DNA of 64,000 nucleotides from an archaeon HR01. Lineage in GTDB: Archaea; Thermoproteota; Nitrososphaeria_A; Caldarchaeales; Caldarchaeaceae. The notes beneath the pieces were generated by a model, which made no database searches, was not told the origin of the DNA, and saw nothing but the letters and a program-made list of their open reading frames with translations. The stretch covers positions 1 to 64,000 of the forward strand of contig BEHD01000001.1 of assembly GCA_002898355.1 (NCBI GenBank), given 5' to 3'. The position numbers were made by a program, and so were the translations under genes. Shown here piece after piece: positions 1 through 64,000 of the stretch; position 1 is the first letter of the stretch, and each line of letters opens with the position of its first letter.

Positions 1-189
1 TTAAACACAAAAAATTGATGCCTGGGTGAGGTGTAGCTCACTCTGTCGACACATAGAACAAAGCCTATCCCCGCACTATATAATACCAACAAACCTGGCG
101 GCCGTCTAGGCTATAGGGGAATCCACTGGCTAGGGAGGCTGTAAAACCGCATGATTAAGTAATCAGGGAAATTTTTAAGATTCTATAAC

Positions 190-1782
190 ATGCCAGCTTG
201 TATGGGTCGTGGGTTTAAGGTGGTGTTGACGGGAGAGACCGCCATCATGAGTGACTATGGCGGAGAGACATTGATCGGTTTCACCTCAGCCCTGCCGGAG
301 CGTTGGATTAGGGGTTTTGTTGAGCGCCGCCTATTCCCCACCAGGAGCGACTCCCAGGGTAGGATGTTTGTAGCGCCCTATTCTCTCTGCAAGGTGGAGG
401 CGTCACTGCTGGAGCATGGTTTTTCACGGGAGGAGGTGGTTATCGCTGACCCCAGGAAGCTGGATAGGGTGGTTGGGCCGGAGACCAAGGTGTTGGGTGT
501 AACGACGATGGACCCGATGGGTGTAAGCTATGGTGTCGGTGTTGTGAATTTGATGTTGAAGGCTTTGGGGTTTAAGGTGGATGGGCTGCCATATATCAGT
601 AGAAGCTTCTTCGATGTGGTGCTCCATCCAGCTGTTAGAAAGTATAGGCCTAGGATAGTTGTGGGCGGGCCTGCGGCCTGGCAGCTGGTTGATACCGGCT
701 CCCACTACCCCCTGGGTGTGGATTGTGTGTTTGAGGGGGAGTTTGAGCGTGACGGCTGGAGGCTAATTAAGATGGCTGTAGACGGTCTGACGCTTCCTAA
801 GGTCTTCAGGGGGATGCCTCCGTCGCTTGATGAGATCCCACCTATCAGGACGCCGTCGATAGGCGGTATCGTGGAGGTGAGCAGAGGGTGTGGGAGGGGC
901 TGCAAGTTCTGCACCCCCACACTTCTCAGGTGGGTGAGCATGCCCTACGGGCTTATCGAGAAAGAGATACTGCTCAACATCAGAAACGGGTCAGACCATG
1001 TAGGCCTCCATTCAGAAGAGTTCTTCAAGTACGGGAGTATGGACCCGTTCCGGCCGAATAGGGAGGCGGTTCTCTCCCTTCTTCAAAGGGTTGACAGGGT
1101 TGTGAACCGGAATAATGGTGGTAGGGATATAAGGGTAACGACCGATTTCACGACGGCTGTATCTGTTGTCGCAGACCCCAGGTTGGTGGAGCAGGCCGCA
1201 GAATACATCAACCCCGGCAACAGCTACAGCTTCATCGAGATGGGTATAGAGACTGGGAGCCCGAGGATGATTGAGATTATAATGCCTGGGAAGGTTAAGC
1301 CCTTCAAGCCTTCGGAGTATCCGGACATCGTTGTGGAGTCTGTAGGAATCCTGAACGATAACAGGTGGGTGGTCTGCGGCACCATGGTGATGAACTTTCC
1401 GGGAGAGAGGGAGGAGGACCTGATAAGAAACCTGGAGCTTGTAGACAGGCTTAAACACCATAAAGTGCTTATCTGGACCCTCCCCTTCATACCTATGGGA
1501 GGCTTAAGAAGGACCGGCTGGTCGATATTGGAGGAGATCCTCAAAGACAGCCTGAAGAAGGAGCTGCTTATGAAAGGGCTTCACAAAACATTCGAAGTAC
1601 TTCTCTCACTGAACAGGCTCCCCACCCACAACATGCGTAGCGTATTGGATAGGCTGTTATGGGGCTCTGTGGGAAGGCTGGCGATGTCATATATCGTCCG
1701 AAGAATAAACATTGAGCTGGGCCGTGTCAAAGACTTCCTCCATATGCGACATCCACCGGATAACATTATGCAGCCCGCCTAA
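190..1782 (+). CDS. B12-binding-type radical SAM protein
   Basis: Cys cluster RGCGRGCKFCTP (CxxxCxxC), radical SAM barrel-like continuation; real start may be the internal MSDYGGE. Confidence 0.85.
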   Translation: MPACMGRGFKVVLTGETAIMSDYGGETLIGFTSALPERWIRGFVERRLFPTRSDSQGRMFVAPYSLCKVEASLLEHGFSREEVVIADPRKLDRVVGPETKVLGVTTMDPMGVSYGVGVVNLMLKALGFKVDGLPYISRSFFDVVLHPAVRKYRPRIVVGGPAAWQLVDTGSHYPLGVDCVFEGEFERDGWRLIKMAVDGLTLPKVFRGMPPSLDEIPPIRTPSIGGIVEVSRGCGRGCKFCTPTLLRWVSMPYGLIEKEILLNIRNGSDHVGLHSEEFFKYGSMDPFRPNREAVLSLLQRVDRVVNRNNGGRDIRVTTDFTTAVSVVADPRLVEQAAEYINPGNSYSFIEMGIETGSPRMIEIIMPGKVKPFKPSEYPDIVVESVGILNDNRWVVCGTMVMNFPGEREEDLIRNLELVDRLKHHKVLIWTLPFIPMGGLRRTGWSILEEILKDSLKKELLMKGLHKTFEVLLSLNRLPTHNMRSVLDRLLWGSVGRLAMSYIVRRINIELGRVKDFLHMRHPPDNIMQPA

Positions 1783-1828
1783 CCAGTGGCCAGAAACGCT
1801 AGGGAAACAGGCACATCTTTGTAGCGTA

Positions 1829-1930
1829 CGGGCCCGGCGGGATTTGAACCCGCGACCCCCGGGTTAAAAGCCCGGTGCTTGAGAGATTATGATGCCATAA
1901 TCTTCTCTCTCCTGGCTGAGCTACGGGCCC
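1829..1930 (-). tRNA. tRNA-Lys(TTT) with a 29-nt intron in the 3' side of the D-stem
   Basis: Reverse complement GGGCCCG-TA-GCTC...CCGGG-CTTTTAA-CCCGG...GCGGGTTCAAATCCCGC-CGGGCCC-G; extra hairpin GAGAAGATTATGGCATCATAATCTCTCAA between GA and GC of the D-stem; mature length 73 nt. Confidence 0.9.
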
Positions 1931-1980
1931 GTTTTCTGCTGGTGAACCTGATATTTAAAAGTGGAGAAAGGGGCTGTTGG

Positions 1981-2997
1981 CTATTCTGCACCAAGCCTTT
2001 CAAAGAACATTTTGAGGAAGTCTTGGGGCTGGACCTTTGTGCATATCTCGGTGTTGGGCTGGCTCTGAACCCAGAACCTTCTCTCTATGATTGTCTGTCC
2101 CCGTGTCAGGTCTCCTTCGCATACGACGTAGACGTGCTGCATGGATGTTTTGAAGAGTGATGGCTTGACCGCCGCCGCAACAGCCATGGGGTCGTGGAGT
2201 TGCATGAACCCGAACCGCTCCACGAATTTACGTATTATTCTGGCGGCTGTTCTGGCTTCAGCCGTCCCGGCGCTGGCCAGCCTCTCCACATCCTCTCTCT
2301 TCAGGGTTGTGGCGGGGTCTGTGGTTATGTCCAGCCCTACGCAGAGGGGGTTCACACCCGACTCGAAGACTATCTTTGCCGCCTCGGGGTCTACGTGGAT
2401 GTTGAACTCTGAGACAGGTGTGGCGTTTCCGTGTCCGTAGGGTGTGAGGCCGAAGGCTCCACCCATCAATACAAGCCGGCCCAGCCTACTGCGTATCTCA
2501 GGCTCCAAAGCCAGTGTTAGGGCGATGTTGGTTAGGGGGCCGGTGGCCACCACTGTCACATCCTTCTCGGACATCAGGGTCTCTGTCAGGAATTTCACAG
2601 CCCCATCCCTCGTCTGTCTCGAAGGTTTTGGCAGGCCGGCGTCCCCCAGCCCATCTTCGCCGTGAACCCACTCAGCTGTGACGAGGTCTTTAACCAGCGG
2701 CCTCTCGGCACCCCTGTATACGGGGATGTCACCTCCTCCAACAGCCTCTAAGACTCTTAACGTGTTGGCGGATGTCTTTTCCACATGCACGTTCCCGCTC
2801 ACGGTGGTTATCCCCAGAATCTCCAGCTCGGGAGAGTTGAGGGCCAGAATTATGGCTAGGGCGTCATCTATGCCGGGGTCCATATCCAGTATAACCTTGA
2901 CCACATCCTCAAGGAGAGCTTCCCCGCTAAAAAGATTCATAGCGGGGTGTTCCCAGCTTCTGAGGGACTCGAAAAGCTTATCTACCCCCGCCTCCAA
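1981..2997 (-). CDS. Inosine-uridine preferring nucleoside hydrolase
   Basis: Motif DMDPGIDDALAIILAL, NIALTLALEPEI, EFNIHVDPEAA; start probably internal. Confidence 0.9.
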   Translation of the reverse strand: MEAGVDKLFESLRSWEHPAMNLFSGEALLEDVVKVILDMDPGIDDALAIILALNSPELEILGITTVSGNVHVEKTSANTLRVLEAVGGGDIPVYRGAERPLVKDLVTAEWVHGEDGLGDAGLPKPSRQTRDGAVKFLTETLMSEKDVTVVATGPLTNIALTLALEPEIRSRLGRLVLMGGAFGLTPYGHGNATPVSEFNIHVDPEAAKIVFESGVNPLCVGLDITTDPATTLKREDVERLASAGTAEARTAARIIRKFVERFGFMQLHDPMAVAAAVKPSLFKTSMQHVYVVCEGDLTRGQTIIERRFWVQSQPNTEICTKVQPQDFLKMFFERLGAE

Positions 2998-3014
2998 GGA
3001 GATGCGAGGCTACT

Positions 3015-3629
3015 ATGACCGAATCTAAGCCTGAGACATCGGGCGAAGTGGAGGTTGTGCCGACCGGCGCTAAAATCCTCGCAGTCGTGATGATACCTAC
3101 GATTGCGGCGCTCAACTATGTGGGCGGTGTAATTGTTGAGCTGCTGAAGGCGCCCATATGGGGTGACACCTGGGCGACTATGCTGGGCACCCTCATATCA
3201 GGCTTCTGGGTTGGAAGCATCGGAGGATTCCTATACAACATCATAATGGCCTTCACTCTCTGGGGGCTTCCAAACTGGGTTTGGGGGTTCGCCAACGTGG
3301 TTATAGCGGGCATAACTGTCATATGTGTGAAGATGGGGTGGGCTGACCTTAGAAAACCTGTGAAGCTCATCCCAGCGTTCCTACTGTTCGGCTTAGTCTA
3401 CCCCATCTTCACAACAGCTGTCTCTATAGGTTTGTTTGGTGGCGGCCCCCTCTGGAAGCCGCTCCCCGCAGCGGTATACGCCGCAACCCTCAGCTCCACA
3501 GGTAACTTCTACCTGGCTAATTACGTGCAGGCGATAAGCACCGAGATACCCGATAAAATAATCTCATTCGTCATATCCCTAGCCATAGCTTCCAGGGTTC
3601 CACGCCGGCTGGTCCTGCTGAAGAGGTAG
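3015..3629 (+). CDS. ECF transporter substrate-specific (S) component, membrane protein
   Basis: Hydrophobic multi-TM protein directly upstream of EcfT-EcfA-EcfA' genes. Confidence 0.7.
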   Translation: MTESKPETSGEVEVVPTGAKILAVVMIPTIAALNYVGGVIVELLKAPIWGDTWATMLGTLISGFWVGSIGGFLYNIIMAFTLWGLPNWVWGFANVVIAGITVICVKMGWADLRKPVKLIPAFLLFGLVYPIFTTAVSIGLFGGGPLWKPLPAAVYAATLSSTGNFYLANYVQAISTEIPDKIISFVISLAIASRVPRRLVLLKR

Positions 3630-3820
3630 GCGCCGTAAACCGGTGTTCAGCTCTGAGCTCCCTCGGCTCGCTCCTCCTCAAGAAGACAATACTCGCTGGG
3701 CGGACGCCGCTACACCTAGCAGACGGCAGGACAAAATTCCTCTATTTTATTTGGATATCGCTCCTAGCATACATCTTCTACGACTATGTTCTGACGCTGG
3801 TCTTTCTGGCGGTCAACATT

Positions 3821-4501
3821 TTGCTGGCGTTTGTGGGTAGGGTGGCCCGTCAGGTGGGGCTTCCGCTCCTTGTGGTCGTTCTGCCGTGGATGGCCCTGTC
3901 TGTCCCCATCCTCTCGCTTCCGCTCGGCTTTCCATGGAACCAGACGGTCGTATACAGGATTCAGATGCTTGGGCTTGATATACCTGTCTACCTCGAGGGG
4001 CTGGCGTGGGGTTTCACATGGCCCCTTAGAATCGGTGTGACCATCTCGGCCGCCCTCCTCTTTTACCTGACCACCCAGCAGACCGCCCTCGTCGCCATGC
4101 TCTTCAAGTTCAGGATGCCGTTCAGGTTTATTTACATGGTTGCGGCCACTCTACAGATGATACCCTTGATGGTGGACGAGGTTAGGAGTATCTACCAGGC
4201 CCAGCTCGCCCGGGGTTTGAGAACTGATGTGGGAATAATTAAAAAGCTGTGGAACTTCCTCACCCTAGTCGTACCTCTAACCCTCAGCTCGCTGGGGAAG
4301 GTTCAGACACGGGCAATAGCCTTGGAGTCGAGGGGTTTCAGCGCCCCAGTGGCCAAGACGGTCCTCTACGATATCAGGTTCAAGAGGGTTGACTATGTCT
4401 TCTTCGCATGCATGGCTGCCGCAACCGTCTATCTCGGCTTCCTCTATGTGACGGAGGGCTACTCTCCCATAGTCCACCTCAGATACCTGCTACTAGGGTA
4501 G
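3821..4501 (+). CDS. ecfT: ECF transporter transmembrane component EcfT (true 5' end lies upstream)
   Basis: ARGLRTD and ALESRGF coupling motifs; in-frame coding upstream (LHLADGRTKFLYFIW...) to about 3650 without ATG/GTG/TTG. Confidence 0.85.
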   Translation: MLAFVGRVARQVGLPLLVVVLPWMALSVPILSLPLGFPWNQTVVYRIQMLGLDIPVYLEGLAWGFTWPLRIGVTISAALLFYLTTQQTALVAMLFKFRMPFRFIYMVAATLQMIPLMVDEVRSIYQAQLARGLRTDVGIIKKLWNFLTLVVPLTLSSLGKVQTRAIALESRGFSAPVAKTVLYDIRFKRVDYVFFACMAAATVYLGFLYVTEGYSPIVHLRYLLLG

Positions 4502-4507
4502 TCTGAC

Positions 4508-5386
4508 TTGGCTGTCAGCAAGGTTCAATATCCCATATCTGTTGAGGGGTTCACATACTCATACCCATCCAAACCCTATGTTCTGAGGGATATATCCTTC
4601 AAGGTGGAGAGGGGTGAGGCTGTGGGGATTATAGGCCCCAACGGTGCAGGCAAGTCGACACTCTGTAGGGCGCTCAACGGACTCGTCCCCCACTTCTATG
4701 GTGGAAGGATGAGTGGGAGAATCTACGTGGCCGGCATGGATACCCTAAAGCACACGGTCGCCGAATTATCCACGAAGGTCGGCCTGGTCTTCCAAGAGCC
4801 TGAGACACAGCTCTCGGGTCTTGCCCTCACAGTGGAGGATGAGATAAGCTTCGGCCTATCCATGCTCGGCTATCCCAAAGAAGTAATACTTGATAGAACC
4901 CGGGAGGCCATAGAGAAGGTGGGGCTGAAGGGGCTGGAGCACCGCTCACCCTTCGAGCTCTCAGGCGGACAGCAGCAGAGGCTGGCGATAGCGACGGTGC
5001 TGGCCATGAAGCCTGAAGTGATAGTTCTCGACGAGCCTGCTGCCCAGCTAGACCCTCTAGGCAAGTCCCAAGTCTTCGACGTTTTGAGGGAGCTTCTGAG
5101 GGAGGGCTCCACGATACTCGTGGCTGAGCATGAGATTGAGGAGCTGGCCACCTTCACTCACCGCCTAATACTGCTAGATGGTGGCCGGATACTCTGTGAT
5201 GGCTCGTCGAGACATGTTCTGAGGCAGGTGGAGCGGCTCAAGTCTTCAGGTGTGGACCCGCCGTCGGTGACTGAGCTGGCCCACTTGGTTAAGACCGTGT
5301 GTAGGATGCGGTTGGAAGACTATCCCATCACCGTGGAGGAGGCTGTCGGGCTGTTCGCTGAGCTTTTGGAGGGTGGGAGGATATGA
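4508..5386 (+). CDS. ecfA: ECF transporter ATPase EcfA
   Basis: Walker A GPNGAGKST, signature LSGGQQQR, Walker B VIVLDEP. Confidence 0.92.
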   Translation: MAVSKVQYPISVEGFTYSYPSKPYVLRDISFKVERGEAVGIIGPNGAGKSTLCRALNGLVPHFYGGRMSGRIYVAGMDTLKHTVAELSTKVGLVFQEPETQLSGLALTVEDEISFGLSMLGYPKEVILDRTREAIEKVGLKGLEHRSPFELSGGQQQRLAIATVLAMKPEVIVLDEPAAQLDPLGKSQVFDVLRELLREGSTILVAEHEIEELATFTHRLILLDGGRILCDGSSRHVLRQVERLKSSGVDPPSVTELAHLVKTVCRMRLEDYPITVEEAVGLFAELLEGGRI

Positions 5387-6204
5387 TTGATGTGGAGGAT
5401 GTCTGGTATTGGTATGACCAAGATGTTCCAGCCCTCAAGGGTGTGAGTCTGAGCATTAGGGCTGGCGAGGTAGTGGCCATCATAGGGCAGAACGGCGGGG
5501 GGAAGACCACGCTGGCCAAGCATCTCAACGGCCTCCTGAAACCCCGTAGGGGAGTTGTACGTGTTAAGGGTTATGATACCAGAGAGACCCCCACCCACAA
5601 GCTCGCCTCGATAGTTGCGTATGTCTTCCAGAACCCCTCCCACCAGATATTCATGAGCACGGTCTACGACGAGGTGGCCTATGGCCCTCTACAGATGGGG
5701 CTTACTAGGACGATGGTGAATAAACTGGTGGCTTATGCCCTTGAGGTGGTCGGCCTATCACTCAACCCCCAAACCCATCCCTACGACCTGGACTATGGGC
5801 AGATGAAGCTGGTGACTATTGCGTCTGCGGTAGCTATGAACCCTGATGTCCTTGTCTTGGACGAGCCGACGACTGGACAGGACCACAGGGGTAGGCGGAA
5901 GGTGGCCGAGGTGGTGAAAAGGCTGAACAGCGAAGGCAAGACCGTCATCATAATCACCCACGACATGCGGTTTGTCACGGAGACCGCTGGAAGGACCGTG
6001 GTTATGGCCGAGGGCGTGGTACTGGCCGACGGCCCGACATCCTCCATCATGGCCGATGTAGAGCTTCTCAGCAGGGCTGCAATAAAGCCTCCCCAGACTG
6101 TCAGGCTGGCCCAGTCCCTTCGGAGCCGTGGCTTCAACATGAGTATGCTGACTGTGTCGGAGGCCTTGGAAGAGTTGAGGGCGGCCCTGGGCTGTGGGGG
6201 GTAG
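5383..6204 (+). CDS. ecfA2: ECF transporter ATPase EcfA'
   Basis: Walker A GQNGGGKTT, Walker B VLVLDEPTTGQD; ATGA overlap with upstream ATPase. Confidence 0.9.
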   Translation: MIDVEDVWYWYDQDVPALKGVSLSIRAGEVVAIIGQNGGGKTTLAKHLNGLLKPRRGVVRVKGYDTRETPTHKLASIVAYVFQNPSHQIFMSTVYDEVAYGPLQMGLTRTMVNKLVAYALEVVGLSLNPQTHPYDLDYGQMKLVTIASAVAMNPDVLVLDEPTTGQDHRGRRKVAEVVKRLNSEGKTVIIITHDMRFVTETAGRTVVMAEGVVLADGPTSSIMADVELLSRAAIKPPQTVRLAQSLRSRGFNMSMLTVSEALEELRAALGCGG

Positions 6205-7165
6205 GCCGATGGCTGAGATAGCTGTCCTGGGAAGTATCCATATGGACCTGATGGTGAAGCTGTCTAGGATACCGGCCAAGGGTGAGACAGTGATAGGTGG
6301 CAGCTTTCAGGTATCGCCAGGCGGTAAGGGCGCCAACCAGGCGGTGGCCGTCTCCAGGCTGGGAGGCCAAGTCGCTATGATAGGCCGGGTTGGCTCCGAC
6401 TTCTTCGGGGACATGCTGGTTGAGAGGCTGAAGTCTGAGAAGGTGGATATCAGGTATGTCTTCAGGGGTGAGGGGGATAGGACAGGTGTGGCGTTGATAT
6501 TGGTTGATAGACGTGGAAACAACGTGATAGCTGTGGCTTCTGGGGCTGACGAGAGCTGCTCCAAAGATGATGTGGAGTCTGCACGTGAGGCCATCTCATC
6601 CGCCAAGGTCTTCCTAACCCAGCTGGAGATACCTCTTGCAACGGTTGAGCATGCAGTATCCATAGCATATAGGGGGGAGCCTCTGGTAGTTCTAAACCCT
6701 GCCCCCGCCCGCCAGCTGCCCAAAACCCTCCTCGAGAAGGTTGACGTGATAGTTCCCAACGCTCTAGAGGCCTACCACCTCACAGGGATAAGGGTTCACG
6801 ACGTCGAGACAGCCATCAAGGCTGGAAAGAGGCTTCTCCGCAGAGGTGTGGCATATGCGCTGGTGACCCTCGGAAGAAAGGGGGTGGTTGTAGTGAGTGA
6901 GGAGGAGACCACACATCTTAGGGGTGTGAAGGTTAGGAGCGTGGATGCTACAGGAGCAGGCGACACATTCTGCGGCGCCCTAGCCTTCGGTCTGGCTAGG
7001 AAAATGAAGATACACGAGGCTGCGGAGCTCGCCAACAACGCTGCAGCCCTCGCCACAACGAAGCTGGGCGCCCAAGAAGCCATGCCCACCCTGATGGAGC
7101 TTCACAATTTCATGCTGTCCAACGGGAGAGCACGAAGACTTGGGAGACCGCTAATCCAGACATAA
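6194..7165 (+). CDS. rbsK: Ribokinase-type PfkB family carbohydrate kinase
   Basis: GGKGANQAVAVSRLGG, VDATGAGDTFCGALAFGLA. Confidence 0.9.
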   Translation: MGGRPMAEIAVLGSIHMDLMVKLSRIPAKGETVIGGSFQVSPGGKGANQAVAVSRLGGQVAMIGRVGSDFFGDMLVERLKSEKVDIRYVFRGEGDRTGVALILVDRRGNNVIAVASGADESCSKDDVESAREAISSAKVFLTQLEIPLATVEHAVSIAYRGEPLVVLNPAPARQLPKTLLEKVDVIVPNALEAYHLTGIRVHDVETAIKAGKRLLRRGVAYALVTLGRKGVVVVSEEETTHLRGVKVRSVDATGAGDTFCGALAFGLARKMKIHEAAELANNAAALATTKLGAQEAMPTLMELHNFMLSNGRARRLGRPLIQT

Positions 7166-7214
7166 CCCGGCCTTCGGTTATAACGCTTAATTATCCGGCC
7201 GCCCAATAAAAGAT

Positions 7215-8360
7215 GTGCTCGGCGAAGAGCAGTCTCTTATACTTCAGACCGCTGAGAGGATTGGGTTGCATGTGGGGCGTGAATACTGGCTCCGATGCGC
7301 ACGTGAGAAGACGGAGCCAAAGCTTCTCTGGAACGAGTTATTGAAGGCCGGCCTAACCTCCGCCGGTGTCCCGCTCGAAGGGTCTCCGGCTACCGGCCTC
7401 CTGGAGGCAGTCCTGGTTCAGGAAGGGTTGGCCAGGGCTGGTATACCCCTCCTCACATACTTGACCACACATCTCTCGAGGGAAATCATTCTAAGGTATG
7501 GTTCGAGGACGCAGTTTGAGAGGTTTGTCCTACCTACGTGTAGGAGGGGGGAGAGGATTAGCTTCTGCCTCACCGAGGCTGAGGCCGGCTCAAACACGTG
7601 GAGAATCAGGACGTATGCTAGGAGGAGAGACGGAGGCTATCTCCTATCTGGGCAGAAGACATTCATAACCGGCGCCCGCGAATCAGAATATCTCCTGGTG
7701 GTTGCTAGAACGAAGAAGTATGAGGAGGTTGAGAGGAAGAGGGACGGTCTCTCCCTCTTTGTTATGGAGACGAGGAGTGGTGGAGTGGGTTTCGAGCCTT
7801 TAAACATAGAGCTATACTCGCCTGAGACGCAGTACACGGTCTATTTTGACGAGGTTGAGCTGGGGGTGGATAACCTCATAGGTGTGGAGGGGAGGGGTGC
7901 GGACTACCTCTTCGACGGGCTGAACGTGGAGAGGACTTTGATTGCTGCATGCAGCATAGGTCTGGGAGAGTATGTCCTGAAAAGGGCTGTCGAATATGCG
8001 GGCCAGAGGGTTGTCTTCGACAGGCCCATCGGCTCCTACCAGGGGCTCCAGTTCCGTATGGCGAGGGCCAAAGCCTACCTAGAGGCGGCACGCCTCCTCA
8101 ACTACGAGGCTGCAGAACTCTACGGCAGGGGGGAGCGGGGAGGCGGGCTTGCTAACATGGCGAAGCTTGTCGCCTCCGAGGCCAGCATGGAGGCTTTCGA
8201 GATAGCTATGCAGACTTTCGGCGGCAACGCATACGACCTCTCCACAGACATCATCACCTTCTACCCCGTCATACGGCTATTCAAGACCGCGCCGATAACA
8301 AATGAGCTGGTGCTGAGCTACATCGGCCACCATGTTCTAGGCCTCCCCAAATCCTACTGA
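7215..8360 (+). CDS. Acyl-CoA dehydrogenase
   Basis: SFCLTEAEAGSNTWRI, GQKTFITGA, FGGNAYDLSTDI. Confidence 0.92.
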   Translation: MLGEEQSLILQTAERIGLHVGREYWLRCAREKTEPKLLWNELLKAGLTSAGVPLEGSPATGLLEAVLVQEGLARAGIPLLTYLTTHLSREIILRYGSRTQFERFVLPTCRRGERISFCLTEAEAGSNTWRIRTYARRRDGGYLLSGQKTFITGARESEYLLVVARTKKYEEVERKRDGLSLFVMETRSGGVGFEPLNIELYSPETQYTVYFDEVELGVDNLIGVEGRGADYLFDGLNVERTLIAACSIGLGEYVLKRAVEYAGQRVVFDRPIGSYQGLQFRMARAKAYLEAARLLNYEAAELYGRGERGGGLANMAKLVASEASMEAFEIAMQTFGGNAYDLSTDIITFYPVIRLFKTAPITNELVLSYIGHHVLGLPKSY

Positions 8361-8371
8361 GGTGGGATGCT

Positions 8372-9475
8372 TTGGATGTGTATGTGGCGGGTGTGGGTGA
8401 GATTCCATGCAGGCCAGCCTACGGAGACCTCGACTTCAGGGAGATGCTCTACACTGCCGCTAGGAAGGCGTATGAAGACGCTGGAATCCATCCCTCAGAG
8501 ATTGACGGTATAGTCTCGAGCGGTATGGATTTCTACGAGGGCATAAGCATCACGGACTCCTACACACCCGACCAAGTGGGAGGCAGGCTCAAGTTCAACA
8601 CCCTCGTCTCCAACGATTCCCTCAACGCATTCATCCACGGATACATGCTTCTCCGGACAGGACATTTCCGCAACCTCATGGTGACATGCTATGCGAAACC
8701 CTCCAACATGTTAAACTATCCGGAGGTTGTCCTCAACTCCTTCGACCCCCACGTCGTGAGGCCTCTGACCCCCCACCCATACGTTTTGGCAGCCCTAGAC
8801 GCCAGAGCATATCTATCTAGAAGCGGTGCCAGTCCCCGTGACCTTTCCCTAGTAGCCGTCAAGAACAAGAAAAACGCGCTGGGGAATACCTCGGCCGCCT
8901 ACGCCGGAGCCACAACCCCTGACGATGTGGAGAACTCGGCACCCGTCTCGGAGCCTCTCAAAAGAGGACATATATCCACCCTATGCGACTATGCGGCGGC
9001 CGTCATATTGACCACCGATAGAAGGCTTGGAAGATTTACGGTGAAGGGTGTGGGTAACGCCTTTGGAGCGTACTCCTCCGACCTCTCCTCCAGGATGTGG
9101 GGCCTGCTGGCCTGGGTCAGGCATGCGGCCCAGAAGGCTCTGAGGATGGCCGGAATAGGGAAGGTTGACTTTGTCGAAGTCTCCGAACCCTTCGCCCATA
9201 CAGAGCTTATGGCCTTGGAAGGCCTCGGGATAGATGGTGAGCCGGCCCACAAAACATTGAGGGCTGGAGGATACGACCTCGGCGGCCACCTCCCAGTAAA
9301 CCCATCAGGCGGATGTCTCGGGATGGGCTACCCACTCAACGCCGCAGGGCTCCAGAGGGTGGTCCAATCTGTCAAGGCCATGTCTAGGATGGGTTGGAGA
9401 ACATGTATGATTCTCTCCTCCGACGGCGAGGTCGTCGACGCCGGCTCAGCTGTCGTGTTGACCTCGGAGGTGTGA
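8372..9475 (+). CDS. Thiolase-family / lipid-transfer-type protein
   Basis: Thiolase fold motifs; AGGYDLGGHLPVNPSGGCLGMGYPLNAAGLQR. Confidence 0.85.
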   Translation: MDVYVAGVGEIPCRPAYGDLDFREMLYTAARKAYEDAGIHPSEIDGIVSSGMDFYEGISITDSYTPDQVGGRLKFNTLVSNDSLNAFIHGYMLLRTGHFRNLMVTCYAKPSNMLNYPEVVLNSFDPHVVRPLTPHPYVLAALDARAYLSRSGASPRDLSLVAVKNKKNALGNTSAAYAGATTPDDVENSAPVSEPLKRGHISTLCDYAAAVILTTDRRLGRFTVKGVGNAFGAYSSDLSSRMWGLLAWVRHAAQKALRMAGIGKVDFVEVSEPFAHTELMALEGLGIDGEPAHKTLRAGGYDLGGHLPVNPSGGCLGMGYPLNAAGLQRVVQSVKAMSRMGWRTCMILSSDGEVVDAGSAVVLTSEV

Positions 9476-9479
9476 CCGG

Positions 9480-10634
9480 TTGAGACGTAGGGTTGCCATC
9501 GTAGGCGCGGGCATGACCTACTTCAGGTCCATGCAGCCTCTGACCCCCCAGGAGCTTATCTTCGAAGCCGTCAGAAAATGCATGGACGACTGCGGCCTCA
9601 CCCTCAGAGATGTGGAGGCTGTTGTAGCCGGCTCAGCCCCTGACGCGTTCGACGGATACCATCACAAGGGTTTGCTCTCCTCGGAGGCTGTTGACTGTTT
9701 GGGGAGGGCTTTCTCAAGGATTTATGTGGGAGGCGGCACAGGCGTTGGCGTAGCTGTCGCGGGATGGTGGCATATAGCCTCGGGGGTTTACGACAGGGTT
9801 TTGCTCGTTGCCTGGGAGAAGATGAGCCATCCATATCCCCACGCCCAACCGCTCTTCAGAACAATCTTCGACCCCGTCCTAGAGCAACCCCTAGGCCCTA
9901 ACCTCATCTGGATATTCGCCCTAGAGATGCGGCGTTACATGGAGATGCATAGAATCGGCAAGGAGCTTATAGCGGAGGTGGCTGTGAAGAATAAGGGGAA
10001 CGCCCTCGACCACCCATACGCACAGCTGGGGGCGAAGATAACGGTTGAGGATGTGCTGAAGTCACCGGTCCTTGTCTGGCCTGTGAATAGGCTGGACATA
10101 AGCCCGACCTCGGATGGAGCCGTAGCCCTAATGCTGGCCTCCGGGGAGGAGGCCAGGAAGATAACTGACACACCGGTCTGGCTCGACGGCGTCGGCGCAT
10201 GCCTCGACAGCCAGTTTTGGACAAACCGTGACCTCGGCTACCCCTACTATGTCTACCTAGCAGCCCAGCAGGCCTACAGGATGGCCGGCATCACAAACCC
10301 CCTGAAACAGATAGATGTCTTCGAGCCATACGACCCATTCACCTACAAAGAGCTCCACCACCTCGATGCACTGCTGGGCAAGCCTGGGCTGGCTCCGAAA
10401 CTCCTCGCCGAGGGCCAGCTGGAAAGGGATGGGGACCACCCAACATCTCCTTCGGGAGGCCTTCTCGGAGTAGGCAACCCGATAGCGGCAGCGGGTCTTA
10501 TGAAGGTGGCCGAGCTCTACTGGCAGCTCTCGGGTAGGGCTGGAAGAAGGCAGGTGCCCAACGCCTACGTAGGTGTGGCACAGGCCTGGGGTGACCTCAT
10601 GCAGGTTGGCCAGGTGGTGGTGTGTAGGGTGTGA
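9480..10634 (+). CDS. Thiolase-family protein, second paralogue
   Basis: DHPTSPSGGLLGVGNPIAAAGLMKVAE; adjacent to first thiolase. Confidence 0.85.
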   Translation: MRRRVAIVGAGMTYFRSMQPLTPQELIFEAVRKCMDDCGLTLRDVEAVVAGSAPDAFDGYHHKGLLSSEAVDCLGRAFSRIYVGGGTGVGVAVAGWWHIASGVYDRVLLVAWEKMSHPYPHAQPLFRTIFDPVLEQPLGPNLIWIFALEMRRYMEMHRIGKELIAEVAVKNKGNALDHPYAQLGAKITVEDVLKSPVLVWPVNRLDISPTSDGAVALMLASGEEARKITDTPVWLDGVGACLDSQFWTNRDLGYPYYVYLAAQQAYRMAGITNPLKQIDVFEPYDPFTYKELHHLDALLGKPGLAPKLLAEGQLERDGDHPTSPSGGLLGVGNPIAAAGLMKVAELYWQLSGRAGRRQVPNAYVGVAQAWGDLMQVGQVVVCRV

Positions 10635-11290
10635 GGGTGAAGCCTGCAAGATACAGTGAGAGATATCTGGCCCAGCAGCCGGAGGATGTGAGGCGGGCCA
10701 TCATAGGGCTTGAGCTGGACAAGGAGTTTGGAAGGGTTGAAGGATGGGCCTCATCCCTCAACAGGAAATACACCGACACCGATGAATGGCGGGCTGAAAA
10801 CCTCATCCTCACCTACTGGCGCATAGCCTGTAGATACAGTCATGCGGCAGGGAAGGCTGCGACACGCTTCCTAGATGGCCTCAGAGACGGAAAAATTCTC
10901 GGAACAAAATGTGGTAGATGCCAGCGTGTTATGATACCTCCACGCCTCTTCTGCGAATGGTGTTTCAGAGATGTCGATGAATGGGTTGAGCATTCGGGAG
11001 AGGGTGCCATCTCAACATATTCCCTCTCATACATAGGGACCGACCCAGGGGTCAGACTTGAGAAACCAATAATAGTGGCCGTGATATGGTTCGATAACAC
11101 TTCGAAGAAGAGCCCGTCATCGCAAACGGTCTTGCATGCGGCGGGGTTACTACATATAGTGGACGGAGTCAAGCCTGAAAATGTCTCTATTGGGATGCGT
11201 GTAAGACCCGTCTGGAGGAGAGACGGGGAGAGAACGGGCAGCATCCTCGACATCGCCTACTTCACACCTGTAGATGGTGGAGTGGGATGA
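10631..11290 (+). CDS. Zn-ribbon OB-fold protein (DUF35) with N-terminal extension
   Basis: GTKCGRCQRVMIPPRLFCEWCF followed by OB-fold; overlaps upstream thiolase stop. Confidence 0.8.
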   Translation: MRVKPARYSERYLAQQPEDVRRAIIGLELDKEFGRVEGWASSLNRKYTDTDEWRAENLILTYWRIACRYSHAAGKAATRFLDGLRDGKILGTKCGRCQRVMIPPRLFCEWCFRDVDEWVEHSGEGAISTYSLSYIGTDPGVRLEKPIIVAVIWFDNTSKKSPSSQTVLHAAGLLHIVDGVKPENVSIGMRVRPVWRRDGERTGSILDIAYFTPVDGGVG

Positions 11291-11694
11291 GCATCGAGAG
11301 CTTCTACGAATATCCGGCCGGGATAGCCCTCTCAATATTCCTCCAAGGACTCAGGGAGGGGAAGCTTATCGCAAGCCGCTGCGGCAAGTGTAACACCTCT
11401 CATATCCCACCACGTTCCTACTGCGCAAAATGCCTCAACCCCATCAATGACTTCCATGAAATAACGGGGTTAGGGTTCGTGGAGACTTTCACCTGCTCCC
11501 ATATCTCGCTAGATGGAAGCCAGGCCCAGCCCGTCACCTGGGTGTATGTGAGGTTTGAAGGTGTTGAAGGAGGGTTACTTCACAGGCTTGACCCGTCGGT
11601 GGCTCCGGAGAAGGCCTTGAAGGTTAGGCCGGTGTATCATGGGGAGCGTATAGGCAGCATACTCGACATAAAATGGTTCACAAAAGCCGAATAA
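11287..11694 (+). CDS. Zn-ribbon OB-fold protein (DUF35)
   Basis: ASRCGKCNTSHIPPRSYCAKCL; RIGSILDIKWF C-terminus as in the preceding ORF. Confidence 0.82.
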   Translation: MSIESFYEYPAGIALSIFLQGLREGKLIASRCGKCNTSHIPPRSYCAKCLNPINDFHEITGLGFVETFTCSHISLDGSQAQPVTWVYVRFEGVEGGLLHRLDPSVAPEKALKVRPVYHGERIGSILDIKWFTKAE

Positions 11695-12811
11695 ACTCCT
11701 CCCTCTCCTCCATCTGAATCCACGTCTCAGAGGCGTATACGTCGTCGAAGATGGCTGACGGTGGAAGGGGTGGGTTTCTCTCACATCTTTCGATCGCCTC
11801 TTTAACTGTATTCTCGCAGCCCACCCACAGATCCTCATCTTCTTTCTCGCTCCAGACACCCCGGCGTATAAGATGTTTCTTCAGCCTCTTTATCGGGTCC
11901 CTCATCCTCCATCCCTGCTCCTCCTCCACGGGGCGGTAGCGTCTGGGGTCGTCGGCGGTGGTGTGGGGCCCCAACCTATAGGTCACAGCCTCTATCAAAG
12001 TGGGTCCATGTCCTTCCCTCGCCCTCTCAACCGCATTCCGCCCAACCAGATAGCAGGCTATCACGTCGTTCCCATCCACCCGCACACCGGGGAACCCGTA
12101 AGCCACCGCCTTATCGGCCAAAGTCTTGGCCGCCGTCTGCCTATATACAGGCATGGATATGGCGTATTGGTTGTTTACACAGACGAAGACCACCGGCGCC
12201 TTGAAGACACCCGCAAAATTTAGAGACTCATGGAAGTCGCCCTTCGACGTCGCTCCATCACCGAAAAAGCTCATGACTACGTCCTTCTCCCCGAGAATTT
12301 TGATGGCTAGGGCAAAGCCGACGGCTGGCGCGATATGTACCGAGACCGGTATGGCTGCGGGGACGATTCTATATCTTCTGTCGCCGTAGATGGCGAAATC
12401 ATGTCCTTTCAGAGGGTCTCTAGAGTTGGAGAGATGCCTGTTGATGATGTCGTCGATGGGTACTCTTCGGGCTATGTAGACGGGTAGCTCCCGGTAGAGC
12501 GGGAAAACCCAGTCGTTTTCGGCCAACGAGTAGGCCGTCCCAACGTAGGATGCTTCCTGACCCTCCGAGGGTGCGTGAATCCCTATCTTACCCATCCTCT
12601 GAAGGTTAAAGAGCCACTTATCCAAAACCCTCGCCATAACCATATCCCTATACATGGAGAGGAGGAGGTCATGGCTTAGCTTAAACTCCGTCAACTCCTC
12701 ACCATCCGGTGAGAGAGCCTGAAACATGGATACCTGTTTATATGACTGCACCATGCTTATAAAGGCTTTATCCGAATCAATCGGTCTGGAGTAGGGGGAG
12801 AATCTTCTCAA
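11678..12811 (-). CDS. Thiamine-dependent 2-oxoacid dehydrogenase E1 alpha subunit
   Basis: GDGATSKGDFHESLNFAGVFKAPVVFVCVNNQYAIS (TPP motif). Confidence 0.9.
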   Translation of the reverse strand: MRRFSPYSRPIDSDKAFISMVQSYKQVSMFQALSPDGEELTEFKLSHDLLLSMYRDMVMARVLDKWLFNLQRMGKIGIHAPSEGQEASYVGTAYSLAENDWVFPLYRELPVYIARRVPIDDIINRHLSNSRDPLKGHDFAIYGDRRYRIVPAAIPVSVHIAPAVGFALAIKILGEKDVVMSFFGDGATSKGDFHESLNFAGVFKAPVVFVCVNNQYAISMPVYRQTAAKTLADKAVAYGFPGVRVDGNDVIACYLVGRNAVERAREGHGPTLIEAVTYRLGPHTTADDPRRYRPVEEEQGWRMRDPIKRLKKHLIRRGVWSEKEDEDLWVGCENTVKEAIERCERNPPLPPSAIFDDVYASETWIQMEEREEFIRLL

Positions 12812-14822
12812 AGTATTGGAGCGACTGAGGGTTGATGAGGGATTCCCTGTTTAATACTTCCCGGCCGTTAACTATGTTGGACACAGCTATCTCAACCTTC
12901 TTCATGTTGTAGGTGTAGGGTATTTCAGGCACTTCCAAGATTTTAGCCGGCACATGTCTGGGAGAGGCTTTCTCCCTCAACGCCGTCTTAATTCTCTCCC
13001 TAAGCTCGTCGGTCAAAACATAGCCATGACCCATCTTGACGAAGAGGATTATCCTCTGGTCACCTCTCCAATCCTGACCAACAGCGATACAGTCCGCAAC
13101 CTCTCTAAAACCCTCCACAACCCTGTAGATCTCAGCCGTCCCAATCCTCACCCCCGAAGGCTTCAGCACAGCGTCCGACCTACCCAGGAAGGTGATGCCT
13201 CCGGTGTCGCTGTGGAAGATGACAAAATCGCCATGTCTCCAAACCCGTTTATGACTGTAAAACCTGAAGTACGAGTCGAGGTATTTCTCGTTGCCTGGGT
13301 CGTTGAGGAAGTAGAGCGGCATCGAGGGTGCGGGAGCCTCGCATACAAGCTCTCCCGCCCTATCGTAAACTGGCTCGCCCCTCTCATCGTAGCATCTGAC
13401 CTTCATACCGAGGCCTGGCGACTGTAGCTGGCCTGCGTAAACGGGTAGGACGGGGCTGCCTATGGCGAAGCAGCCGTTGATATCTGTCCCGCCCGAGATA
13501 GAGTTGAAGTGCTGGTCTTTCTTAACCTCTTCGTAGACCCATCTGAACCCGTCGGCCGATAGGGGTGAGCCGGTCTGGGAGATCTCCCTAAGCGATTCCA
13601 GTCCAAACATCTTCTTTGGGGATGCGCCGACACCTCTCAAATGGTTGATGTAGCTCGCACTGAGGCCGAAGATTGAGACACCGTACTCGTCCACCAGCTT
13701 CCACATCGTTCTCCAGTCTGGATAGTTTGGGTCGCCGTCGTAGAGCATCAGCGTAGAACCCACCGAAAGAGAGGGCATCACCCAGTTCCACATCATCCAG
13801 CTTGTAGAGGTGATGTATGTTATCACATCCTCAGACTTCAGGTCTGAATGTATGACAAGCTCCTTCAGCTGGTTTACCAGTACCCCTGCAACAGATTGGA
13901 CCATACACTTCGGCCTACCCGTAGTCCCCGACGAAAACATTATGTAGATAGGGGTGGAGGAAGGCACCTGCTCAAAGGAAAAAGGTTCGCCGCCACCCAT
14001 GAAGTCTGGAAGGAGGACGGCCTTCTCCACACCTTCGACCCTAGGGCTGTCCCCGATATATGGGACGATGACAACCCATTCAATCGAGGGGATACTCACA
14101 ACTATCTTACGAACCCTCTCCAACACGTCATATCTCCTGCCTCTATAGTAGTATCCGTCCACCGTGAAAAGCACCTTCGGCGATACCTGGCCGAACCTAT
14201 CCACCACTATGTCAGCTCCCAGCTCCGTGCCGGCGGATGACCATGTGGCGCCGAGGGATGCGGTGGCCAGCATGCATACAGCCGCCTCAGCCATGTTGGG
14301 CATGTAGCCGCAGACCCTATCACCAGATTTAACACCCACCTCCTTCAAACCTTTAGCAACACCGGCAGCAAAACCGTAGAGGTCCGAGTATGTCATCCTC
14401 CTAACCTGGCCATCCTCCCTCAAGGCGATCAAGGCTGTCTTCCCATCCCTCCTACGGAGAAGGTTTTCCGCAAAGTTGAGTCTGGCACCGATAAACCATG
14501 AGGCTCCAGGAAACCTTCCAAGATCATCCACCACAGCACTGTAGTGCTGGGAGGTCTTTATGCCTAGAAAGCTCCAGACGGTGTCCCAGAATCTGGGTAT
14601 CTCCTCAATCGACCACCTGTACAGCTGGAAATATGAGCCCCTTCTGAAAGGGTCGAGCTCAAGCCCGTTCAAATCGCTGGCGTATTCTATGAAGCGCGTC
14701 ATATTGGCCTTCTCCACAACCTCATCTGACGGACTCCATAGAATCATCCTGCCAAGGGATAGCCGGGCTTCTGGGGATATAAGGCTTACATCCAGATGAC
14801 GGCTTCCAGATAATGATTCCAC
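12777..14822 (-). CDS. acsA-like: Acetoacetyl-CoA synthetase
   Basis: IYIMFSSGTTGRPKCMVQS, GGTDINGCF, AMP-ligase C-terminus; AACS-type length. Confidence 0.85.
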   Translation of the reverse strand: MESLSGSRHLDVSLISPEARLSLGRMILWSPSDEVVEKANMTRFIEYASDLNGLELDPFRRGSYFQLYRWSIEEIPRFWDTVWSFLGIKTSQHYSAVVDDLGRFPGASWFIGARLNFAENLLRRRDGKTALIALREDGQVRRMTYSDLYGFAAGVAKGLKEVGVKSGDRVCGYMPNMAEAAVCMLATASLGATWSSAGTELGADIVVDRFGQVSPKVLFTVDGYYYRGRRYDVLERVRKIVVSIPSIEWVVIVPYIGDSPRVEGVEKAVLLPDFMGGGEPFSFEQVPSSTPIYIMFSSGTTGRPKCMVQSVAGVLVNQLKELVIHSDLKSEDVITYITSTSWMMWNWVMPSLSVGSTLMLYDGDPNYPDWRTMWKLVDEYGVSIFGLSASYINHLRGVGASPKKMFGLESLREISQTGSPLSADGFRWVYEEVKKDQHFNSISGGTDINGCFAIGSPVLPVYAGQLQSPGLGMKVRCYDERGEPVYDRAGELVCEAPAPSMPLYFLNDPGNEKYLDSYFRFYSHKRVWRHGDFVIFHSDTGGITFLGRSDAVLKPSGVRIGTAEIYRVVEGFREVADCIAVGQDWRGDQRIILFVKMGHGYVLTDELRERIKTALREKASPRHVPAKILEVPEIPYTYNMKKVEIAVSNIVNGREVLNRESLINPQSLQYFEKILPLLQTD

Positions 14823-14930
14823 CAGCCACGGGATGTGTGAGGCCCAGCCGAGACACGCTTAAATCCGTAAACCCGGCCAGCGCAATGGATGCGGGGGAGA
14901 AGATGAAGCCGGCAACACTTATAACAGGCG

Positions 14931-15227
14931 TTGAGAAGTAACATCGCCGAAGCCATGGCAAGCTTTCAAGTAATCTTCACCGGGAACGAAGACGAATTGT
15001 ACAAATTCGTGATAACATGGAAGATGCTCACAGACCTGAAGAAGTATGAGGAGATGAAGAAGGAGATGGAGCATCTGGAGGAAAGGGTGAGGGAGATGAG
15101 AGAAGAGCTGAGCAGGCTAGATGACACGAGAAAAAGCCTGCAGAGGGAGATAGCCGAGCTGACAGCCAGCAGGGAAGCGTTAAGGAGAGAAACAACACCG
15201 CCCACAGACGTAAAAATAAACTTGTAA
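14931..15227 (+). CDS. Small coiled-coil protein
   Basis: Heptad-like KKEMEHLEERVREMREELSRLDDTRKSLQREIAEL. Confidence 0.5.
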   Translation: MRSNIAEAMASFQVIFTGNEDELYKFVITWKMLTDLKKYEEMKKEMEHLEERVREMREELSRLDDTRKSLQREIAELTASREALRRETTPPTDVKINL

Positions 15228-15306
15228 CCTCCTTAGCAAATCGCCCACAACATATGACTCACCAGACATGGGGAAGTCTCTCAGTTGATCTAGGCCGACG
15301 CCGGGT

Positions 15307-15528
15307 TCAGGAGTATTTCGTATGTGAATGGTTTGGAGATAGTCTCGACTTCCTAGAGAGGAGTTCCAGACCCAATCTCAGGCACCCACGCCCTATATCC
15401 GGGAAGTCGTGAGCCGAGCCCTTGAAAAAGGAATGGCCGATCAGTTTTGAAGCCCACTCCGAGCAAGTTCCACCGTTCTTAGAAATGGATTTCTTTAGGT
15501 ATTCTTCCGCCATCTCCCTCGTGTTCAT
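15307..15528 (-). pseudogene. Possible truncated/degraded HEPN-type partner of the adjacent nucleotidyltransferase
   Basis: Starts MNTREMAEEYLKKSISK like HEPN N-termini but short and atypical; abuts the NTase ORF. Confidence 0.35.
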
Positions 15529-16052
15529 ATTTCAATAGCCTCTCCACGTCTAATCCTCGGTGAGAGTATCCAATACCAAGTGCCGTCCGGGTTTGTTATT
15601 CTCCTAGCCCCCAGCTCGTTAAGCCTCCTCTCCAATAGTTTAAGCTCTGTTTTTATGAAATCGCCCACATCATATATTATCTCTCCGTCGTATACTAGGT
15701 CTAGCATTATTGGGGGGTGTTTTTTGATTTCCTCCTTTGTGTAGATTATCGGGTTTATATCAGGTATCGTGGGTTTGCCCGTCTCTTTTTTCCATGTATT
15801 GTATTCGCTGGTTTCACGTAGCTTCTCAAACGCTGGGGCTATTTCCTCGATTCTAGCCGCCATCGATTTTCCCCCAAAATCTTCTACTACGAATAGGAGG
15901 TCTATGTCGGATTCCTCGTTGAACCTCCCAGCAGCTAGTGAGCCGAATATTATAGCTGATACAAGCCTGTCTCCCAAAATATCTTTTACAAGTTGGATAA
16001 CCCTAACGGCCAGCATGTGCGCAAGCCCTTCTAATCCAGTGCTCAAGGCCAA
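15525..16052 (-). CDS. MNT-type nucleotidyltransferase (toxin-antitoxin-like)
   Basis: IIFGSLAAGRFNEESDIDLLFVV (GSxxxGxxxxxSDxDL). Confidence 0.8.
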   Translation of the reverse strand: MALSTGLEGLAHMLAVRVIQLVKDILGDRLVSAIIFGSLAAGRFNEESDIDLLFVVEDFGGKSMAARIEEIAPAFEKLRETSEYNTWKKETGKPTIPDINPIIYTKEEIKKHPPIMLDLVYDGEIIYDVGDFIKTELKLLERRLNELGARRITNPDGTWYWILSPRIRRGEAIEI

Positions 16053-16535
16053 TACATACTGAACTGCTCCCGCTATTAAGTCTGCCTTACGTTTTATTAT
16101 TTAGAGGATGTTAGGGAACCCATGTGTAAGGAGTAACTGGCTCGACTTTTATTGCTGGTGTAGAGGCCGTTGTCTATAAGCTAGGCTGTTTAAGCAGAAG
16201 TATGTTGGCCGTGGCTTCTCGGGAGGCAAGCTCAAGTCAACCTAAATGTTGCAGCCGCTAGAAGCTTGGGCTTAAGCTTGACGACAGGAGAAAGACAATA
16301 CACGAGCTGGCCTGCGGAAAACCAAGGGAAGCTTTTCTAAAGGTATACTAAGGATGCGTTACAAAAAATGGAGAAATTTGTTACAGAGCTACCCCACAGA
16401 CTTGCATAGGGCCAACCAAGGCTGGAGAACAGGTAAGACCTACAGGATTCTGCCATATCTATATCCTAGCTGATGGCGGGATGATATTCTATAAACTCAT
16501 AGGACCGAGCCTCCAGCCAACCACTCCTTCTTACC

Positions 16536-16781
16536 TCATATTCGCTTCCCAATTATATACCGGAATATGCTCCTGTCGAAATTCATCCATGATTCATTTA
16601 AAAGGTAGTGTTTTCCTATTCGGCTTCTGAAGTTCCCCTCTCTGTGCGTAGCTATCCTAACTATCCTCGGTTTATCTCCACCATGTCCCCAAATTTCTCC
16701 CTTTTCATAAAAGAAATAAATTCCATTTTCAGGCAACTGCTCGTGTAGCCATTTGCAGAGGTCAGACATACGTTCACTCAA
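16536..16781 (-). CDS. Possible GIY-YIG-like protein, truncated
   Basis: ENGIYFFYEKGEIWGHGGDKPRIVRIATHREGNFRSRI resembles the GIY-YIG strand pattern. Confidence 0.45.
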   Translation of the reverse strand: MSERMSDLCKWLHEQLPENGIYFFYEKGEIWGHGGDKPRIVRIATHREGNFRSRIGKHYLLNESWMNFDRSIFRYIIGKRI

Positions 16782-16881
16782 TTTCTTTAATGTGAGTAAA
16801 CAATTTCACTCTATCTTTTAGTTTGGTTTCCCGTAACAGCCTTCGGTACAATAGATGAAAGCAACCTGGGTTGTGATAAAA

Positions 16882-17184
16882 TCAGATTTCATCGTAGGCT
16901 GCAAGTTTTTCATCAAAATCTTTTAAAAGCTTTCTAAATTCTTCCTCTGTAACCGTATTTGGATCTTTTTCGTACCATTCATTCTCAACATTTGGAAACC
17001 AGACACCGTAAAGGTCGGAAAATATTGCCCATTCAACATGCTTTTCTTTGCATTTTTTCATAAACCTCTGAGTTGAAGTTGCTGTGTACAATTTATCTGG
17101 AGTTACATTCTTACCAGTATTCTTTAATGAATCATCTTTCTTAGCCGAGCAATGGGTTATATAGATTCTTTTCACTTTTCCCAC
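16882..17184 (-). CDS. Small protein with N-terminal YITHCSAKK motif (DUF6884-like)
   Basis: KRIYITHCSAKKD... and AIFSDLYGVWFPN. Confidence 0.45.
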   Translation of the reverse strand: MGKVKRIYITHCSAKKDDSLKNTGKNVTPDKLYTATSTQRFMKKCKEKHVEWAIFSDLYGVWFPNVENEWYEKDPNTVTEEEFRKLLKDFDEKLAAYDEI

Positions 17185-17230
17185 ACACTATTTTTACATA
17201 TAGTTTTGCTAAATATTCTTCTAGTAATAT

Positions 17231-17899
17231 TTAACAATCTTCGGTCGGACTGGGTAAATCCTTTTTCTGTGTAAATTTCATATGGTTGTACTCATCGAGT
17301 AGCTTAGTTAGAGTTTTGTTCATCGTTGGAGAAGCTTCACGACACAAATCCTCTGGTGATCTGCCGTAACTTGCTATTATGCTTTTAAGAATCTGTTGTG
17401 ATTCGCGTAGGAACTTTAGATAGCCAATTGCATTACCAGCATAACCATATCCGTTCCTTATCTTCTCGTCCCACATCATGAAAAGTTGTGGGATAATACA
17501 ATGCATGATTTTCGAGGCAGAGGTAGGTCCAACACCATTAACACGCTCGGTAAGTTGCGTGTATATCTCTTTAATAATTTCCGATACTCTCTTTTTCTGC
17601 CCATCGACATCTATTTTCTCGTTAAAATCAAGATCAATTAAACTGCTATTGCGCAATTCATGAAAGTGCTTGCTTAATTCCTTTAAAACTTCTTTAAGCT
17701 GGGTGGGAACAATCCTCTTAACATTTCTGATCTTCCAGCGCTTGAGAAATTCAATAATAGTATCTTTCACTTCACTCTCAGAAATTTGGTTAATATTCTC
17801 CCAAATATGTCTGCGGTCTAGCACAAGTTTCTTGTAATCCTCGTCAAATCGCGGGAGATTCACCCCTTTTAACAATGTTAAGTAATTCAAGCCAAACAC
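17231..17899 (-). CDS. Hypothetical protein with HhH-like segment
   Basis: VNGVGPTSASKIMHCIIPQLFMMWDEKIR; AT-rich ORF. Confidence 0.55.
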   Translation of the reverse strand: MFGLNYLTLLKGVNLPRFDEDYKKLVLDRRHIWENINQISESEVKDTIIEFLKRWKIRNVKRIVPTQLKEVLKELSKHFHELRNSSLIDLDFNEKIDVDGQKKRVSEIIKEIYTQLTERVNGVGPTSASKIMHCIIPQLFMMWDEKIRNGYGYAGNAIGYLKFLRESQQILKSIIASYGRSPEDLCREASPTMNKTLTKLLDEYNHMKFTQKKDLPSPTEDC

Positions 17900-18148
17900 C
17901 TTGCTATTATATTTTTGAAAGCAAGGTAGAATATTTCTTCATTCTCATCATTTTTCCTTCGGGCTGAATAAGCCAAGTGTTCTGAGCCTATTCTCAGCAG
18001 TTGTGATGCTTCATCTTGCCAAATTGTTATACCAGCGCGTAATCGAAGGATCTTTGAGCAGCAGTTTATGCCTACCCTTAACGCCGGGCAACTCTTATCA
18101 TAAGATAAAAGCTCATAAGTCCTATATAGAGATTTATACCAATTTTGT

Positions 18149-18258
<110 letters not shown>

Positions 18259-18340
18259 TCTGAGCATCCTCTTCTCCTGTCTTTATTTAAATCTTGAAGA
18301 TGGTGGATGTGTTTTTAAGTTCGTATGCAAGGGATTATCT

Positions 18341-18778
18341 GTGCCTGTTTTCAAGAGGTATATGAGATATTCTCCTGTGCTGGCGGAGGGTCTTATGTCC
18401 AAGCCTCCTATAACGGCTTCGGAGGATGCATCCATCGATGATGTTGCGAGAATTATGTGGGAGAATAGGGTTGGCTGTGTTTTGATTGTTGACCGTGAGA
18501 ACCGTCTTGTCGGCGTCTTGACGGAGAGGGATATGCTTTACGCGTCGGCCCATCTTCTCTTTGGTAGGGATGTCAAGGCTGGGTCTATCATGTCCAAGAA
18601 CTTGGTCACTGCCTCCCCCCAAGACGATGTGTTATCGGTTGTGGAGAAGATGAAGGACTTCAACATACGCCACATACCTGTGGTTGGCAGAGATGGGACC
18701 CCCCTCGGCGTCATCTCCACGAGGGATATCCTAGACTTCGGTATGAGGATGCTCAGCCTCTTCATAAGGCCAGACTAG
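18341..18778 (+). CDS. Tandem CBS-domain protein
   Basis: GCVLIVDRENRLVGVLTERDML and FNIRHIPVVGRDGTPLGVISTRDIL. Confidence 0.9.
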   Translation: MPVFKRYMRYSPVLAEGLMSKPPITASEDASIDDVARIMWENRVGCVLIVDRENRLVGVLTERDMLYASAHLLFGRDVKAGSIMSKNLVTASPQDDVLSVVEKMKDFNIRHIPVVGRDGTPLGVISTRDILDFGMRMLSLFIRPD

Positions 18779-20564
18779 AAATCAGGGCGACGAACCTATC
18801 TACGCTGACATCTCTACGTCGTCGTCGGTAATATCTCAGAAGCTCCGTTAACGGGCAGACCGAGCCAGCATGCCTTCCGTCCATGATAGGCTCCTCTAGA
18901 AAACGTTTTGGAAGTGTGTCGTCAGCCTCCGTGAATCCGTACCTCTGGTTGAGCTGTCTCTCGCATGATAAGGTGTTCAAGCCCGCTTGGTAGAGGATGT
19001 CCTCTGAATACTTGTTCCCTGTGAGAGCGTTTAACCCTTCGACGTATTCGCCTACGCCGAAAGAGAGGCTTGAGAAGGCGCATACACCTAGGGAGTCTAG
19101 AGCCGCTACGAATATCTGTTCCCGGTAGACCTGCTCGGCTGCCCTTTCGGATGTGGGGTTTTCCCCGTATATTGTATCCACTCCCAGTCTTACGAAGCTT
19201 CTTAGAAGACGTGGGTAAACCCATACATGGGTTGCGCCGCCGAAGCTCTCCACAGCGTTAATCAGGCCCCATGCAGGCTCCGCCCTAGGGTCCGTGTTCT
19301 GTATACTGATGTTTTTCACTGAGGGGGCTGCATCCGGTTCCCCGAAGGCTTTCGCCGTCTGATAAGCCCCTTGACCTAGAACAGCCCCCACATCCTCACC
19401 ATATGCCGTCTGCCGTATCAGGCTGCACATCATCTCGAAATCTCCCCATCTCAACCGTTTTTCCACATATCCCCTCTCAGAAAGCTCCGCATACACCGCC
19501 AGCGTATTCCCCATCTCTATGGGGTCTAACCCGTATTCGTAGCAGAGCTGTGTAAGGTAGACGATTTTCTCAAGGTCGAGGATGAGGCAGTTGGTCCCCA
19601 ACGAAGATATTTGGGCGTAGTCTGGGCCTTCACCCCTTAAACCGAGACCGGCGCTGTCCCTCCTGCATGAGACTGGGCATCTGGAGCAGGTTAGCCTGTT
19701 TACTAAAACCGAGGCTGTGAGGCTTCTTCCACCTACACGGTAAAAATCTCTCAAGACAGTCTCCCTATAGTTTTTAACGGGTATGGCGTCTTCCTCCCCA
19801 AAGGCCTCAGCCGCTATTGCCGTCCCATGCAACGCCAGCAGCCCGTTTTCATGGTTTAGGAGACGCGACCCCCTCAAGAGATTATGGAGCCTTCTCAAGA
19901 GACCTGTAAACCCTGAGGGGTCGCGTATTTTTCTGGTTGTCTCCCTGCATTTCTTGACCACTATGGCTTTGAGGTTCTTCACGCCGAAGACGGCGCCCAA
20001 CCCGTGTCTGACACCGCTGGACCTTCCCATATCATTTACCACCGTTGAGATTCTGACCCCTCTCTCACCAGCCGGCCCTATGGAAAGGATTCTAGCATCG
20101 CCATACATCCCCCTCAGTTTGGAACATGTCTCAACAGCCCCCAACCCCCTCAGCCACTCCGCCTCGACAACTCTTATCTGACGGTCTTCGAATAGGATGT
20201 AGGATAGCTTCTCCGCCTTACCAGTTATCACGACGGCGTCTAATCCGTGGCCGGCCAGCTCGGGTCCGACGTAGCCTCCGGTCTGGGTCCACGCCACCGT
20301 CCCGGTAAGAGGTGACCGGAAAACCGTTGTAAGCCTGTTGGCCATGGGGAAGCTGGTCCCAGTCAACGCACCCACAGACAGGATAAGTGGGCTTGAAGGA
20401 TGGAGAGGATTATATATCTTCTTAGCTGTTGAGAGGATGCCCACACCTAACCCTCTACCGCCTAGTAAGTGTTCGAAAACCCCATCACCCACATCAAACC
20501 AATCAGCCGAGCCATCTTCCAACTCTATTCTGGCTATTATCAACATCGGAAAACGTGGAGGCAT
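18762..20564 (-). CDS. Aldehyde ferredoxin oxidoreductase family (tungsten) protein
   Basis: GGRGLGVGIL, SPLTGTVAWTQTGGYVGPELAGHGLDAVVITG, NRLTCSRCPVSCRR, LGTNCLI. Confidence 0.88.
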   Translation of the reverse strand: MPPRFPMLIIARIELEDGSADWFDVGDGVFEHLLGGRGLGVGILSTAKKIYNPLHPSSPLILSVGALTGTSFPMANRLTTVFRSPLTGTVAWTQTGGYVGPELAGHGLDAVVITGKAEKLSYILFEDRQIRVVEAEWLRGLGAVETCSKLRGMYGDARILSIGPAGERGVRISTVVNDMGRSSGVRHGLGAVFGVKNLKAIVVKKCRETTRKIRDPSGFTGLLRRLHNLLRGSRLLNHENGLLALHGTAIAAEAFGEEDAIPVKNYRETVLRDFYRVGGRSLTASVLVNRLTCSRCPVSCRRDSAGLGLRGEGPDYAQISSLGTNCLILDLEKIVYLTQLCYEYGLDPIEMGNTLAVYAELSERGYVEKRLRWGDFEMMCSLIRQTAYGEDVGAVLGQGAYQTAKAFGEPDAAPSVKNISIQNTDPRAEPAWGLINAVESFGGATHVWVYPRLLRSFVRLGVDTIYGENPTSERAAEQVYREQIFVAALDSLGVCAFSSLSFGVGEYVEGLNALTGNKYSEDILYQAGLNTLSCERQLNQRYGFTEADDTLPKRFLEEPIMDGRHAGSVCPLTELLRYYRRRRRDVSVDRFVALISSLAL

Positions 20565-20574
20565 ATCATATAAA

Positions 20575-20660
20575 CATCAACGGGTAACATGTGGCCCTCC
20601 CGACAACACTCTAACCTTGATGGCGGGGATTTACCCCTAGCAGGCATGGGTTTCGGGGAT
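20575..20660. repeat. Internally deleted partial copy of the 21952-22090 segment
   Basis: Shared blocks atcaacgggta-catgtg, ttgatggcgggga, ctagc-ggcatgggtttcgggga. Confidence 0.6.
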
Positions 20661-20934
20661 GTCAGGGCTCACCGTCGACGCCTATCTCAAGCAACTGACA
20701 GACGGCACAGGAGCCGAAAAACTTGAATGCTTCCTCAACACACATCTAAAACACGCATACCCGGCAACCACCAAGACCCTCACACAAGCAATATCAGAAG
20801 ACGCACAAACGCTCGCCGAAAAGTCCACACACGTCAGCACGTACATAACGGCTTTGCTGTACCATGCAAATTCTATTCTGACGCGAGCAAAATGGAGGCA
20901 GTTTTACACTTCAGCCATTCAACGGGAAGGTGGG

Positions 20935-21333
20935 CTACAATATTTCGCTTACGCTCATTACCTTAATCATCTTTCTCGCTTTATCCCTCAACTCAACATC
21001 TTCAGTTACAAGTGAAAAGCCGTTATTTTTCGCCAAGACGATATAGGACGCATCATATGCCGTAATCCCCAGTTTAACCGCAGTTTCTAGAATCTCGTGT
21101 TCGTGTGGGTGGGGGCTTAGCACGTTCATAACATCTACAACGCCTCTCAGAACATCAATGATTTTACGCGCCTCCTCAGCGTTAATGCTGCCTATCATGT
21201 ACGCCTCCTTCCACAAAGCATTAGCCACTTCGTAGACAGTTAACCAATGTATGTAGCTGTTGCTGAGTGGTTTTAGCTTCCTAAGCTTTAATAAAAATAC
21301 TAGGGAAGATGCGTCGAAGAGAAGATTTCCCAT
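20935..21333 (-). CDS. vapC: PIN-domain ribonuclease toxin (VapC-like)
   Basis: LLFDASSLVFLLK, AYDASYIVLAKNNGFSLVTEDVELRDKA. Confidence 0.85.
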   Translation of the reverse strand: MGNLLFDASSLVFLLKLRKLKPLSNSYIHWLTVYEVANALWKEAYMIGSINAEEARKIIDVLRGVVDVMNVLSPHPHEHEILETAVKLGITAYDASYIVLAKNNGFSLVTEDVELRDKARKMIKVMSVSEIL

Positions 21334-21340
21334 CCAGTAT

Positions 21341-21700
21341 TCACCTAGATTTCCTGTCCTCCCGAATCAACCGGGCTATTCTGGAGATGTCGAGCTTATC
21401 GAGGGCGGTGTCGAGGTTCTCCAGCTTTTTCTCGAGCTCCTCTAGCTTCCGTCTCCTTACCTCCTCTTCTAAGGCACGCCTGAGTACTTCGGAGACCTTG
21501 ACACCGAGTCGTTCCGCCTCCTCCTTTAACTTCTTTCTGACCTTTGTGGAGATGGTTACATACTCAACCAACTTGGTCTCCCTTTTGGTAGTAATAGGAT
21601 GTAGTAAATAAGGGTTTACAAAGATTTCTCCGGCTCGCTGAAGGGTCACGTGAGAATGACCTTTTGCCAAGTCTGCGGGAGGCCGATATTGCGCTCCCAT
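21341..21700 (-). CDS. vapB: VapB-type antitoxin
   Basis: VTISTKVRKKLKEEAERLGVKVSEVLRRALEEEVRRR; directly upstream of PIN gene; start likely internal. Confidence 0.8.
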   Translation of the reverse strand: MGAQYRPPADLAKGHSHVTLQRAGEIFVNPYLLHPITTKRETKLVEYVTISTKVRKKLKEEAERLGVKVSEVLRRALEEEVRRRKLEELEKKLENLDTALDKLDISRIARLIREDRKSR

Positions 21701-21966
21701 CTGCTCTCAAAGGTTAGCCTTTAGTCAAGCCACCTATGAGTACATCCCGCCAATACCCGAGCTTAACCTTCGCATCCAATCTTACCCAGTAGATAGCTCC
21801 TCTTCGTCTAACCAACGCCTCTAATCCGTTATCAGGCAGACGTCTTTACACGGCTGTATCTAAGCAAGAGTCTTTGATGCCGAAGAGTCCAACGCTGTGT
21901 CTGTAGTTACCATGCCCATGTTCAAAGCCTTCGCAGCCTTCCACAACTCTATCATCAACGGGTAGC

Positions 21967-22878
21967 ATGTGTTTCTCCAGGCAACCCTCTAAACTCAAAT
22001 ACCTCCATAACGTTGATGGCGGGGACTTGAAGCTGGGCCTACAGTGTGGGACTCTAGCCCTAGCGGGCATGGGTTTCGGGGAATGGGTTAAAGTGGCTGA
22101 AGAGCTGGGTTTCAAGTCATTGGAGCTCTGGCTGGATAGGGATAACTTCTGGCCACCCACCACATCAAAGATGCAGAGGGCCGATGCGTTGCAGACCCTC
22201 TCAACCACAAACATTAATGTCCCGTCCGTATGCCCCCTACCCCTCGAGCCCGGTAGCTGGGGAGAGTTCAGGTTCGAGTTCAACCTAGCCCATTTCGACG
22301 AGCGTTCTAGGAGAAAGGCTGTCGAGTTCTATAAGCAGGTGGTGGATTCGGCGGTCGACTTTGGCGCGGATACGGTGTTAACTCTCCCAGGCAAGATTGA
22401 TGAGCCGGACCTCATGAAGTCTCCCCACTCGTATAGGCAGCATCTGGAGAAGTTGGTGGAATCCCTGAAGGAGCTGGCGGCGTATGCGGGTGATAGGGGT
22501 GTCGTCCTCGGAGTTGAGCATGCGGTGGTCTGCAACTTCATAGACCTTCCATGGGAGCTCAGGTATGTTGTGGAGTCGGTCAACTCCGAGAGTGTCAAGG
22601 TCTACTTCGACACAGCCAACGCCAACGTATTTCTCCCACCCACCAAATACCTGGATGTTATCGGCGACCTCCTCTGCAAAACCATACATGTTAGCGACAA
22701 CCACGGAGACAGACCGCTACACCTGCCCATAGGGATGGGGGGCATAGACTTCCGGAGAGTGGTGGCGAAGCTAAAGTCGCTGGGCTGGGATGGATATATT
22801 CTTCCCGAAATATTCTATAACGAAGACCCTATCGGCGGCCTACGTACATGCAAGACAAGACTAGAAGAAATCATCTAG
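21967..22878 (+). CDS. Sugar phosphate isomerase/epimerase (TIM-barrel, xylose isomerase-like)
   Basis: GVVLGVEHAV, VKVYFDTANAN, IHVSDNHGDRPLHLPIGMG. Confidence 0.82.
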   Translation: MCFSRQPSKLKYLHNVDGGDLKLGLQCGTLALAGMGFGEWVKVAEELGFKSLELWLDRDNFWPPTTSKMQRADALQTLSTTNINVPSVCPLPLEPGSWGEFRFEFNLAHFDERSRRKAVEFYKQVVDSAVDFGADTVLTLPGKIDEPDLMKSPHSYRQHLEKLVESLKELAAYAGDRGVVLGVEHAVVCNFIDLPWELRYVVESVNSESVKVYFDTANANVFLPPTKYLDVIGDLLCKTIHVSDNHGDRPLHLPIGMGGIDFRRVVAKLKSLGWDGYILPEIFYNEDPIGGLRTCKTRLEEII

Positions 22879-23314
22879 CCAACAATGCACGTTTCTCATT
22901 GAGGGAGCGTCTCAACTCATTTGCTAAATCTATACTTCCCTTGAAGCGGCCAGCTATTTTATTACCCTTGGGCCTTGACAGCCTCAGGAACAATGTCTCC
23001 AGAGCGGATATTTGTTTGAGTGATTTACATACGTATAGGCTGAATGAATACCATTTGTTCTTGTGCCTATCATTTAGATGGTGTAGTAATTTTTTTACAA
23101 TATTTTTTCTTGCTACACCGAGATAGTAGATGTTTCCTGATTTGGCATATAACGCGTATACCCCTATTTTTGTTCTTCCGATCGTCTCGTCAATGTCACG
23201 CCAGTATTTTTCGAGAAGTTCTCTTCCTCTCTTTTCCAGGTAGTAAATCACTAGACGTGCTTTAACCCTTCTCTTCATTTTCTTTCTATTTTTCGTCTTT
23301 AAATTATTTTTCAC
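22871..23314 (-). CDS. GIY-YIG-type nuclease domain protein
   Basis: KIGVYALYAKSGNIYYLGVARKNIVKKLLHHL, KQISALETLFLR. Confidence 0.6.
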   Translation of the reverse strand: MKNNLKTKNRKKMKRRVKARLVIYYLEKRGRELLEKYWRDIDETIGRTKIGVYALYAKSGNIYYLGVARKNIVKKLLHHLNDRHKNKWYSFSLYVCKSLKQISALETLFLRLSRPKGNKIAGRFKGSIDLANELRRSLNEKRALLAR

Positions 23315-23394
23315 GCCATCTTCAATCCAATGTTGAAAATCTTAAGCTTTACTAATGGAAATTCTGCTGAATATTAGCACAATCCAATGAAGCT

Positions 23395-23691
23395 GGGTGT
23401 GCGGCTCGTAGTCCTCCTTCTGTTTAGGCGGGATCTGTCTAATCGGACTAGGCTGGGCCTCGGGGACGGTGCTCACAGCCCAGCCTCCTTTCCCGGCGTG
23501 GGCCGCCCGTTTCATCCAAACCCGCAGACTCCTCGACGGCTTCGCAGCCGTCTCATGGCCATCGTCTGCGGGGGGTCTCGTTTCTGCGGCGTTGCCAGGG
23601 GTCTCCCCCTACACCTCTCGGTGCCACGCCCCGGTCTCGCGGGGGAGGAACTTCCTCCGGAGGTCCCGGTGACCCGCCCGGCCGCTCACCC
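23395..23691 (-). ncRNA. rnpB: RNase P RNA (archaeal type)
   Basis: GC-rich non-coding block; ends pair GGGTGAGCGGC/GCCGCACACCC (P1-like); GGAGGAAGTTCCTCC, AGAAACGAGACC, GGATGAAACGGGCGG and ATTAGACAGATCCCGCC...ACAGAAGGAGGACTACGAG resemble conserved RNase P regions. Confidence 0.75.
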
Positions 23692-23724
23692 AATCTAGAT
23701 TACTGCGGGGCAGTTCTTAATCCT

Positions 23725-24132
23725 TCACTCTATCTTTATCCTGGTTCCGCCCCGGCGTTTTTTCAGGGCCTTGATCTCTAGGACGCCGTTTTGGAGTCTC
23801 GCCTTCGCCGAATCCGTCTCTACCTCGGCGGGTATCTCTAGGTGGAGCCTGTATCTGGAGCCGAACCTGCTGGAGGGTAGGGGTGTCCTGCATGGTGCCT
23901 CCAGTATCAGGGATGAGGGTGTCATCTCCAGCTCTATATCCTCCTTTCTGACACCGGGGAGGTCCACCGAGATAATCACTTCATCACCTGTCTCCACGAT
24001 GTTGTAGAGGGGGACTATGCATCCTGTCCTCGCTTCGAATTCTTTTATCGCCCTGAAGAGTTCGTCGGCCTCATGCTCTATCCTGCGTTGGAGTCTGCGA
24101 ACCCACTCCCACGGCTCCGCCACATCTGTCAC
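23725..24132 (-). CDS. Hsp20/alpha-crystallin small heat-shock protein
   Basis: VEDGDEVIISVDLPGVRKEDIELEM-like core, GVLEIKALKK. Confidence 0.9.
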   Translation of the reverse strand: MTDVAEPWEWVRRLQRRIEHEADELFRAIKEFEARTGCIVPLYNIVETGDEVIISVDLPGVRKEDIELEMTPSSLILEAPCRTPLPSSRFGSRYRLHLEIPAEVETDSAKARLQNGVLEIKALKKRRGGTRIKIE

Positions 24133-24884
24133 CTATATACTGGTGGAAGCTCTAGCTCTTTAGATTTTTGCATGTCTCCCATGGTGTCGTAGGTCCTCCT
24201 CATCAGGTCCCTCAGCTGCATCCTTATCATCTCGGCGCTTTGGAGCAGGGGGCCCACATCCACCGATGCGTCTATTAGCTTGGGCATCCTGAGGAGGAGC
24301 TGGGCTGCGGCACCGGGGTCTGGATAGTTGTAGTGGGACTGGGCCAGTAGGAGGCCTACGTCGAAACCTTTTCTAGCTCCCTGCCTGACGAGCTCGGCGT
24401 TTATACCTGCCACGAACCCCTCACTCAAGACCTCGGCATCTAGGAGGTCGGCCAGCTCCTCAGCTAGTTTCAACCTGCTGGCCGCAACGAAGACCTTGGG
24501 CTCCTCTATCTCAATACGGTTGGGGTCCGCCAGGCCCGTCAGACAGTACAGCCTATCCACACCCTTGGACTTCGACCAGTCCAGAAGTGCTCTGGCGAGG
24601 GGCTTTATCATCTTGGCCGGTATCGGGATATCTGAGACAAATATTATGGCCCGCCTGTCCTCGTATATCCGTATCAGGTCTTTCACCTCACTATTCCTTA
24701 TAGGTACCACAGGTGGGAGGTCGTCAGACTCCACATACCCCACCTGCTTAAGTCCAAGCTGGTCAACGAGATATGATACGGTGATGGAGCCGACTAGCCC
24801 CACGTCTGGGAAGCCCTGTAAAACCACCTTTCCTCTGGCATCGCCTATGGTGTCGACTATCTCAGGCACTGCTGACATGTGCAT
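24129..24884 (-). CDS. PAC2 family (proteasome assembly chaperone) protein
   Basis: VLQGFPDVGLVGSITVSYLVDQLG, DVGLLLAQSHYNYPDPGAA. Confidence 0.88.
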   Translation of the reverse strand: MHMSAVPEIVDTIGDARGKVVLQGFPDVGLVGSITVSYLVDQLGLKQVGYVESDDLPPVVPIRNSEVKDLIRIYEDRRAIIFVSDIPIPAKMIKPLARALLDWSKSKGVDRLYCLTGLADPNRIEIEEPKVFVAASRLKLAEELADLLDAEVLSEGFVAGINAELVRQGARKGFDVGLLLAQSHYNYPDPGAAAQLLLRMPKLIDASVDVGPLLQSAEMIRMQLRDLMRRTYDTMGDMQKSKELELPPVYR

Positions 24885-24924
24885 CTAACACGTATTGCCT
24901 GATAATATGTATTTCCCACACATG

Positions 24925-26499
24925 CTACATGGACTGCCTACGCTTTATCTTGACCAGTCCAGCCGGCTCCAGATTGAAGACGATTGTCTTTAAGACAGTC
25001 ATCTCATCTATCGAGTAGCCTATACCCTCCCTTCCTATGCCCGAGTCTTTTATGCCGCCGAAGGGGAAGTAGCCCACACCATGTCTCGGGAGGTCGTTTA
25101 TCGTCACCGCACCGGTCTGGAGCTGCTTCGCTATCTTCCACATCCTGTAGAAGTTGTTGGTGAAGACGCATGAGTCGAGGCCGTACCTTATCTGGGAGGC
25201 AATCTCCAAAGCCTCGGATTCATCTCTCACCCTGCTTATAGTGACAACGGGTCCGAAGGTCTCCTCCCATATAATCCTAGCAGTCCTCGGCACATAGTCT
25301 AGCACGGTGGGTTCGAAATAGCATCCGAAATATCTACCACCCCTTAACAGCTTAGCCCCCTTCTCTAAGGCGTCATCCACCAGCTGTCTCACCCGCTCCA
25401 CCTGCTGGCTGTTGATAAGGGGTCCCAGCTTAACATCGTGATGGCGCGGGTCGCCCACAACCCATTTCTCAACCTCCTTAACTACGTTGGAGACAAACTC
25501 CTCAGCAACCTTGTCGATGACTAGGATAAGGCTTACCGCATCGCATCTCTGCCCCGAGTTTTTAAGGGCTCCGGCAACACATTTCTCAGCTGCAAGGGCT
25601 ATGTCTGCGTCATCCAGTACTATGGCGACTCCTTTCCCGCCCAGCTCCAGATGTAGCTGTTTTATGCTGGCCGCTCTGAAGATTTCTCTCCCTGTCTCTG
25701 TGCTGCCTGTAAAAGAGATCATCCTAACATCCTCGCTGGCGGCGAGTATTGTGCCAAGCCTGCCGGGGCCTGTTACGACGTTTAGACAGCCAGGCGGTAA
25801 GCCGCTCTCCTCCAGAACCTTTGCTAGGAGGAGCTGGGATATGGGTGTGGAGCTTGATGGTTTGAGGACCACCGAGTTACCTGATAGGAGGGCGGGTATC
25901 AGCTTGGCGGCGGGAATGTATAGCGGGTAGTTGAATGGGCCTATTGCACCTACGACACCGACAGGCTCGTGTATGACCAGAGCAATCTTCCCACGAGTGT
26001 CGTCGGACCAGTCTCCGGGGATATACTCACCGAAAATCTTCCTCGTCTCCTCCATCGAGAGGATCATCCTGTCTATCGTAGCCCTCACCTCCCCAGCTGC
26101 GTCATCCCTGGGTTTCCCAGCCTCCACCACCAAAGTCTCGGCGAAGTCATTTATACGCTGTCGTAGGGTCTCCGCAGCCTGCCGGAAGATCTCAATCCTC
26201 TCGATGGCTGCCAGCTCCCGGATGGCTTTCTGGCTTTTTTTGGCTGTCTCAATAGCCCTATACATCTCCTCCTCCGCCGCCTTCTGCACGTGGGCCACAG
26301 CCTCACCGTCGATGGGTGATTTCACCGTAAACGTCTCAGAGGATGAAGACTCCAGCCACCGTCCCCCGATATACATCATGAAGACGGGCAGGCCGTCCTC
26401 CCCCTCCCTCCAAACACCTCTGAAGTCGCTGAGAACCAGCCTGCATCTTTCGGGAACGGTATACCTGATGAAGGAGCTATCCATTCTTACCTGTGACAT
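24925..26499 (-). CDS. NAD(P)-dependent aldehyde dehydrogenase
   Basis: GPFNYPL, SFTGSTETGREIF, LELGGKGVAIVLDDAD, NSGQRCDAVS, EETFGPVV. Confidence 0.92.
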   Translation of the reverse strand: MSQVRMDSSFIRYTVPERCRLVLSDFRGVWREGEDGLPVFMMYIGGRWLESSSSETFTVKSPIDGEAVAHVQKAAEEEMYRAIETAKKSQKAIRELAAIERIEIFRQAAETLRQRINDFAETLVVEAGKPRDDAAGEVRATIDRMILSMEETRKIFGEYIPGDWSDDTRGKIALVIHEPVGVVGAIGPFNYPLYIPAAKLIPALLSGNSVVLKPSSSTPISQLLLAKVLEESGLPPGCLNVVTGPGRLGTILAASEDVRMISFTGSTETGREIFRAASIKQLHLELGGKGVAIVLDDADIALAAEKCVAGALKNSGQRCDAVSLILVIDKVAEEFVSNVVKEVEKWVVGDPRHHDVKLGPLINSQQVERVRQLVDDALEKGAKLLRGGRYFGCYFEPTVLDYVPRTARIIWEETFGPVVTISRVRDESEALEIASQIRYGLDSCVFTNNFYRMWKIAKQLQTGAVTINDLPRHGVGYFPFGGIKDSGIGREGIGYSIDEMTVLKTIVFNLEPAGLVKIKRRQSM

Positions 26500-27922
26500 G
26501 CCGATGTATGTTGGCCCTACACTTACTTAAATCTAGCCTCCCCACCGGAGGCTTCTACGTTTATAAGGAACCAGTAAACAATAATATCCGCTGGAGATGA
26601 CGGTTCCCACCCTAGAGATGGGAACCCGAAGCGGAAGAAGCTCACAGCCTTCAATGACCGCGCCCAAGGGTATGGATGCGTCGCCAACTGGACGAGCAGA
26701 CGCCTTAGGCCAGAGTACGCCAGCCGGTGGATAACTCGGCTCGGGGGCCGAGGAAGGGCGTGGCAAGCTGCGATAAGCCCCGGGTAGCCGCAGGCAGGCG
26801 TTGATCCGGGGATGCCCGAATGGGATTTCCTGACGCCGACCACTTCGGTGGTTGGTGTCGCTCCAGGCTTTAAGCCCTGGAGGGGGAACCACCCGAACGG
26901 AAGCATCCAAGTAGGGTGAGGAGAGGAAATCAAAACGAGACTCCCTGAGTAACGGCGAGTGAAAGGGGACCAGGCCAAACCGAACCGCCGTGGGAAACCA
27001 TGGTGGGATGTGGAGTTATGGGTGCAGCCGCCCTCCCCTGTCCGGCGATTCGAAGCGACCTGGAATGGTCCGCCATAGAGGGTGAAAGCCCCGTAGAAGA
27101 AGTCGGACGAGGAGATGGGCTGCCACCCGAGTACCATACCTCGGATATGGTGTGGGAAGTTGGGAGCCACCGGCTTCCAAGCCTAAGTACCTCCCGAGAC
27201 CGATAGCGCAGCAGTACCGTGAGGGAAAGTTGAAAACTACCCCGGGAGGGGGGTGAAAAGCGGTTGAAACCGGCTGGTAATAGACGAGGGCTGCTCCCAA
27301 GGTACTCCATCCGAATGCACCCACGTGGGTGCGTAGGGTGGATTATCCGGGGTAGCCCGCTCCGTCTTGAAACACGGGCCGGGGAGTTCACCGTTGTGGC
27401 GAGCTTAACGGCTCACCAAAGCCGGTAGGCGTAGGGAAACCGAGAGCCCGCAACCGGTGTAAGCCGGTGAGGGGCCGGGTCCGAACAGGGCCTGTAGTCA
27501 CAGCGGTGAGGCTAGAAACCGGGCGATCTAGCCCTGGGTAGGGTGAAGCCGGGCGAAAGCTCGGTGGAGGCCCGAACGCGTCCTGACGTGCAATTCGGTG
27601 CGTTGACCTGGGGCTAGGGGCTAAAAACCAATCTAGCCCGGTGATAGCTAGTTCCTCCCGAAGTGTCTCGCAGGACAGCCTCGGCGGAGGCCGCCTGCGG
27701 GGTAGAGCACCGATGGGGTGGTAAGGGCTCGAAAGGGCCCACCATCCTTTCGAACTCCGAATCCGCAGGCGCCGGAGAAGCCGGGAGTGGGGTGTGCGGG
27801 GTAAGCTCGCACGCCGAGAGGGGAACAACCCAGACCGCGGGTTAAGGCCCCCAAGTGCCCGCTAAGTGACAAACCAAAGGGCGTCTCCCTCCTAAGACAG
27901 CGGGGAGGTGGGAACAGAAGCT

Positions 27923-27962
<40 letters not shown>

Positions 27963-28479
27963 AGGGGGGCCCCGAAAATTGACGGGTCTAAGCGGGCCGC
28001 CGAAACCCGGGTTCACCCAGTCTTGGGCTGGGTGGAGGTAGGGAGGCGTGGCGGTTGGGTGGAAGCAGGGCCGTGAGGTCCTGTGGACCGACCGCCAATG
28101 TAGATCCCGGCGGTAGTAACAGCGAAGCGGGGTGGGAATCCCCGCCGCCGAAGGGGCAAGGGTCTCCCGGCAATGCGTCGTCAGCCGGGAGTAAGCCGGT
28201 CCTAAGGCCGACCTTAACCGGGTAGGCCGAAAGGGAAACCGGTTAAGATTCCGGTGCCTCCGGAGTACGTGCGGCAACGCAAGCCCGGCATCCGACGCTT
28301 CGGGGTAGGCTGAGCAGGGCCGTAGCTCTGTCTAAGCGTATAAGCCTGGGGAGTGGCGTAAAGCCGAGAACCAGGTGAAAGCGCCAACGGCCGCCCGTAT
28401 GGGCGGTTCAGCTGATCCCTGGAGCCCGTGAAAAGGGTGCTGGGAAGGATCTCCGGAGACCGTGCCAAGAACTGACACC

Positions 28480-28514
<35 letters not shown>

Positions 28515-28640
28515 TCACTCCAGGGCGAGGGAACTCGGCAAACTAGCCCCGTAACTTCGGGATAAGGGGTGCCTGAGGCCTTGGCCGGAAGGCTGGGGCC
28601 TTAGGTCGCAGTGACAAGGGGGTCCTGACTGTTTAATAAA

Positions 28641-28861
28641 CGGGCGTGACCACCTAATGATGCGCCGAGGATGAGAAAGACAATCAACCCATATCTCGCT
28701 GGTTTTCTCTAGTTAAACGAGAAATCAGAGCAACTGATACAAACGGTTAACATATCGTTTTGGTAAAATTTTCGGTTACAAATTCACGGAAAACATGACC
28801 TTAATAAACTAATCCAGTGCTTATCCTCGGCAAAGCTGAAGGTGCTTCTGCCCGGTTAAAA
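28641..28861 (+). other. 23S rRNA intron 1, ORF-less, probable BHB type
   Basis: Splits TTTAATAAA|AACATAGG; ends CGGGC/GCCCG pair. Confidence 0.85.
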
Positions 28862-28984
28862 AACATAGGTAGCCGCAAGGCCGAAAGGCTGTGAACGGCT
28901 ATTGAATCCTGGCCAGTGCGGGTACTCGAAAGCCGGGTTCAACCGGCATAAGGGCCCGTAAACGCCGGGAGTAACTCTGACTCT

Positions 28985-30116
28985 CGAGCTAAAGGGAGTC
29001 GTTAAACCCGGCTGTATGCGGGGAATTCCAGAGCCCCCAACTACCTTAAAAGGTAACAATGTTGGGGGTTATGAGGAAGACCCGCAGGAAACCCCTGCCA
29101 AAGTGGTAGCCATGCTCACCGATTTCTCCGACATAATCGACCCAGAGGAACTTCCTAACAGGCTTAGCCAGCTCAAGTGGCACATAACAGGGTTCGTCGA
29201 CGGAGACGGAAGCTTCCCGATAATCCTTTCACCCGACGGTGGAAAAAAATTCGGCTGGCTAATCCAGCCAAGGTTTGAGGTGGAGCTTCGAAGCAGCACA
29301 GACTCCGAGGTCATGCTCAAGGTGATCTGCAGAGCCATGCAGATTAGGCCAAAGATATTCGCCGGCGAAAACTACGTCAAACTCATCGTTACCAACAGGA
29401 GGATGCTGCTGGAGAAGGTGGTTCCCTTCTTCGAAAAATACAGGCCAGCGGTCAAGTGGCTGGACTTCAAAATAATGAGCGAGGTTGCGCAAGACCTTCA
29501 GCAGAAGAGACATCTAGAATACGATGGATTCAAGGAGATCATCAGAAAAATATACTCCATCCCACGGGACGGAGAGACAAGAAGGAAGTGGAGGTTCGAG
29601 GACATAATCAAGGACGAGGAGCCGCCGCCTCCCCGTGAAGACACTAGGACAAGACTGCCCAGCGGACTTGTACCGCTCAAACACTACGTCGCAGGCTTCA
29701 TAGACGCCGAAGGCTCACTCGGATTCGACGTAAACAGGGAGACAAGGTCGATAACACCGTATCTCACGATAACCAGCTCCGAGACAGATGTTCTGAGGAA
29801 AATTAGATGGCTTCTAGGCTGTGGAGAAATCAGCAGAGGAAGGCTTCAGATCTACGGCGTCAACAACATCGTTAACAGGGTTGCACCGTTCCTCGACAGA
29901 CAGAAGCTAATAGCAAAAAGGACAACCTACAAGATGTTTAAGCAGATACTTGAGACGGTAGTCAGAGGCGATCACAAGAGAAACTTCCAAGAAACCGTTG
30001 AACTCGTCAATATGTTGAACAAAACTGCAGGGGGATCCCCAGAGACCATACGCCGGGCGCCCTCAGCAAATGGAGGGGGCGAAGATATGGTCCAGCACCC
30101 GTAAAAAAGGGTGTTG
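28985..30116 (+). other. 23S rRNA intron 2: group I intron
   Basis: Splits GACTCT|CTTAAGGTAGCC; P1 GACTCT/GGGAGTC with U.G at splice site; P3, P4, P5, P6, P7, P8, P9 pairings found; terminal G at 30116. Confidence 0.9.
29112..30104 (+). CDS. LAGLIDADG homing endonuclease (two-motif), in intron 2
   Basis: WHITGFVDGDGSFPI and HYVAGFIDAEGSLGF; ORF from 29016, ATG at 29112 lies after the P6 5' strand. Confidence 0.93.
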   Translation: MLTDFSDIIDPEELPNRLSQLKWHITGFVDGDGSFPIILSPDGGKKFGWLIQPRFEVELRSSTDSEVMLKVICRAMQIRPKIFAGENYVKLIVTNRRMLLEKVVPFFEKYRPAVKWLDFKIMSEVAQDLQQKRHLEYDGFKEIIRKIYSIPRDGETRRKWRFEDIIKDEEPPPPREDTRTRLPSGLVPLKHYVAGFIDAEGSLGFDVNRETRSITPYLTITSSETDVLRKIRWLLGCGEISRGRLQIYGVNNIVNRVAPFLDRQKLIAKRTTYKMFKQILETVVRGDHKRNFQETVELVNMLNKTAGGSPETIRRAPSANGGGEDMVQHP

Positions 30117-30147
30117 CTTAAGGTAGCCAAATGCCTTGTCGGGTAAG

Positions 30148-30811
30148 GGCTACGGTGACCGTTGGAGGGGATGCTGGAGTGGAAAGCTTATCTTTCCTTG
30201 GTAAATAGTGGGTAGGTTAGGTGTTTGAAGACATGGATGAAGACTACGCGTACCTGCTCGGAGCCATTCGTGATGCATGTGTCTACTTGCCTGAGTATGA
30301 GCTAAAGTTTGTCCAGAGAGAAGTCAGGTGGCTCACCGACGTTATTAAACCCAAGATGCAACGAGTGTTTGGTCTTGATAAACTCAAAGTGAGGATGAGA
30401 AGGGACAGGCTTTTTGAACTCAAAGCAAACTCGAAGAAGATGGTTGAGAGATTGATTCGGGAGGCAAACGTTGACCGAAGACCCATGGATACGCCGTATA
30501 TAGTAAAGCAGATGCAGTTAGACATACAATTACACTATGTTGCTGGCTTCTATGACGCTGAAGGCGATAAGAGAGGAGATAGAATAAGATTTTGGCAGTC
30601 TTGGCATCAAGAGGGTAACTGTCCACCGCTGGAGTTTATAGCCTCAGTCTTAGCGGATGCAGGTATTGAAACACGTCTTTATAGGCTTGGCAGAAGAAAA
30701 GGCAAATTGTTTGAGTTTTGTCTAGAAATTTCTCAAATTTATCAGAAAAAAATGTTTTATTTGTTGATCCCACTCCAGCATCCGAGCCTGGTCCTCCGAG
30801 CCCCCCGAGAG
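30148..30811 (+). other. 23S rRNA intron 3, BHB type
   Basis: Splits GGGTAAG|TTCCGACG; GATGCTGGAGTGG pairs with CCACTCCAGCATC. Confidence 0.88.
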
Positions 30812-30826
30812 TTCCGACGTGCATGA
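30221..30826 (+). CDS. LAGLIDADG homing endonuclease, in intron 3
   Basis: DYAYLLGAIRDACVYLP and LHYVAGFYDAEGDKRGDR; stop codon lies inside the downstream exon. Confidence 0.85.
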   Translation: MFEDMDEDYAYLLGAIRDACVYLPEYELKFVQREVRWLTDVIKPKMQRVFGLDKLKVRMRRDRLFELKANSKKMVERLIREANVDRRPMDTPYIVKQMQLDIQLHYVAGFYDAEGDKRGDRIRFWQSWHQEGNCPPLEFIASVLADAGIETRLYRLGRRKGKLFEFCLEISQIYQKKMFYLLIPLQHPSLVLRAPREFRRA

Positions 30827-31306
30827 ATGGATCAACGAGGGCCCCGCTGTCCCCGCCTGGAGCCCCGTGAACCCACGTAACGTGGGCGAACAGTCCACGA
30901 CCTCCCAACGGGGAAAGAAGACCCTGTGGAGCTTTACTGCAGCCTGTCGCTGGGATGTGGACGGATGTGCAGAGCGTAGCCGGGAGCCGTCGATCCCCGC
31001 CTCTCCGGGGGTGGGGGGAGGCGCCCCTGTAACACCGGCCACGTCTGTTTGCATCTCTCACCGGCGCGGAAGCGCTGGAACAACGGCAGGTGGGCAGTTT
31101 GGCTGGGGCGGCACCCCCTTGAAAAGATATCGAGGGGGCCCAAAGGTCGGCTTAGGCGGGACAGAAACCCGCCGTGAAGTGCAAGGGCAAAAGCCGGCTT
31201 GACAGGACCCTTGAAAGCAAGGGGTCCTGGGGGGAAACCCAGGCCTAGCGATCCATCGGCTCCCACCGGTGGGGGCCGGTGGTGACAGAAAAGTTACCCC
31301 AGGGAT

Positions 31307-31621
31307 ATTGCGCGCAGCAACCATAAAAGCCGCCGATACAGGCTCCTGCAGGGTGTCTGAAGACCTATACTACTTAAGCCTCGATAAACTCGCTTTATTG
31401 GAGAACGGATTTGACAGAATGATGTCAAATTACTCGAAGCTGCCCGCAGAGTATTAGAAAACCATGGCTTGGAATGTGGGAAAATAACACGTTCAAGAGA
31501 TGTGTATGCCCTACCGATTTATGGTAGGGGTAGAATGGCCCAATTTATGAAACACATAGGCTTCAGACACCCTGAAAAAAGGAGAATGATGAGGCGGAAG
31601 GTTGTCCTGGCGCAACCCTAG
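31307..31621 (+). other. 23S rRNA intron 4, BHB type
   Basis: Splits CCCCAGGGAT|AACAGGCTCG; TTGCGC/GCGCAA closing helix. Confidence 0.85.
31310..31620 (+). pseudogene. Decayed LAGLIDADG endonuclease remnant in intron 4
   Basis: Frame 1 ...SEDLYYLSLDKLALLENGFDRMMSNYSKLPAEY stop; other frame VKLLEAARRVLENHGLECGKITRSRDVYALPIYGRGRMAQFMKHIGFRHPEKRRMMRRKVVLAQP. Confidence 0.65.
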
Positions 31622-31651
31622 AACAGGCTCGTCGCGGGCGAGAGTCCCCAT

Positions 31652-32500
31652 CCCGCGCCCGTTGGGGGAGCGGATAAATAATCCAGAGGATCACAATCGA
31701 TGAGTTGAATTCGGAGACGATTGACGTCTTAGAATCCTTGTCACCCACCTACATCCGCACATATGTTAGATCGGTTGACGAGGACCTGATAATAGTTGAG
31801 GGCAAAAGTGGTGGCAAAAAATTTAGAGACACTCTGCCGCGTTACATACGCTTTGACCAAGAATGCTGCTATAACATCGGACTATGGTTAGGCGATAGAT
31901 GGGGAGGAAAATCAAGGGTTGGCATCAAAAACAAAGACGTTGAACTGATAGCCGCTTTTTACTGGTTCCTGCGAAAAAAGATGAAACAGGATAGTCCTAG
32001 GTTCTTGTCGTAAAAAAGAACAGCAACGTAAGCATTGAGCCGACAACCAACATAAACCTTCCAACCACCCCGGTTGAGGTGATAGACAACACAATATTTG
32101 GGCCGTGGATCTACGCTGTATTTGTTCAGAATGGTGCATTGAGAACAAAAGTCATGAACCAAATCGAGAACACACTACTGCTAAGATTTGAGTCCTCTGG
32201 AGAAGAGGTTGCAGCATCATTTATGGCAGGTGTGCTCGATGCAGAAGGCGGATTCGAGCACAATAAAAAGAGAGTAGCTATCTCTGTCTCGCTGAGTAAA
32301 AAATCAGGTACCTTTGAGTTTGAACTCTACTCCAATTTATTGAGAAAATTGGGCGTAAAATTTTTCACAGTTAAAGACGATGAATCAATTGTTTTAAGAA
32401 TCCCGCATGGTCAAATCCCTGTTTTATGTGACAAAGTTGCATCAATAATGCGCTGCAGCCGTAAGGTATCGCTCCTCCAACACTGGGCGGGAGGATAAAT
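31652..32500 (+). other. 23S rRNA intron 5, BHB type
   Basis: Splits AGTCCCCAT|CGACCCCGCGG; CCCGCGCCC/GGGCGGG closing helix. Confidence 0.85.
31705..32498 (+). pseudogene. LAGLIDADG homing endonuclease split by a frameshift, in intron 5
   Basis: ORF 31705-32013 (YNIGLWLGDRWGGKSRVGIKN) and ORF 32079-32498 (ASFMAGVLDAEGGFEHN); second frame continues upstream as VLVVKKNSNVSIEPTTNINLPTTPVEVI. Confidence 0.75.
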
Positions 32501-32610
32501 CGACCCCGCGGCTTGGTACCTCGATGTCGGCTCTTCCCAACCTGGCCGTGCAGAAGCGGCCAAGGGTGCGGCTGTTCGCCGATCAAAGGGGAACGTGAGC
32601 TGGGTTTAGA

Positions 32611-33247
32611 CGCCTCGTCTGGGGGAGTTCTTATATTTACTGTTGTGTTATCTGGGGTATGTCCGGTTGGGAGAGGCTGCAGGTTATCTATGGCTCTTTG
32701 CTGGGTGATGCATGGTTGGATAAGCCAGCCGATGGCAATGCAAGGCTTCAAGTTAGACACAGTATAAAACAGCGTGGTTATGTTGAGTTCAAAAACCGTG
32801 TGTTAAAGCCGTTAAGCCTCGACCTGATATTCTATGAGTATCTTGATAGAAGAACAGGCAAAACCTATAGACAGGTAGGGTTCAATACACGTAGACATCC
32901 TCTGTTCACGTATTTGCGGCTGTTGTTTTATAACAACGGCGTGAAAACATTCCCTGTAGAGCTGTTTGACGATATGGATGAGATTGCCCTGGCAATCTTC
33001 ATAGGCGATGATGGTACGTTTGATAAAAACGCAGGAACGGTCAAGATATCAGTGGATAGTTACAGGCTTAGAGAAAGAGAATTGATACGGGCATGGCTCG
33101 AGAGAAAATTCAGCCTAAAAACAACATTACAGAAGGATAGAGTATACGTCCTCAAAAGCAGCCTCCCAACCCTAGTTAAGATAGTGTCACAGTACATGCC
33201 AGAAAGCATCCATTATAAACTATCTCCCCCTTGACAGGCGGAACAAA
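32611..33247 (+). other. 23S rRNA intron 6, BHB type
   Basis: Splits GGGTTTAGA|CCGTCGTGAGACAG; CGCCT/AGGCG closing helix. Confidence 0.88.
32659..33234 (+). CDS. LAGLIDADG homing endonuclease, in intron 6
   Basis: LQVIYGSLLGDAWLDKP and ALAIFIGDDGTFDKN. Confidence 0.88.
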   Translation: MSGWERLQVIYGSLLGDAWLDKPADGNARLQVRHSIKQRGYVEFKNRVLKPLSLDLIFYEYLDRRTGKTYRQVGFNTRRHPLFTYLRLLFYNNGVKTFPVELFDDMDEIALAIFIGDDGTFDKNAGTVKISVDSYRLRERELIRAWLERKFSLKTTLQKDRVYVLKSSLPTLVKIVSQYMPESIHYKLSPP

Positions 33248-33730
33248 CCGTCGTGAGACAGATCGGATTTTACCTGTTGGGAGTGCTGGCTGCCTGAGGG
33301 GAAGGTGCTCCCAGTACGAGAGGAACGGAGCGCCGGGGCCAACGGTTTACCGGTTGTCCTACAGGGCACTGCCGGGCAGCTGCGCCCCCGCGGATAAGGG
33401 CTGAAAGCATCTAAGCTCGAAGCCGCTCCCGAAAATAGGCAGCCGCTCGCTGGATAAGGGCCTGGCGACAGGCCTGTTCCGGCGACGAGGGCTCCCGTAG
33501 AAGACGGGTTTGATGGGGTGGGGGTGTACGGATGGAGGCTTCGGCCGGACATCCTCAGCCCGCCACTCCCAACCGCCCGAGTGGCCTAAGGAAAGCTCGT
33601 CTGGGCGAAAACGCATCCACCCTCTCATGGGCGCGGTCCAAATTCCCTTGCTGTGTTCAGCCCCGAGGTATGGTGGAGAATATCGAGGCGCCAAAACCGT
33701 TATAATTGGAGACGCAGACACTAACTGGAA

Positions 33731-34426
33731 ATGATAGTAGTGGATAGCAACGAGGCCTCCGAGAACTCCAGGATTTACGCCTCCCTGCAGAAGGTTGTTC
33801 AGACAGCGGTCAAGCCGCTCCCCGCCGGCGACTACATGATAGTGGGGAGGGAGATGAACGCTTTGATTGAGAGGAAGACCATAATGGATTTCCTCAACAG
33901 CCTGAGGGGGAGGCTCTGGGACCAGCTCAGCCTCCTCAAAGAGTTTGAGGGTGAGAAGGTGTTAATCCTAGAGGGCTACCTCGGCCTCTACAGGAAACGG
34001 GGCTGGCGGGAGGTTTCGATTCTAGCCCTCATGGATAGGATAGTCAACAAGTGGGGTGTACCCATAATCCCCACCCCAGACATACGTGGCACGCTGACAT
34101 ATCTTGTGTGGAAGAACAAGTCGCTGGGAGAGGCTGAAGAGTTTCGGGAGTATCCGCTGAGGCTTAAGAGGAAGGAGATGGAAGCGGGGGAGCAGGCTCT
34201 CTACGTGCTGGAGGGGCTTTGCGGGCATCAGACAGCCAAAGCGATGCTACTCCACTTCAAAACACTGCGAAACCTCTTCACAGCCCTCGACCCGAATAAC
34301 CCGGCAGCCCTGGCCGAGCTGTCGAAAGTCAAGGTCGGCGGGAGGAGGGCCCCCGAAAAGATAGTGAAAAAAATGGTTGAGGTGGCGAATGTGGAGTTTA
34401 CCGGCTTGAGGGGTGGCGGTGACTAG
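33731..34426 (+). CDS. ERCC4/XPF-family nuclease
   Basis: [39 protein letters not shown] (nuclease core). Confidence 0.85.
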
Positions 34427-35823
34427 CCGCCGAGGAACTTTCTCTCAACCTCAGGCAGCCAGCTCAGCTCCTTCTTCAACCTCTCTATAGATTTCCTGAT
34501 CTCCTCCTCCGGATAGTACCATGGAGGAAGCTTCCCCTCGAAGAACTCCTCGTAGGCGTGGAGGTCGAAGGCACCGTGGCCGCAGAGGTTGAACAGGATA
34601 ACCTTCTCCTCCCCTGTCTGCTTGCATCTCAGCGCCTCGTCTATAACATATCTTATGGTGTGGGATGGCTCCGGTCCCGGGAGGAAGCCCTCAGCCTTGG
34701 CGAAGGTTACCGCAGCATCAAACACCGAAACCTGGTCGTAGGCTCTCGGCTCTATCCATTTCTCATGGAGTAGCAGGCATAGGGTTGGTGCGTCACCGTG
34801 ATATCTCAACCCGCCTGCGTGTATGGGTGCGGGTATGAAGTCGGAGCCGAGGGTGTACATGGGTAGGAGCGGCGTCATCTTGGCTGTGTCGCCGAAGTCG
34901 TAGGTGTAGATGCCCTTGGTCATGGTCGGGCAGGCGGTGGGCTCGGTTGCTACGAACTTAACCGGCTTGGGCGCCTTCTTCGAGACAACCTCGTAGTAGA
35001 AGGGCCACATAAGCCCTGAGAAGCTGCTACCGCCTCCGACGCAGCCAGCCACAATGTCCGGATAGTCATCAACCTGCTTCAACTGCTCCAAAGCCTCAAG
35101 CCCCTGCACAGTCTGATGTAGGAGGACATGATTTAGAACACTGCCGAGACTATATCTTGTGTTGTCATGTGTAACACAGTCCTCTAGGGCCTCGCTTATA
35201 GCGATACCCAGGCTGCCTGGATGGTTGGGGTCTTTGGCCAGGAGGGATCTTCCGAAGTTTGTTTTGTCGCTGGGGCTCGGTACGACGTCAGCACCCCATG
35301 AATGCATCAGCATTTTCCTGGCGGGTTTCTGGAGGTAGCTGGCCCGCACCATATAGACCATGCACTTAAGGCCGAAGAGGTTTGTGGCGAAGGATAGGGC
35401 GCTTCCCCACTGTCCGGCACCCGTCTCCGTGGTCAGCCTCTCAATCCCCTCCTTCATGTTGTAGTAGGCCTGAGCCACCGCTGTGTTGGGCTTGTGGGAG
35501 CCTGGCGGCGACACACCCTCATGCTTGAAGTATATCCTGGCAGGTGTTTTGAGGGCTTTCTCCAGCCTCTCAGCCCTGTAGAGGGGTGTGGGCCTCCACA
35601 TACGTAGGACATCCCTCACCTCCTCAGGTATCGGTATCCACCTCTCGCTGCTGAGCTCCTGCCTTAACAGCTCCTTCGCAAAGATCCTCTCCAGCTTGGC
35701 GGGGTTTACAGGCTCTTTCGTGGATGGGTCGATGGGTGGTGGAAGGGGTCTGGGCAGGTCGGGCAGTATGTTGTACCAATTTTTAGGTATCTCATCATCG
35801 CTTAATACAATCTTTTTGGACAT
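34423..35823 (-). CDS. trpB2: Tryptophan synthase beta-like protein TrpB2
   Basis: [43 protein letters not shown]; start chosen at [11 protein letters not shown]. Confidence 0.93.
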
Positions 35824-35900
35824 GTTTTGAATAGGGTCTAGATGCATATAAGCTTTTTCAAAAAAGGCCTCGACAACCTTGGTCTGGCAGCCCGCCCTCG
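35821..35900 (-). promoter_or_regulatory. trpB2 promoter, copy A of a duplicated promoter element
   Basis: GGCGGGCTGCCAGACCAAGGTTGTCG...TTTTTTGAAAAAGCTTATATGC...ATTCAAAACATG; shared with 37913-37995. Confidence 0.6.
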
Positions 35901-36195
35901 AACAGATACAAGCCCTGTGGATGCCTTCCCAAGCCGCCAGAGGATTTTCTCCCATTAGAGCATCGTCATGAGTAGGTGAGGAGCATGGCCTCCATCAAAA
36001 ACTGCAGGAAGTCGTCAACCTCGGAGAGAATCTCGACAGCCACCCTTCTCGGTCTCAATTATGCCACCAGCTCGCCCTAACCGCCCTCCTACAACCACCC
36101 GCTAATCCTCCCCAACCCCATAGCCAAAGCCTGCACACCTTCATCACTGAATCAGGCCAGCCCAGCCTAATCAACCACACACCAGGGTGTTTCCA

Positions 36196-36807
36196 TCAGG
36201 CTCCTCTTCCTCTTTTGATGGGGAGAACATCTAGGTTTGCCTTCAGCAACGCATCCACAGGATGTAATCCTTGGGCTATGTTGCAGAGAAGCGCTATGGC
36301 AAGTTGGCTTCCTAGTCTTCTTTCCTGCGGTTTAACACCGCTGATACCGAGTATCTCATCGAGCTCTTTTTGTCTTTTTTCGGGTCTCCCAGTAAAGTTA
36401 ACGTCTTCCTGTTCGAAAATCCATACCAAAGCGTGGAGAATGTATTCTAGATCGTATCCAGGAAGACCTTCCACATCATCTCTGTATCTTTCAACAACAG
36501 TTGCAACATCTGAGCCTTGCCAAACCTGCACGATCGCCTCTAGGACCTTCATGGCCTTTGTCTGGTCTGCACATCTTTTGCCGTAAAAGTCTATGGCGAA
36601 GTGGGCGTGTTTTGGTGTATATGACCTGATACGGGGCACAACCTGGTAGACTGTTCTCACTTTGAAGTCTTGTCTGGATTTGCTATCCTCTGTTTTGAGT
36701 AGTATCCACCCGTTTCTGAGCTTTAAGACCTCGAGTATTCTCCGTTTATTCCTACCTCTGCCGAAATATTCACCCACAGAAAGCTCCGTCAAACCTTCAT
36801 CAGCCAA
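36196..36807 (-). CDS. Hypothetical protein, putative restriction enzyme partner of adjacent methyltransferase
   Basis: Overlaps end of methyltransferase; no clear nuclease motif by eye. Confidence 0.5.
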   Translation of the reverse strand: MADEGLTELSVGEYFGRGRNKRRILEVLKLRNGWILLKTEDSKSRQDFKVRTVYQVVPRIRSYTPKHAHFAIDFYGKRCADQTKAMKVLEAIVQVWQGSDVATVVERYRDDVEGLPGYDLEYILHALVWIFEQEDVNFTGRPEKRQKELDEILGISGVKPQERRLGSQLAIALLCNIAQGLHPVDALLKANLDVLPIKRGRGA

Positions 36808-37742
36808 GTGCTTAGCGATAACTTTCTACGTTCTTCTTCATTCTCCGGTTTTCTAAAAATGTAGAGGTGTTCATGGGCGATTTTGTGAAAGCCATATTGT
36901 TCGAAGCTCTTGCCAGCCCATTTTTCACGTGTTGTCTTCATCTTATGCTGGAGCTTGATTATATCCTCCGCAAGGACAAACCCCGCCCGCATAAACTGTA
37001 GCATCACATAGGTGGAGATCGGGACATAGTGTCTGTGCTTTCTTGTATCGCCGATGAGTATTGCGCAGTATCGGCCCGGTTTCAGAACACGGTATGATTC
37101 ACGGGCTATCTCCAGAATCTTCGCCAAATAGTCTTCGATCTTTCTGTATGCGGAAAGGTCTCCCTCCGGTCTTTTTTGGGAATATGGGATGATGTTCCAA
37201 TATGGGGGATGCGTAGCTATCAGGTCTATACTCTCGTCCACGATGGCGTCGAGGTTCGCCGCATCGCCGTGATATACTCTTATTTCGGGCCGCCTGTCTC
37301 CGTCAAGTGGCTGGAACTCGAAGTTGAGCCTGTCCATGGCCAGTATGCAGGCCTCATAATTGATGTCGACACCTATAGCGTTCCTCCCCAAGAGCTTAGC
37401 CTCAACCAGAGTGGTTCCCGAGCCAGCCATCTGGTCAAGCACAAGCTCGCCCGGCTCCGTGTATTTGAGAATCAGGTTCCTAGGAACATAGGGGCTCCAG
37501 TTTCCACGGTAGTCTCCCGAGTGGGTGGCCCAGTCGCCCCGGTCGGGGAAGCTCCACACCGTTGTAGTTTCCAGATTGTATGAGGCTGGTGGGCCGTAGG
37601 ACGAGATTTTGTGAGGTTTGCCAACCTCTATCTTAACATCCTCCACCTCGACGTAGCTTTTTTCATCCACGTATCGGCGGTAATCATCCCAGGTTATTTG
37701 ACGCATTCTGGGGAGGATGAACTGCGAAGCGGCTTCTTTCAC
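36789..37742 (-). CDS. Site-specific DNA methyltransferase (N4/N6 amino-type)
   Basis: DQMAGSGTTLVEAKLLGRNAIGVDI (motif I) and ATHPPYWNIIPYSQ (motif IV-like). Confidence 0.88.
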   Translation of the reverse strand: MKEAASQFILPRMRQITWDDYRRYVDEKSYVEVEDVKIEVGKPHKISSYGPPASYNLETTTVWSFPDRGDWATHSGDYRGNWSPYVPRNLILKYTEPGELVLDQMAGSGTTLVEAKLLGRNAIGVDINYEACILAMDRLNFEFQPLDGDRRPEIRVYHGDAANLDAIVDESIDLIATHPPYWNIIPYSQKRPEGDLSAYRKIEDYLAKILEIARESYRVLKPGRYCAILIGDTRKHRHYVPISTYVMLQFMRAGFVLAEDIIKLQHKMKTTREKWAGKSFEQYGFHKIAHEHLYIFRKPENEEERRKLSLSTWLMKV

Positions 37743-37915
37743 ATCTCTACATCCGGAGGCGTATTCTTAAGCATTATTGTAAGCTCGATCTCATGCGGAG
37801 CGTTTTTAGTTCTCTCACTCAATATGGTTAGAAGGTAGATGAGGAGCACGGCGGCTGCCTTGGATTGCGGAAAGTCATGCCCGAAGATGTATCTCTCTTC
37901 GAGGAGGCGGTACAT
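37739..37915 (-). CDS. 58-aa leader protein overlapping the methyltransferase start
   Basis: MYRLLEERYIFGHDFPQSKAAAVLLIYLL...; ATGA overlap with methyltransferase. Confidence 0.55.
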   Translation of the reverse strand: MYRLLEERYIFGHDFPQSKAAAVLLIYLLTILSERTKNAPHEIELTIMLKNTPPDVEM

Positions 37916-37995
37916 GTTTTGAATATAGGTGGGGCGCATATACACTTTTTTTAAAAAGGCATGGATAACGACAACTTTGGTTTTGCAGCCCGCCT
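37913..37995 (-). promoter_or_regulatory. Promoter copy B upstream of the methyltransferase operon
   Basis: GGCGGGCTGCAAAACCAAAGTTGTCG...TTTTTAAAAAAAGTGTATATGCGC...ATTCAAAACATG. Confidence 0.6.
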
Positions 37996-38301
37996 TCCCG
38001 TCACGGATGCCCCCGCTTACGGAGCCACAAATATCCTTGAAAAGCCAACTCGACCATCTCAAGAGATACGCCTGACGCCCTTCACTATCTCCACCACTTT
38101 CGGATCTGCTTCGCCGTAGAATCCTAGCCCATATCTTTATGGGCTAAAACTGCCACTATATTTCATCAACCACATTTTGTAAGGCTTCTGGCGTATATCC
38201 GCCTCCCACGTTGTCAACGCTATCATTGCTGCTAATTTTCCTCTTCATAAGGACTCGCATCCGATGATTTATAAATACTTCCAAGCATATATTTTGGCGG
38301 C

Positions 38302-39264
38302 TTGAGTAAGGGTTCGGAGCTTAGGAGGCTTCTGAAGGCGGAGCCCTACATCTACACGACGGGCGTCTATACACCTCTACAAGCCAAGCTGGCTCAGATG
38401 GTCGGGTTTAAGACAGTCTACCTGAGCGGGTACTCGGCCTCGCTAGGTTATCTGGGGAAGGCTGACCTTGGGCTTCTCTCGATGGCGGAGATGGCGGCCA
38501 TAGCACGCCAGATAAGCGCCGCAGTAGATGTCCCTGTGATAGCTGACGCCGACGACGGCTACGGCAACGCCATCGTGGCCATGAGGACCGTTAGAGAGTT
38601 TGAGAGGAGCGGTGTGGCGGCGATACATATTGAGGACCAGAAAGGACCTAAGAGATGCGGCCACCTGGCCGGCAAGATGGTGCTACCCTTCGAGGAGGCG
38701 GTGCTAAAATACAAGGCAATCCTGAAGGCCAGAGACGGGTCCGACCTCATGATAATAGCTCGGACGGATGCGCTTGGGGCGGTGGGTGGAAGCTTGGAGG
38801 AGGCCATACGGAGGGGTCTTGCATATGCGGGGCTTGGGGCTGACATGGTCTGGTGTGAATTCGATACGCCTGATATGGTGTATGAGGCGGAGAAGTTTGC
38901 GGAGGATATCCACAGGGAATACCCTGACATACCCCTAGTCTTCAACTACTCCTCATCATTCAAATGGGGCAGGAGCAGACACCGTCTAACATTCGATAGG
39001 ATAGCGTCTATGGGCTATAAGCTGATAATAGTAAGTATGGGGGCGGTACATGCAGAGATGTACGCCGTCTACAACTTTCTCCAAGACCTTCTGAAGAATA
39101 GGGAGGAGGCCCAGTGGAGGCTGGAAGAACTCAAGGCGGGACATCCTACTGAGAGCCATCACAGAATAGGTGATATAGAGGACTTTAAGAGGCTGGAAGA
39201 AGAGTTTCTACCTCCTACTGTAAATCGGGAGAGATATGGTACGCGGCGGTTGGATGACCTTTGA
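38302..39264 (+). CDS. Isocitrate lyase / PEP mutase family protein (methylisocitrate lyase-like)
   Basis: PVIADADDGYGNAIVAMRTV, IEDQKGPKRCGHLAGK. Confidence 0.88.
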   Translation: MSKGSELRRLLKAEPYIYTTGVYTPLQAKLAQMVGFKTVYLSGYSASLGYLGKADLGLLSMAEMAAIARQISAAVDVPVIADADDGYGNAIVAMRTVREFERSGVAAIHIEDQKGPKRCGHLAGKMVLPFEEAVLKYKAILKARDGSDLMIIARTDALGAVGGSLEEAIRRGLAYAGLGADMVWCEFDTPDMVYEAEKFAEDIHREYPDIPLVFNYSSSFKWGRSRHRLTFDRIASMGYKLIIVSMGAVHAEMYAVYNFLQDLLKNREEAQWRLEELKAGHPTESHHRIGDIEDFKRLEEEFLPPTVNRERYGTRRLDDL

Positions 39265-39647
39265 GAAGGTACGGGGCTTCCACCGTCGGCACATACATAG
39301 CCTCCTCCCCTAGGAAGGCCCGGCCTATACTTAGAGGTCTCCGTAGGATAGTCAAGACAGCCCTACCAAATGTGGATGAGAGGATAAGCTGGGGCGTCCC
39401 CTTCTACTGGCTGAACAACAGACCAATCGCAGGATACGCCACATTCAGAGACCATGTCACCTTCGGACTGGGCGGCCCCAACCTCCCAACTCAAATACGG
39501 AAAACCCTAGAGAAAAAAGGGTACAGGACAGGGAAGAAGACGGTACAGATACGGTTTGGCCAGAAGATACCCGAGATGGAGATAGAGAAGCTGCTCAGGA
39601 GACAGGCGAGGATTAATGCGTCCGGAAGATGGGTTAGGAGATTATAG
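39261..39647 (+). CDS. DUF1801 (YdhG-like) protein
   Basis: ISWGVPFYWLNNRPIAGYATFRDHVTFGL. Confidence 0.7.
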   Translation: MRRYGASTVGTYIASSPRKARPILRGLRRIVKTALPNVDERISWGVPFYWLNNRPIAGYATFRDHVTFGLGGPNLPTQIRKTLEKKGYRTGKKTVQIRFGQKIPEMEIEKLLRRQARINASGRWVRRL

Positions 39648-39670
39648 CTCCCGCCGGGACGGCCCGGGTG

Positions 39671-40243
39671 TCAGAGCTGGGTATATACTTCTATGCCTAG
39701 ATTTTCCGCCGCCTCTACGGCCTCGGCTTCGATGTAAGGTGTAACGATCAGCTTCCTGTCGGGTGTTTTCCCTGTTCTGCCTCTGTAGAACTCTATCTTT
39801 CGACTGAACTCCGCTACATCTGAACGTCTCACATGGGATTTGACCTCAACTAGGGTTACTCTACCATCTCTGATGGCTATGTCTATGTCAACCACGCTCG
39901 GATATCCGTAGACGTAGCCTTTCTCGTCGAAGGTGGCCCATTTCTCCACCGTTAGACCCAGCTCTTTCTCCAATATACCCATCAACCCTTGGCGGAAGGC
40001 CGACTCTGACATGATACCCCATCTAGCCCCTATAGCGCTCAGATTTCGAGTAAGCAGTTCAAAACCTCTATTCATGTCCTCCCTCAGCTTGTTGGCTTCC
40101 TCCCGCAATCTTACCAGTTCTGCTTCGTGCTTGTCGAGACGTTTTAGGATTTCCTCCAATCCCAGCAGTCCTGCTACCGCATAGCGGAACTCCTCGTCTT
40201 TTTTCATGAGTTTGAGGATGTTTTTCTTGAGCCTCGTGGCCAT
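39671..40243 (-). CDS. DUF3782-type protein with PD-(D/E)XK-like C-terminus
   Basis: Coiled-coil then VDIDIAIRDGRVTLVEVKSHVRRSDV. Confidence 0.75.
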   Translation of the reverse strand: MATRLKKNILKLMKKDEEFRYAVAGLLGLEEILKRLDKHEAELVRLREEANKLREDMNRGFELLTRNLSAIGARWGIMSESAFRQGLMGILEKELGLTVEKWATFDEKGYVYGYPSVVDIDIAIRDGRVTLVEVKSHVRRSDVAEFSRKIEFYRGRTGKTPDRKLIVTPYIEAEAVEAAENLGIEVYTQL

Positions 40244-40471
40244 GGTTTTCTAAATGTAAATGAGGTTGTTCATAATAAAAGTTATAGTGGATAGCGGGGC
40301 ACAGCATCGCTGTTAGAGACGGGCGGGGAAGATTCGGTGCTATGTTGAGAGAGGTGTGTATCATTCATCCCACTTCCACCAACGAGCCGGCTGGCTTTCC
40401 GGTATTAGACATCCGTTGGAGGGGTGGTCTGTGTTCCGCTATGGTTTAAATGGTGATGGCTCATCTAGGGT

Positions 40472-41020
40472 TTGATGCCTGTAAGCAAGCCCTCCCTATA
40501 CTTCACCGCCGTGGTCACACTCGCCGCATACGTGGTTCTCGGCTATCTATTGGCCGGCCGTGAAGGTGTGGCCGTCCATGGGGACGGGCTTGTATCCCTT
40601 CTCCCCCACGCGATAGCTGCGGTGAATACGGCCGCCTTGATAACTCTCCGGCTGGGGTATAGGGCTGTTAGGATGGGTAGGATAGGCAGGCATAAGATCT
40701 TCATGCTATCCTCCTTCACCCTCATATCCCTCTTCCTCATCATGTATGTCTTGAGGCTGTTTCTGGGTGGTGTCAGGGAGTATGGGGGGCCCGAGGTTCT
40801 CAGGCTCTTCATCTACCTGCCCGCCCTAGCCGTCCACCTCATCCTCTCGATAGTCTCCGTCCCCCTAGTCCTCTACAACGTCTCCACAGGCCTATCCACA
40901 CCGGTTGAGGAGGTGGCCGGCACAGGCCACCGGGGTGTGGGGAGATGGGCTGTAAGGCTCTGGTCCGCCAGCCTCGCACTAGGTGTGTTTGTCTACCTCA
41001 TGCTCAACTGGCTCTCCTAG
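40472..41020 (+). CDS. DUF420-like membrane protein
   Basis: Four TM segments, GRIGRHKIFMLSSFTLISLFLIMYVLRLFLGG. Confidence 0.7.
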   Translation: MMPVSKPSLYFTAVVTLAAYVVLGYLLAGREGVAVHGDGLVSLLPHAIAAVNTAALITLRLGYRAVRMGRIGRHKIFMLSSFTLISLFLIMYVLRLFLGGVREYGGPEVLRLFIYLPALAVHLILSIVSVPLVLYNVSTGLSTPVEEVAGTGHRGVGRWAVRLWSASLALGVFVYLMLNWLS

Positions 41021-41057
41021 AAAACGTCTTTATCATGGCAGACCCCACCTCCTACCG

Positions 41058-42215
41058 ATGCCCACCAACCTCACAGCCGAGGCCCAGGCCAAGCTGGCCA
41101 AATACACGCAGGCCAGAACCCTCGAGGAGAAGATACGAGCCCTCGAGGAGGCCCTCCCCCTCATCCCAGACCATAAAGGGACCGAGAGGATGAGGGCCCA
41201 GCTCAAAACCACCCTGGCCAAGCTGAGGAGGGAGGCTGAGAGGCGGAAGTCCGTCAAGGTGGGCCGCCATGACGAGTTCTCGGTGAGGAGGGAGGGGGAT
41301 GTGCAGGTCTCCCTGCTGGGGGTCGCCAACTCGGGCAAGTCCACGCTTCTGTCCAGCCTCACCAACGCCAAGCCAGCGATAGCACCCTACAGCCTCACAA
41401 CCGTCAGACCCATTCCGGGCATGACCCAGCACATGGATGTGGAGATACAGCTTGTGGAGCTGCCGGCCATCCTGACAGATGGGCTGGAGGAGACATCCTT
41501 CACAGGCCGGAGTATAGCCTTCGCCCGCAACTCAGACCTGATAGCCATCATGCTGGACTGCGCCAACAACCCCCTACAACAGCTGGAGAAGATTATACAG
41601 CTGCTGGATGAGGGTGGGATAACCCTGAGAAGGAGGGAGGCGATAGTTGTGGTGGAGAAGAAGGATAGCGGAGGCATAAGGCTTGTATCCTTCGGCCACT
41701 TCAGGGCATCCCTCCAAGAGGTGAGGAGCCTGCTGGAGAGTGTGGGTGTGAAGAATGCGGTGGTCAAGGTTTACGGCGACGCAGGCCTGGAAGAGCTGGA
41801 GGAGCAGCTGCTGAGGGAGACGGTGTATAAGCCGTCGGTGGTTGTTGGGGGCCGGGCCGACCTGGCTGACGCCGGCGAGCTGGAGCGTTTGAGGAGGAGG
41901 GTTGAGGAGTTGGGCAGGCCTCTAGTCCTATTCAGCGTCAGAGACAGGGCGAGTATAACACATCTACGGGACATCCTCTACCAAAACCTCAACATCATCC
42001 GCATCTACACCCAGAAAGACGGCGTGATAACGAGAAAGCCTGTGGTGTTGGGTGTTGGCTCCACCGTCCAAGAGCTGGCAAGGGTCATCCATAAGGACTT
42101 CGCAGAGAGGCTTAGGTATGCTAGGGTCTGGGGGCGGTCGGTGAGGATACAGGGCCAGCAGGTAGGTCCGGGGCATAGGCTGGAGGACGGCGACGTGGTG
42201 GAGCTCTTCCTCTAG
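41058..42215 (+). CDS. DRG/Obg-type GTPase with TGS domain
   Basis: LLGVANSGKSTLLSSLTNAKPAIAPYSLTTVRPIPGM; C-terminal TGS; ORF given from 40983. Confidence 0.9.
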   Translation: MPTNLTAEAQAKLAKYTQARTLEEKIRALEEALPLIPDHKGTERMRAQLKTTLAKLRREAERRKSVKVGRHDEFSVRREGDVQVSLLGVANSGKSTLLSSLTNAKPAIAPYSLTTVRPIPGMTQHMDVEIQLVELPAILTDGLEETSFTGRSIAFARNSDLIAIMLDCANNPLQQLEKIIQLLDEGGITLRRREAIVVVEKKDSGGIRLVSFGHFRASLQEVRSLLESVGVKNAVVKVYGDAGLEELEEQLLRETVYKPSVVVGGRADLADAGELERLRRRVEELGRPLVLFSVRDRASITHLRDILYQNLNIIRIYTQKDGVITRKPVVLGVGSTVQELARVIHKDFAERLRYARVWGRSVRIQGQQVGPGHRLEDGDVVELFL

Positions 42216-42261
42216 GCATGTAAACCTATATGGTGGCCTTGGATGCTTGGCCTGAGAAGGC

Positions 42262-42558
42262 TTGAGGGTGGTTGCTCTAGGAGGCTCATCCTTCGTGGCG
42301 GGGTTTAGGCTGGCAGGTGCCGCCGGATACGTGGTCTCAACACCTAGGGAGGCCTTCCAGAAGATAAGGGAGCTCCAGCAGCAGCCCGACATAGGCCTGA
42401 TAATAGTATCCGAAGACCTATCCCGGGAGTTTAGAGGCGAACTCAACGAGATAAGGGCCAAGAAACCCATACCCCTCATATACGAGCTCCCACCACCATC
42501 CGCCCAAGCCCGGAGGATAGACTACAGGGCCATACTGCGGGAGGTTCTAGGTGTCTAG
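42262..42558 (+). CDS. atpF: A/V-type ATP synthase subunit F
   Basis: DIGLIIVSEDLSREF, PIPLIYELPPP. Confidence 0.8.
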   Translation: MRVVALGGSSFVAGFRLAGAAGYVVSTPREAFQKIRELQQQPDIGLIIVSEDLSREFRGELNEIRAKKPIPLIYELPPPSAQARRIDYRAILREVLGV

Positions 42559-42628
42559 GCCCCGAAGAGCTGTGGGAGGGCTGGATGAGTATTTTTTAGT
42601 CGGCTTTCACAGGCATCCGTGAACCGGA

Positions 42629-43237
42629 TTGTCATCGGCGGCCCTTGAGAAGGTGGTTAGAGAGGTTGTGGAGGATACCCTGCGGAGGGTGAGGGAGGAG
42701 ATTGACTCGTATCTTGCGGAGGCTCTGAAGACTGTCGAGAGGGTTGAGCAGGAGGCGGCGAGGGAGGCCTCTGCAATAGCCAGCACAGGAGCAGCCGCCA
42801 GGGAGAGCGCTAGACAGAGGATAATAAGCCTGGCGGAGATATCTGCGAAAAACAAGTCCATCGCCGTGGTGGAGGAGGCTGTGAAGGCCGTATTCGATAA
42901 GGCTTTTGAGGAGATAGCGGCCAGAGCTGGGGGTGGCTCCTTCAAGGAAGTCCTTAGAAGGCTTCTGCTGGAGGCGGTGGATGCCCTAGGTGGTGGGGAT
43001 TTGGTGGTGGAGTCCAACGCCGCAGGCATCCAGATGCTTCAGGGGCTGGCGCCCGCCGTAGAGGCGGAGAAGGGTGTGAAGCTCCGTATCTCCAAAACCC
43101 CCATCAAGACAGTGGCAGGTGTTAGGGTGAGCACCGTGGACGGCTCCAAAATCTATGACAACACAGTGGAGGCTAGGCTGGAGAGGCTCCGGCCGACACT
43201 TCGGAAGGAGATAGCGGCACTTTTTTTGAAGGAATAG
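42629..43237 (+). CDS. atpE: A/V-type ATP synthase subunit E
   Basis: N-terminal helix rich in E/R; C-terminal TVDGSKIYDNTVEARLERLRPTLRKEIAALFL. Confidence 0.85.
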   Translation: MSSAALEKVVREVVEDTLRRVREEIDSYLAEALKTVERVEQEAAREASAIASTGAAARESARQRIISLAEISAKNKSIAVVEEAVKAVFDKAFEEIAARAGGGSFKEVLRRLLLEAVDALGGGDLVVESNAAGIQMLQGLAPAVEAEKGVKLRISKTPIKTVAGVRVSTVDGSKIYDNTVEARLERLRPTLRKEIAALFLKE

Positions 43238-43244
43238 CTGGGCC

Positions 43245-44057
43245 TTGGCCAGGATACTGCTGACCAACGACGACGGTGTGAGGCGGCCTGGGCTATGGCT
43301 CCTTCACCACGTCCTCTGGGGGCTGGGTGATGTGGTGGTGGTGGCCCCCGAATCCATGAGGAGCGCTACGGGTATGAGCCTAACCCTCCACAAACCCCTC
43401 AGAATCAGGCAGCTGAGGCATCAGGGCTTCAAAGCCTACTCTGTCTCCGGCACACCCTCAGACTGCGTCATCTTGGCTGTGAACAAGATTATGAGGGAGA
43501 GGCCGGATATCCTGGTCTCAGGCATTAACGAGGGCGAGAATGTCTCCTACCAAGCCATCTACGGGAGCGGGACCGTTGCGGCGGCGATAAGGGCCGCCCT
43601 GCTGGGCATACCTTCGGCAGCCTTCTCCCTCGACCTGCCGAGGCGGAGACCTCTAGACCCCGCACTCCTCAGGGCTAGGATGGCTGAGGCGGCCCGGGTG
43701 GCTGGGGCAATAGTCCGTTACATCCTCGAGGAGGGCCTGCCGGAGGGTGTGGACTATCTCAACGTCAACTTCCCCGAGGACATCTCTGCCTCCACACCCA
43801 TCCGCATAACCCGCGTCCACACCGCACGTTATAGGGAGGTGGTGGATGAGCGGAGGGACCCGGTGAACAGGCCCTACTACTGGATATATGGTGAGCTGCT
43901 CCCCGGGGAGAGCTTCAGGCCTGGGACAGATGTCTACGCCGTCTTCGTCGAGAAAGCCGTCTCGATATCTCCTATGAGGGTTGACGCAGCAGCAGATGTC
44001 GAGACCTACCGCCTCAACAGACTGGTGGAGTATCTCTCAGCCGGTAAGCATGTCTAG
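43245..44057 (+). CDS. surE: 5'/3'-nucleotidase SurE
   Basis: ILLTNDDGVRRPGL, VVAPESMRSATGMSLT, VSGINEGENVS. Confidence 0.95.
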   Translation: MARILLTNDDGVRRPGLWLLHHVLWGLGDVVVVAPESMRSATGMSLTLHKPLRIRQLRHQGFKAYSVSGTPSDCVILAVNKIMRERPDILVSGINEGENVSYQAIYGSGTVAAAIRAALLGIPSAAFSLDLPRRRPLDPALLRARMAEAARVAGAIVRYILEEGLPEGVDYLNVNFPEDISASTPIRITRVHTARYREVVDERRDPVNRPYYWIYGELLPGESFRPGTDVYAVFVEKAVSISPMRVDAAADVETYRLNRLVEYLSAGKHV

Positions 44058-45602
44058 ATATCTGCAGGCTATGGACGGCGTAAACTCTATCAAATCCCTT
44101 GAGGAGACCAGCTGGTCCAATATCTCCGCAGCCTTCTCCAAGTATCTGTCACCCCTCCCCACATCATCTAAGGCCTTCTCCAGCTCCGCCTTGGAGAGCT
44201 GGTAGGACATCTCGCCGCCATCATCCAGCCTGACCCTATGGAGTATCCACTGCCATACCTGGGCCCTGGCTATCTCGAAGGTGGCTGTATCCTCCATCAA
44301 CCCATTTATGGCCACGGCTCCGTTGCCGGCCAGCCATGAGGAGAGATATCTTAGGCAGACGGAGATGTTGCTGCGGAGGCCCTCCAACGTCCTAGCACCC
44401 GAGGGCACCATGAGAAGGTCCTGCTCAGTAATCACGAGGTCTTCATGCCGCACATTCAGCTGGTTCTCACCTATCTGGCTGAAGAGCTCTTTCACGGGCT
44501 GGACCAGGTCTGGATGGGCCACCCACGCTCCGTCAAACCCCTGGGCTATCTCCCGCCTCTTATCCTCCAACACCTTCTCCACCGCCTCCCTCTGGATTGT
44601 GGGCTGGCCCCTGAGCGGTACTTGGGCCGCCATACCTCCTATAGCGTAGGCACCCCTCCTGTGACATGTCTTCACAAGGAGTCTGGCCGCAGAGGTGAGA
44701 AAGTGCTTATCCATGGTGAGGAAGCGGCGGTCGGGCATGAGGAATCCGGGGTCATGGCCCAGCCGCTTGATGAAGCTGAAGATGTAGTCCCACCTGCCCA
44801 GGTTGAGGGCTGTGATATGCTCCCTTAGCATGTATATTATCTCGTCCATCTCGAAGGCCGCCGTTATGGTCTCTATCAGGACGCTGCACTTTATCGTAGC
44901 CCTGGGGAGGTTTAGAATCCTCTCAGAGTCTTGGAAGACCTCAGCCCACCATCCGGCCTCCAGCCGGTTCTCCAGCTTCGGTATGTAGAAGTATGGGCCT
45001 GTCCCACGCATCCGAAGCTCTCGGGCGTTGTGGAAGAGGTATAGGCCGTAGTCGAAGAGGGGGGCTGGGACGGGTTTCCCACCTATCTCTACGTGGTTTT
45101 CGACGAGGTGGAGTCCTCTAGGCCTCACCATGAGGGTGGCGGTCTTCTCATTCAGCGTATATCTTTTACCCTCTGGGGTTGTGAGCTCCAGACTTTTTCT
45201 TACGGCGTCGTAGAGGTTTATCTGCCCCTGTATGGTTAAACGCCAGACCGGTGAGAAGGAGTCCTCGAAGTCGGCCATGTAGACATCAGCCCCCGAGTTG
45301 AGGGCGTTAATCATCATCTTCCTATCCACAGGGCCCGTTATCTCCACATGCCTCACCCTTAGATCCCTCGGTATCTCGCCTATCCTCCAGACACCCTCCC
45401 TGACATCCCTCGTATCGTATGGGAAGGTGGGAAGTCTTCCAGACCTCAAAGCCTTTGCGTTCTCATCCCTCAAGGCGAGAAGCCTATTCAGCTTGGGACC
45501 GTGGTTCTCCACGAGATAGGCTATGAAGTCGAGGGCCTCGGCGGAGAGTATCTCCTTAAACCCTTCATCTATGCGGCCCTTTACCTCCACCCTATCCGCC
45601 AA
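44037..45602 (-). CDS. aceB: Malate synthase
   Basis: ADFEDSFSPVWRLTIQGQINLYDA, MVRPRGLHLVENH, CSVLIETITAAFEMDEI. Confidence 0.93.
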   Translation of the reverse strand: MADRVEVKGRIDEGFKEILSAEALDFIAYLVENHGPKLNRLLALRDENAKALRSGRLPTFPYDTRDVREGVWRIGEIPRDLRVRHVEITGPVDRKMMINALNSGADVYMADFEDSFSPVWRLTIQGQINLYDAVRKSLELTTPEGKRYTLNEKTATLMVRPRGLHLVENHVEIGGKPVPAPLFDYGLYLFHNARELRMRGTGPYFYIPKLENRLEAGWWAEVFQDSERILNLPRATIKCSVLIETITAAFEMDEIIYMLREHITALNLGRWDYIFSFIKRLGHDPGFLMPDRRFLTMDKHFLTSAARLLVKTCHRRGAYAIGGMAAQVPLRGQPTIQREAVEKVLEDKRREIAQGFDGAWVAHPDLVQPVKELFSQIGENQLNVRHEDLVITEQDLLMVPSGARTLEGLRSNISVCLRYLSSWLAGNGAVAINGLMEDTATFEIARAQVWQWILHRVRLDDGGEMSYQLSKAELEKALDDVGRGDRYLEKAAEILDQLVSSRDLIEFTPSIACRYLDMLTG

Positions 45603-45609
45603 GACACAA

Positions 45610-46890
45610 TCACTTTGTAAACTGCTCCTTCTCCGTCGACTTCTCCATAGCCATCGTGGCCGCTTTGCCGCCCTCTACCGCCGTGAGGACTGCATCGTAG
45701 TAGTTTACCCCTGCGAAGCTCTGGTGGGTGAAGGCTTTGTAACCCTCCTTCTCCAGCTTCCTCTCGAAGTCTTGTAGTTCGACGTAGGCTGTCATACCCC
45801 TCTCATGAAGCTCCCTCGCCAGGTGGAAGATGGATGAGTTGAGGCTGTGGAAGCCTGCCAGGGTGATGAACTGGTATTTGTAGCCGTAGGAGGCGAGCTT
45901 TCTCTGGAAGTCCACCAGGGTGTCGGCGTCCACCATCTTCCTCCAATTGAAGGATGGGGAGAGGTTGTAGGCGAGGAGTTTATGCGGGTATCTGTTGTGG
46001 ATGGCTGCTGCGTACTCCTTAGCCTCCTCAAGGGATGGCCTGGATGTCTCAAACCATATCAGCTCGGCGTAGGGCGCATAGGCCAGACCCCTATCAATAG
46101 CCAGGTCCAAGCCCCCCTCAACCCTGTAATAGCCCTCAGGGGTGCGCTCCCCCCTGATGTATTTGCTGTCAACCGGGTCTATATCGCTCGTGATGTAGCT
46201 GGCCCCCAACGCATCAGTTCTAGCTATTATGATGGATGGTACGCCCAAGACATCGGAGGCCAGGCGGGCTGCGCTGAGTATGCTGATGAACCGGCTGGCT
46301 GGGACAAGGACTTTACCGCCCAGATGGCCGCACCTCCTCTCGCTGGGTGACTGGTCCTCGAAATGGACCGCCGCAGCACCGGCCTCAATCATAGCCTTCA
46401 TCAGCTCAAAGGCATGGAGCGGCCCTCCGAACCCCGCCTCACCATCCGCTATAACGGGGACGAAATAGTCGACGGCCCCCTTCCCCTCCAGGCTCTGAAT
46501 CTGGTCAGCCCTCTGAAGAGCCTGTACAATCCTCCTGACAAGGAGAGGTACGCTGTTGGATGGGTAGAGGCCCAGGTCTGGGTATGTATGTCCGGCGGCG
46601 TTCATATCCGCCGCCACCTGCCAGCCGCTGACGTAGATGGCTTTGAAGCCTGCCTGAACCATCTGGACGGCTTGATTACCTGTCAAGGCTCCCAACGCAA
46701 ATATGTATGGTGAGCTGTGGAGCAGGCGCCAAAACTTCTCGGAGCCCTTCTCAGCCACTGAGTAGCTTATACTCCATGACCCCCGAAGCCTGAGAACATC
46801 CACAGCACTGTAACGTCTAACTATACCCTCCCAGCGTTTAGACTTCCAGCTCTCCTCCAGCGTGGAGGCCGATACATCTTCCGCCCTCAT
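45610..46890 (-). CDS. aceA: Isocitrate lyase
   Basis: SGWQVAADMN, ADGEAGFGG, SERRCGHLGGKVL (KKCGH-type catalytic loop). Confidence 0.93.
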   Translation of the reverse strand: MRAEDVSASTLEESWKSKRWEGIVRRYSAVDVLRLRGSWSISYSVAEKGSEKFWRLLHSSPYIFALGALTGNQAVQMVQAGFKAIYVSGWQVAADMNAAGHTYPDLGLYPSNSVPLLVRRIVQALQRADQIQSLEGKGAVDYFVPVIADGEAGFGGPLHAFELMKAMIEAGAAAVHFEDQSPSERRCGHLGGKVLVPASRFISILSAARLASDVLGVPSIIIARTDALGASYITSDIDPVDSKYIRGERTPEGYYRVEGGLDLAIDRGLAYAPYAELIWFETSRPSLEEAKEYAAAIHNRYPHKLLAYNLSPSFNWRKMVDADTLVDFQRKLASYGYKYQFITLAGFHSLNSSIFHLARELHERGMTAYVELQDFERKLEKEGYKAFTHQSFAGVNYYDAVLTAVEGGKAATMAMEKSTEKEQFTK

Positions 46891-46990
46891 GCCGAGTCGG
46901 TGAGATGGTGGAGATCCTAGGGGATTCTTATAGATATCGTTTGTATATCTGAGACGTTATACATACATAAATGATATATTTACAGATGGT

Positions 46991-47015
46991 TACGTATCTG
47001 ACATGGAGATACGTA
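46991..47015. promoter_or_regulatory. Perfect 9-bp inverted repeat over the start codon of the AbrB-PhoU regulator
   Basis: TACGTATCT-gacATGg-AGATACGTA; ATG at 47003. Confidence 0.7.
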
Positions 47016-47998
47016 GGATTCAGACCACCGCCGGCGGAACATATATCGTCACCCTACCCCGCTCCGCAGTCGAACAGCTCGGACTATCCAAGGGAGACAT
47101 GGTCTCCGTCCACATGGATGATGGGAAGCTGGTTTTGACGCCTGCGGTAGCTCGCACACCGAGACAGACCAAGATTGTGAGGATTGAAGACTTTCCAGAC
47201 CCTAAGATGCTGGAGCTGGCCATAGTAAATCTATACATCGGGGGCCATGACGTTGCCGAGATTGTCTCGGACAGGCCCATCGGCCTCAGCCAGAAGAAGA
47301 GCATAAGAACGGCCGCCGAGGGGTTGATGGGCATAGAGATACTTGAGGACTACTCCAGCAGGGTTGTCCTCCAGACACTAGTCGACCCATCGAAATTTGA
47401 GCTCGACGACCTTCTGGCCAAATTCTCATCGATATGCAGAGCGATACTCAACGACTCCCTCATATCGATTACAACAGGTGATAGGGCTCTCGCCAGCGAC
47501 GCATATGAGAGAGGTGTGGAGAGCACCAGGCTTTACCGGCTCATGATGAGGATATGCTTCCAAGCCCTTCGAAACATCAGGGTCAGAGAGTCCATCAAAG
47601 TAGGCTCCCTCACAAGCCTTGTGGTGAGGATAATCGCGGTCCGGGAGCTGGGGCGGATAGCCTACTACTCGATGAGGGTGGCTGAGAGGACGGGTGAGCT
47701 GGGCTCTAAACTGCCGGATGAGATTCTATCATCCACCAGTGCGATGGGTGAGATAGTCCTCGATATGCTGGAGAAATCGGTCCAGTCCTTACTGGAGTGT
47801 AACCCCTCGCTGGCAAGCCAGGTTATAGACCGCATGGCCGAGGTTAGGGAGCACTATTCCAATATCTTCAGGATGATAATACGTAGACCTGAGAAAGAGG
47901 CATACACGCTAGGACTCATCATAAGAGCTTTCAGGTCTGTGGCCGGCTATGCGGTAGCCCTAGCGGACGACGCAATCCTAGAATCCTTCTCCAGATAG
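47003..47998 (+). CDS. AbrB-like DNA-binding domain fused to PhoU domain, regulator
   Basis: RRIQTTAGGTYIVTLPRSAVEQLGLSKGD then PhoU-like helical region. Confidence 0.85.
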   Translation: MEIRRIQTTAGGTYIVTLPRSAVEQLGLSKGDMVSVHMDDGKLVLTPAVARTPRQTKIVRIEDFPDPKMLELAIVNLYIGGHDVAEIVSDRPIGLSQKKSIRTAAEGLMGIEILEDYSSRVVLQTLVDPSKFELDDLLAKFSSICRAILNDSLISITTGDRALASDAYERGVESTRLYRLMMRICFQALRNIRVRESIKVGSLTSLVVRIIAVRELGRIAYYSMRVAERTGELGSKLPDEILSSTSAMGEIVLDMLEKSVQSLLECNPSLASQVIDRMAEVREHYSNIFRMIIRRPEKEAYTLGLIIRAFRSVAGYAVALADDAILESFSR

Positions 47999-49273
47999 CG
48001 CCAGAGGCCTAGATAGATGTCTTCTAGCCGTGGCAGCCACCTCGTAAACACCAACCCGCACACTCCTCGGCAGAGCCCTCCTAACAGCGGCCGTAGATGG
48101 GAGGATGGCGCCGCAGACCCTGCATCTGTATCCCGCATCCCTCCCCCTCGATTTCATAGATACGCCACAGCTAACGCATCTAGGCGGGGTGGCTAAGGCC
48201 ACCTCGGCCAGCTCCAATATCTCCAGCCTCTCTAGGTTTAGGGTTAGCCCCTGCTCCTTAGGCTTGACACCGCCTGCAGCCCTCACCCTATCACCTGGCC
48301 GCAGCCCACGGACCACAGCCCTCAGCCTTCCTGTAGGCCTGTAGGCCGCACATGTGAGCTCGCCGGTCTCATCACCTATTATTACGAAGGTGTGCCCCCC
48401 AGCAATCGTCCAGGGGATAGACCTGACGACACCCTCCACGACTGCGCTGGAGTAGGGCTTGAGCTGGGATATTTTTGCGGGTGTGAGATGCATGTCGGTG
48501 GCTTGGTTAGTTTTGAAGACCACAACCCTCTCCACATCCTCGAGGAACCTCAACATACCCAACCCCCTCAAGGCGTCGCCGGCCGTCATAGCCCTCACAC
48601 CGGCTAGGACAGGGCAGGGCGTGTGGGGTGTGACACGTATCTCGCCGGTCTCGGGGTCCAGGCTGTCGAAGGATATCCCACAGCTCTGAAGCATGTAGAC
48701 CGATTCAGGGTCGACACGTCTGACAGTCCCCCAGTTCTCCCTCACCCTGTAGGCTATGGCTTCGAAGGTGTATTTTTCGAGGGGGCATCCGATGGCTGCT
48801 AAGGCACCCACAACACCCCTTCCACCGTTGTAGCCCACCAGCTCGACACCCTCCATCCTCGCCAACTCCCGGGCCTCATCCACCTCCACCATCTCCCGCA
48901 CCGTCCTAAGCCCGAACTCCTCCAACCTCCTGGAAACGCCGCCGCCCACAAGAAATGCGACACCCGGCTGAGTCTCCTCAAAACCCTTCTCCGCCAGCTC
49001 CTCCACAGTCTCCAACACAACCCTCCTCACCACCCCCAACATGGCGGCGTCAACCACGATGTGGAGGGAGACGGCGGCGTTTCCACGGGTTTTGTAGGGG
49101 CAGTTGGGGTTAAGCCTGACCAGGTGGGGATAGTCCACAGCCCTCGCCCCAGCACCGGCAAGCCTCTCCAGCATAACAGCGGCCACATAGGTGGTGCACA
49201 TACCATGCCTGGAGTCAGTATCGTCTACACCTATCCAGACGGATACACCCGACATCCACACCAAACCCCTCAC
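47978..49273 (-). CDS. tiaS: tRNA(Ile2) 2-agmatinylcytidine synthetase TiaS
   Basis: WIGVDDTDSRHGMCTTYVA, NPNCPYKTRGNAA, OB-fold and Zn-ribbon C-terminus. Confidence 0.92.
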   Translation of the reverse strand: MRGLVWMSGVSVWIGVDDTDSRHGMCTTYVAAVMLERLAGAGARAVDYPHLVRLNPNCPYKTRGNAAVSLHIVVDAAMLGVVRRVVLETVEELAEKGFEETQPGVAFLVGGGVSRRLEEFGLRTVREMVEVDEARELARMEGVELVGYNGGRGVVGALAAIGCPLEKYTFEAIAYRVRENWGTVRRVDPESVYMLQSCGISFDSLDPETGEIRVTPHTPCPVLAGVRAMTAGDALRGLGMLRFLEDVERVVVFKTNQATDMHLTPAKISQLKPYSSAVVEGVVRSIPWTIAGGHTFVIIGDETGELTCAAYRPTGRLRAVVRGLRPGDRVRAAGGVKPKEQGLTLNLERLEILELAEVALATPPRCVSCGVSMKSRGRDAGYRCRVCGAILPSTAAVRRALPRSVRVGVYEVAATARRHLSRPLALSGEGF

Positions 49274-49337
49274 AGAGATATTTAGAGACTTCCCGTCTTC
49301 AGTGGGAGTGTGCTGGGGCTGGCATGGATGGGATGTT

Positions 49338-50135
49338 CTAGATGGACTGCCAGAGCTTCTTGACTACCGGTATGTCGTTGAGGGGGATGTGGAACCTAGC
49401 GACGATGACCCCGCTCCTCCTCACCAAAAAATCCACGCCACCGGCCAGCCTCTGAATCTGGTAGGTGTAGCTCCCCTCCGCCTCGACAGTCACCTCATCC
49501 AGCCTCCTCGGCATGCTCTCCAGAACCCTCTCCACCACCTCATCCACCCTAGCATCCCCGGAGGCCTCCAACTGCTCCAGAATCATCTTCACAGAGGAGC
49601 GTGGTATCTTCTTCGCCTTCACCAGCTCCAGCAACTCTGCCTTCCTCCCATCATCCAGCTGCGAACCCTCCACCAGAGCCTGGACGGAGACGGGGACGCC
49701 GGAAACACGCCGGACCGCCGCCTTCTTCACCGAATAATACCACTGCTTGGAGAGTCCGAAGAACCTGCAAACCTCCTCAACACTTGAAAACTCCTCCTCA
49801 GCCACCATCCTCTCAATAAGATTGACCAGCTCAGCCGGTGTCAGATCATCCTGCGTGAGATGGATGGAGAGGACAGCCCTCCTCAAACCGCTCACATCGC
49901 AGTCGAGAACGATGCATGGGAGACGCTCCAACCCCACAGCCCTGGCGGCCGCAAGCCTCCTCCCACCATCCAACACCTCAAACCCTTCACCCACCCTAGC
50001 CACCAGGAGAGGCTGCCTCACACCCATAACCCGGACACTCTCCACCAAAGCCTGCATCAGCTCAGGGTCATGGACAATCCTCGGGTTGTAGGAACTAGTC
50101 CTGAGAAGCGCAGTATCCAGAAACTCAACATTCAA
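49338..50135 (-). CDS. ParB-like nuclease domain protein
   Basis: SYNPRIVHDPELMQALVESVRVMGVRQPLLVARVGEGFEVLDGGRRLAAARAVG; TTG start at 50135 overlaps upstream ORF. Confidence 0.88.
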   Translation of the reverse strand: MNVEFLDTALLRTSSYNPRIVHDPELMQALVESVRVMGVRQPLLVARVGEGFEVLDGGRRLAAARAVGLERLPCIVLDCDVSGLRRAVLSIHLTQDDLTPAELVNLIERMVAEEEFSSVEEVCRFFGLSKQWYYSVKKAAVRRVSGVPVSVQALVEGSQLDDGRKAELLELVKAKKIPRSSVKMILEQLEASGDARVDEVVERVLESMPRRLDEVTVEAEGSYTYQIQRLAGGVDFLVRRSGVIVARFHIPLNDIPVVKKLWQSI

Positions 50136-50421
50136 AACGGCCCACCCTACGGAAGATGATGAGAGGCTTCCTCCTATCCAGGATCTCCAGACACCATCTA
50201 GGGGTCGAAACACTCTCCGCCAGAACAAACCTCCGAAGAGCCATCGAGAGAACATCCTTAGACCTACCACCACCGGGGTTGAGAAGCGAACGGAGCTCAC
50301 CCCTACCAACAGTCAACTGGGAGACACCCCTCTCGGCAGCAACCTCAGCCAACCTATCCCCAAGCCTCAGCAAAACATCCACAGCGCTCTCCTTGAAGAA
50401 CATCTTAGGCATCCACACCAC
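50125..50421 (-). CDS. Small hypothetical protein
   Basis: ORF overlapping both neighbours in a compact operon. Confidence 0.55.
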   Translation of the reverse strand: MVWMPKMFFKESAVDVLLRLGDRLAEVAAERGVSQLTVGRGELRSLLNPGGGRSKDVLSMALRRFVLAESVSTPRWCLEILDRRKPLIIFRRVGRFEC

Positions 50422-50746
50422 CCTCCAGGGCGCTCCGGAGAATCTTCCGGACCATGGCCGCCAGCGACAGGTTCTCCCTCTCAGCCATATTCTTGAGAGC
50501 CTTCAACATCTCCGGCGGAAGCCTCAGAGTTATTTTCTGGGGCTTTCTTCCGAGGCTGTATTTAAACGGCAACCCACTTTCACCCTGACCTCTTATTAGT
50601 CCAGCCGCTTTACTATCCCAAGAGAAGGCCCCACTTTCAGCCAACCCTAGGAAAAAGATATCAACAATCCAGAAGAAAAAGATAGGCCGTGAAAGAACCA
50701 TCGGAGAGCCATGAGAGAAACATGGATGACTCGACAGCCTACGCAA
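50405..50746 (-). CDS. Ribbon-helix-helix-like protein (start internal)
   Basis: KITLRLPPEMLKALKNMAERENLSLAAMVRKILRSAL. Confidence 0.65.
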   Translation of the reverse strand: MRRLSSHPCFSHGSPMVLSRPIFFFWIVDIFFLGLAESGAFSWDSKAAGLIRGQGESGLPFKYSLGRKPQKITLRLPPEMLKALKNMAERENLSLAAMVRKILRSALEGGVDA

Positions 50747-51102
50747 CGGTCAAGATACCCGCCCGCCTCGCCTCCCTCATCGACGAATACCTCAGAACCG
50801 ATGATGCGGCCATAAGAGGGCATAGGAGCAGGTCCTCAGTGGTGGTGGATGCCCTGATAGAGTTCATGGAGTCCCACGGATACCTTCAGAGGCGGAGATA
50901 CACCCACATCAACACCTACGACGACTTCGCCCTCATCAGAGACCACCAGCTCAACACCACCGCATGCATAAGGTTCAGCCTACCCGACAAGGCCTACTGC
51001 GAGCTCTGCGAGACATGGAACATCTGCGACCATGTGAGATACGCCCTAGAGCAGGAGAAGATAAGGAAGCCCCTCGCCTCCGCAGGCTTCAGAATCAGCT
51101 GA
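50689..51102 (+). CDS. Ribbon-helix-helix DNA-binding protein
   Basis: AYATVKIPARLASLIDEYL...RSRSSVVVDALIEFMESHGY. Confidence 0.7.
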   Translation: MKEPSESHERNMDDSTAYATVKIPARLASLIDEYLRTDDAAIRGHRSRSSVVVDALIEFMESHGYLQRRRYTHINTYDDFALIRDHQLNTTACIRFSLPDKAYCELCETWNICDHVRYALEQEKIRKPLASAGFRIS

Positions 51103-51138
51103 CTCGTCCCTATAACGCCATAAAATCCATAGACCCCG

Positions 51139-52671
51139 ATGGCCATACTCCAGATACCCCTACCACCCACCGACAACACAGCCATAGTGCAGGCGTGGAG
51201 GACGTATGCCGGCCTTAAGCTGAGATACGGCAAAACCCTCGAGACACTTCCAGCCAGCTCGGCCAAGGCCCTTGAGGCTGCGGAGGCCTTCGGAGGAGGC
51301 CTGGAGAATGTGAGGCTGGAGGTCTACAGGAGTCTGGAGCTGGAGATAGAGCCTGGGATGGTGGTCTATGTCACAGGCGAGAGCGGCGGGGGTAAGAGCC
51401 TGCTTCTGAGGTATATGGCCGAGGTGATGTCCAGGCATAGCGGCTTCGCACCGGTGGCTGCATCTTGGGAGATAGAGGTAGACCAGGACAAGCCCCTGAT
51501 AGAGACGGTGAAAGGCGGCCTCCAGCGGAGCATCGGCATCCTCACAGCCGCCGGCCTCTCCGACCTCTTCACATGGCTCAGACCCCATAGGATGCTCAGC
51601 GACGGCCAGAAGCTGCGCCACCTCTTCGCTCTAGCCCTCGACAGAGAGGCCCGCACCATTATACTGGACGAGTTCTGCAGCAACCTCGACAGGGAGACGG
51701 CCAAGGCCACGGCCTACACCATCCAGAAATATGCGAGGAGGAACGGTGTGACCCTGGTGGTGGGGACAGCGGTCGACGACCTGTTGGAGGACCTGGCCCC
51801 CGACATTCTGGTGGTGAAGCATATCGGGCCCCATGTGGAGGTGAGGAGGATGGCTGGCCGGCGGCCTGGTGGCTGCAGCCTCCTCTCCCGGATGAGGGTG
51901 GAGGAGGGTGAATACGGGGACTGGCTCGCCCTCTCTTTTCTCCACTACCGGAGCCACAGGGCCGGCGGTGTCAGGAAGGTCTACAGGCTGGTGTTGGATG
52001 GTATGGCTGGCTCCCATCATCCCAGGACTGTGGGTGTGGTGGTCTATTCGACCCCATACTTCAAGGCTGGCGGATACGGCCACTGCTTCAACCGTGGATG
52101 GTATGAGAGGAGAAGGTTCGGCCACATCCTACGGATTCAGAGGGTTGTCATCCATCCCAGCTTTAGGGGGATAGGGGCCGCCAAGAAACTTCTCACCAGC
52201 TCCATGCCGATGCTGGAGACGGCCTTCGTGGAGATTCTCAGCGTCATGCATAGGGTCATCAACTTCACGAGGGATTTCATGGCCTGGTTTGAGGTGAAGC
52301 CCTCGGCGGAGAAGTTGAAGGCTCTGAAGGGGTTTGAGGATAGGTTTGGGGTTGGTCTCTACCAGGTGGCCCGGTCAGGCCGTCTCCCCAGGGGTGTGGC
52401 GGATTGGGTGAGGAAGAACTACACCATATTCCTGGATAGTAGCTATTCACCGTACATAAGAAGGCTGAGGGATAGGCGGATACTCCTCCTAACCCTGAGA
52501 AAGATCTATGTCTCAGCCACTCCGAAGGTGTATGGGCTTTGGGTGAACCCGGACCCGAGGTTTAGGGATGTCCAGCTGGAGGCTCTCAGGCCTGAGTTTG
52601 TGGAGAGGTATGCGCCGTGGCTTCATGGCTTGGGGTCTGGCCCCCGTCTTCCACATCCGACAGGCTCCTGA
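51139..52671 (+). CDS. ABC-type ATPase fused to GNAT acetyltransferase-like domain
   Basis: Walker A GESGGGKS, signature LSDGQKLRH, Walker B TIILDEFCSNLD; GNAT motif A IQRVVIHPSFRGIGAAKKLL. Confidence 0.85.
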   Translation: MAILQIPLPPTDNTAIVQAWRTYAGLKLRYGKTLETLPASSAKALEAAEAFGGGLENVRLEVYRSLELEIEPGMVVYVTGESGGGKSLLLRYMAEVMSRHSGFAPVAASWEIEVDQDKPLIETVKGGLQRSIGILTAAGLSDLFTWLRPHRMLSDGQKLRHLFALALDREARTIILDEFCSNLDRETAKATAYTIQKYARRNGVTLVVGTAVDDLLEDLAPDILVVKHIGPHVEVRRMAGRRPGGCSLLSRMRVEEGEYGDWLALSFLHYRSHRAGGVRKVYRLVLDGMAGSHHPRTVGVVVYSTPYFKAGGYGHCFNRGWYERRRFGHILRIQRVVIHPSFRGIGAAKKLLTSSMPMLETAFVEILSVMHRVINFTRDFMAWFEVKPSAEKLKALKGFEDRFGVGLYQVARSGRLPRGVADWVRKNYTIFLDSSYSPYIRRLRDRRILLLTLRKIYVSATPKVYGLWVNPDPRFRDVQLEALRPEFVERYAPWLHGLGSGPRLPHPTGS

Positions 52672-53299
52672 GAAGCTCGGTGAGGTCTTTGACCTCTTCC
52701 TGGGGCTCCGATGATTTGGCTATGGAGAGGAGGAGGTCTCTTATCTTGGAGATGATGTCGAGGCGTTCCCCTACGCTGTTGATGTAGTCCCTGGCCGTTA
52801 TCTCCCTACCGCCTGAGAGATATTCGCTGTCGAAGAGCTCCAGCTTGGCGTAGAGTTCTTTCAGCCTCTCAACCAGCATCCACATCTCCCTCCGGATATC
52901 TCTCCCACCCTCCATCTCCTGGTTGAGGGTTGGATGTCTCCTGATATGGCTGACGAGGTCTCTACGCCTTATCTCGGGGAACCTCTGGATGGCGGCGTCT
53001 ATCCCGGCCTCCCTCACCGCAGCCTCTATCATCTGCCTGCTGGGGTGGGTGCATATGCGGCAGCTTGTGGAGACGACCGCCAGAGAGCCTTTCAAGTTCT
53101 TCAGCGTGTATGTGGGGCCCTCGAGCATCTTACGGACCATCCTGCCCAGTCTCCGGATGAAGAGTGTGGCTATGAAGGCTGAGGCCGTTCCTAGGAGGGC
53201 CAGCATCATGCTGAGGTCTATGTGGCCTGCGAAGTATAGGATGATGGATGCTAGGGTTAGGATTTTAGAGGATGTGTCTAGGATGTCGTCTGGTCTCAT
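52586..53299 (-). CDS. Membrane-anchored protein with CxxC...HxxxH zinc-HTH-like segment
   Basis: N-terminal TM pair, then CRICTHPSRQMIEAAVREAGIDAAIQRFPEIRRRDLVSHIRRH; ATGA coupling to upstream gene. Confidence 0.65.
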   Translation of the reverse strand: MRPDDILDTSSKILTLASIILYFAGHIDLSMMLALLGTASAFIATLFIRRLGRMVRKMLEGPTYTLKNLKGSLAVVSTSCRICTHPSRQMIEAAVREAGIDAAIQRFPEIRRRDLVSHIRRHPTLNQEMEGGRDIRREMWMLVERLKELYAKLELFDSEYLSGGREITARDYINSVGERLDIISKIRDLLLSIAKSSEPQEEVKDLTELLRSLSDVEDGGQTPSHEATAHTSPQTQA

Positions 53300-53742
53300 G
53301 TTAGGCCGCCTAGGAGGGTGAGGGAGTAGACTAGGTAGGTGGCGAGGCCTAGGAGTAGGGATGTGAGGGCGAGGCCTCTGTCGGGTGTTGCATGGCATTC
53401 TGCTGCGAGCCTGGCCGTCATGTATGTGTTCACGGCGAAGAGGATGATGTGGAGGATTAGGTTTTTGGGCGCCAGCACGTAGGTTATGAGGGAGGCGAAA
53501 GACAGGGCCGATTGGAGTGCGAGGGTGGCTAAGGCGTATCTGTTCTCGCTCCATGTCTTTCTCATACTCTCCCGGCTGTGCAGGTGGGATGCGACGGCGA
53601 ATAGGGGGATGAGTAGGGATGTGAAGAGGTAGATGGTTAGGGCGGCCAGTATAGTGTATGCGGCTATCCGTCCGTATGGGTGGGGGTCGGCGAGGTAGAT
53701 TAGGAGGGAGGCCAGCACTCCTGCGAGGATTATCTTTCTCAT
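53296..53742 (-). CDS. Small multi-TM membrane protein
   Basis: MRKIILAGVLASLLIYLADP... several hydrophobic segments. Confidence 0.6.
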   Translation of the reverse strand: MRKIILAGVLASLLIYLADPHPYGRIAAYTILAALTIYLFTSLLIPLFAVASHLHSRESMRKTWSENRYALATLALQSALSFASLITYVLAPKNLILHIILFAVNTYMTARLAAECHATPDRGLALTSLLLGLATYLVYSLTLLGGLT

Positions 53743-53747
53743 CTCCG

Positions 53748-54881
53748 CTACACCGGAAACTCTTTCACACTCTCTCTGAGGAGCTCTCCCTGGTTTCCCG
53801 CCCCACCCCGCTTCTCCTCTATGGGCGGTAGGCCTAGGAAGGCCCTGGCCTCGTTGACGGTCTCGATTCCGGAGCCAACCCGCAGGACATGGATTCGTGT
53901 CTCCTGCTCGGGGTTCATCCATTCATGGAGTTTTATGTGGAAGCCTTCAAGCCTGAGGATTCTTCTGATGGCTTGTGTGGCCCCGGCGGATATGATTCTC
54001 TGGATGGACTTGATGTACTGGGAGAAGGTTATCATCTGGTTTCGGGATGTTTCTAGGTTGACGCCCTCCACCACCCCGTAGACTATGGGTGGGACCCTGA
54101 AGATGGCCAGTATTCTCTGCCTGAACTCCTTTAGAAGGTCTATGATGTGGAGGTCCTCGATGGGCTGGCTCAGACTCTCGATCTCCACCTCCCCCATGAG
54201 GAGTATGTTGTCTCCAGGCCTTGTGTTCTCGAGCTGGTTCCTGATGCGGGCGAAGGTGCTGTCATCACCATGTTTTACTATGATGGCCTTCGACAGGACG
54301 CCCTTCCTCATGAAGACTTGGAAGAGGAAGAGCTCAGCCTCTCTCTTGGCCATGAGGAGGCGGGCCAGCGTGGCTATCTTCGGCGTGCCATAGGCCCTGT
54401 CGGCCAGTGGGTGGAGGACGATGTGGACTATCTCGTCGGATGTGAAGCTGACCGTTTTGTATGTCTGCTGGACATAGCCGGTCACCTCACCGTACTCGTT
54501 CCTCTTCACACGCATGGTCCATGGGGCTATAACCCTTGGAAAACTTGAGGTGCATTCTATGTAGGCCTCGTCGAAGATGAGGGTTGTGAGGGTGAGGTTT
54601 CGGAGGAAGAGCCAGAACTCATCCTCCCTGGCCTTAAGCCATTCGGAGACTGTATCTCTAATTGTCGGGTCTCCGGCTGCGACCTGCCATCCGTTGGATA
54701 TCACCGAGTCCACGACTGCGTCGAGGCAGGCCCTCACATCGGCGTCACCCTCAGCCAGCTCCAGAAGTTTCAACTGGTCGAGGGGCTTCGGCTCACCCCA
54801 GCTACCGTAGAACCCCGATATCGTGGAGGCTAGGGCCTTAGGCTTAGCCCTTGATTTGAAGAGGGTTTTGAGCCAGCTCAT
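53748..54881 (-). CDS. Phage portal protein
   Basis: DEIVHIVLHPLADRAYGTPKIATL, FRVPPIVYGVVEGVNLETSRNQMITFSQYIKSIQRII. Confidence 0.9.
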   Translation of the reverse strand: MSWLKTLFKSRAKPKALASTISGFYGSWGEPKPLDQLKLLELAEGDADVRACLDAVVDSVISNGWQVAAGDPTIRDTVSEWLKAREDEFWLFLRNLTLTTLIFDEAYIECTSSFPRVIAPWTMRVKRNEYGEVTGYVQQTYKTVSFTSDEIVHIVLHPLADRAYGTPKIATLARLLMAKREAELFLFQVFMRKGVLSKAIIVKHGDDSTFARIRNQLENTRPGDNILLMGEVEIESLSQPIEDLHIIDLLKEFRQRILAIFRVPPIVYGVVEGVNLETSRNQMITFSQYIKSIQRIISAGATQAIRRILRLEGFHIKLHEWMNPEQETRIHVLRVGSGIETVNEARAFLGLPPIEEKRGGAGNQGELLRESVKEFPV

Positions 54882-54948
54882 GGGAGGGTGGATGTATCCT
54901 GCTCTTATGTCTCTCAGATAGATAACGTCTCCAGGTTCTCATGGGGCT

Positions 54949-55197
54949 GTGATGGCGATACTATACGGTGTCGTGGGCGGTTTCCTATATGGCTTGACCG
55001 GCTATCTCAAGAGTGGTGAAGCCTTCGAAGCTGTGAAGTTTCTTAAGACACTCGCCCTTGGAGTGGCTGTTGGCTTGTTTAACACGTTGGCCGGCGTCCC
55101 TATGGATTTGGAGGCTGCGGCGGCGTTGGCTAGTGCAGGCGAGGTGGCGGTCTTGGAGAACATTATCAAGTCTATGGTGAGGTTTTCACGGCTTTAA
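54949..55197 (+). CDS. Small membrane protein
   Basis: Gly-rich TM segments, start of rightward virion operon. Confidence 0.5.
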   Translation: MMAILYGVVGGFLYGLTGYLKSGEAFEAVKFLKTLALGVAVGLFNTLAGVPMDLEAAAALASAGEVAVLENIIKSMVRFSRL

Positions 55198-55220
55198 GGT
55201 CTCGGATAAGCCTGGGGGAT

Positions 55221-55883
55221 ATGCTTTGGGAGACCATTCTGGAGATACGGCCCCTAAGCTTCAGGGAGTGGGATGAGGGGGGCTTCATTGGGTTCTTCGA
55301 GGGGATAGCGGCAACACCTGAAACCGACCTAGAGGGTGATAGGCTTTCACCGAATACGTTGAGGGAGAACGCTGCAAGGATTAGGGGGAAGCCCATAATG
55401 CTGATACATGGACAGCATCCGAGCGTCGGGCCCCAGCCCGTGGGAGAGATTCTGGATGCGGTTTACGAGGATGGTATAGGGTTGAGGATTAGGGCCGGCA
55501 TCTACAGGTCCTTCGAGAGGATATGGAGCCTGATTAAGACAGGTGTTCTGAAAGCCCTGAGTGTGGGCGGTGTGGCGAGGCGGCTGAGGCGGGATGGCCC
55601 TGTGAGGGAGATAGAGGATGCGGAAATATTGGAGGTCTCCCTCACACCCCGTGGGGTGAACCCCTCGGCCCGAATCCTCCAGTTCTTCGGGAAGAGCTAC
55701 ATCATAACCGATGACGGGGTTCTCACATTAGGCTCTTCGAGCCGTAGGGCTGTCTCACATCCTGTGGAGGCTGTGGTGAAGCCTGTCCACGGATTGGAGA
55801 TGGATACCCCATACTTCAGGCGGCTCTTCGAGAGGCTTAGCTCTCAGAGAGATAAGCCCTCCAGTCCTTGGTGGAAGCCATGA
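55221..55883 (+). CDS. Prohead (HK97-type) maturation protease
   Basis: GIAATPETDLEGDRLSPNTL, PIMLIHGQHP, GVLKALSVGG, EILEVSLTPRGVNPSARIL. Confidence 0.88.
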   Translation: MLWETILEIRPLSFREWDEGGFIGFFEGIAATPETDLEGDRLSPNTLRENAARIRGKPIMLIHGQHPSVGPQPVGEILDAVYEDGIGLRIRAGIYRSFERIWSLIKTGVLKALSVGGVARRLRRDGPVREIEDAEILEVSLTPRGVNPSARILQFFGKSYIITDDGVLTLGSSSRRAVSHPVEAVVKPVHGLEMDTPYFRRLFERLSSQRDKPSSPWWKP

Positions 55884-56833
55884 GAGAGTATTCGAGCAGC
55901 CAGATGGAGTATCTGAGGTTCGGTAAAGCCCTCCTAAGCAGCGACACCAACTTCCCCGAGATACCTCAGGCCGTCGTGAGGGATATCTTCGATATCTTCA
56001 TCGAGGAGAGCGTTGCCGCCAAGGTGTTCCGGTTCATCACCATGGGCTCCGACACCGTCAAGTTCTACGTCAAGACCGCGGCCCCCGAGGTCTTCGCTCC
56101 GTCGGAGGGTGTTGCACCACCCGAGACCAAGCTATCCTTCGGAAACCCCGTAGTCCTTGAGGCGAGGGAGGTGAGAACCGTCAGCCGTATATCTGATGTG
56201 GCTGAGGAGGAGAGTATCGTAGACCTTGTGGCTTTGACTGTGGAGGATATGGCGAGGAAGATGGGTGATGTGGTGGATAAGAATGTTTTGAGGGGGGCTG
56301 GCGACGGCTCGGACGCCTACAATCTGTTCACGGGGCTGCAGAGGGCCCACACCCTACCCGACAGCCAGACCACCTTGAAAGACCTCGTAAAGGAGCCGCT
56401 CACGGTGGACCATGTGAACGAGGCTGTGGCCAGCTTGGAGGAGCTAGGATACCGGGACAACCTTGTGATGTTCATTCATCCCAAGGCCGCCTTCCATCTC
56501 AGGAAGGACCTGGCGGGGAAGGGGTTGGAGAGCATCAGCGGCGACGTCCTCAGAACCGGTGATGTGAAGACGCTTCTGGGCCTCAGCCAGATACATGTCA
56601 CCACAAACTTGGAGAAGAGGAGCTACAGCGCCTCAGACACCACCAAGGTATCCGATGTGATCATCTGCTCGCCTAGGGACGCAGGTGTGGGCGGCTATAG
56701 GAGGCAGCTGCGGATTGAGAGGGATAGGGATGTGGAGTCCGGCCTCACCAAGATTGCGGCCAGCCTGAGGTTTGCGTGGCGTATAGCCAGGACCGACGCC
56801 ATCTACATCCTATCCAACGCCCTCTCCCAGTAA
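55868..56833 (+). CDS. Major capsid protein, HK97 fold
   Basis: Follows protease; TVKFYVKTAAPEVFAPSEG, DKNVLRGAGDGSDAYNLFTGL, VMFIHPKAAFHLRKD. Confidence 0.88.
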   Translation: MVEAMREYSSSQMEYLRFGKALLSSDTNFPEIPQAVVRDIFDIFIEESVAAKVFRFITMGSDTVKFYVKTAAPEVFAPSEGVAPPETKLSFGNPVVLEAREVRTVSRISDVAEEESIVDLVALTVEDMARKMGDVVDKNVLRGAGDGSDAYNLFTGLQRAHTLPDSQTTLKDLVKEPLTVDHVNEAVASLEELGYRDNLVMFIHPKAAFHLRKDLAGKGLESISGDVLRTGDVKTLLGLSQIHVTTNLEKRSYSASDTTKVSDVIICSPRDAGVGGYRRQLRIERDRDVESGLTKIAASLRFAWRIARTDAIYILSNALSQ

Positions 56834-56886
56834 TTCCCCAACCTTTTTTGTCTGAGCTCTATAAGATCTAGAGGCTTCACCCACTC

Positions 56887-57720
56887 ATGCCCACGCACTA
56901 CATCTCCCTCCGTGAGGTAAGGGCCTATAATGGATGGCTTCCGTTGAGGGTGAAGGGTGAGGTGCTGTCCAGAATCGAGGGCGGAACCTTCCAGACCTCT
57001 AGGAAGCCCATAGTGGATGAAGACGGTGATGAGGTTATTGTGGATGATGTGGTGGTCTATGTCGAGGGCGAGGCTGTGGAGCCCTCCTTCATCGACCCGG
57101 ATAAGGGTGTTGTGGGGCTTGAGACCCCTCCGGCCGGAAACGCCTTGGTCACCGCCGACTACTCATGGCACCCTGTCGGGGATGGGGAGATAGCCCTGGC
57201 CATAGAGGCGGCCGAGGATGAGATAGAGTCGGCTACGGGGATCAGGTTCTACCCCCACGAGAAGGTGGAACGTCTCAAGATACACCGGGGAAGCGAGTTC
57301 AGCCTCTCGGAGCCGGTCATATCTGTCCAGAGCCTGAAGGTCTACGATGCCGGCGGCAGGCTGGTGGACGGTCAGGCTGGCTACGAGGTGGTCAGCCATG
57401 AAACAGGTCTGCTGAGGCTTAAGAACTACTCAGCCGGAACACCCACCCCACCATGGTATCTGACAGCACCCCTGGAGGTGGAGGCCAGATATGTGGCAGG
57501 CTTCTCTGAGACGCCTCCACAGGTGAGGAAGACAGCCCTTCTGATAGCCACCTACTGGATACTGGCTAGGGTGGCGAGGCAGGTAGGCTTCAGCGAGGAC
57601 TACGGAGGGGTAGTAGCTGCGGCCTTCACTTCAGACGATATAGGTGAAAGGCTCAGCATTCTACGTGGCGAGATTGAGAGGCTGAAGGCCGGACTTCCCA
57701 AGAGGGTCTTGAGGGCTTGA
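56887..57720 (+). CDS. Head-tail connector (gp6-like)
   Basis: Position after MCP; LAIEAAEDEIESATGIRFYPHEKVE...KTALLIATYWIL. Confidence 0.7.
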   Translation: MPTHYISLREVRAYNGWLPLRVKGEVLSRIEGGTFQTSRKPIVDEDGDEVIVDDVVVYVEGEAVEPSFIDPDKGVVGLETPPAGNALVTADYSWHPVGDGEIALAIEAAEDEIESATGIRFYPHEKVERLKIHRGSEFSLSEPVISVQSLKVYDAGGRLVDGQAGYEVVSHETGLLRLKNYSAGTPTPPWYLTAPLEVEARYVAGFSETPPQVRKTALLIATYWILARVARQVGFSEDYGGVVAAAFTSDDIGERLSILRGEIERLKAGLPKRVLRA

Positions 57721-58100
57721 TATCTATAGAGGGGCTGGTGGAGAAGCTTCTAGCCCATCTAAAATCCGCCACAGGGCTGACGGCCCGGAGCGGGTGGTTC
57801 AGCGAGAAGGCGGGCTACCCCCAGATAACAGCCATCACCCAATCCATCTCGATAACACCCCTAGACCTGGCCGCATCAAAAGCCCTCTACACAGCCAGCT
57901 TCCAGATAGACATCTGGCACACATCAGCCAGGAAGAGGGATGAGCTGGTGGACATGATCATCCAATATTTCGAGACAAACCGCAGCATAATCCATCAGGC
58001 AAGCGGATGGTTCGACCTCAAATTCGAAGACATACGAGACCTGGAGGAGGAGGCCGTCTCCAGGAAGACCCTCATCCTAAGCTTCAGGGTGGTGGGCTAG
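57717..58100 (+). CDS. Tail terminator/head-tail joining-like protein
   Basis: Size and position; FQIDIWHTSARKRDELVDMIIQYF. Confidence 0.6.
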   Translation: MISIEGLVEKLLAHLKSATGLTARSGWFSEKAGYPQITAITQSISITPLDLAASKALYTASFQIDIWHTSARKRDELVDMIIQYFETNRSIIHQASGWFDLKFEDIRDLEEEAVSRKTLILSFRVVG

Positions 58101-58391
58101 ATGTGCATCTTCAGAATCTCAAGGACTAGGAAATATTTCTGCGGTAAGAGGTATCCGCTCCCCTGCTCACCCCAGGTATGCCCATTCGGAGACGTTCTAT
58201 GGAGGGGCCTGGTCAACAGGGACTACAAGGCTGAGACCTTCTGGCTCATGCCCGAGATGAGGCCGGCCACACCCGAGGAGGCGTGGAACGCCCTACGCAC
58301 AGGAGCCGCAGAATACGTGGTCAAGGAGATGTCCTTCAGAGTGGGTGGAAACGTTGGCGGAGCCCATCGAAAAAGCCCTCAGCATGGCTAG
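58101..58391 (+). CDS. Small virion-module protein
   Basis: ORF between joining protein and subtilase, Cys-rich N-terminus. Confidence 0.45.
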   Translation: MCIFRISRTRKYFCGKRYPLPCSPQVCPFGDVLWRGLVNRDYKAETFWLMPEMRPATPEEAWNALRTGAAEYVVKEMSFRVGGNVGGAHRKSPQHG

Positions 58392-59262
58392 GTTTCTGGA
58401 GCTCTGCGAGAACGAGTCCGGAGACGGCGTCCGCATCGTCATCATAGACAGCGGTGCTGGAGGCGGCCTACCTGTCCAGGACTCCGTAAACCTCACCCAG
58501 CAATCCATAATCGATACGGAGAACCACGGCTCCATCATACACAGCATAATCTGCCACATACTGCCCGAGGCGGAGATATACGTGGTGAAGGTCCCAGACC
58601 CACTCCCAGACAACATCCTCATCACAGCCCTGAAGGAGGCGATGGAGTTCCAACCCCACGCCATCAACCTCTCCATCACCAGCGAAATCCCCAGCGACGG
58701 AACAGACCCCACATCCACCTACGTAAACCACGTCTCCGAAAAAAGCCTCGTAGCCATAGCAGCCGGAAACGGCGGGCCAAGGCTGATGAGTGTCGGCTCG
58801 CCTGCGGTGGCTGAGAAGGCCTTGACGGTGGGTGCCACGGATATGAGGGGTAGGGTTTGGAAGAGGTCCAGCAGAGGCCCTACACTGGACGGTAGGTGGA
58901 AGCCCAACATAGTGGCTCCCACAGGCTATACACCCCCAGGCCTCGGCTCCGCAGCGGTGGGGACAAGCTTCTCCACACCCCTGGCCACAGCCCTAGGCGC
59001 GGTCCTAGTCAAGAAACTCCACAACCCCCAGCTGGCCATCAAGGTCGTCGAGCTAACCGCCACCAGCATCCCCGTATCACAGCCACCCCACCCAGCACTC
59101 GCAGGGCTCCGCAAGGCCGCAGCCCTCAGACAGCTCCTAGACGCCTGGCCCAGGCTGACAGACCCCAGAAACCACTGCGGGATGGGCCTAATCAACGCCT
59201 GGGACGCCTTCCAGACCGCCGAATTCCTCACCACAGCCTTCTCTCACCAATATAAGCAGTAG
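58345..59262 (+). CDS. Subtilisin-like (S8) serine protease
   Basis: Asp VIIDSG, His ENHGSIIHSI, Asn AIAAGNGG, Ser VGTSFSTPLATALGAVL. Confidence 0.9.
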   Translation: METLAEPIEKALSMARFLELCENESGDGVRIVIIDSGAGGGLPVQDSVNLTQQSIIDTENHGSIIHSIICHILPEAEIYVVKVPDPLPDNILITALKEAMEFQPHAINLSITSEIPSDGTDPTSTYVNHVSEKSLVAIAAGNGGPRLMSVGSPAVAEKALTVGATDMRGRVWKRSSRGPTLDGRWKPNIVAPTGYTPPGLGSAAVGTSFSTPLATALGAVLVKKLHNPQLAIKVVELTATSIPVSQPPHPALAGLRKAAALRQLLDAWPRLTDPRNHCGMGLINAWDAFQTAEFLTTAFSHQYKQ

Positions 59263-59278
59263 CCACCAAGACAGAGCC

Positions 59279-60172
59279 ATGACCTTCCGGAGAATAGTAT
59301 CCTACGGTGAGGAGAGCGTATACGGCGTACCAGCCGAGGACCTATCCCAGTGGATAGGTGGGGCCACCAAGTTCAGCGGCGGCGTGGAGCTGGCCAGCGA
59401 GGATGTGGCATCCCTCTCAGGCATCAGGAGGAGGAAGACCATGGTCCACGGGGTCGACACCTCGCCCCAGCTGGAGTACTATGTCCAGACAGGCCGCTTC
59501 TTCAAATACGGCTTCGGCTCCGTATCCAACACCGGCACATCACCACCCTACATCCACACCCTGAGGATATCCGACGGATACGAGCTCCCATCCATAACAC
59601 TGCTGGAGCATAGAATCTCCGGAGCCGGCGGCCACGGCTACCTCTACACGGGATGCAGGGTTGAGAGCATCACTGTAAGCTGGGAGGAGGACGGGCTGCT
59701 CACATCATCCGTTGAACTCCTAGCCCAGAGACCCATCAAAACCACATCCCTCCCATCGGTCGAGCCCGACACCCGAGACTACTTCAGATCATCCAGCAAA
59801 ACCGTCACCATCAACGGTGTTGAGAACAGCTATGTCTTGGAGGGGAGCATATCCCTCACCAACAACCATGTGAGGCTTCCCCGTGTCGGCGACTACCAGG
59901 GCCGGCCCATAGCGGATGTGGCCGATATAACGGCTGAGCTGACCCTCTACTACCTAGACAGCAGTATCTACGAGCTGATGCTTAACAAGACACTATTCGA
60001 TGTCGTGGTAAGGTTTCAGCGGAGCGCCTCCGACTACATAGAGTTCAGGCTCTTCGACTGCTATGCCTCGGTGGACTCGGAGCTTGCGGCCGAGGGCGAG
60101 CTGATGCAGACCCTCACCCTCAAACCCTCAGACCTTGAGGTGGAGATCTCAGACGACATACCGGCCTACTGA
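59279..60172 (+). CDS. Major tail tube protein
   Basis: YGEESVYGVPAE..., LEGSISLTNNHVRLPRVGDYQGRPIADVADITAELTLYY. Confidence 0.75.
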   Translation: MTFRRIVSYGEESVYGVPAEDLSQWIGGATKFSGGVELASEDVASLSGIRRRKTMVHGVDTSPQLEYYVQTGRFFKYGFGSVSNTGTSPPYIHTLRISDGYELPSITLLEHRISGAGGHGYLYTGCRVESITVSWEEDGLLTSSVELLAQRPIKTTSLPSVEPDTRDYFRSSSKTVTINGVENSYVLEGSISLTNNHVRLPRVGDYQGRPIADVADITAELTLYYLDSSIYELMLNKTLFDVVVRFQRSASDYIEFRLFDCYASVDSELAAEGELMQTLTLKPSDLEVEISDDIPAY

Positions 60173-60182
60173 GGCTACGCAG

Positions 60183-60569
60183 ATGGAGCAGCCGCCAGAC
60201 CCTCAAACCCTCAAGGAGAAGACATCACCCACAAACCTCTTCAACAGGTTTAAGGAGGTGGAGATAGCGGGTGTCAGGTTCAGGCTGAGGAGGCTTACGT
60301 TGATGGAGGAGCTGGCCTGGTATGGTGAGAGGGAGAGGATACTTGGCGAGCCGTCCGGGGACAGGATGGAGAAGATCGTGAATATCTGGGAGAGCCTCCT
60401 CTCTAAGGTGGTTTTGGAGCCTAGGTGCCAGAGATATACTGAGGAGCTGCCGGCGGCAGTGATAGCTAAGCTTCTGGAGACCGTCTTCGACCTCCACCTC
60501 TGGAACATGGATTTTCCCATATCGAGGCAGGACTCCAGCTCAACAAATCTTTCGAATATGCCGTCCTAG
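60183..60569 (+). CDS. Tail assembly chaperone, zero-frame product (G-like)
   Basis: MEQPPDPQTLKEK...; located between tail tube and tape measure; ORF listed from 60135. Confidence 0.7.
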   Translation: MEQPPDPQTLKEKTSPTNLFNRFKEVEIAGVRFRLRRLTLMEELAWYGERERILGEPSGDRMEKIVNIWESLLSKVVLEPRCQRYTEELPAAVIAKLLETVFDLHLWNMDFPISRQDSSSTNLSNMPS

Positions 60570-60688
60570 CTGAGAGGTATGGCTGGAGCCATGACCAGAT
60601 ACTCTCCCTCACGAGGCCTGAGATGCTATACTACCTCCTCGCACCGAAGGCCTTGGAGAAGGTTTTGGGTAGGCGGTCTAGGAGATGA
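60506..60688 (+). CDS. -1 frame extension of the tail assembly chaperone (T-like)
   Basis: No start codon; -1 frame reads SHIEAGLQLNKSFEYAVLAERYGWSHDQILSLTRPEMLYYLLAPKALEKVLGRRSRR stop, ATGA overlap with next gene. Confidence 0.65.
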   Translation, partial: HGFSHIEAGLQLNKSFEYAVLAERYGWSHDQILSLTRPEMLYYLLAPKALEKVLGRRSRR

Positions 60689-60978
60689 TTAGGGTCGTCC
60701 TCCCGAGCGGGTTGGAGAAGGTAGGCGGCGAGGTTCTCGGCCAGGTCTCGAAGCTGATGAACTCGATGGCTGGGAGATGCGAGGCGGCGGCTAGGGAGCT
60801 ATGCCCTGTAAGGACCGGCCGTCTCAGGGCCAGCATAAAGGCGAGCCGTGAGGGGCCTCTACTGTACGTGGTGGAGGCCTCAGCACCCTACGCAGGCTAT
60901 GTGGAGTTCGGCACCTCCAAGATGCCTCCCAAACCCTTCATGGGCCCAGCCATATCCATCGCCCTAGCGGCCGAGTAG
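60685..60978 (+). CDS. HK97 gp10-like head-tail/tail completion protein
   Basis: CPVRTGRLRASIKAS, PYAGYVEFGTSKMPPKPFMGPA. Confidence 0.88.
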   Translation: MIRVVLPSGLEKVGGEVLGQVSKLMNSMAGRCEAAARELCPVRTGRLRASIKASREGPLLYVVEASAPYAGYVEFGTSKMPPKPFMGPAISIALAAE

Positions 60979-61212
60979 CCAGCCCAGCAAAACACCGTCA
61001 AGAATATTCCCCAGCCTCCTATGCTTCTTCACATCCTTTTTCTTCGCCACAACCACCTCATATCCGAGTATCTTAGGCTTGACGATTGTCCACTGGGCCC
61101 CGCACTCCCGGCATTCGAAGGTGTTTTCTGATTTCTCGGGGGAGACGGGTATGATGTTGCGGCTGACGCAGATAGGGCAGCTGAGGCTTACTTCTACCCT
61201 TCCCTTCTCCAC
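60964..61212 (-). CDS. Small zinc-ribbon protein
   Basis: CPICVSRNIIPV...FECRECGAQW. Confidence 0.65.
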   Translation of the reverse strand: MEKGRVEVSLSCPICVSRNIIPVSPEKSENTFECRECGAQWTIVKPKILGYEVVVAKKKDVKKHRRLGNILDGVLLGWLLGR

Positions 61213-61286
61213 ACCATATCAGCCCTCGTGGGCCACACATATACTTTCTCAGATTCAAAAAAGGGGTCCCAATCTATGGTGTTGCT

Positions 61287-63575
61287 ATGCAGCGCCAGTA
61301 TAACGTGAAAGTGGTTCTGGAGGCTGAAGACCATCTGACGAAGGCCCTGGCATATACCCAGATACGTCTGAGGGAGCTGGGCATAACAGGTGCCGAGGAG
61401 GGGCGGAGGCTACAGAACACCTTCGGAGCTATCGGAGCGGCGCTGGAGAGGGCGATAGGGATAGGCATCTACCAGTCGGCCGAGATGCTGAAAAGGTTTG
61501 TCACAGACTCCGTTGCGGCCTTCGCCAGATTCGAGTCGGCCTCGGTCAGGCTGGCAGCAGTATCCAGAGAGGCCGGAGAGTCTGTGGATAGCCTGGCCCA
61601 GGGGTTCCGGGTGGCCGCCTCGGCCACAGCCAGGGAGCTGGCGGTTTCAGGCATAGAGGCTATGGAGGCCCTCGAATCGCTTGTTAAGGCGGGTCTTGGC
61701 GGAGCTGAGGCCATGAATGCGCTGAAAACCGCCATACAGCTGGCCAGGCTTGAGGGTGTGGAGTTTGGGGAGGCCTCCAACAGTCTGGTCCAGGTGATGG
61801 CCCAGTTCGGCCTTCAAAGCCATGAGGCCGCAAGGGCTGCTGACGTCTTGGTCAACGCCTCGAGGCTGGGCATAGGAACAGCCGCCAACTTCGCATCAGG
61901 TCTGGCCAACGTCGGCTCCACAGCCAGGGCCCTGGGCCTATCGCTGGAGGAGACGGCTGCATGGCTGGTGGTCCTCGAGAGGAGGCTGGGCTCTGCGGAG
62001 GAGGCTGGGACCCAGCTCAACAGGTTCCTGTTGGACCTTTACGAGATTGCTGGGAAGCTCGGGGTTCCGATAAGGGATGGTGGTGAGGCCCTCAGGGCCA
62101 CCTCCGAGATTATGCGGGATGTGATTGAGAGCGCCAGACTTCTGGGCGGTGACTTCGAGATGCTCCAGAGCCGGCTTGCGGGAGTGGATGTCAGGGCTGT
62201 CAGAGCCCTCTTCACCCTCACCCATCTGGGTGAGGCGATGGATGAGCTGCAGGCGGAGATCTCGAGGGCGGGCACCACCTGGGAGGCATACCAGAGCGTG
62301 TTGGCCACGACGGAGGGTAGGTCGGCCGCCCTGAGGGCTGAGGTGGATAGGCTGCAGAGGTCTCTGGGCGAGTCGGCGGCTGCAATATACAACATGGTGG
62401 CGCCGGCCATACTCAAGGCCTTCGACGCAGTTGTTTCTGGGTGGAGAACCCTCTTGGGCGCCGTAACAGGGAGCAACTTCGACAGGATGCTTGGCTATCT
62501 CGAGAACGAGCTACGGGTCTTCGGCCGTATAACCGAGGAGCAGGCCAGCCAGATGATCAGGTCGTGGGTTGAGATGGGTGAGATTACGGTCTCCGAGGGG
62601 TTGAAGATGGCTGAGGCTTTAGGGCTTTACGACGCCAGCATCCAGCAGCTTATTGAGACCGCCATAGAGGCCGGTATGGAGGTTCCTACGAGTTTCTCGG
62701 CGATGGCTCAGGCGGTCTCAGATTCCACGGTGCAGTCCTCCCAGAGCCTGCGGGAGCTCACATATGCGATATCTCAGGCGGAGGAGGCGATGAGGAGCCT
62801 CTCCACCGCATCCCAGGTCCTCCAGATATCCCTCGACTACTACGACGTCATCTCAACGGTCAACCAGGCCCTCGGCGTAAACACCGTTCTCACAGAGGAG
62901 CAGGTGAGGAGTCAGCAGTACCTCTCCGCAACCCAGAGCGTCCTCAACTACCTGACACAGGTGTTCAGCCTCGAGCAGCAGGCCCTGCAGCTCTACATGA
63001 TGGGGGCCAGCGAGGCCGGAGGCATACTCATCAACACGCTTGCAGGTGTTCAGCAGGCCCTGGCTGACGGCGTTGTCTCCCAGCAGGAGTTTACGGCCCT
63101 CCTCTCCACGTTGGGCGTGGACGCGGGAAACGTCGCAGGCTCCCTCCACAACGTCCTGGTGAAAGCGCTTGAGGTGACCCGGCAGGCGGTGGAGAAGAAT
63201 AGCGAGAGTGTCTCCGGGTTGATAGCACAGCTCAACGCCCTCAACGGGATGGTGGTGACCTATAGGGTTGTGGAGATACGTGAAACCGTAACCCAGCCCT
63301 CTGGGGAGAGCGAGCCCGGCTACCAGGGGAGGCCTTATCAGCGTGGCGCATGGAACATACCGTCCACAACCCACGCCATCCTACATCCCGGCGAGATGGT
63401 GTTGCCGAGGCCTGTGGCGGAGTGGTTCAGGAGACACGGCGGCGGAGCCCTGCAGGGAAGGCCTGTAACCGTCAACGTGAACGTGAATGTTTCGGGGGGT
63501 AGCTCTGAGGTTAACTGGGGGAGGGTTGCGGAGATAGTCAGCCGTAGGATTAACCGCAACCTGTCGGTGATGTAG
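61287..63575 (+). CDS. Tail tape measure protein
   Basis: 762 aa, Ala-rich helical, GIEAMEALESLVKAGLGGAEAMNAL, PSTTHAILHPGEMVLPRPVAEWFRRHGGG. Confidence 0.9.
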   Translation: MQRQYNVKVVLEAEDHLTKALAYTQIRLRELGITGAEEGRRLQNTFGAIGAALERAIGIGIYQSAEMLKRFVTDSVAAFARFESASVRLAAVSREAGESVDSLAQGFRVAASATARELAVSGIEAMEALESLVKAGLGGAEAMNALKTAIQLARLEGVEFGEASNSLVQVMAQFGLQSHEAARAADVLVNASRLGIGTAANFASGLANVGSTARALGLSLEETAAWLVVLERRLGSAEEAGTQLNRFLLDLYEIAGKLGVPIRDGGEALRATSEIMRDVIESARLLGGDFEMLQSRLAGVDVRAVRALFTLTHLGEAMDELQAEISRAGTTWEAYQSVLATTEGRSAALRAEVDRLQRSLGESAAAIYNMVAPAILKAFDAVVSGWRTLLGAVTGSNFDRMLGYLENELRVFGRITEEQASQMIRSWVEMGEITVSEGLKMAEALGLYDASIQQLIETAIEAGMEVPTSFSAMAQAVSDSTVQSSQSLRELTYAISQAEEAMRSLSTASQVLQISLDYYDVISTVNQALGVNTVLTEEQVRSQQYLSATQSVLNYLTQVFSLEQQALQLYMMGASEAGGILINTLAGVQQALADGVVSQQEFTALLSTLGVDAGNVAGSLHNVLVKALEVTRQAVEKNSESVSGLIAQLNALNGMVVTYRVVEIRETVTQPSGESEPGYQGRPYQRGAWNIPSTTHAILHPGEMVLPRPVAEWFRRHGGGALQGRPVTVNVNVNVSGGSSEVNWGRVAEIVSRRINRNLSVM

Positions 63576-64000
63576 ATGTCTGCCGTCTTTGAGGTCTGGG
63601 ATACTGGGACAGGGTCTTGGCTGGATAAGACCGGCCGGCTGACAGCCTTCCGACGGCGTATAGCCTCGAGGCAGATGGAGCTGGTGGAGGGTGAGATGGT
63701 GGATGACGAGCTTAGGGTGGGCGACAGTGTTAGGCTGAGGGAGGGCGGTGTTACCGCTTTTGAGGGTGTGGTGTATGAGGTGGATAGACAGCGTGGGAGC
63801 GGTGATGTGAAGCGTTGCAGCTTCACAGCCTACACCGACTTGATGAGGTATGATACCTACGTGGTTTTCAAGACATATGCAGCAGGCACTTCTGCAGGCG
63901 CCATCATCCGTGACCTCGCATCCCTTGAGACGGGTGTGGATGTGGCGGACGTGGATGACGGCCCCTCCCTCGCACAGGATTGGGAGATTGAGGGGGTTAA
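63576..64000 (+). CDS. Tail/baseplate protein, truncated by window end
   Basis: ATG directly after tape measure stop; MSAVFEVWDTGTGSWLDKTGRL...VGDSVRLREGGVTAFEGVVYEVDRQ. Confidence 0.6.
   Translation, partial: MSAVFEVWDTGTGSWLDKTGRLTAFRRRIASRQMELVEGEMVDDELRVGDSVRLREGGVTAFEGVVYEVDRQRGSGDVKRCSFTAYTDLMRYDTYVVFKTYAAGTSAGAIIRDLASLETGVDVADVDDGPSLAQDWEIEGV

Follow-up and report, generated by a model that had tools for sequence, protein, structure and literature searches.

Anatomy, covariation, and exact ends support a group I intron with a LAGLIDADG endonuclease gene in an archaeal 23S rRNA gene

The 23S rRNA gene in the window, a 64,000-nucleotide stretch of DNA from archaeon HR01, a member of the Caldiarchaeum family, is split after U1923 (E. 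coli numbering) by a 1,132-nt insert, 28985-30116, which raises the questions of what class of intron this is, where exactly it ends, and how it came to be there. The host gene matches the archaeal LSU rRNA model RF02540 with 2027 bits and is apparently the sole 23S gene in the 1.76-Mb assembly. A first-pass annotation had proposed that a LAGLIDADG-encoding group I intron interrupts an archaeal 23S rRNA gene; the covariance matches, the compensatory changes, and the host-gene match all agree with that proposal, and the anatomy, covariation, and ends of the insert make it very nearly certain that the proposal is right (Table 1).

Comparison with empty sites shows the predicted splice ends to be exactly U28984 and C30117. 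In particular, the 5′ exon sequence GACTCT (28979-28984) ends, by alignment, at the base equivalent to U1923 in E. coli 23S rRNA (rrlA numbering at this point is one higher), while omega-G at 30116 and the first 3′ exon base, C30117, can be read directly. Of 61 relatives, 26 have the empty junction GACTCT-CTTAAGGTAGC, and one of these (G005) belongs to the same genus as the genome of Candidatus Caldiarchaeum subterraneum, which we take to be the source of BA000048. The uninterrupted site TGACYCTCTTAAGGTAGC in these relatives fixes the ligation product. The splice sites and ligated exons first read from the window are the ones recovered by the exact-end models and by the empty junctions.

Table 1. 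Features of the group I intron and its host 23S rRNA gene (window coordinates).
Feature	Coordinates	Strand	Basis and remarks
Host 23S rRNA gene, including introns	26703-33580	+	RF02540 match, alignment; 3′ end approximate
BHB intron, 221 nt, no ORF	28640-28860	+	Perfect BHB; length as the alignment requires
P1 5′ exon strand GACTCT, last base U1923	28979-28984	+	Direct reading, intron alignment, E. coli alignment
Group I intron, LSU/1923 insertion, 1132 nt	28985-30116	+	Covariance models, empty-site comparison, alignment
Internal guide sequence GGAGUC, P1 3′ strand	28995-29000	+	Paired in 21/21 introns, one compensatory pair
P3 5′ strand, partner 30052-30057	29007-29012	+	Paired in 21/21; compensatory changes at 4 positions
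P4 5′ strand, partner 29081-29085	29018-29022	+	Covariation in relatives
P5 hairpin, 29032-41/29061-70	29032-29070	+	In relatives, single positions show as many as 6 standard pair types
P6 5′ strand, partner 30027-30033	29092-29098	+	Covariation; P6 loop holds most of the ORF
LAGLIDADG homing endonuclease gene	29112-30104	+	ORF opens at 29016, with Met33 as likely start; stop 30102-30104
First LAGLIDADG motif, ITGFVDGDGS	29184-29213	+	Motif pattern, domain match
Second LAGLIDADG motif, VAGFIDAEGS	29688-29717	+	Motif pattern, domain match
P7 30044-50/30086-92, around P3′ 30052-57 and P8 30058-64/30075-81	30044-30092	+	Covariation; P8 register corrected
P9 hairpin 30094-100/30109-115, followed by omega-G 30116	30094-30115	+	Covariation
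BHB intron, 664 nt, LAGLIDADG-like ORF 30221-30826	30146-30809	+	Alignment, BHB scan
BHB intron, 315 nt	31307-31621	+	Alignment, BHB scan
BHB intron, 849 nt, with a divided LAGLIDADG-like ORF	31650-32498	+	Alignment, BHB scan
BHB intron, 637 nt, LAGLIDADG_2 ORF 32659-33234	32610-33246	+	Alignment, BHB scan

The insert contains the conserved P3-P8 core with the P3/P7 pseudoknot, a U·G pair at the 5′ splice site, and a G as its final base. Across 21 introns, compensatory changes are seen in P1, P3, P4, P5, P6, P7, P8, and P9, and the pair corresponding to U28984·G28995 in P1 is U·G in every one (21/21). Paired cells amount to 98% and 96% on two alignments, as compared with 32-48% in a control in which the partners were slid by 1-3 columns. 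The helix positions of the first-pass annotation hold for P1, P3-P7, and P9; its P8 was about 2 nt out of register. Specifically, the P8 pairing CCCTC/GAGGG is broken in C. subterraneum by a change at 30073, while the corrected pairing, CGCCCUC/GGGGGCG, is kept.

To represent the family, two covariance models were prepared from 19 other archaeal L1923 introns, with the window intron and its nearest relative left out. The 5′ model matches window positions 28979-29091 (94 bits, E 8e-23) and the 3′ model matches 30040-30116 (66.3 bits, E 3e-14); the runner-up matches of both models elsewhere in the window score 12-14 bits. The general model RF00028, which had been suggested as a check, recovers the 3′ half of the intron (29929-30113, 25.4 bits, E 5e-4) and stays below its curated 50-bit cut-off, because the ORF splits the ribozyme. 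This cut-off is a database criterion, not a biological one, and the miss is a limit of the general model, not of the intron. Across 400 genomes, RF00028 gave weak, mixed output, with several matches near E 0.005, and it gave no significant archaeal match in the survey of Nawrocki, Jones and Eddy 2018 (PMC6125680).

The sequence decides the class of the intron, not its activity; from it we infer splicing and cleavage, with GTP-dependent catalysis (two transesterifications), double-strand DNA cleavage, and homing proposed from what is typical of the family. In the precursor rRNA, the intron would fold around the P3/P7 core, and P1 would set U28984 opposite the guide G. Exogenous guanosine would bind in P7 and cut after U28984, and the freed 5′ exon would attack after G30116, restoring GACUCU-CUUAAGGUAGCC. 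The ORF product, a two-domain LAGLIDADG endonuclease, probably cleaves 23S genes that lack the intron at this very position, and repair of the cut gene would copy the intron in.

A search pattern that links the S element of P7 to the terminal G and the 3′ exon identifies L1923 introns in 12 of 400 genomes of the phylum, and the reversed control pattern in 0. In species-level genomes, this strict pattern identifies 46 contigs or loci in archaea and bacteria, the archaea including Aigarchaeota, Nitrosocaldus, Bathyarchaeota, Brockarchaeota, Hermodarchaeum, Heimdallarchaeota, Micrarchaeota, and others. A peptide scan of genome contigs with the whole endonuclease returned no match, whereas the DNA pattern scan did find loci. 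In a MAG labelled Sulfolobales, the pattern is present on two contigs (L057, CAKZTZ010000020.1, and L081, CAKZTZ010000018.1), in both near the end of a sequence stretch, possibly reflecting two copies or an assembly overlap. L1923 introns of other archaea and bacteria (e.g. IB4.11, IB4.13, IB4.20, and IB4.28) have in common with the window intron the site, the core, the S element AAGATATGGTC, and omega-G, and the tail of their LAGLIDADG ORF likewise extends, in an identical frame, into the 3′ core.

The earlier remark that group I introns are uncommon in archaeal rRNA is outdated: Nawrocki, Jones and Eddy list 39 archaeal group I introns, several of them at LSU/1923 (PMC6125680), and the pattern scan finds 46 L1923 loci in archaea and bacteria. 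The closest published intron in that list is IB4.9 (BA000048.1:1314432-1313300, LSU/1923, subtype IB4, source given as Aigarchaeota); our match in G002, at 1313316-1314401, corresponds to its coordinates. IB4.9 and the window intron occupy the same site, are 1133 and 1132 nt long, and have 46 differences in 1133 aligned columns (96% identical); their endonucleases are 95% identical, and IB4.9 likewise lies within an LSU gene bearing further insertions. The two differ in host, which for IB4.9 belongs to a different genus, and in the other introns of the 23S gene, which differ as a set. The 96% identity to IB4.9, scored IB4 in PMC6125680, is the basis on which we provisionally assign subtype IB4 to the window intron. 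The main-text discussion of PMC6125680 does not take up the two-domain nature of the IB4.9 endonuclease. We regard the window intron mainly as the counterpart of IB4.9, of modest further interest for its two-domain enzyme, the signature of transfer, and its place as one ribozyme intron among five BHB introns. It also confirms the published intron from an independent genome, by its covariation, its exact ends, and the empty sites in relatives.

The intron contains an intact homing endonuclease ORF, and comparison with C. subterraneum indirectly indicates transfer between lineages. The endonuclease has a dS of 0.13, as compared with dS values of 1.96 and 2.06 (near saturation; 58-60% protein identity) for two orthologs 11-19 kb away, the basis of this comparison being two housekeeping genes on the same contig. 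The difference implies recent horizontal transfer, and a transfer between the window and C. subterraneum lineages is the simplest reading. Overlap with the ribozyme cannot explain the low dS, since the greater part of the ORF is contained in the loop of P6. Vertical inheritance from the common ancestor of the window genus and Caldiarchaeum, with no recent transfer, is a rival account of the history of the intron, not of its class. It would fit the flanking 23S exons, which differ from those of C. subterraneum at ordinary levels (94-96%) and which show no tract of co-conversion beside the intron: the 124 nt upstream contain 8 differences, none closer than 37 nt, and in that stretch C. subterraneum is identical to the intronless G005. 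The absence of co-conversion neither favors nor excludes transfer, and the low endonuclease dS, the empty site inside the other genus, and the sporadic distribution of L1923 introns together make vertical descent improbable. Recent transfer stays the preferred reading, and an endonuclease so little diverged between genera suggests continuing mobility of group I introns in archaea.

A reading on which this is a degenerate group I intron, without splicing of its own, would leave the rRNA fragmented or dependent on host factors. The overlap of the ORF with the 3′ core, which may constrain that core, would speak for this reading; we consider it very improbable, since all core helices are intact, the differences from C. 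subterraneum lie largely outside helices, and the rRNA from what is apparently the only 23S gene in the assembly must mature. The rival on which the insert is a LAGLIDADG-encoding BHB intron, removed by the tRNA splicing endonuclease, would bring it into line with the five other introns of the gene and has a negligible chance of being correct. At this site the best that the BHB scan offers is weak (3 of 4 central pairs, 1-bp inner helix, score 13, a score reached at 13% of random positions); ligation there would fail to regenerate the rRNA, and it is the group I core that covaries. The combination of two 3-nt bulges, a 4-bp helix, and correct ligation is absent here and present at the five other introns. 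On the group I reading, a single rRNA gene combines a ribozyme intron with five BHB introns spliced by proteins, a good natural test of how the two splicing routes coexist in one precursor.

The endonuclease gene overlaps P7, P3′, P8, and part of P9, and its product has two LAGLIDADG_1 domains, each significant by itself, with the motif acids D and E intact. Two LAGLIDADG motifs are recognized in the window and C. subterraneum enzymes, whereas the other L1923 intron ORFs examined (~165-215 codons) have one recognizable motif or none by the same pattern. In an alignment, one- and two-motif enzymes share a terminal tail (ETIRRAP...) encoded by the P7/P3′ stretch; this shared, ribozyme-coded tail places the second domain between the first domain and the tail. 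Most archaeal L1923 introns have this ETIRRAP frame across the 3′ core of the ribozyme, one stretch serving as both catalytic RNA and protein tail. With a dN/dS of ~0.2 against C. subterraneum, the predicted endonuclease is shown to be under purifying selection.

An AlphaFold model of the endonuclease has moderate confidence (pLDDT 71, pTM 0.47). In Foldseek, it aligns over ~300 columns, spanning both domains, with two-domain meganucleases, at low TM-scores (0.39-0.43). The predicted two-domain arrangement derives mainly from sequence, the relative placement of the domains being weakly modelled, and the enzyme is predicted to be a monomer. The meganucleases I-LtrI, I-OnuI, and I-LtrWI, known from fungal mitochondria, have two LAGLIDADG_1 domains per chain, as does the window enzyme; they are ~20% identical to it and differ in target site. 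PDB 4lq0 matches residues 46-335 of the window enzyme, and PDB 2ex5 (I-CeuI) matches its first domain (E 4e-7). The intron of I-CeuI, in the Chlamydomonas chloroplast LSU gene, is also at L1923. I-CeuI and I-ShaI, the latter from CPR bacteria (PMC11270868), are likewise LAGLIDADG_1 enzymes of rRNA group I introns and, unlike the two-domain window enzyme, are single-domain; I-ShaI has been shown to form dimers (PMC11270868). Searches with the endonuclease found no phage match, one weak plasmid match (23%), and, in viral contigs, LAGLIDADG matches that were all distant, at about 25%.

With its two domains, the enzyme hints that fused homing endonucleases may arise locally from single-domain ones. 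Internal duplication and a BHB-intron enzyme, as origins of the second domain, are not told apart by trees of the two halves: the tree groups that domain with BHB-intron enzymes without support (84/57), and simple internal duplication is not rejected (p-AU 0.34). Among the 400 phylum genomes, the second domain finds its best matches, the window and C. subterraneum enzymes apart, in BHB L1927-region enzymes (44.7, 41.2, 41.2, and 40.9 bits), and the best L1923 enzyme reaches 34.8 bits; outside that sample, one L1923 enzyme (L090) reaches 41.0 bits, as compared with 41.3 for one BHB-intron enzyme. A hybrid enzyme, with a first domain from an ordinary L1923 group I enzyme and a second captured from a single-domain enzyme of a BHB intron near L1927, is a speculative and rather unlikely origin; if it were true, enzyme domains would have moved between group I and BHB introns targeting overlapping 23S sequence.

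The five further introns of the host gene were located by alignment to intronless 23S genes, and the BHB scan finds a perfect motif at all five, with lengths exactly as the alignment demands. Random places score as high as these sites in 0.07% to 6% of cases, and the agreement in length at all five sites adds to this. The five lie approximately at E. coli positions 1782, 1952, 2449, 2477, and 2588, and the set of BHB introns in the 23S gene differs among the window genome, C. subterraneum, and G005. The gene in the 849-nt intron consists of two ORFs, 31705-32013 and 32079-32498, possibly a decaying endonuclease. In other loci (L009, L011, L107, L108, and L113), BHB-type introns lie a few bases downstream of the L1923 site, near L1927, and encode single-domain LAGLIDADG enzymes related to the group I ones. 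The 16S rRNA gene of the window genome is not adjacent to the 23S gene and is divided between two contigs near model position 860 (G000 C15:49947-51046 and C17:42306-42906), perhaps by an assembly break.

Follow-up and report, generated by a model that had tools for sequence, protein, structure and literature searches.

A 23S rRNA micro-exon between a group I intron and a BHB intron in a Caldarchaeales/Aigarchaeota genome

Group I introns have been described in archaea, and their co-existence with BHB introns in a single rRNA gene is published (Figure 1 of Nawrocki, Jones and Eddy 2018, PMC6125680). One of them, IB4.9, is located at LSU/1923 in Candidatus Caldiarchaeum subterraneum (BA000048.1). 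Very short rRNA exons between neighboring introns are also known. In KP308720, group I introns at 1923 and 1931 (21763 and 21772; Table 1, PMC6125680) leave an exon of 8 nt, and in the 16S rRNA of Pyrobaculum there are BHB introns 8 nt apart (1205/1213) and 7 nt apart (901/908), with the homing enzyme of one close intron co-converting the other (PMC4496867). The locus described here, in genome G000, shares the co-existence of both intron kinds with the first set of genes, and a tiny rRNA exon between two introns with KP308720 and Pyrobaculum. The pairs in the latter two each depend on one splicing mechanism, while the G000 pair combines a ribozyme with a protein pathway. A group I/BHB spacing of 29 nt is not described in the portion of the PMC6125680 text that was covered, and the text of open-access papers yielded no report of a group I and a BHB intron so near to each other. 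Each of the two introns is of a known kind – it is their side-by-side placement that is rare, and the novelty is modest.

The window, meaning the whole stretch of DNA that was analyzed, is 64,000 nucleotides long; coordinates below are positions in it unless a contig is named, and all of its features discussed here are on the + strand. The Rfam LSU_rRNA_archaea model spans 26703–31399 (2027 bits). Within this span, CTTAAGGTAGCCAAATGCCTTGTCGGGTAAG at 30117–30147 is the stretch of 23S rRNA between the group I intron and the BHB intron. It belongs to the conserved rRNA that separates H69 from H71 and is identical across all relatives; its core is single-copy in the G000 genome, and the viral contigs searched had no copy. 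The rRNA here is invariant, and among relatives each flank is found intact or interrupted in the way that two separate insertions predict, so that the micro-exon is, on this comparison, not a matter of chance. The preferred reading, with a probability of roughly 0.85, is that two unrelated mobile rRNA introns occupy neighboring, separately targeted hot spots of the 23S gene (1923 and 1952), with 29 nt left between them as an exon. The anatomy, the boundaries and the independent presence of each intron in relatives are established at the level of sequence comparison; splicing and homing are treated below as predictions.

The left intron, as had been predicted, is a group I intron (28985–30116, 1132 nt). 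Its core is interrupted by an ORF, and it was missed in an Rfam search at gathering cut-offs, matching RF00028 in a permissive search at 25.4 bits (E 4.6e-4; gathering score 50). Its features include the P3/P7 pseudoknot, P4–P6, P8, P9, the terminal omega G (30116) and the P1 guide. With G000 as reference, pairing was assessed in a set of 21 distinct introns at site 1923 from relatives and a GTDB genome scan. The 5’ exon ends in GACTCT (28979–28984, the 3’ strand of H69); these 6 nt form the 5’ strand of P1 and pair with 28995–29000, with a U.G pair at the splice site after 28984. P1 was paired in 126/126 cells and the U.G was present in all 21 introns; in five sequences P1 was compensated across the exon-intron border, with exon GACCCT facing guide GGGGTC. 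P3 (126/126, with 18 two-sided changes), P4 (126/126), P6 (42/42) and P7 (147/147) were fully paired, and P8 (100/105) and P9 (95/101, with 33 two-sided changes) nearly so. The distal part of P5 aligned poorly (53/133 paired), and no claim is made for it. The guide AAG at 28992–28994 is the P10 partner of micro-exon bases 1–3 (CUU), with 50/57 pairs in the homologues.

The same boundaries applied to the intron of genome G003 give 1314432–1313300, which are the published IB4.9 coordinates to the base. By this agreement G003 would be Candidatus Caldiarchaeum subterraneum, and the 5’ edge of the micro-exon stands where it had been placed. The G000 intron is at the same site as IB4.9 and is 95.9% identical to it along its entire length, ORF included, which suggests subtype IB4. 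The left boundary, class and site were thus already known for an intron this similar. The genomes differ at site 1952, which is empty in the IB4.9 genome and carries the BHB intron, 29 nt downstream, in G000.

The P6 loop of the group I intron encodes a 330-aa protein (29112–30104) in which two stretches match the LAGLIDADG_1 domain (PF00961, E 6.7e-22); the 3’ end of the ORF overlaps P7, P3 and P8. Its best matches are I-OnuI-class proteins, with I-CeuI a weak match (5e-7). An I-CeuI-style single-motif homodimer was considered for this enzyme and rejected, as two motifs occur within the 330 aa. The original prediction had called the 5’ side of the exon an I-CeuI-type region. This is right for the site, since LSU/1923 is also the site of the I-CeuI-encoding intron, but not for the enzyme. 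Among archaeal introns at LSU/1923 (L002-L052) there is one ribozyme family with three kinds of LAGLIDADG gene: a single-motif protein of about 165–200 aa in the majority, the two-domain 330-aa protein, which G000 and G003 have, and another, unlike it, of about 220 aa with two motifs, which is found in L007, L008, L010 and L013 (Calditenuaceae where named).

The right intron, at LSU/1952, extends from 30146 to 30809 (664 nt). Its junctions read GGGTA-AG-GGCTACGG at the 5’ end and CCCCCCGAG-AG-TTCCG at the 3’ end. Because AG is repeated at both, the cut is ambiguous by two bases, and the sequence alone would allow an exon of 29, 30 or 31 nt, with 30146–30147 exonic only if the AG is assigned to the 5’ side. 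BHB geometry narrows this. In G000 a 4-bp helix (CGGG:CCCG) is flanked by two 3-nt bulges (UA/A and AG/A) that are cut after the second base, and the ligated product is the intronless rRNA. Under the rule of two 3-nt bulges flanking a 4-bp helix the cuts fall after GGGUA and CCCGAG, giving a most likely exon length of 29 nt (30117–30145; 23S 1924–1952 in E. coli numbering) rather than 31. The original prediction thus had the exon and its place correct, but its length of 31 nt and its 3’ edge at 30147 are not borne out: the cut is put after 30145, and the same solution fits four introns at site 1952 (in G000, G004, G025 and G245). The numbering 1923/1952 was obtained from the published IB4.9 site and the count of 29, the 23S of the E. 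coli strain being 6 nt shorter than the standard. The 5’ strand of the middle helix and the UA of the 5’ bulge are at 30140–30145, of which 30140–30142 are also part of H71 (GUCGG) in the mature rRNA. The 3’ exon begins at 30810–30826 with AGTTCCGACGTGCATGA, the 3’ strand of H71, which is joined directly to the micro-exon in intronless relatives.

That this is a BHB intron, as proposed, is supported by the bulges, the middle helix and an intron helix that covaries among the four introns: GGGCU:AGCCC in G000 becomes GAGC:GCUC in G025 and GGCGG:CCGCC in G245. The sequence of the G245 intron spans the two ends of a contig assumed to be circular, and its family is guessed to be Desulfurococcaceae-like. 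The motif in G000 is relaxed, because on the exon side UUGU and GUUC, judged by inspection, can form nothing but G.U pairs; this falls short of the strict hBHBh’ form, which has at least two Watson-Crick pairs. Heteromeric splicing endonucleases of TACK archaea accept relaxed or broader BHB motifs (PMC7714728). G000 encodes two splicing-endonuclease paralogues and RtcB, the probable ligase of the BHB exons. The RtcB gene (C27:5435–7834; L059, L061) has an intein immediately before a conserved Cys (GYDIN/CLPSGTPIL ... NFIANGFVVSN/CGVRL), and production of RtcB would therefore itself depend on protein splicing. There is a second, short RtcB-like ORF on contig C6 of G000.

The BHB intron encodes a 201-aa I-DmoI-like LAGLIDADG protein (30221–30826). 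The best match to it among solved structures is I-DmoI (E 0.002). The ORF of the G245 intron at the same site matches I-DmoI at E 4.7e-33, and the two ORFs match each other pairwise at E 7e-17 (29% identity over 129 aa). The G000 protein is thus a distant relative of I-DmoI, with the link clear through G245. The two introns share the insertion phosphate, the bulges and the middle helix, and their LAGLIDADG proteins are related; they differ in that the proteins are only 29% identical and no group I neighbor was detected in G245. With an I-DmoI homologue encoded at the same phosphate, the claim that the 3’ side of the exon is the region of an I-DmoI-type site holds. The I-CeuI target reaches into the micro-exon for about 14 bp and that of I-DmoI for about 13 bp; at these lengths the two half-sites would tile the 29 bp without overlap. 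In both G000 and G004 the ORF reads past the 3’ splice site (30809–30826; L003) to a TGA inside the 23S exon, so the frame as listed requires unspliced RNA.

The two introns have different distributions. G000 belongs to the same order as G003, and G003 and G004 to the same family. G003 has the group I intron and an empty site 1952; in G004 and G025 the BHB intron is present and site 1923 is empty; G000 is the sole genome with both among those found carrying either. Most relatives have nothing inserted at site 1952, and it was empty at every other locus read with group I at 1923, 21 stretches from genome contigs among them. Among 398 Thermoproteota genomes, a pattern search that can miss some recorded 4 with site 1952 occupied, and the group I intron at 1923 is in about 18 genomes among the matches listed. 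Roughly 0.3 co-occurrences would be expected by chance; one was seen.

The introns also differ in apparent history. Between G000 and G003 the group I ORF has a pS of 0.107 (dN/dS 0.20), against 0.67 for a TrpB-like gene and 0.65 for a second neighboring gene. The contrast between an intron pS of 0.11 and host values of 0.65–0.67 indicates recent movement between lineages, and it points to horizontal transfer with either the G003 lineage or G000 as donor. Between G000 and G004 the BHB ORF has a pS of 0.70 (dN/dS 0.09), alongside 0.69 for TrpB; being as diverged as host genes, the BHB intron is older or vertically inherited. An aldehyde dehydrogenase was dropped as a yardstick of divergence, as it is perhaps not orthologous (67%), and the TrpB-like and second neighboring genes were used. 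Both intron ORFs are under selection, with dN/dS of 0.20 and 0.09. If the group I intron homed between alleles that differed at 1952, its conversion tract would have ended within 29 bp on that side.

Other insertions are found nearby. At site 1927, between CTCTCTTA and AGG, a BHB-like intron follows the group I site by as little as 4 nt; it is carried by G005, G027, G034, G035, G037 and G038 of the same archaeal order (L005, L021, L027, L028, L030, L031). A search of the order for a group I 1923 intron paired with a BHB 1927 intron, with a 4-nt exon between them, found none. The G000 23S gene itself has four more insertions, for a total of six, with approximate boundaries at 28637–28847, 31312–31622, 31668–32496 and 32622–33245. 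Near 31.3–31.6 kb the match is to G003, at about 94% over the pieces that align; near 31.7–32.5 kb it is to G004, at 86%. The remaining two match neither.

The removal of each intron can be outlined from these structures. The group I ribozyme would remove itself, with P1 pairing the 3’ strand of H69 to the guide, P10 using exon bases 1–3, and the omega G directly preceding the exon. The tRNA-splicing endonuclease would cut the relaxed BHB, and a ligase such as RtcB would join the ends. H69 is blocked by the group I intron and H71 by the BHB intron, so each splicing event frees one mature helix – H69 would re-form after the first removal and H71 after the second. Each reaction would work at its own end of the exon, and independence of the two is expected. 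Each intron is likely to have spread through its own LAGLIDADG homing endonuclease.

The alternative that survives best, although it is still unlikely, is that the two pathways are coupled, competing for the short exon or running in a fixed order, as the original prediction had suggested. The group I intron might have to leave first, for example, either because a longer 5’ exon is required by the endonuclease or because the folded ribozyme hides the BHB. The exon is just 29 nt long and carries or adjoins strands of H69 and H71, both of which splicing remodels. However, P10 needs exon bases 1–3 and the BHB helix and bulge need bases 24–29, about 20 nt apart and with no overlap. Folding was modeled on a precursor with the ORFs removed, as pair probabilities without the P3/P7 pseudoknot, tertiary structure, protein or kinetics. 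With both introns, P1 had a probability of 1.00 at 37 C and 0.95 at 70 C, P9 of 1.00 and 0.98, and the BHB middle helix of 0.81 and 0.94. With a single intron the values for P1 (1.00 and 0.95) and P9 (1.00 and 0.98) were the same, and the BHB middle helix stood at 0.97 and 0.91. The presence of the ribozyme therefore lowers the BHB helix slightly at 37 C (0.97 to 0.81), which would favor coupling, but there is no loss at 70 C (0.91 to 0.94). Each intron is present and conserved where the other is absent, and tighter spacings are tolerated elsewhere, at 8 nt in the KP308720 group I pair and 7–8 nt in the 16S BHB pairs. Competition or a fixed order is thus not supported – the bases needed are separate, P1, P9 and the BHB helix fold together, and each intron occurs alone in relatives – and there may still be a kinetic preference between the two reactions. 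The stronger form, in which the 29-nt exon forces an ordered hand-off from ribozyme to tRNA-splicing endonuclease, maturation of H69–H71 is order-dependent, and the introns move together by co-conversion, is similarly improbable.

Less probable, and indeed very unlikely, is that the right element is a degenerate group I intron or an unspliced insertion, outside the BHB pathway altogether. The weak exon-side helix would fit this, and in CPR bacteria site 1952 holds LAGLIDADG_1-bearing insertions (PMC11270868), so other kinds of intron may use the site. Against it are the 3-nt bulges, the 4-bp helix and the covarying helix in four introns, one of which encodes an I-DmoI homologue; Rfam at gathering cut-offs also gave no group I match in the window, though the left intron was missed in that search too. 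Least probable of all is an assembly artefact, in which separate group I-bearing and BHB-bearing alleles of a population were merged across the 29 nt they share. In its favor, all relatives have the same exon, G003 and G004 of one family hold one intron each, and the G000 assembly is in 32 contigs; against it, the exon core is single-copy, the G000 BHB intron shares 73% identity with its G004 counterpart and is not a copy of it, the locus sits in a 180-kb contig, and usual assembly word lengths are greater than 29.

The G000 exon is a natural test piece for whether RNA-catalyzed and protein-catalyzed splicing can act on the same few rRNA bases. If the introns arrived one by one, so short an exon limits the spread of gene conversion on that side. 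Because the two introns are adjacent in one gene, their mobility can also be compared internally: the group I intron appears to have moved recently between lineages, and the BHB intron has diverged like the host genes.
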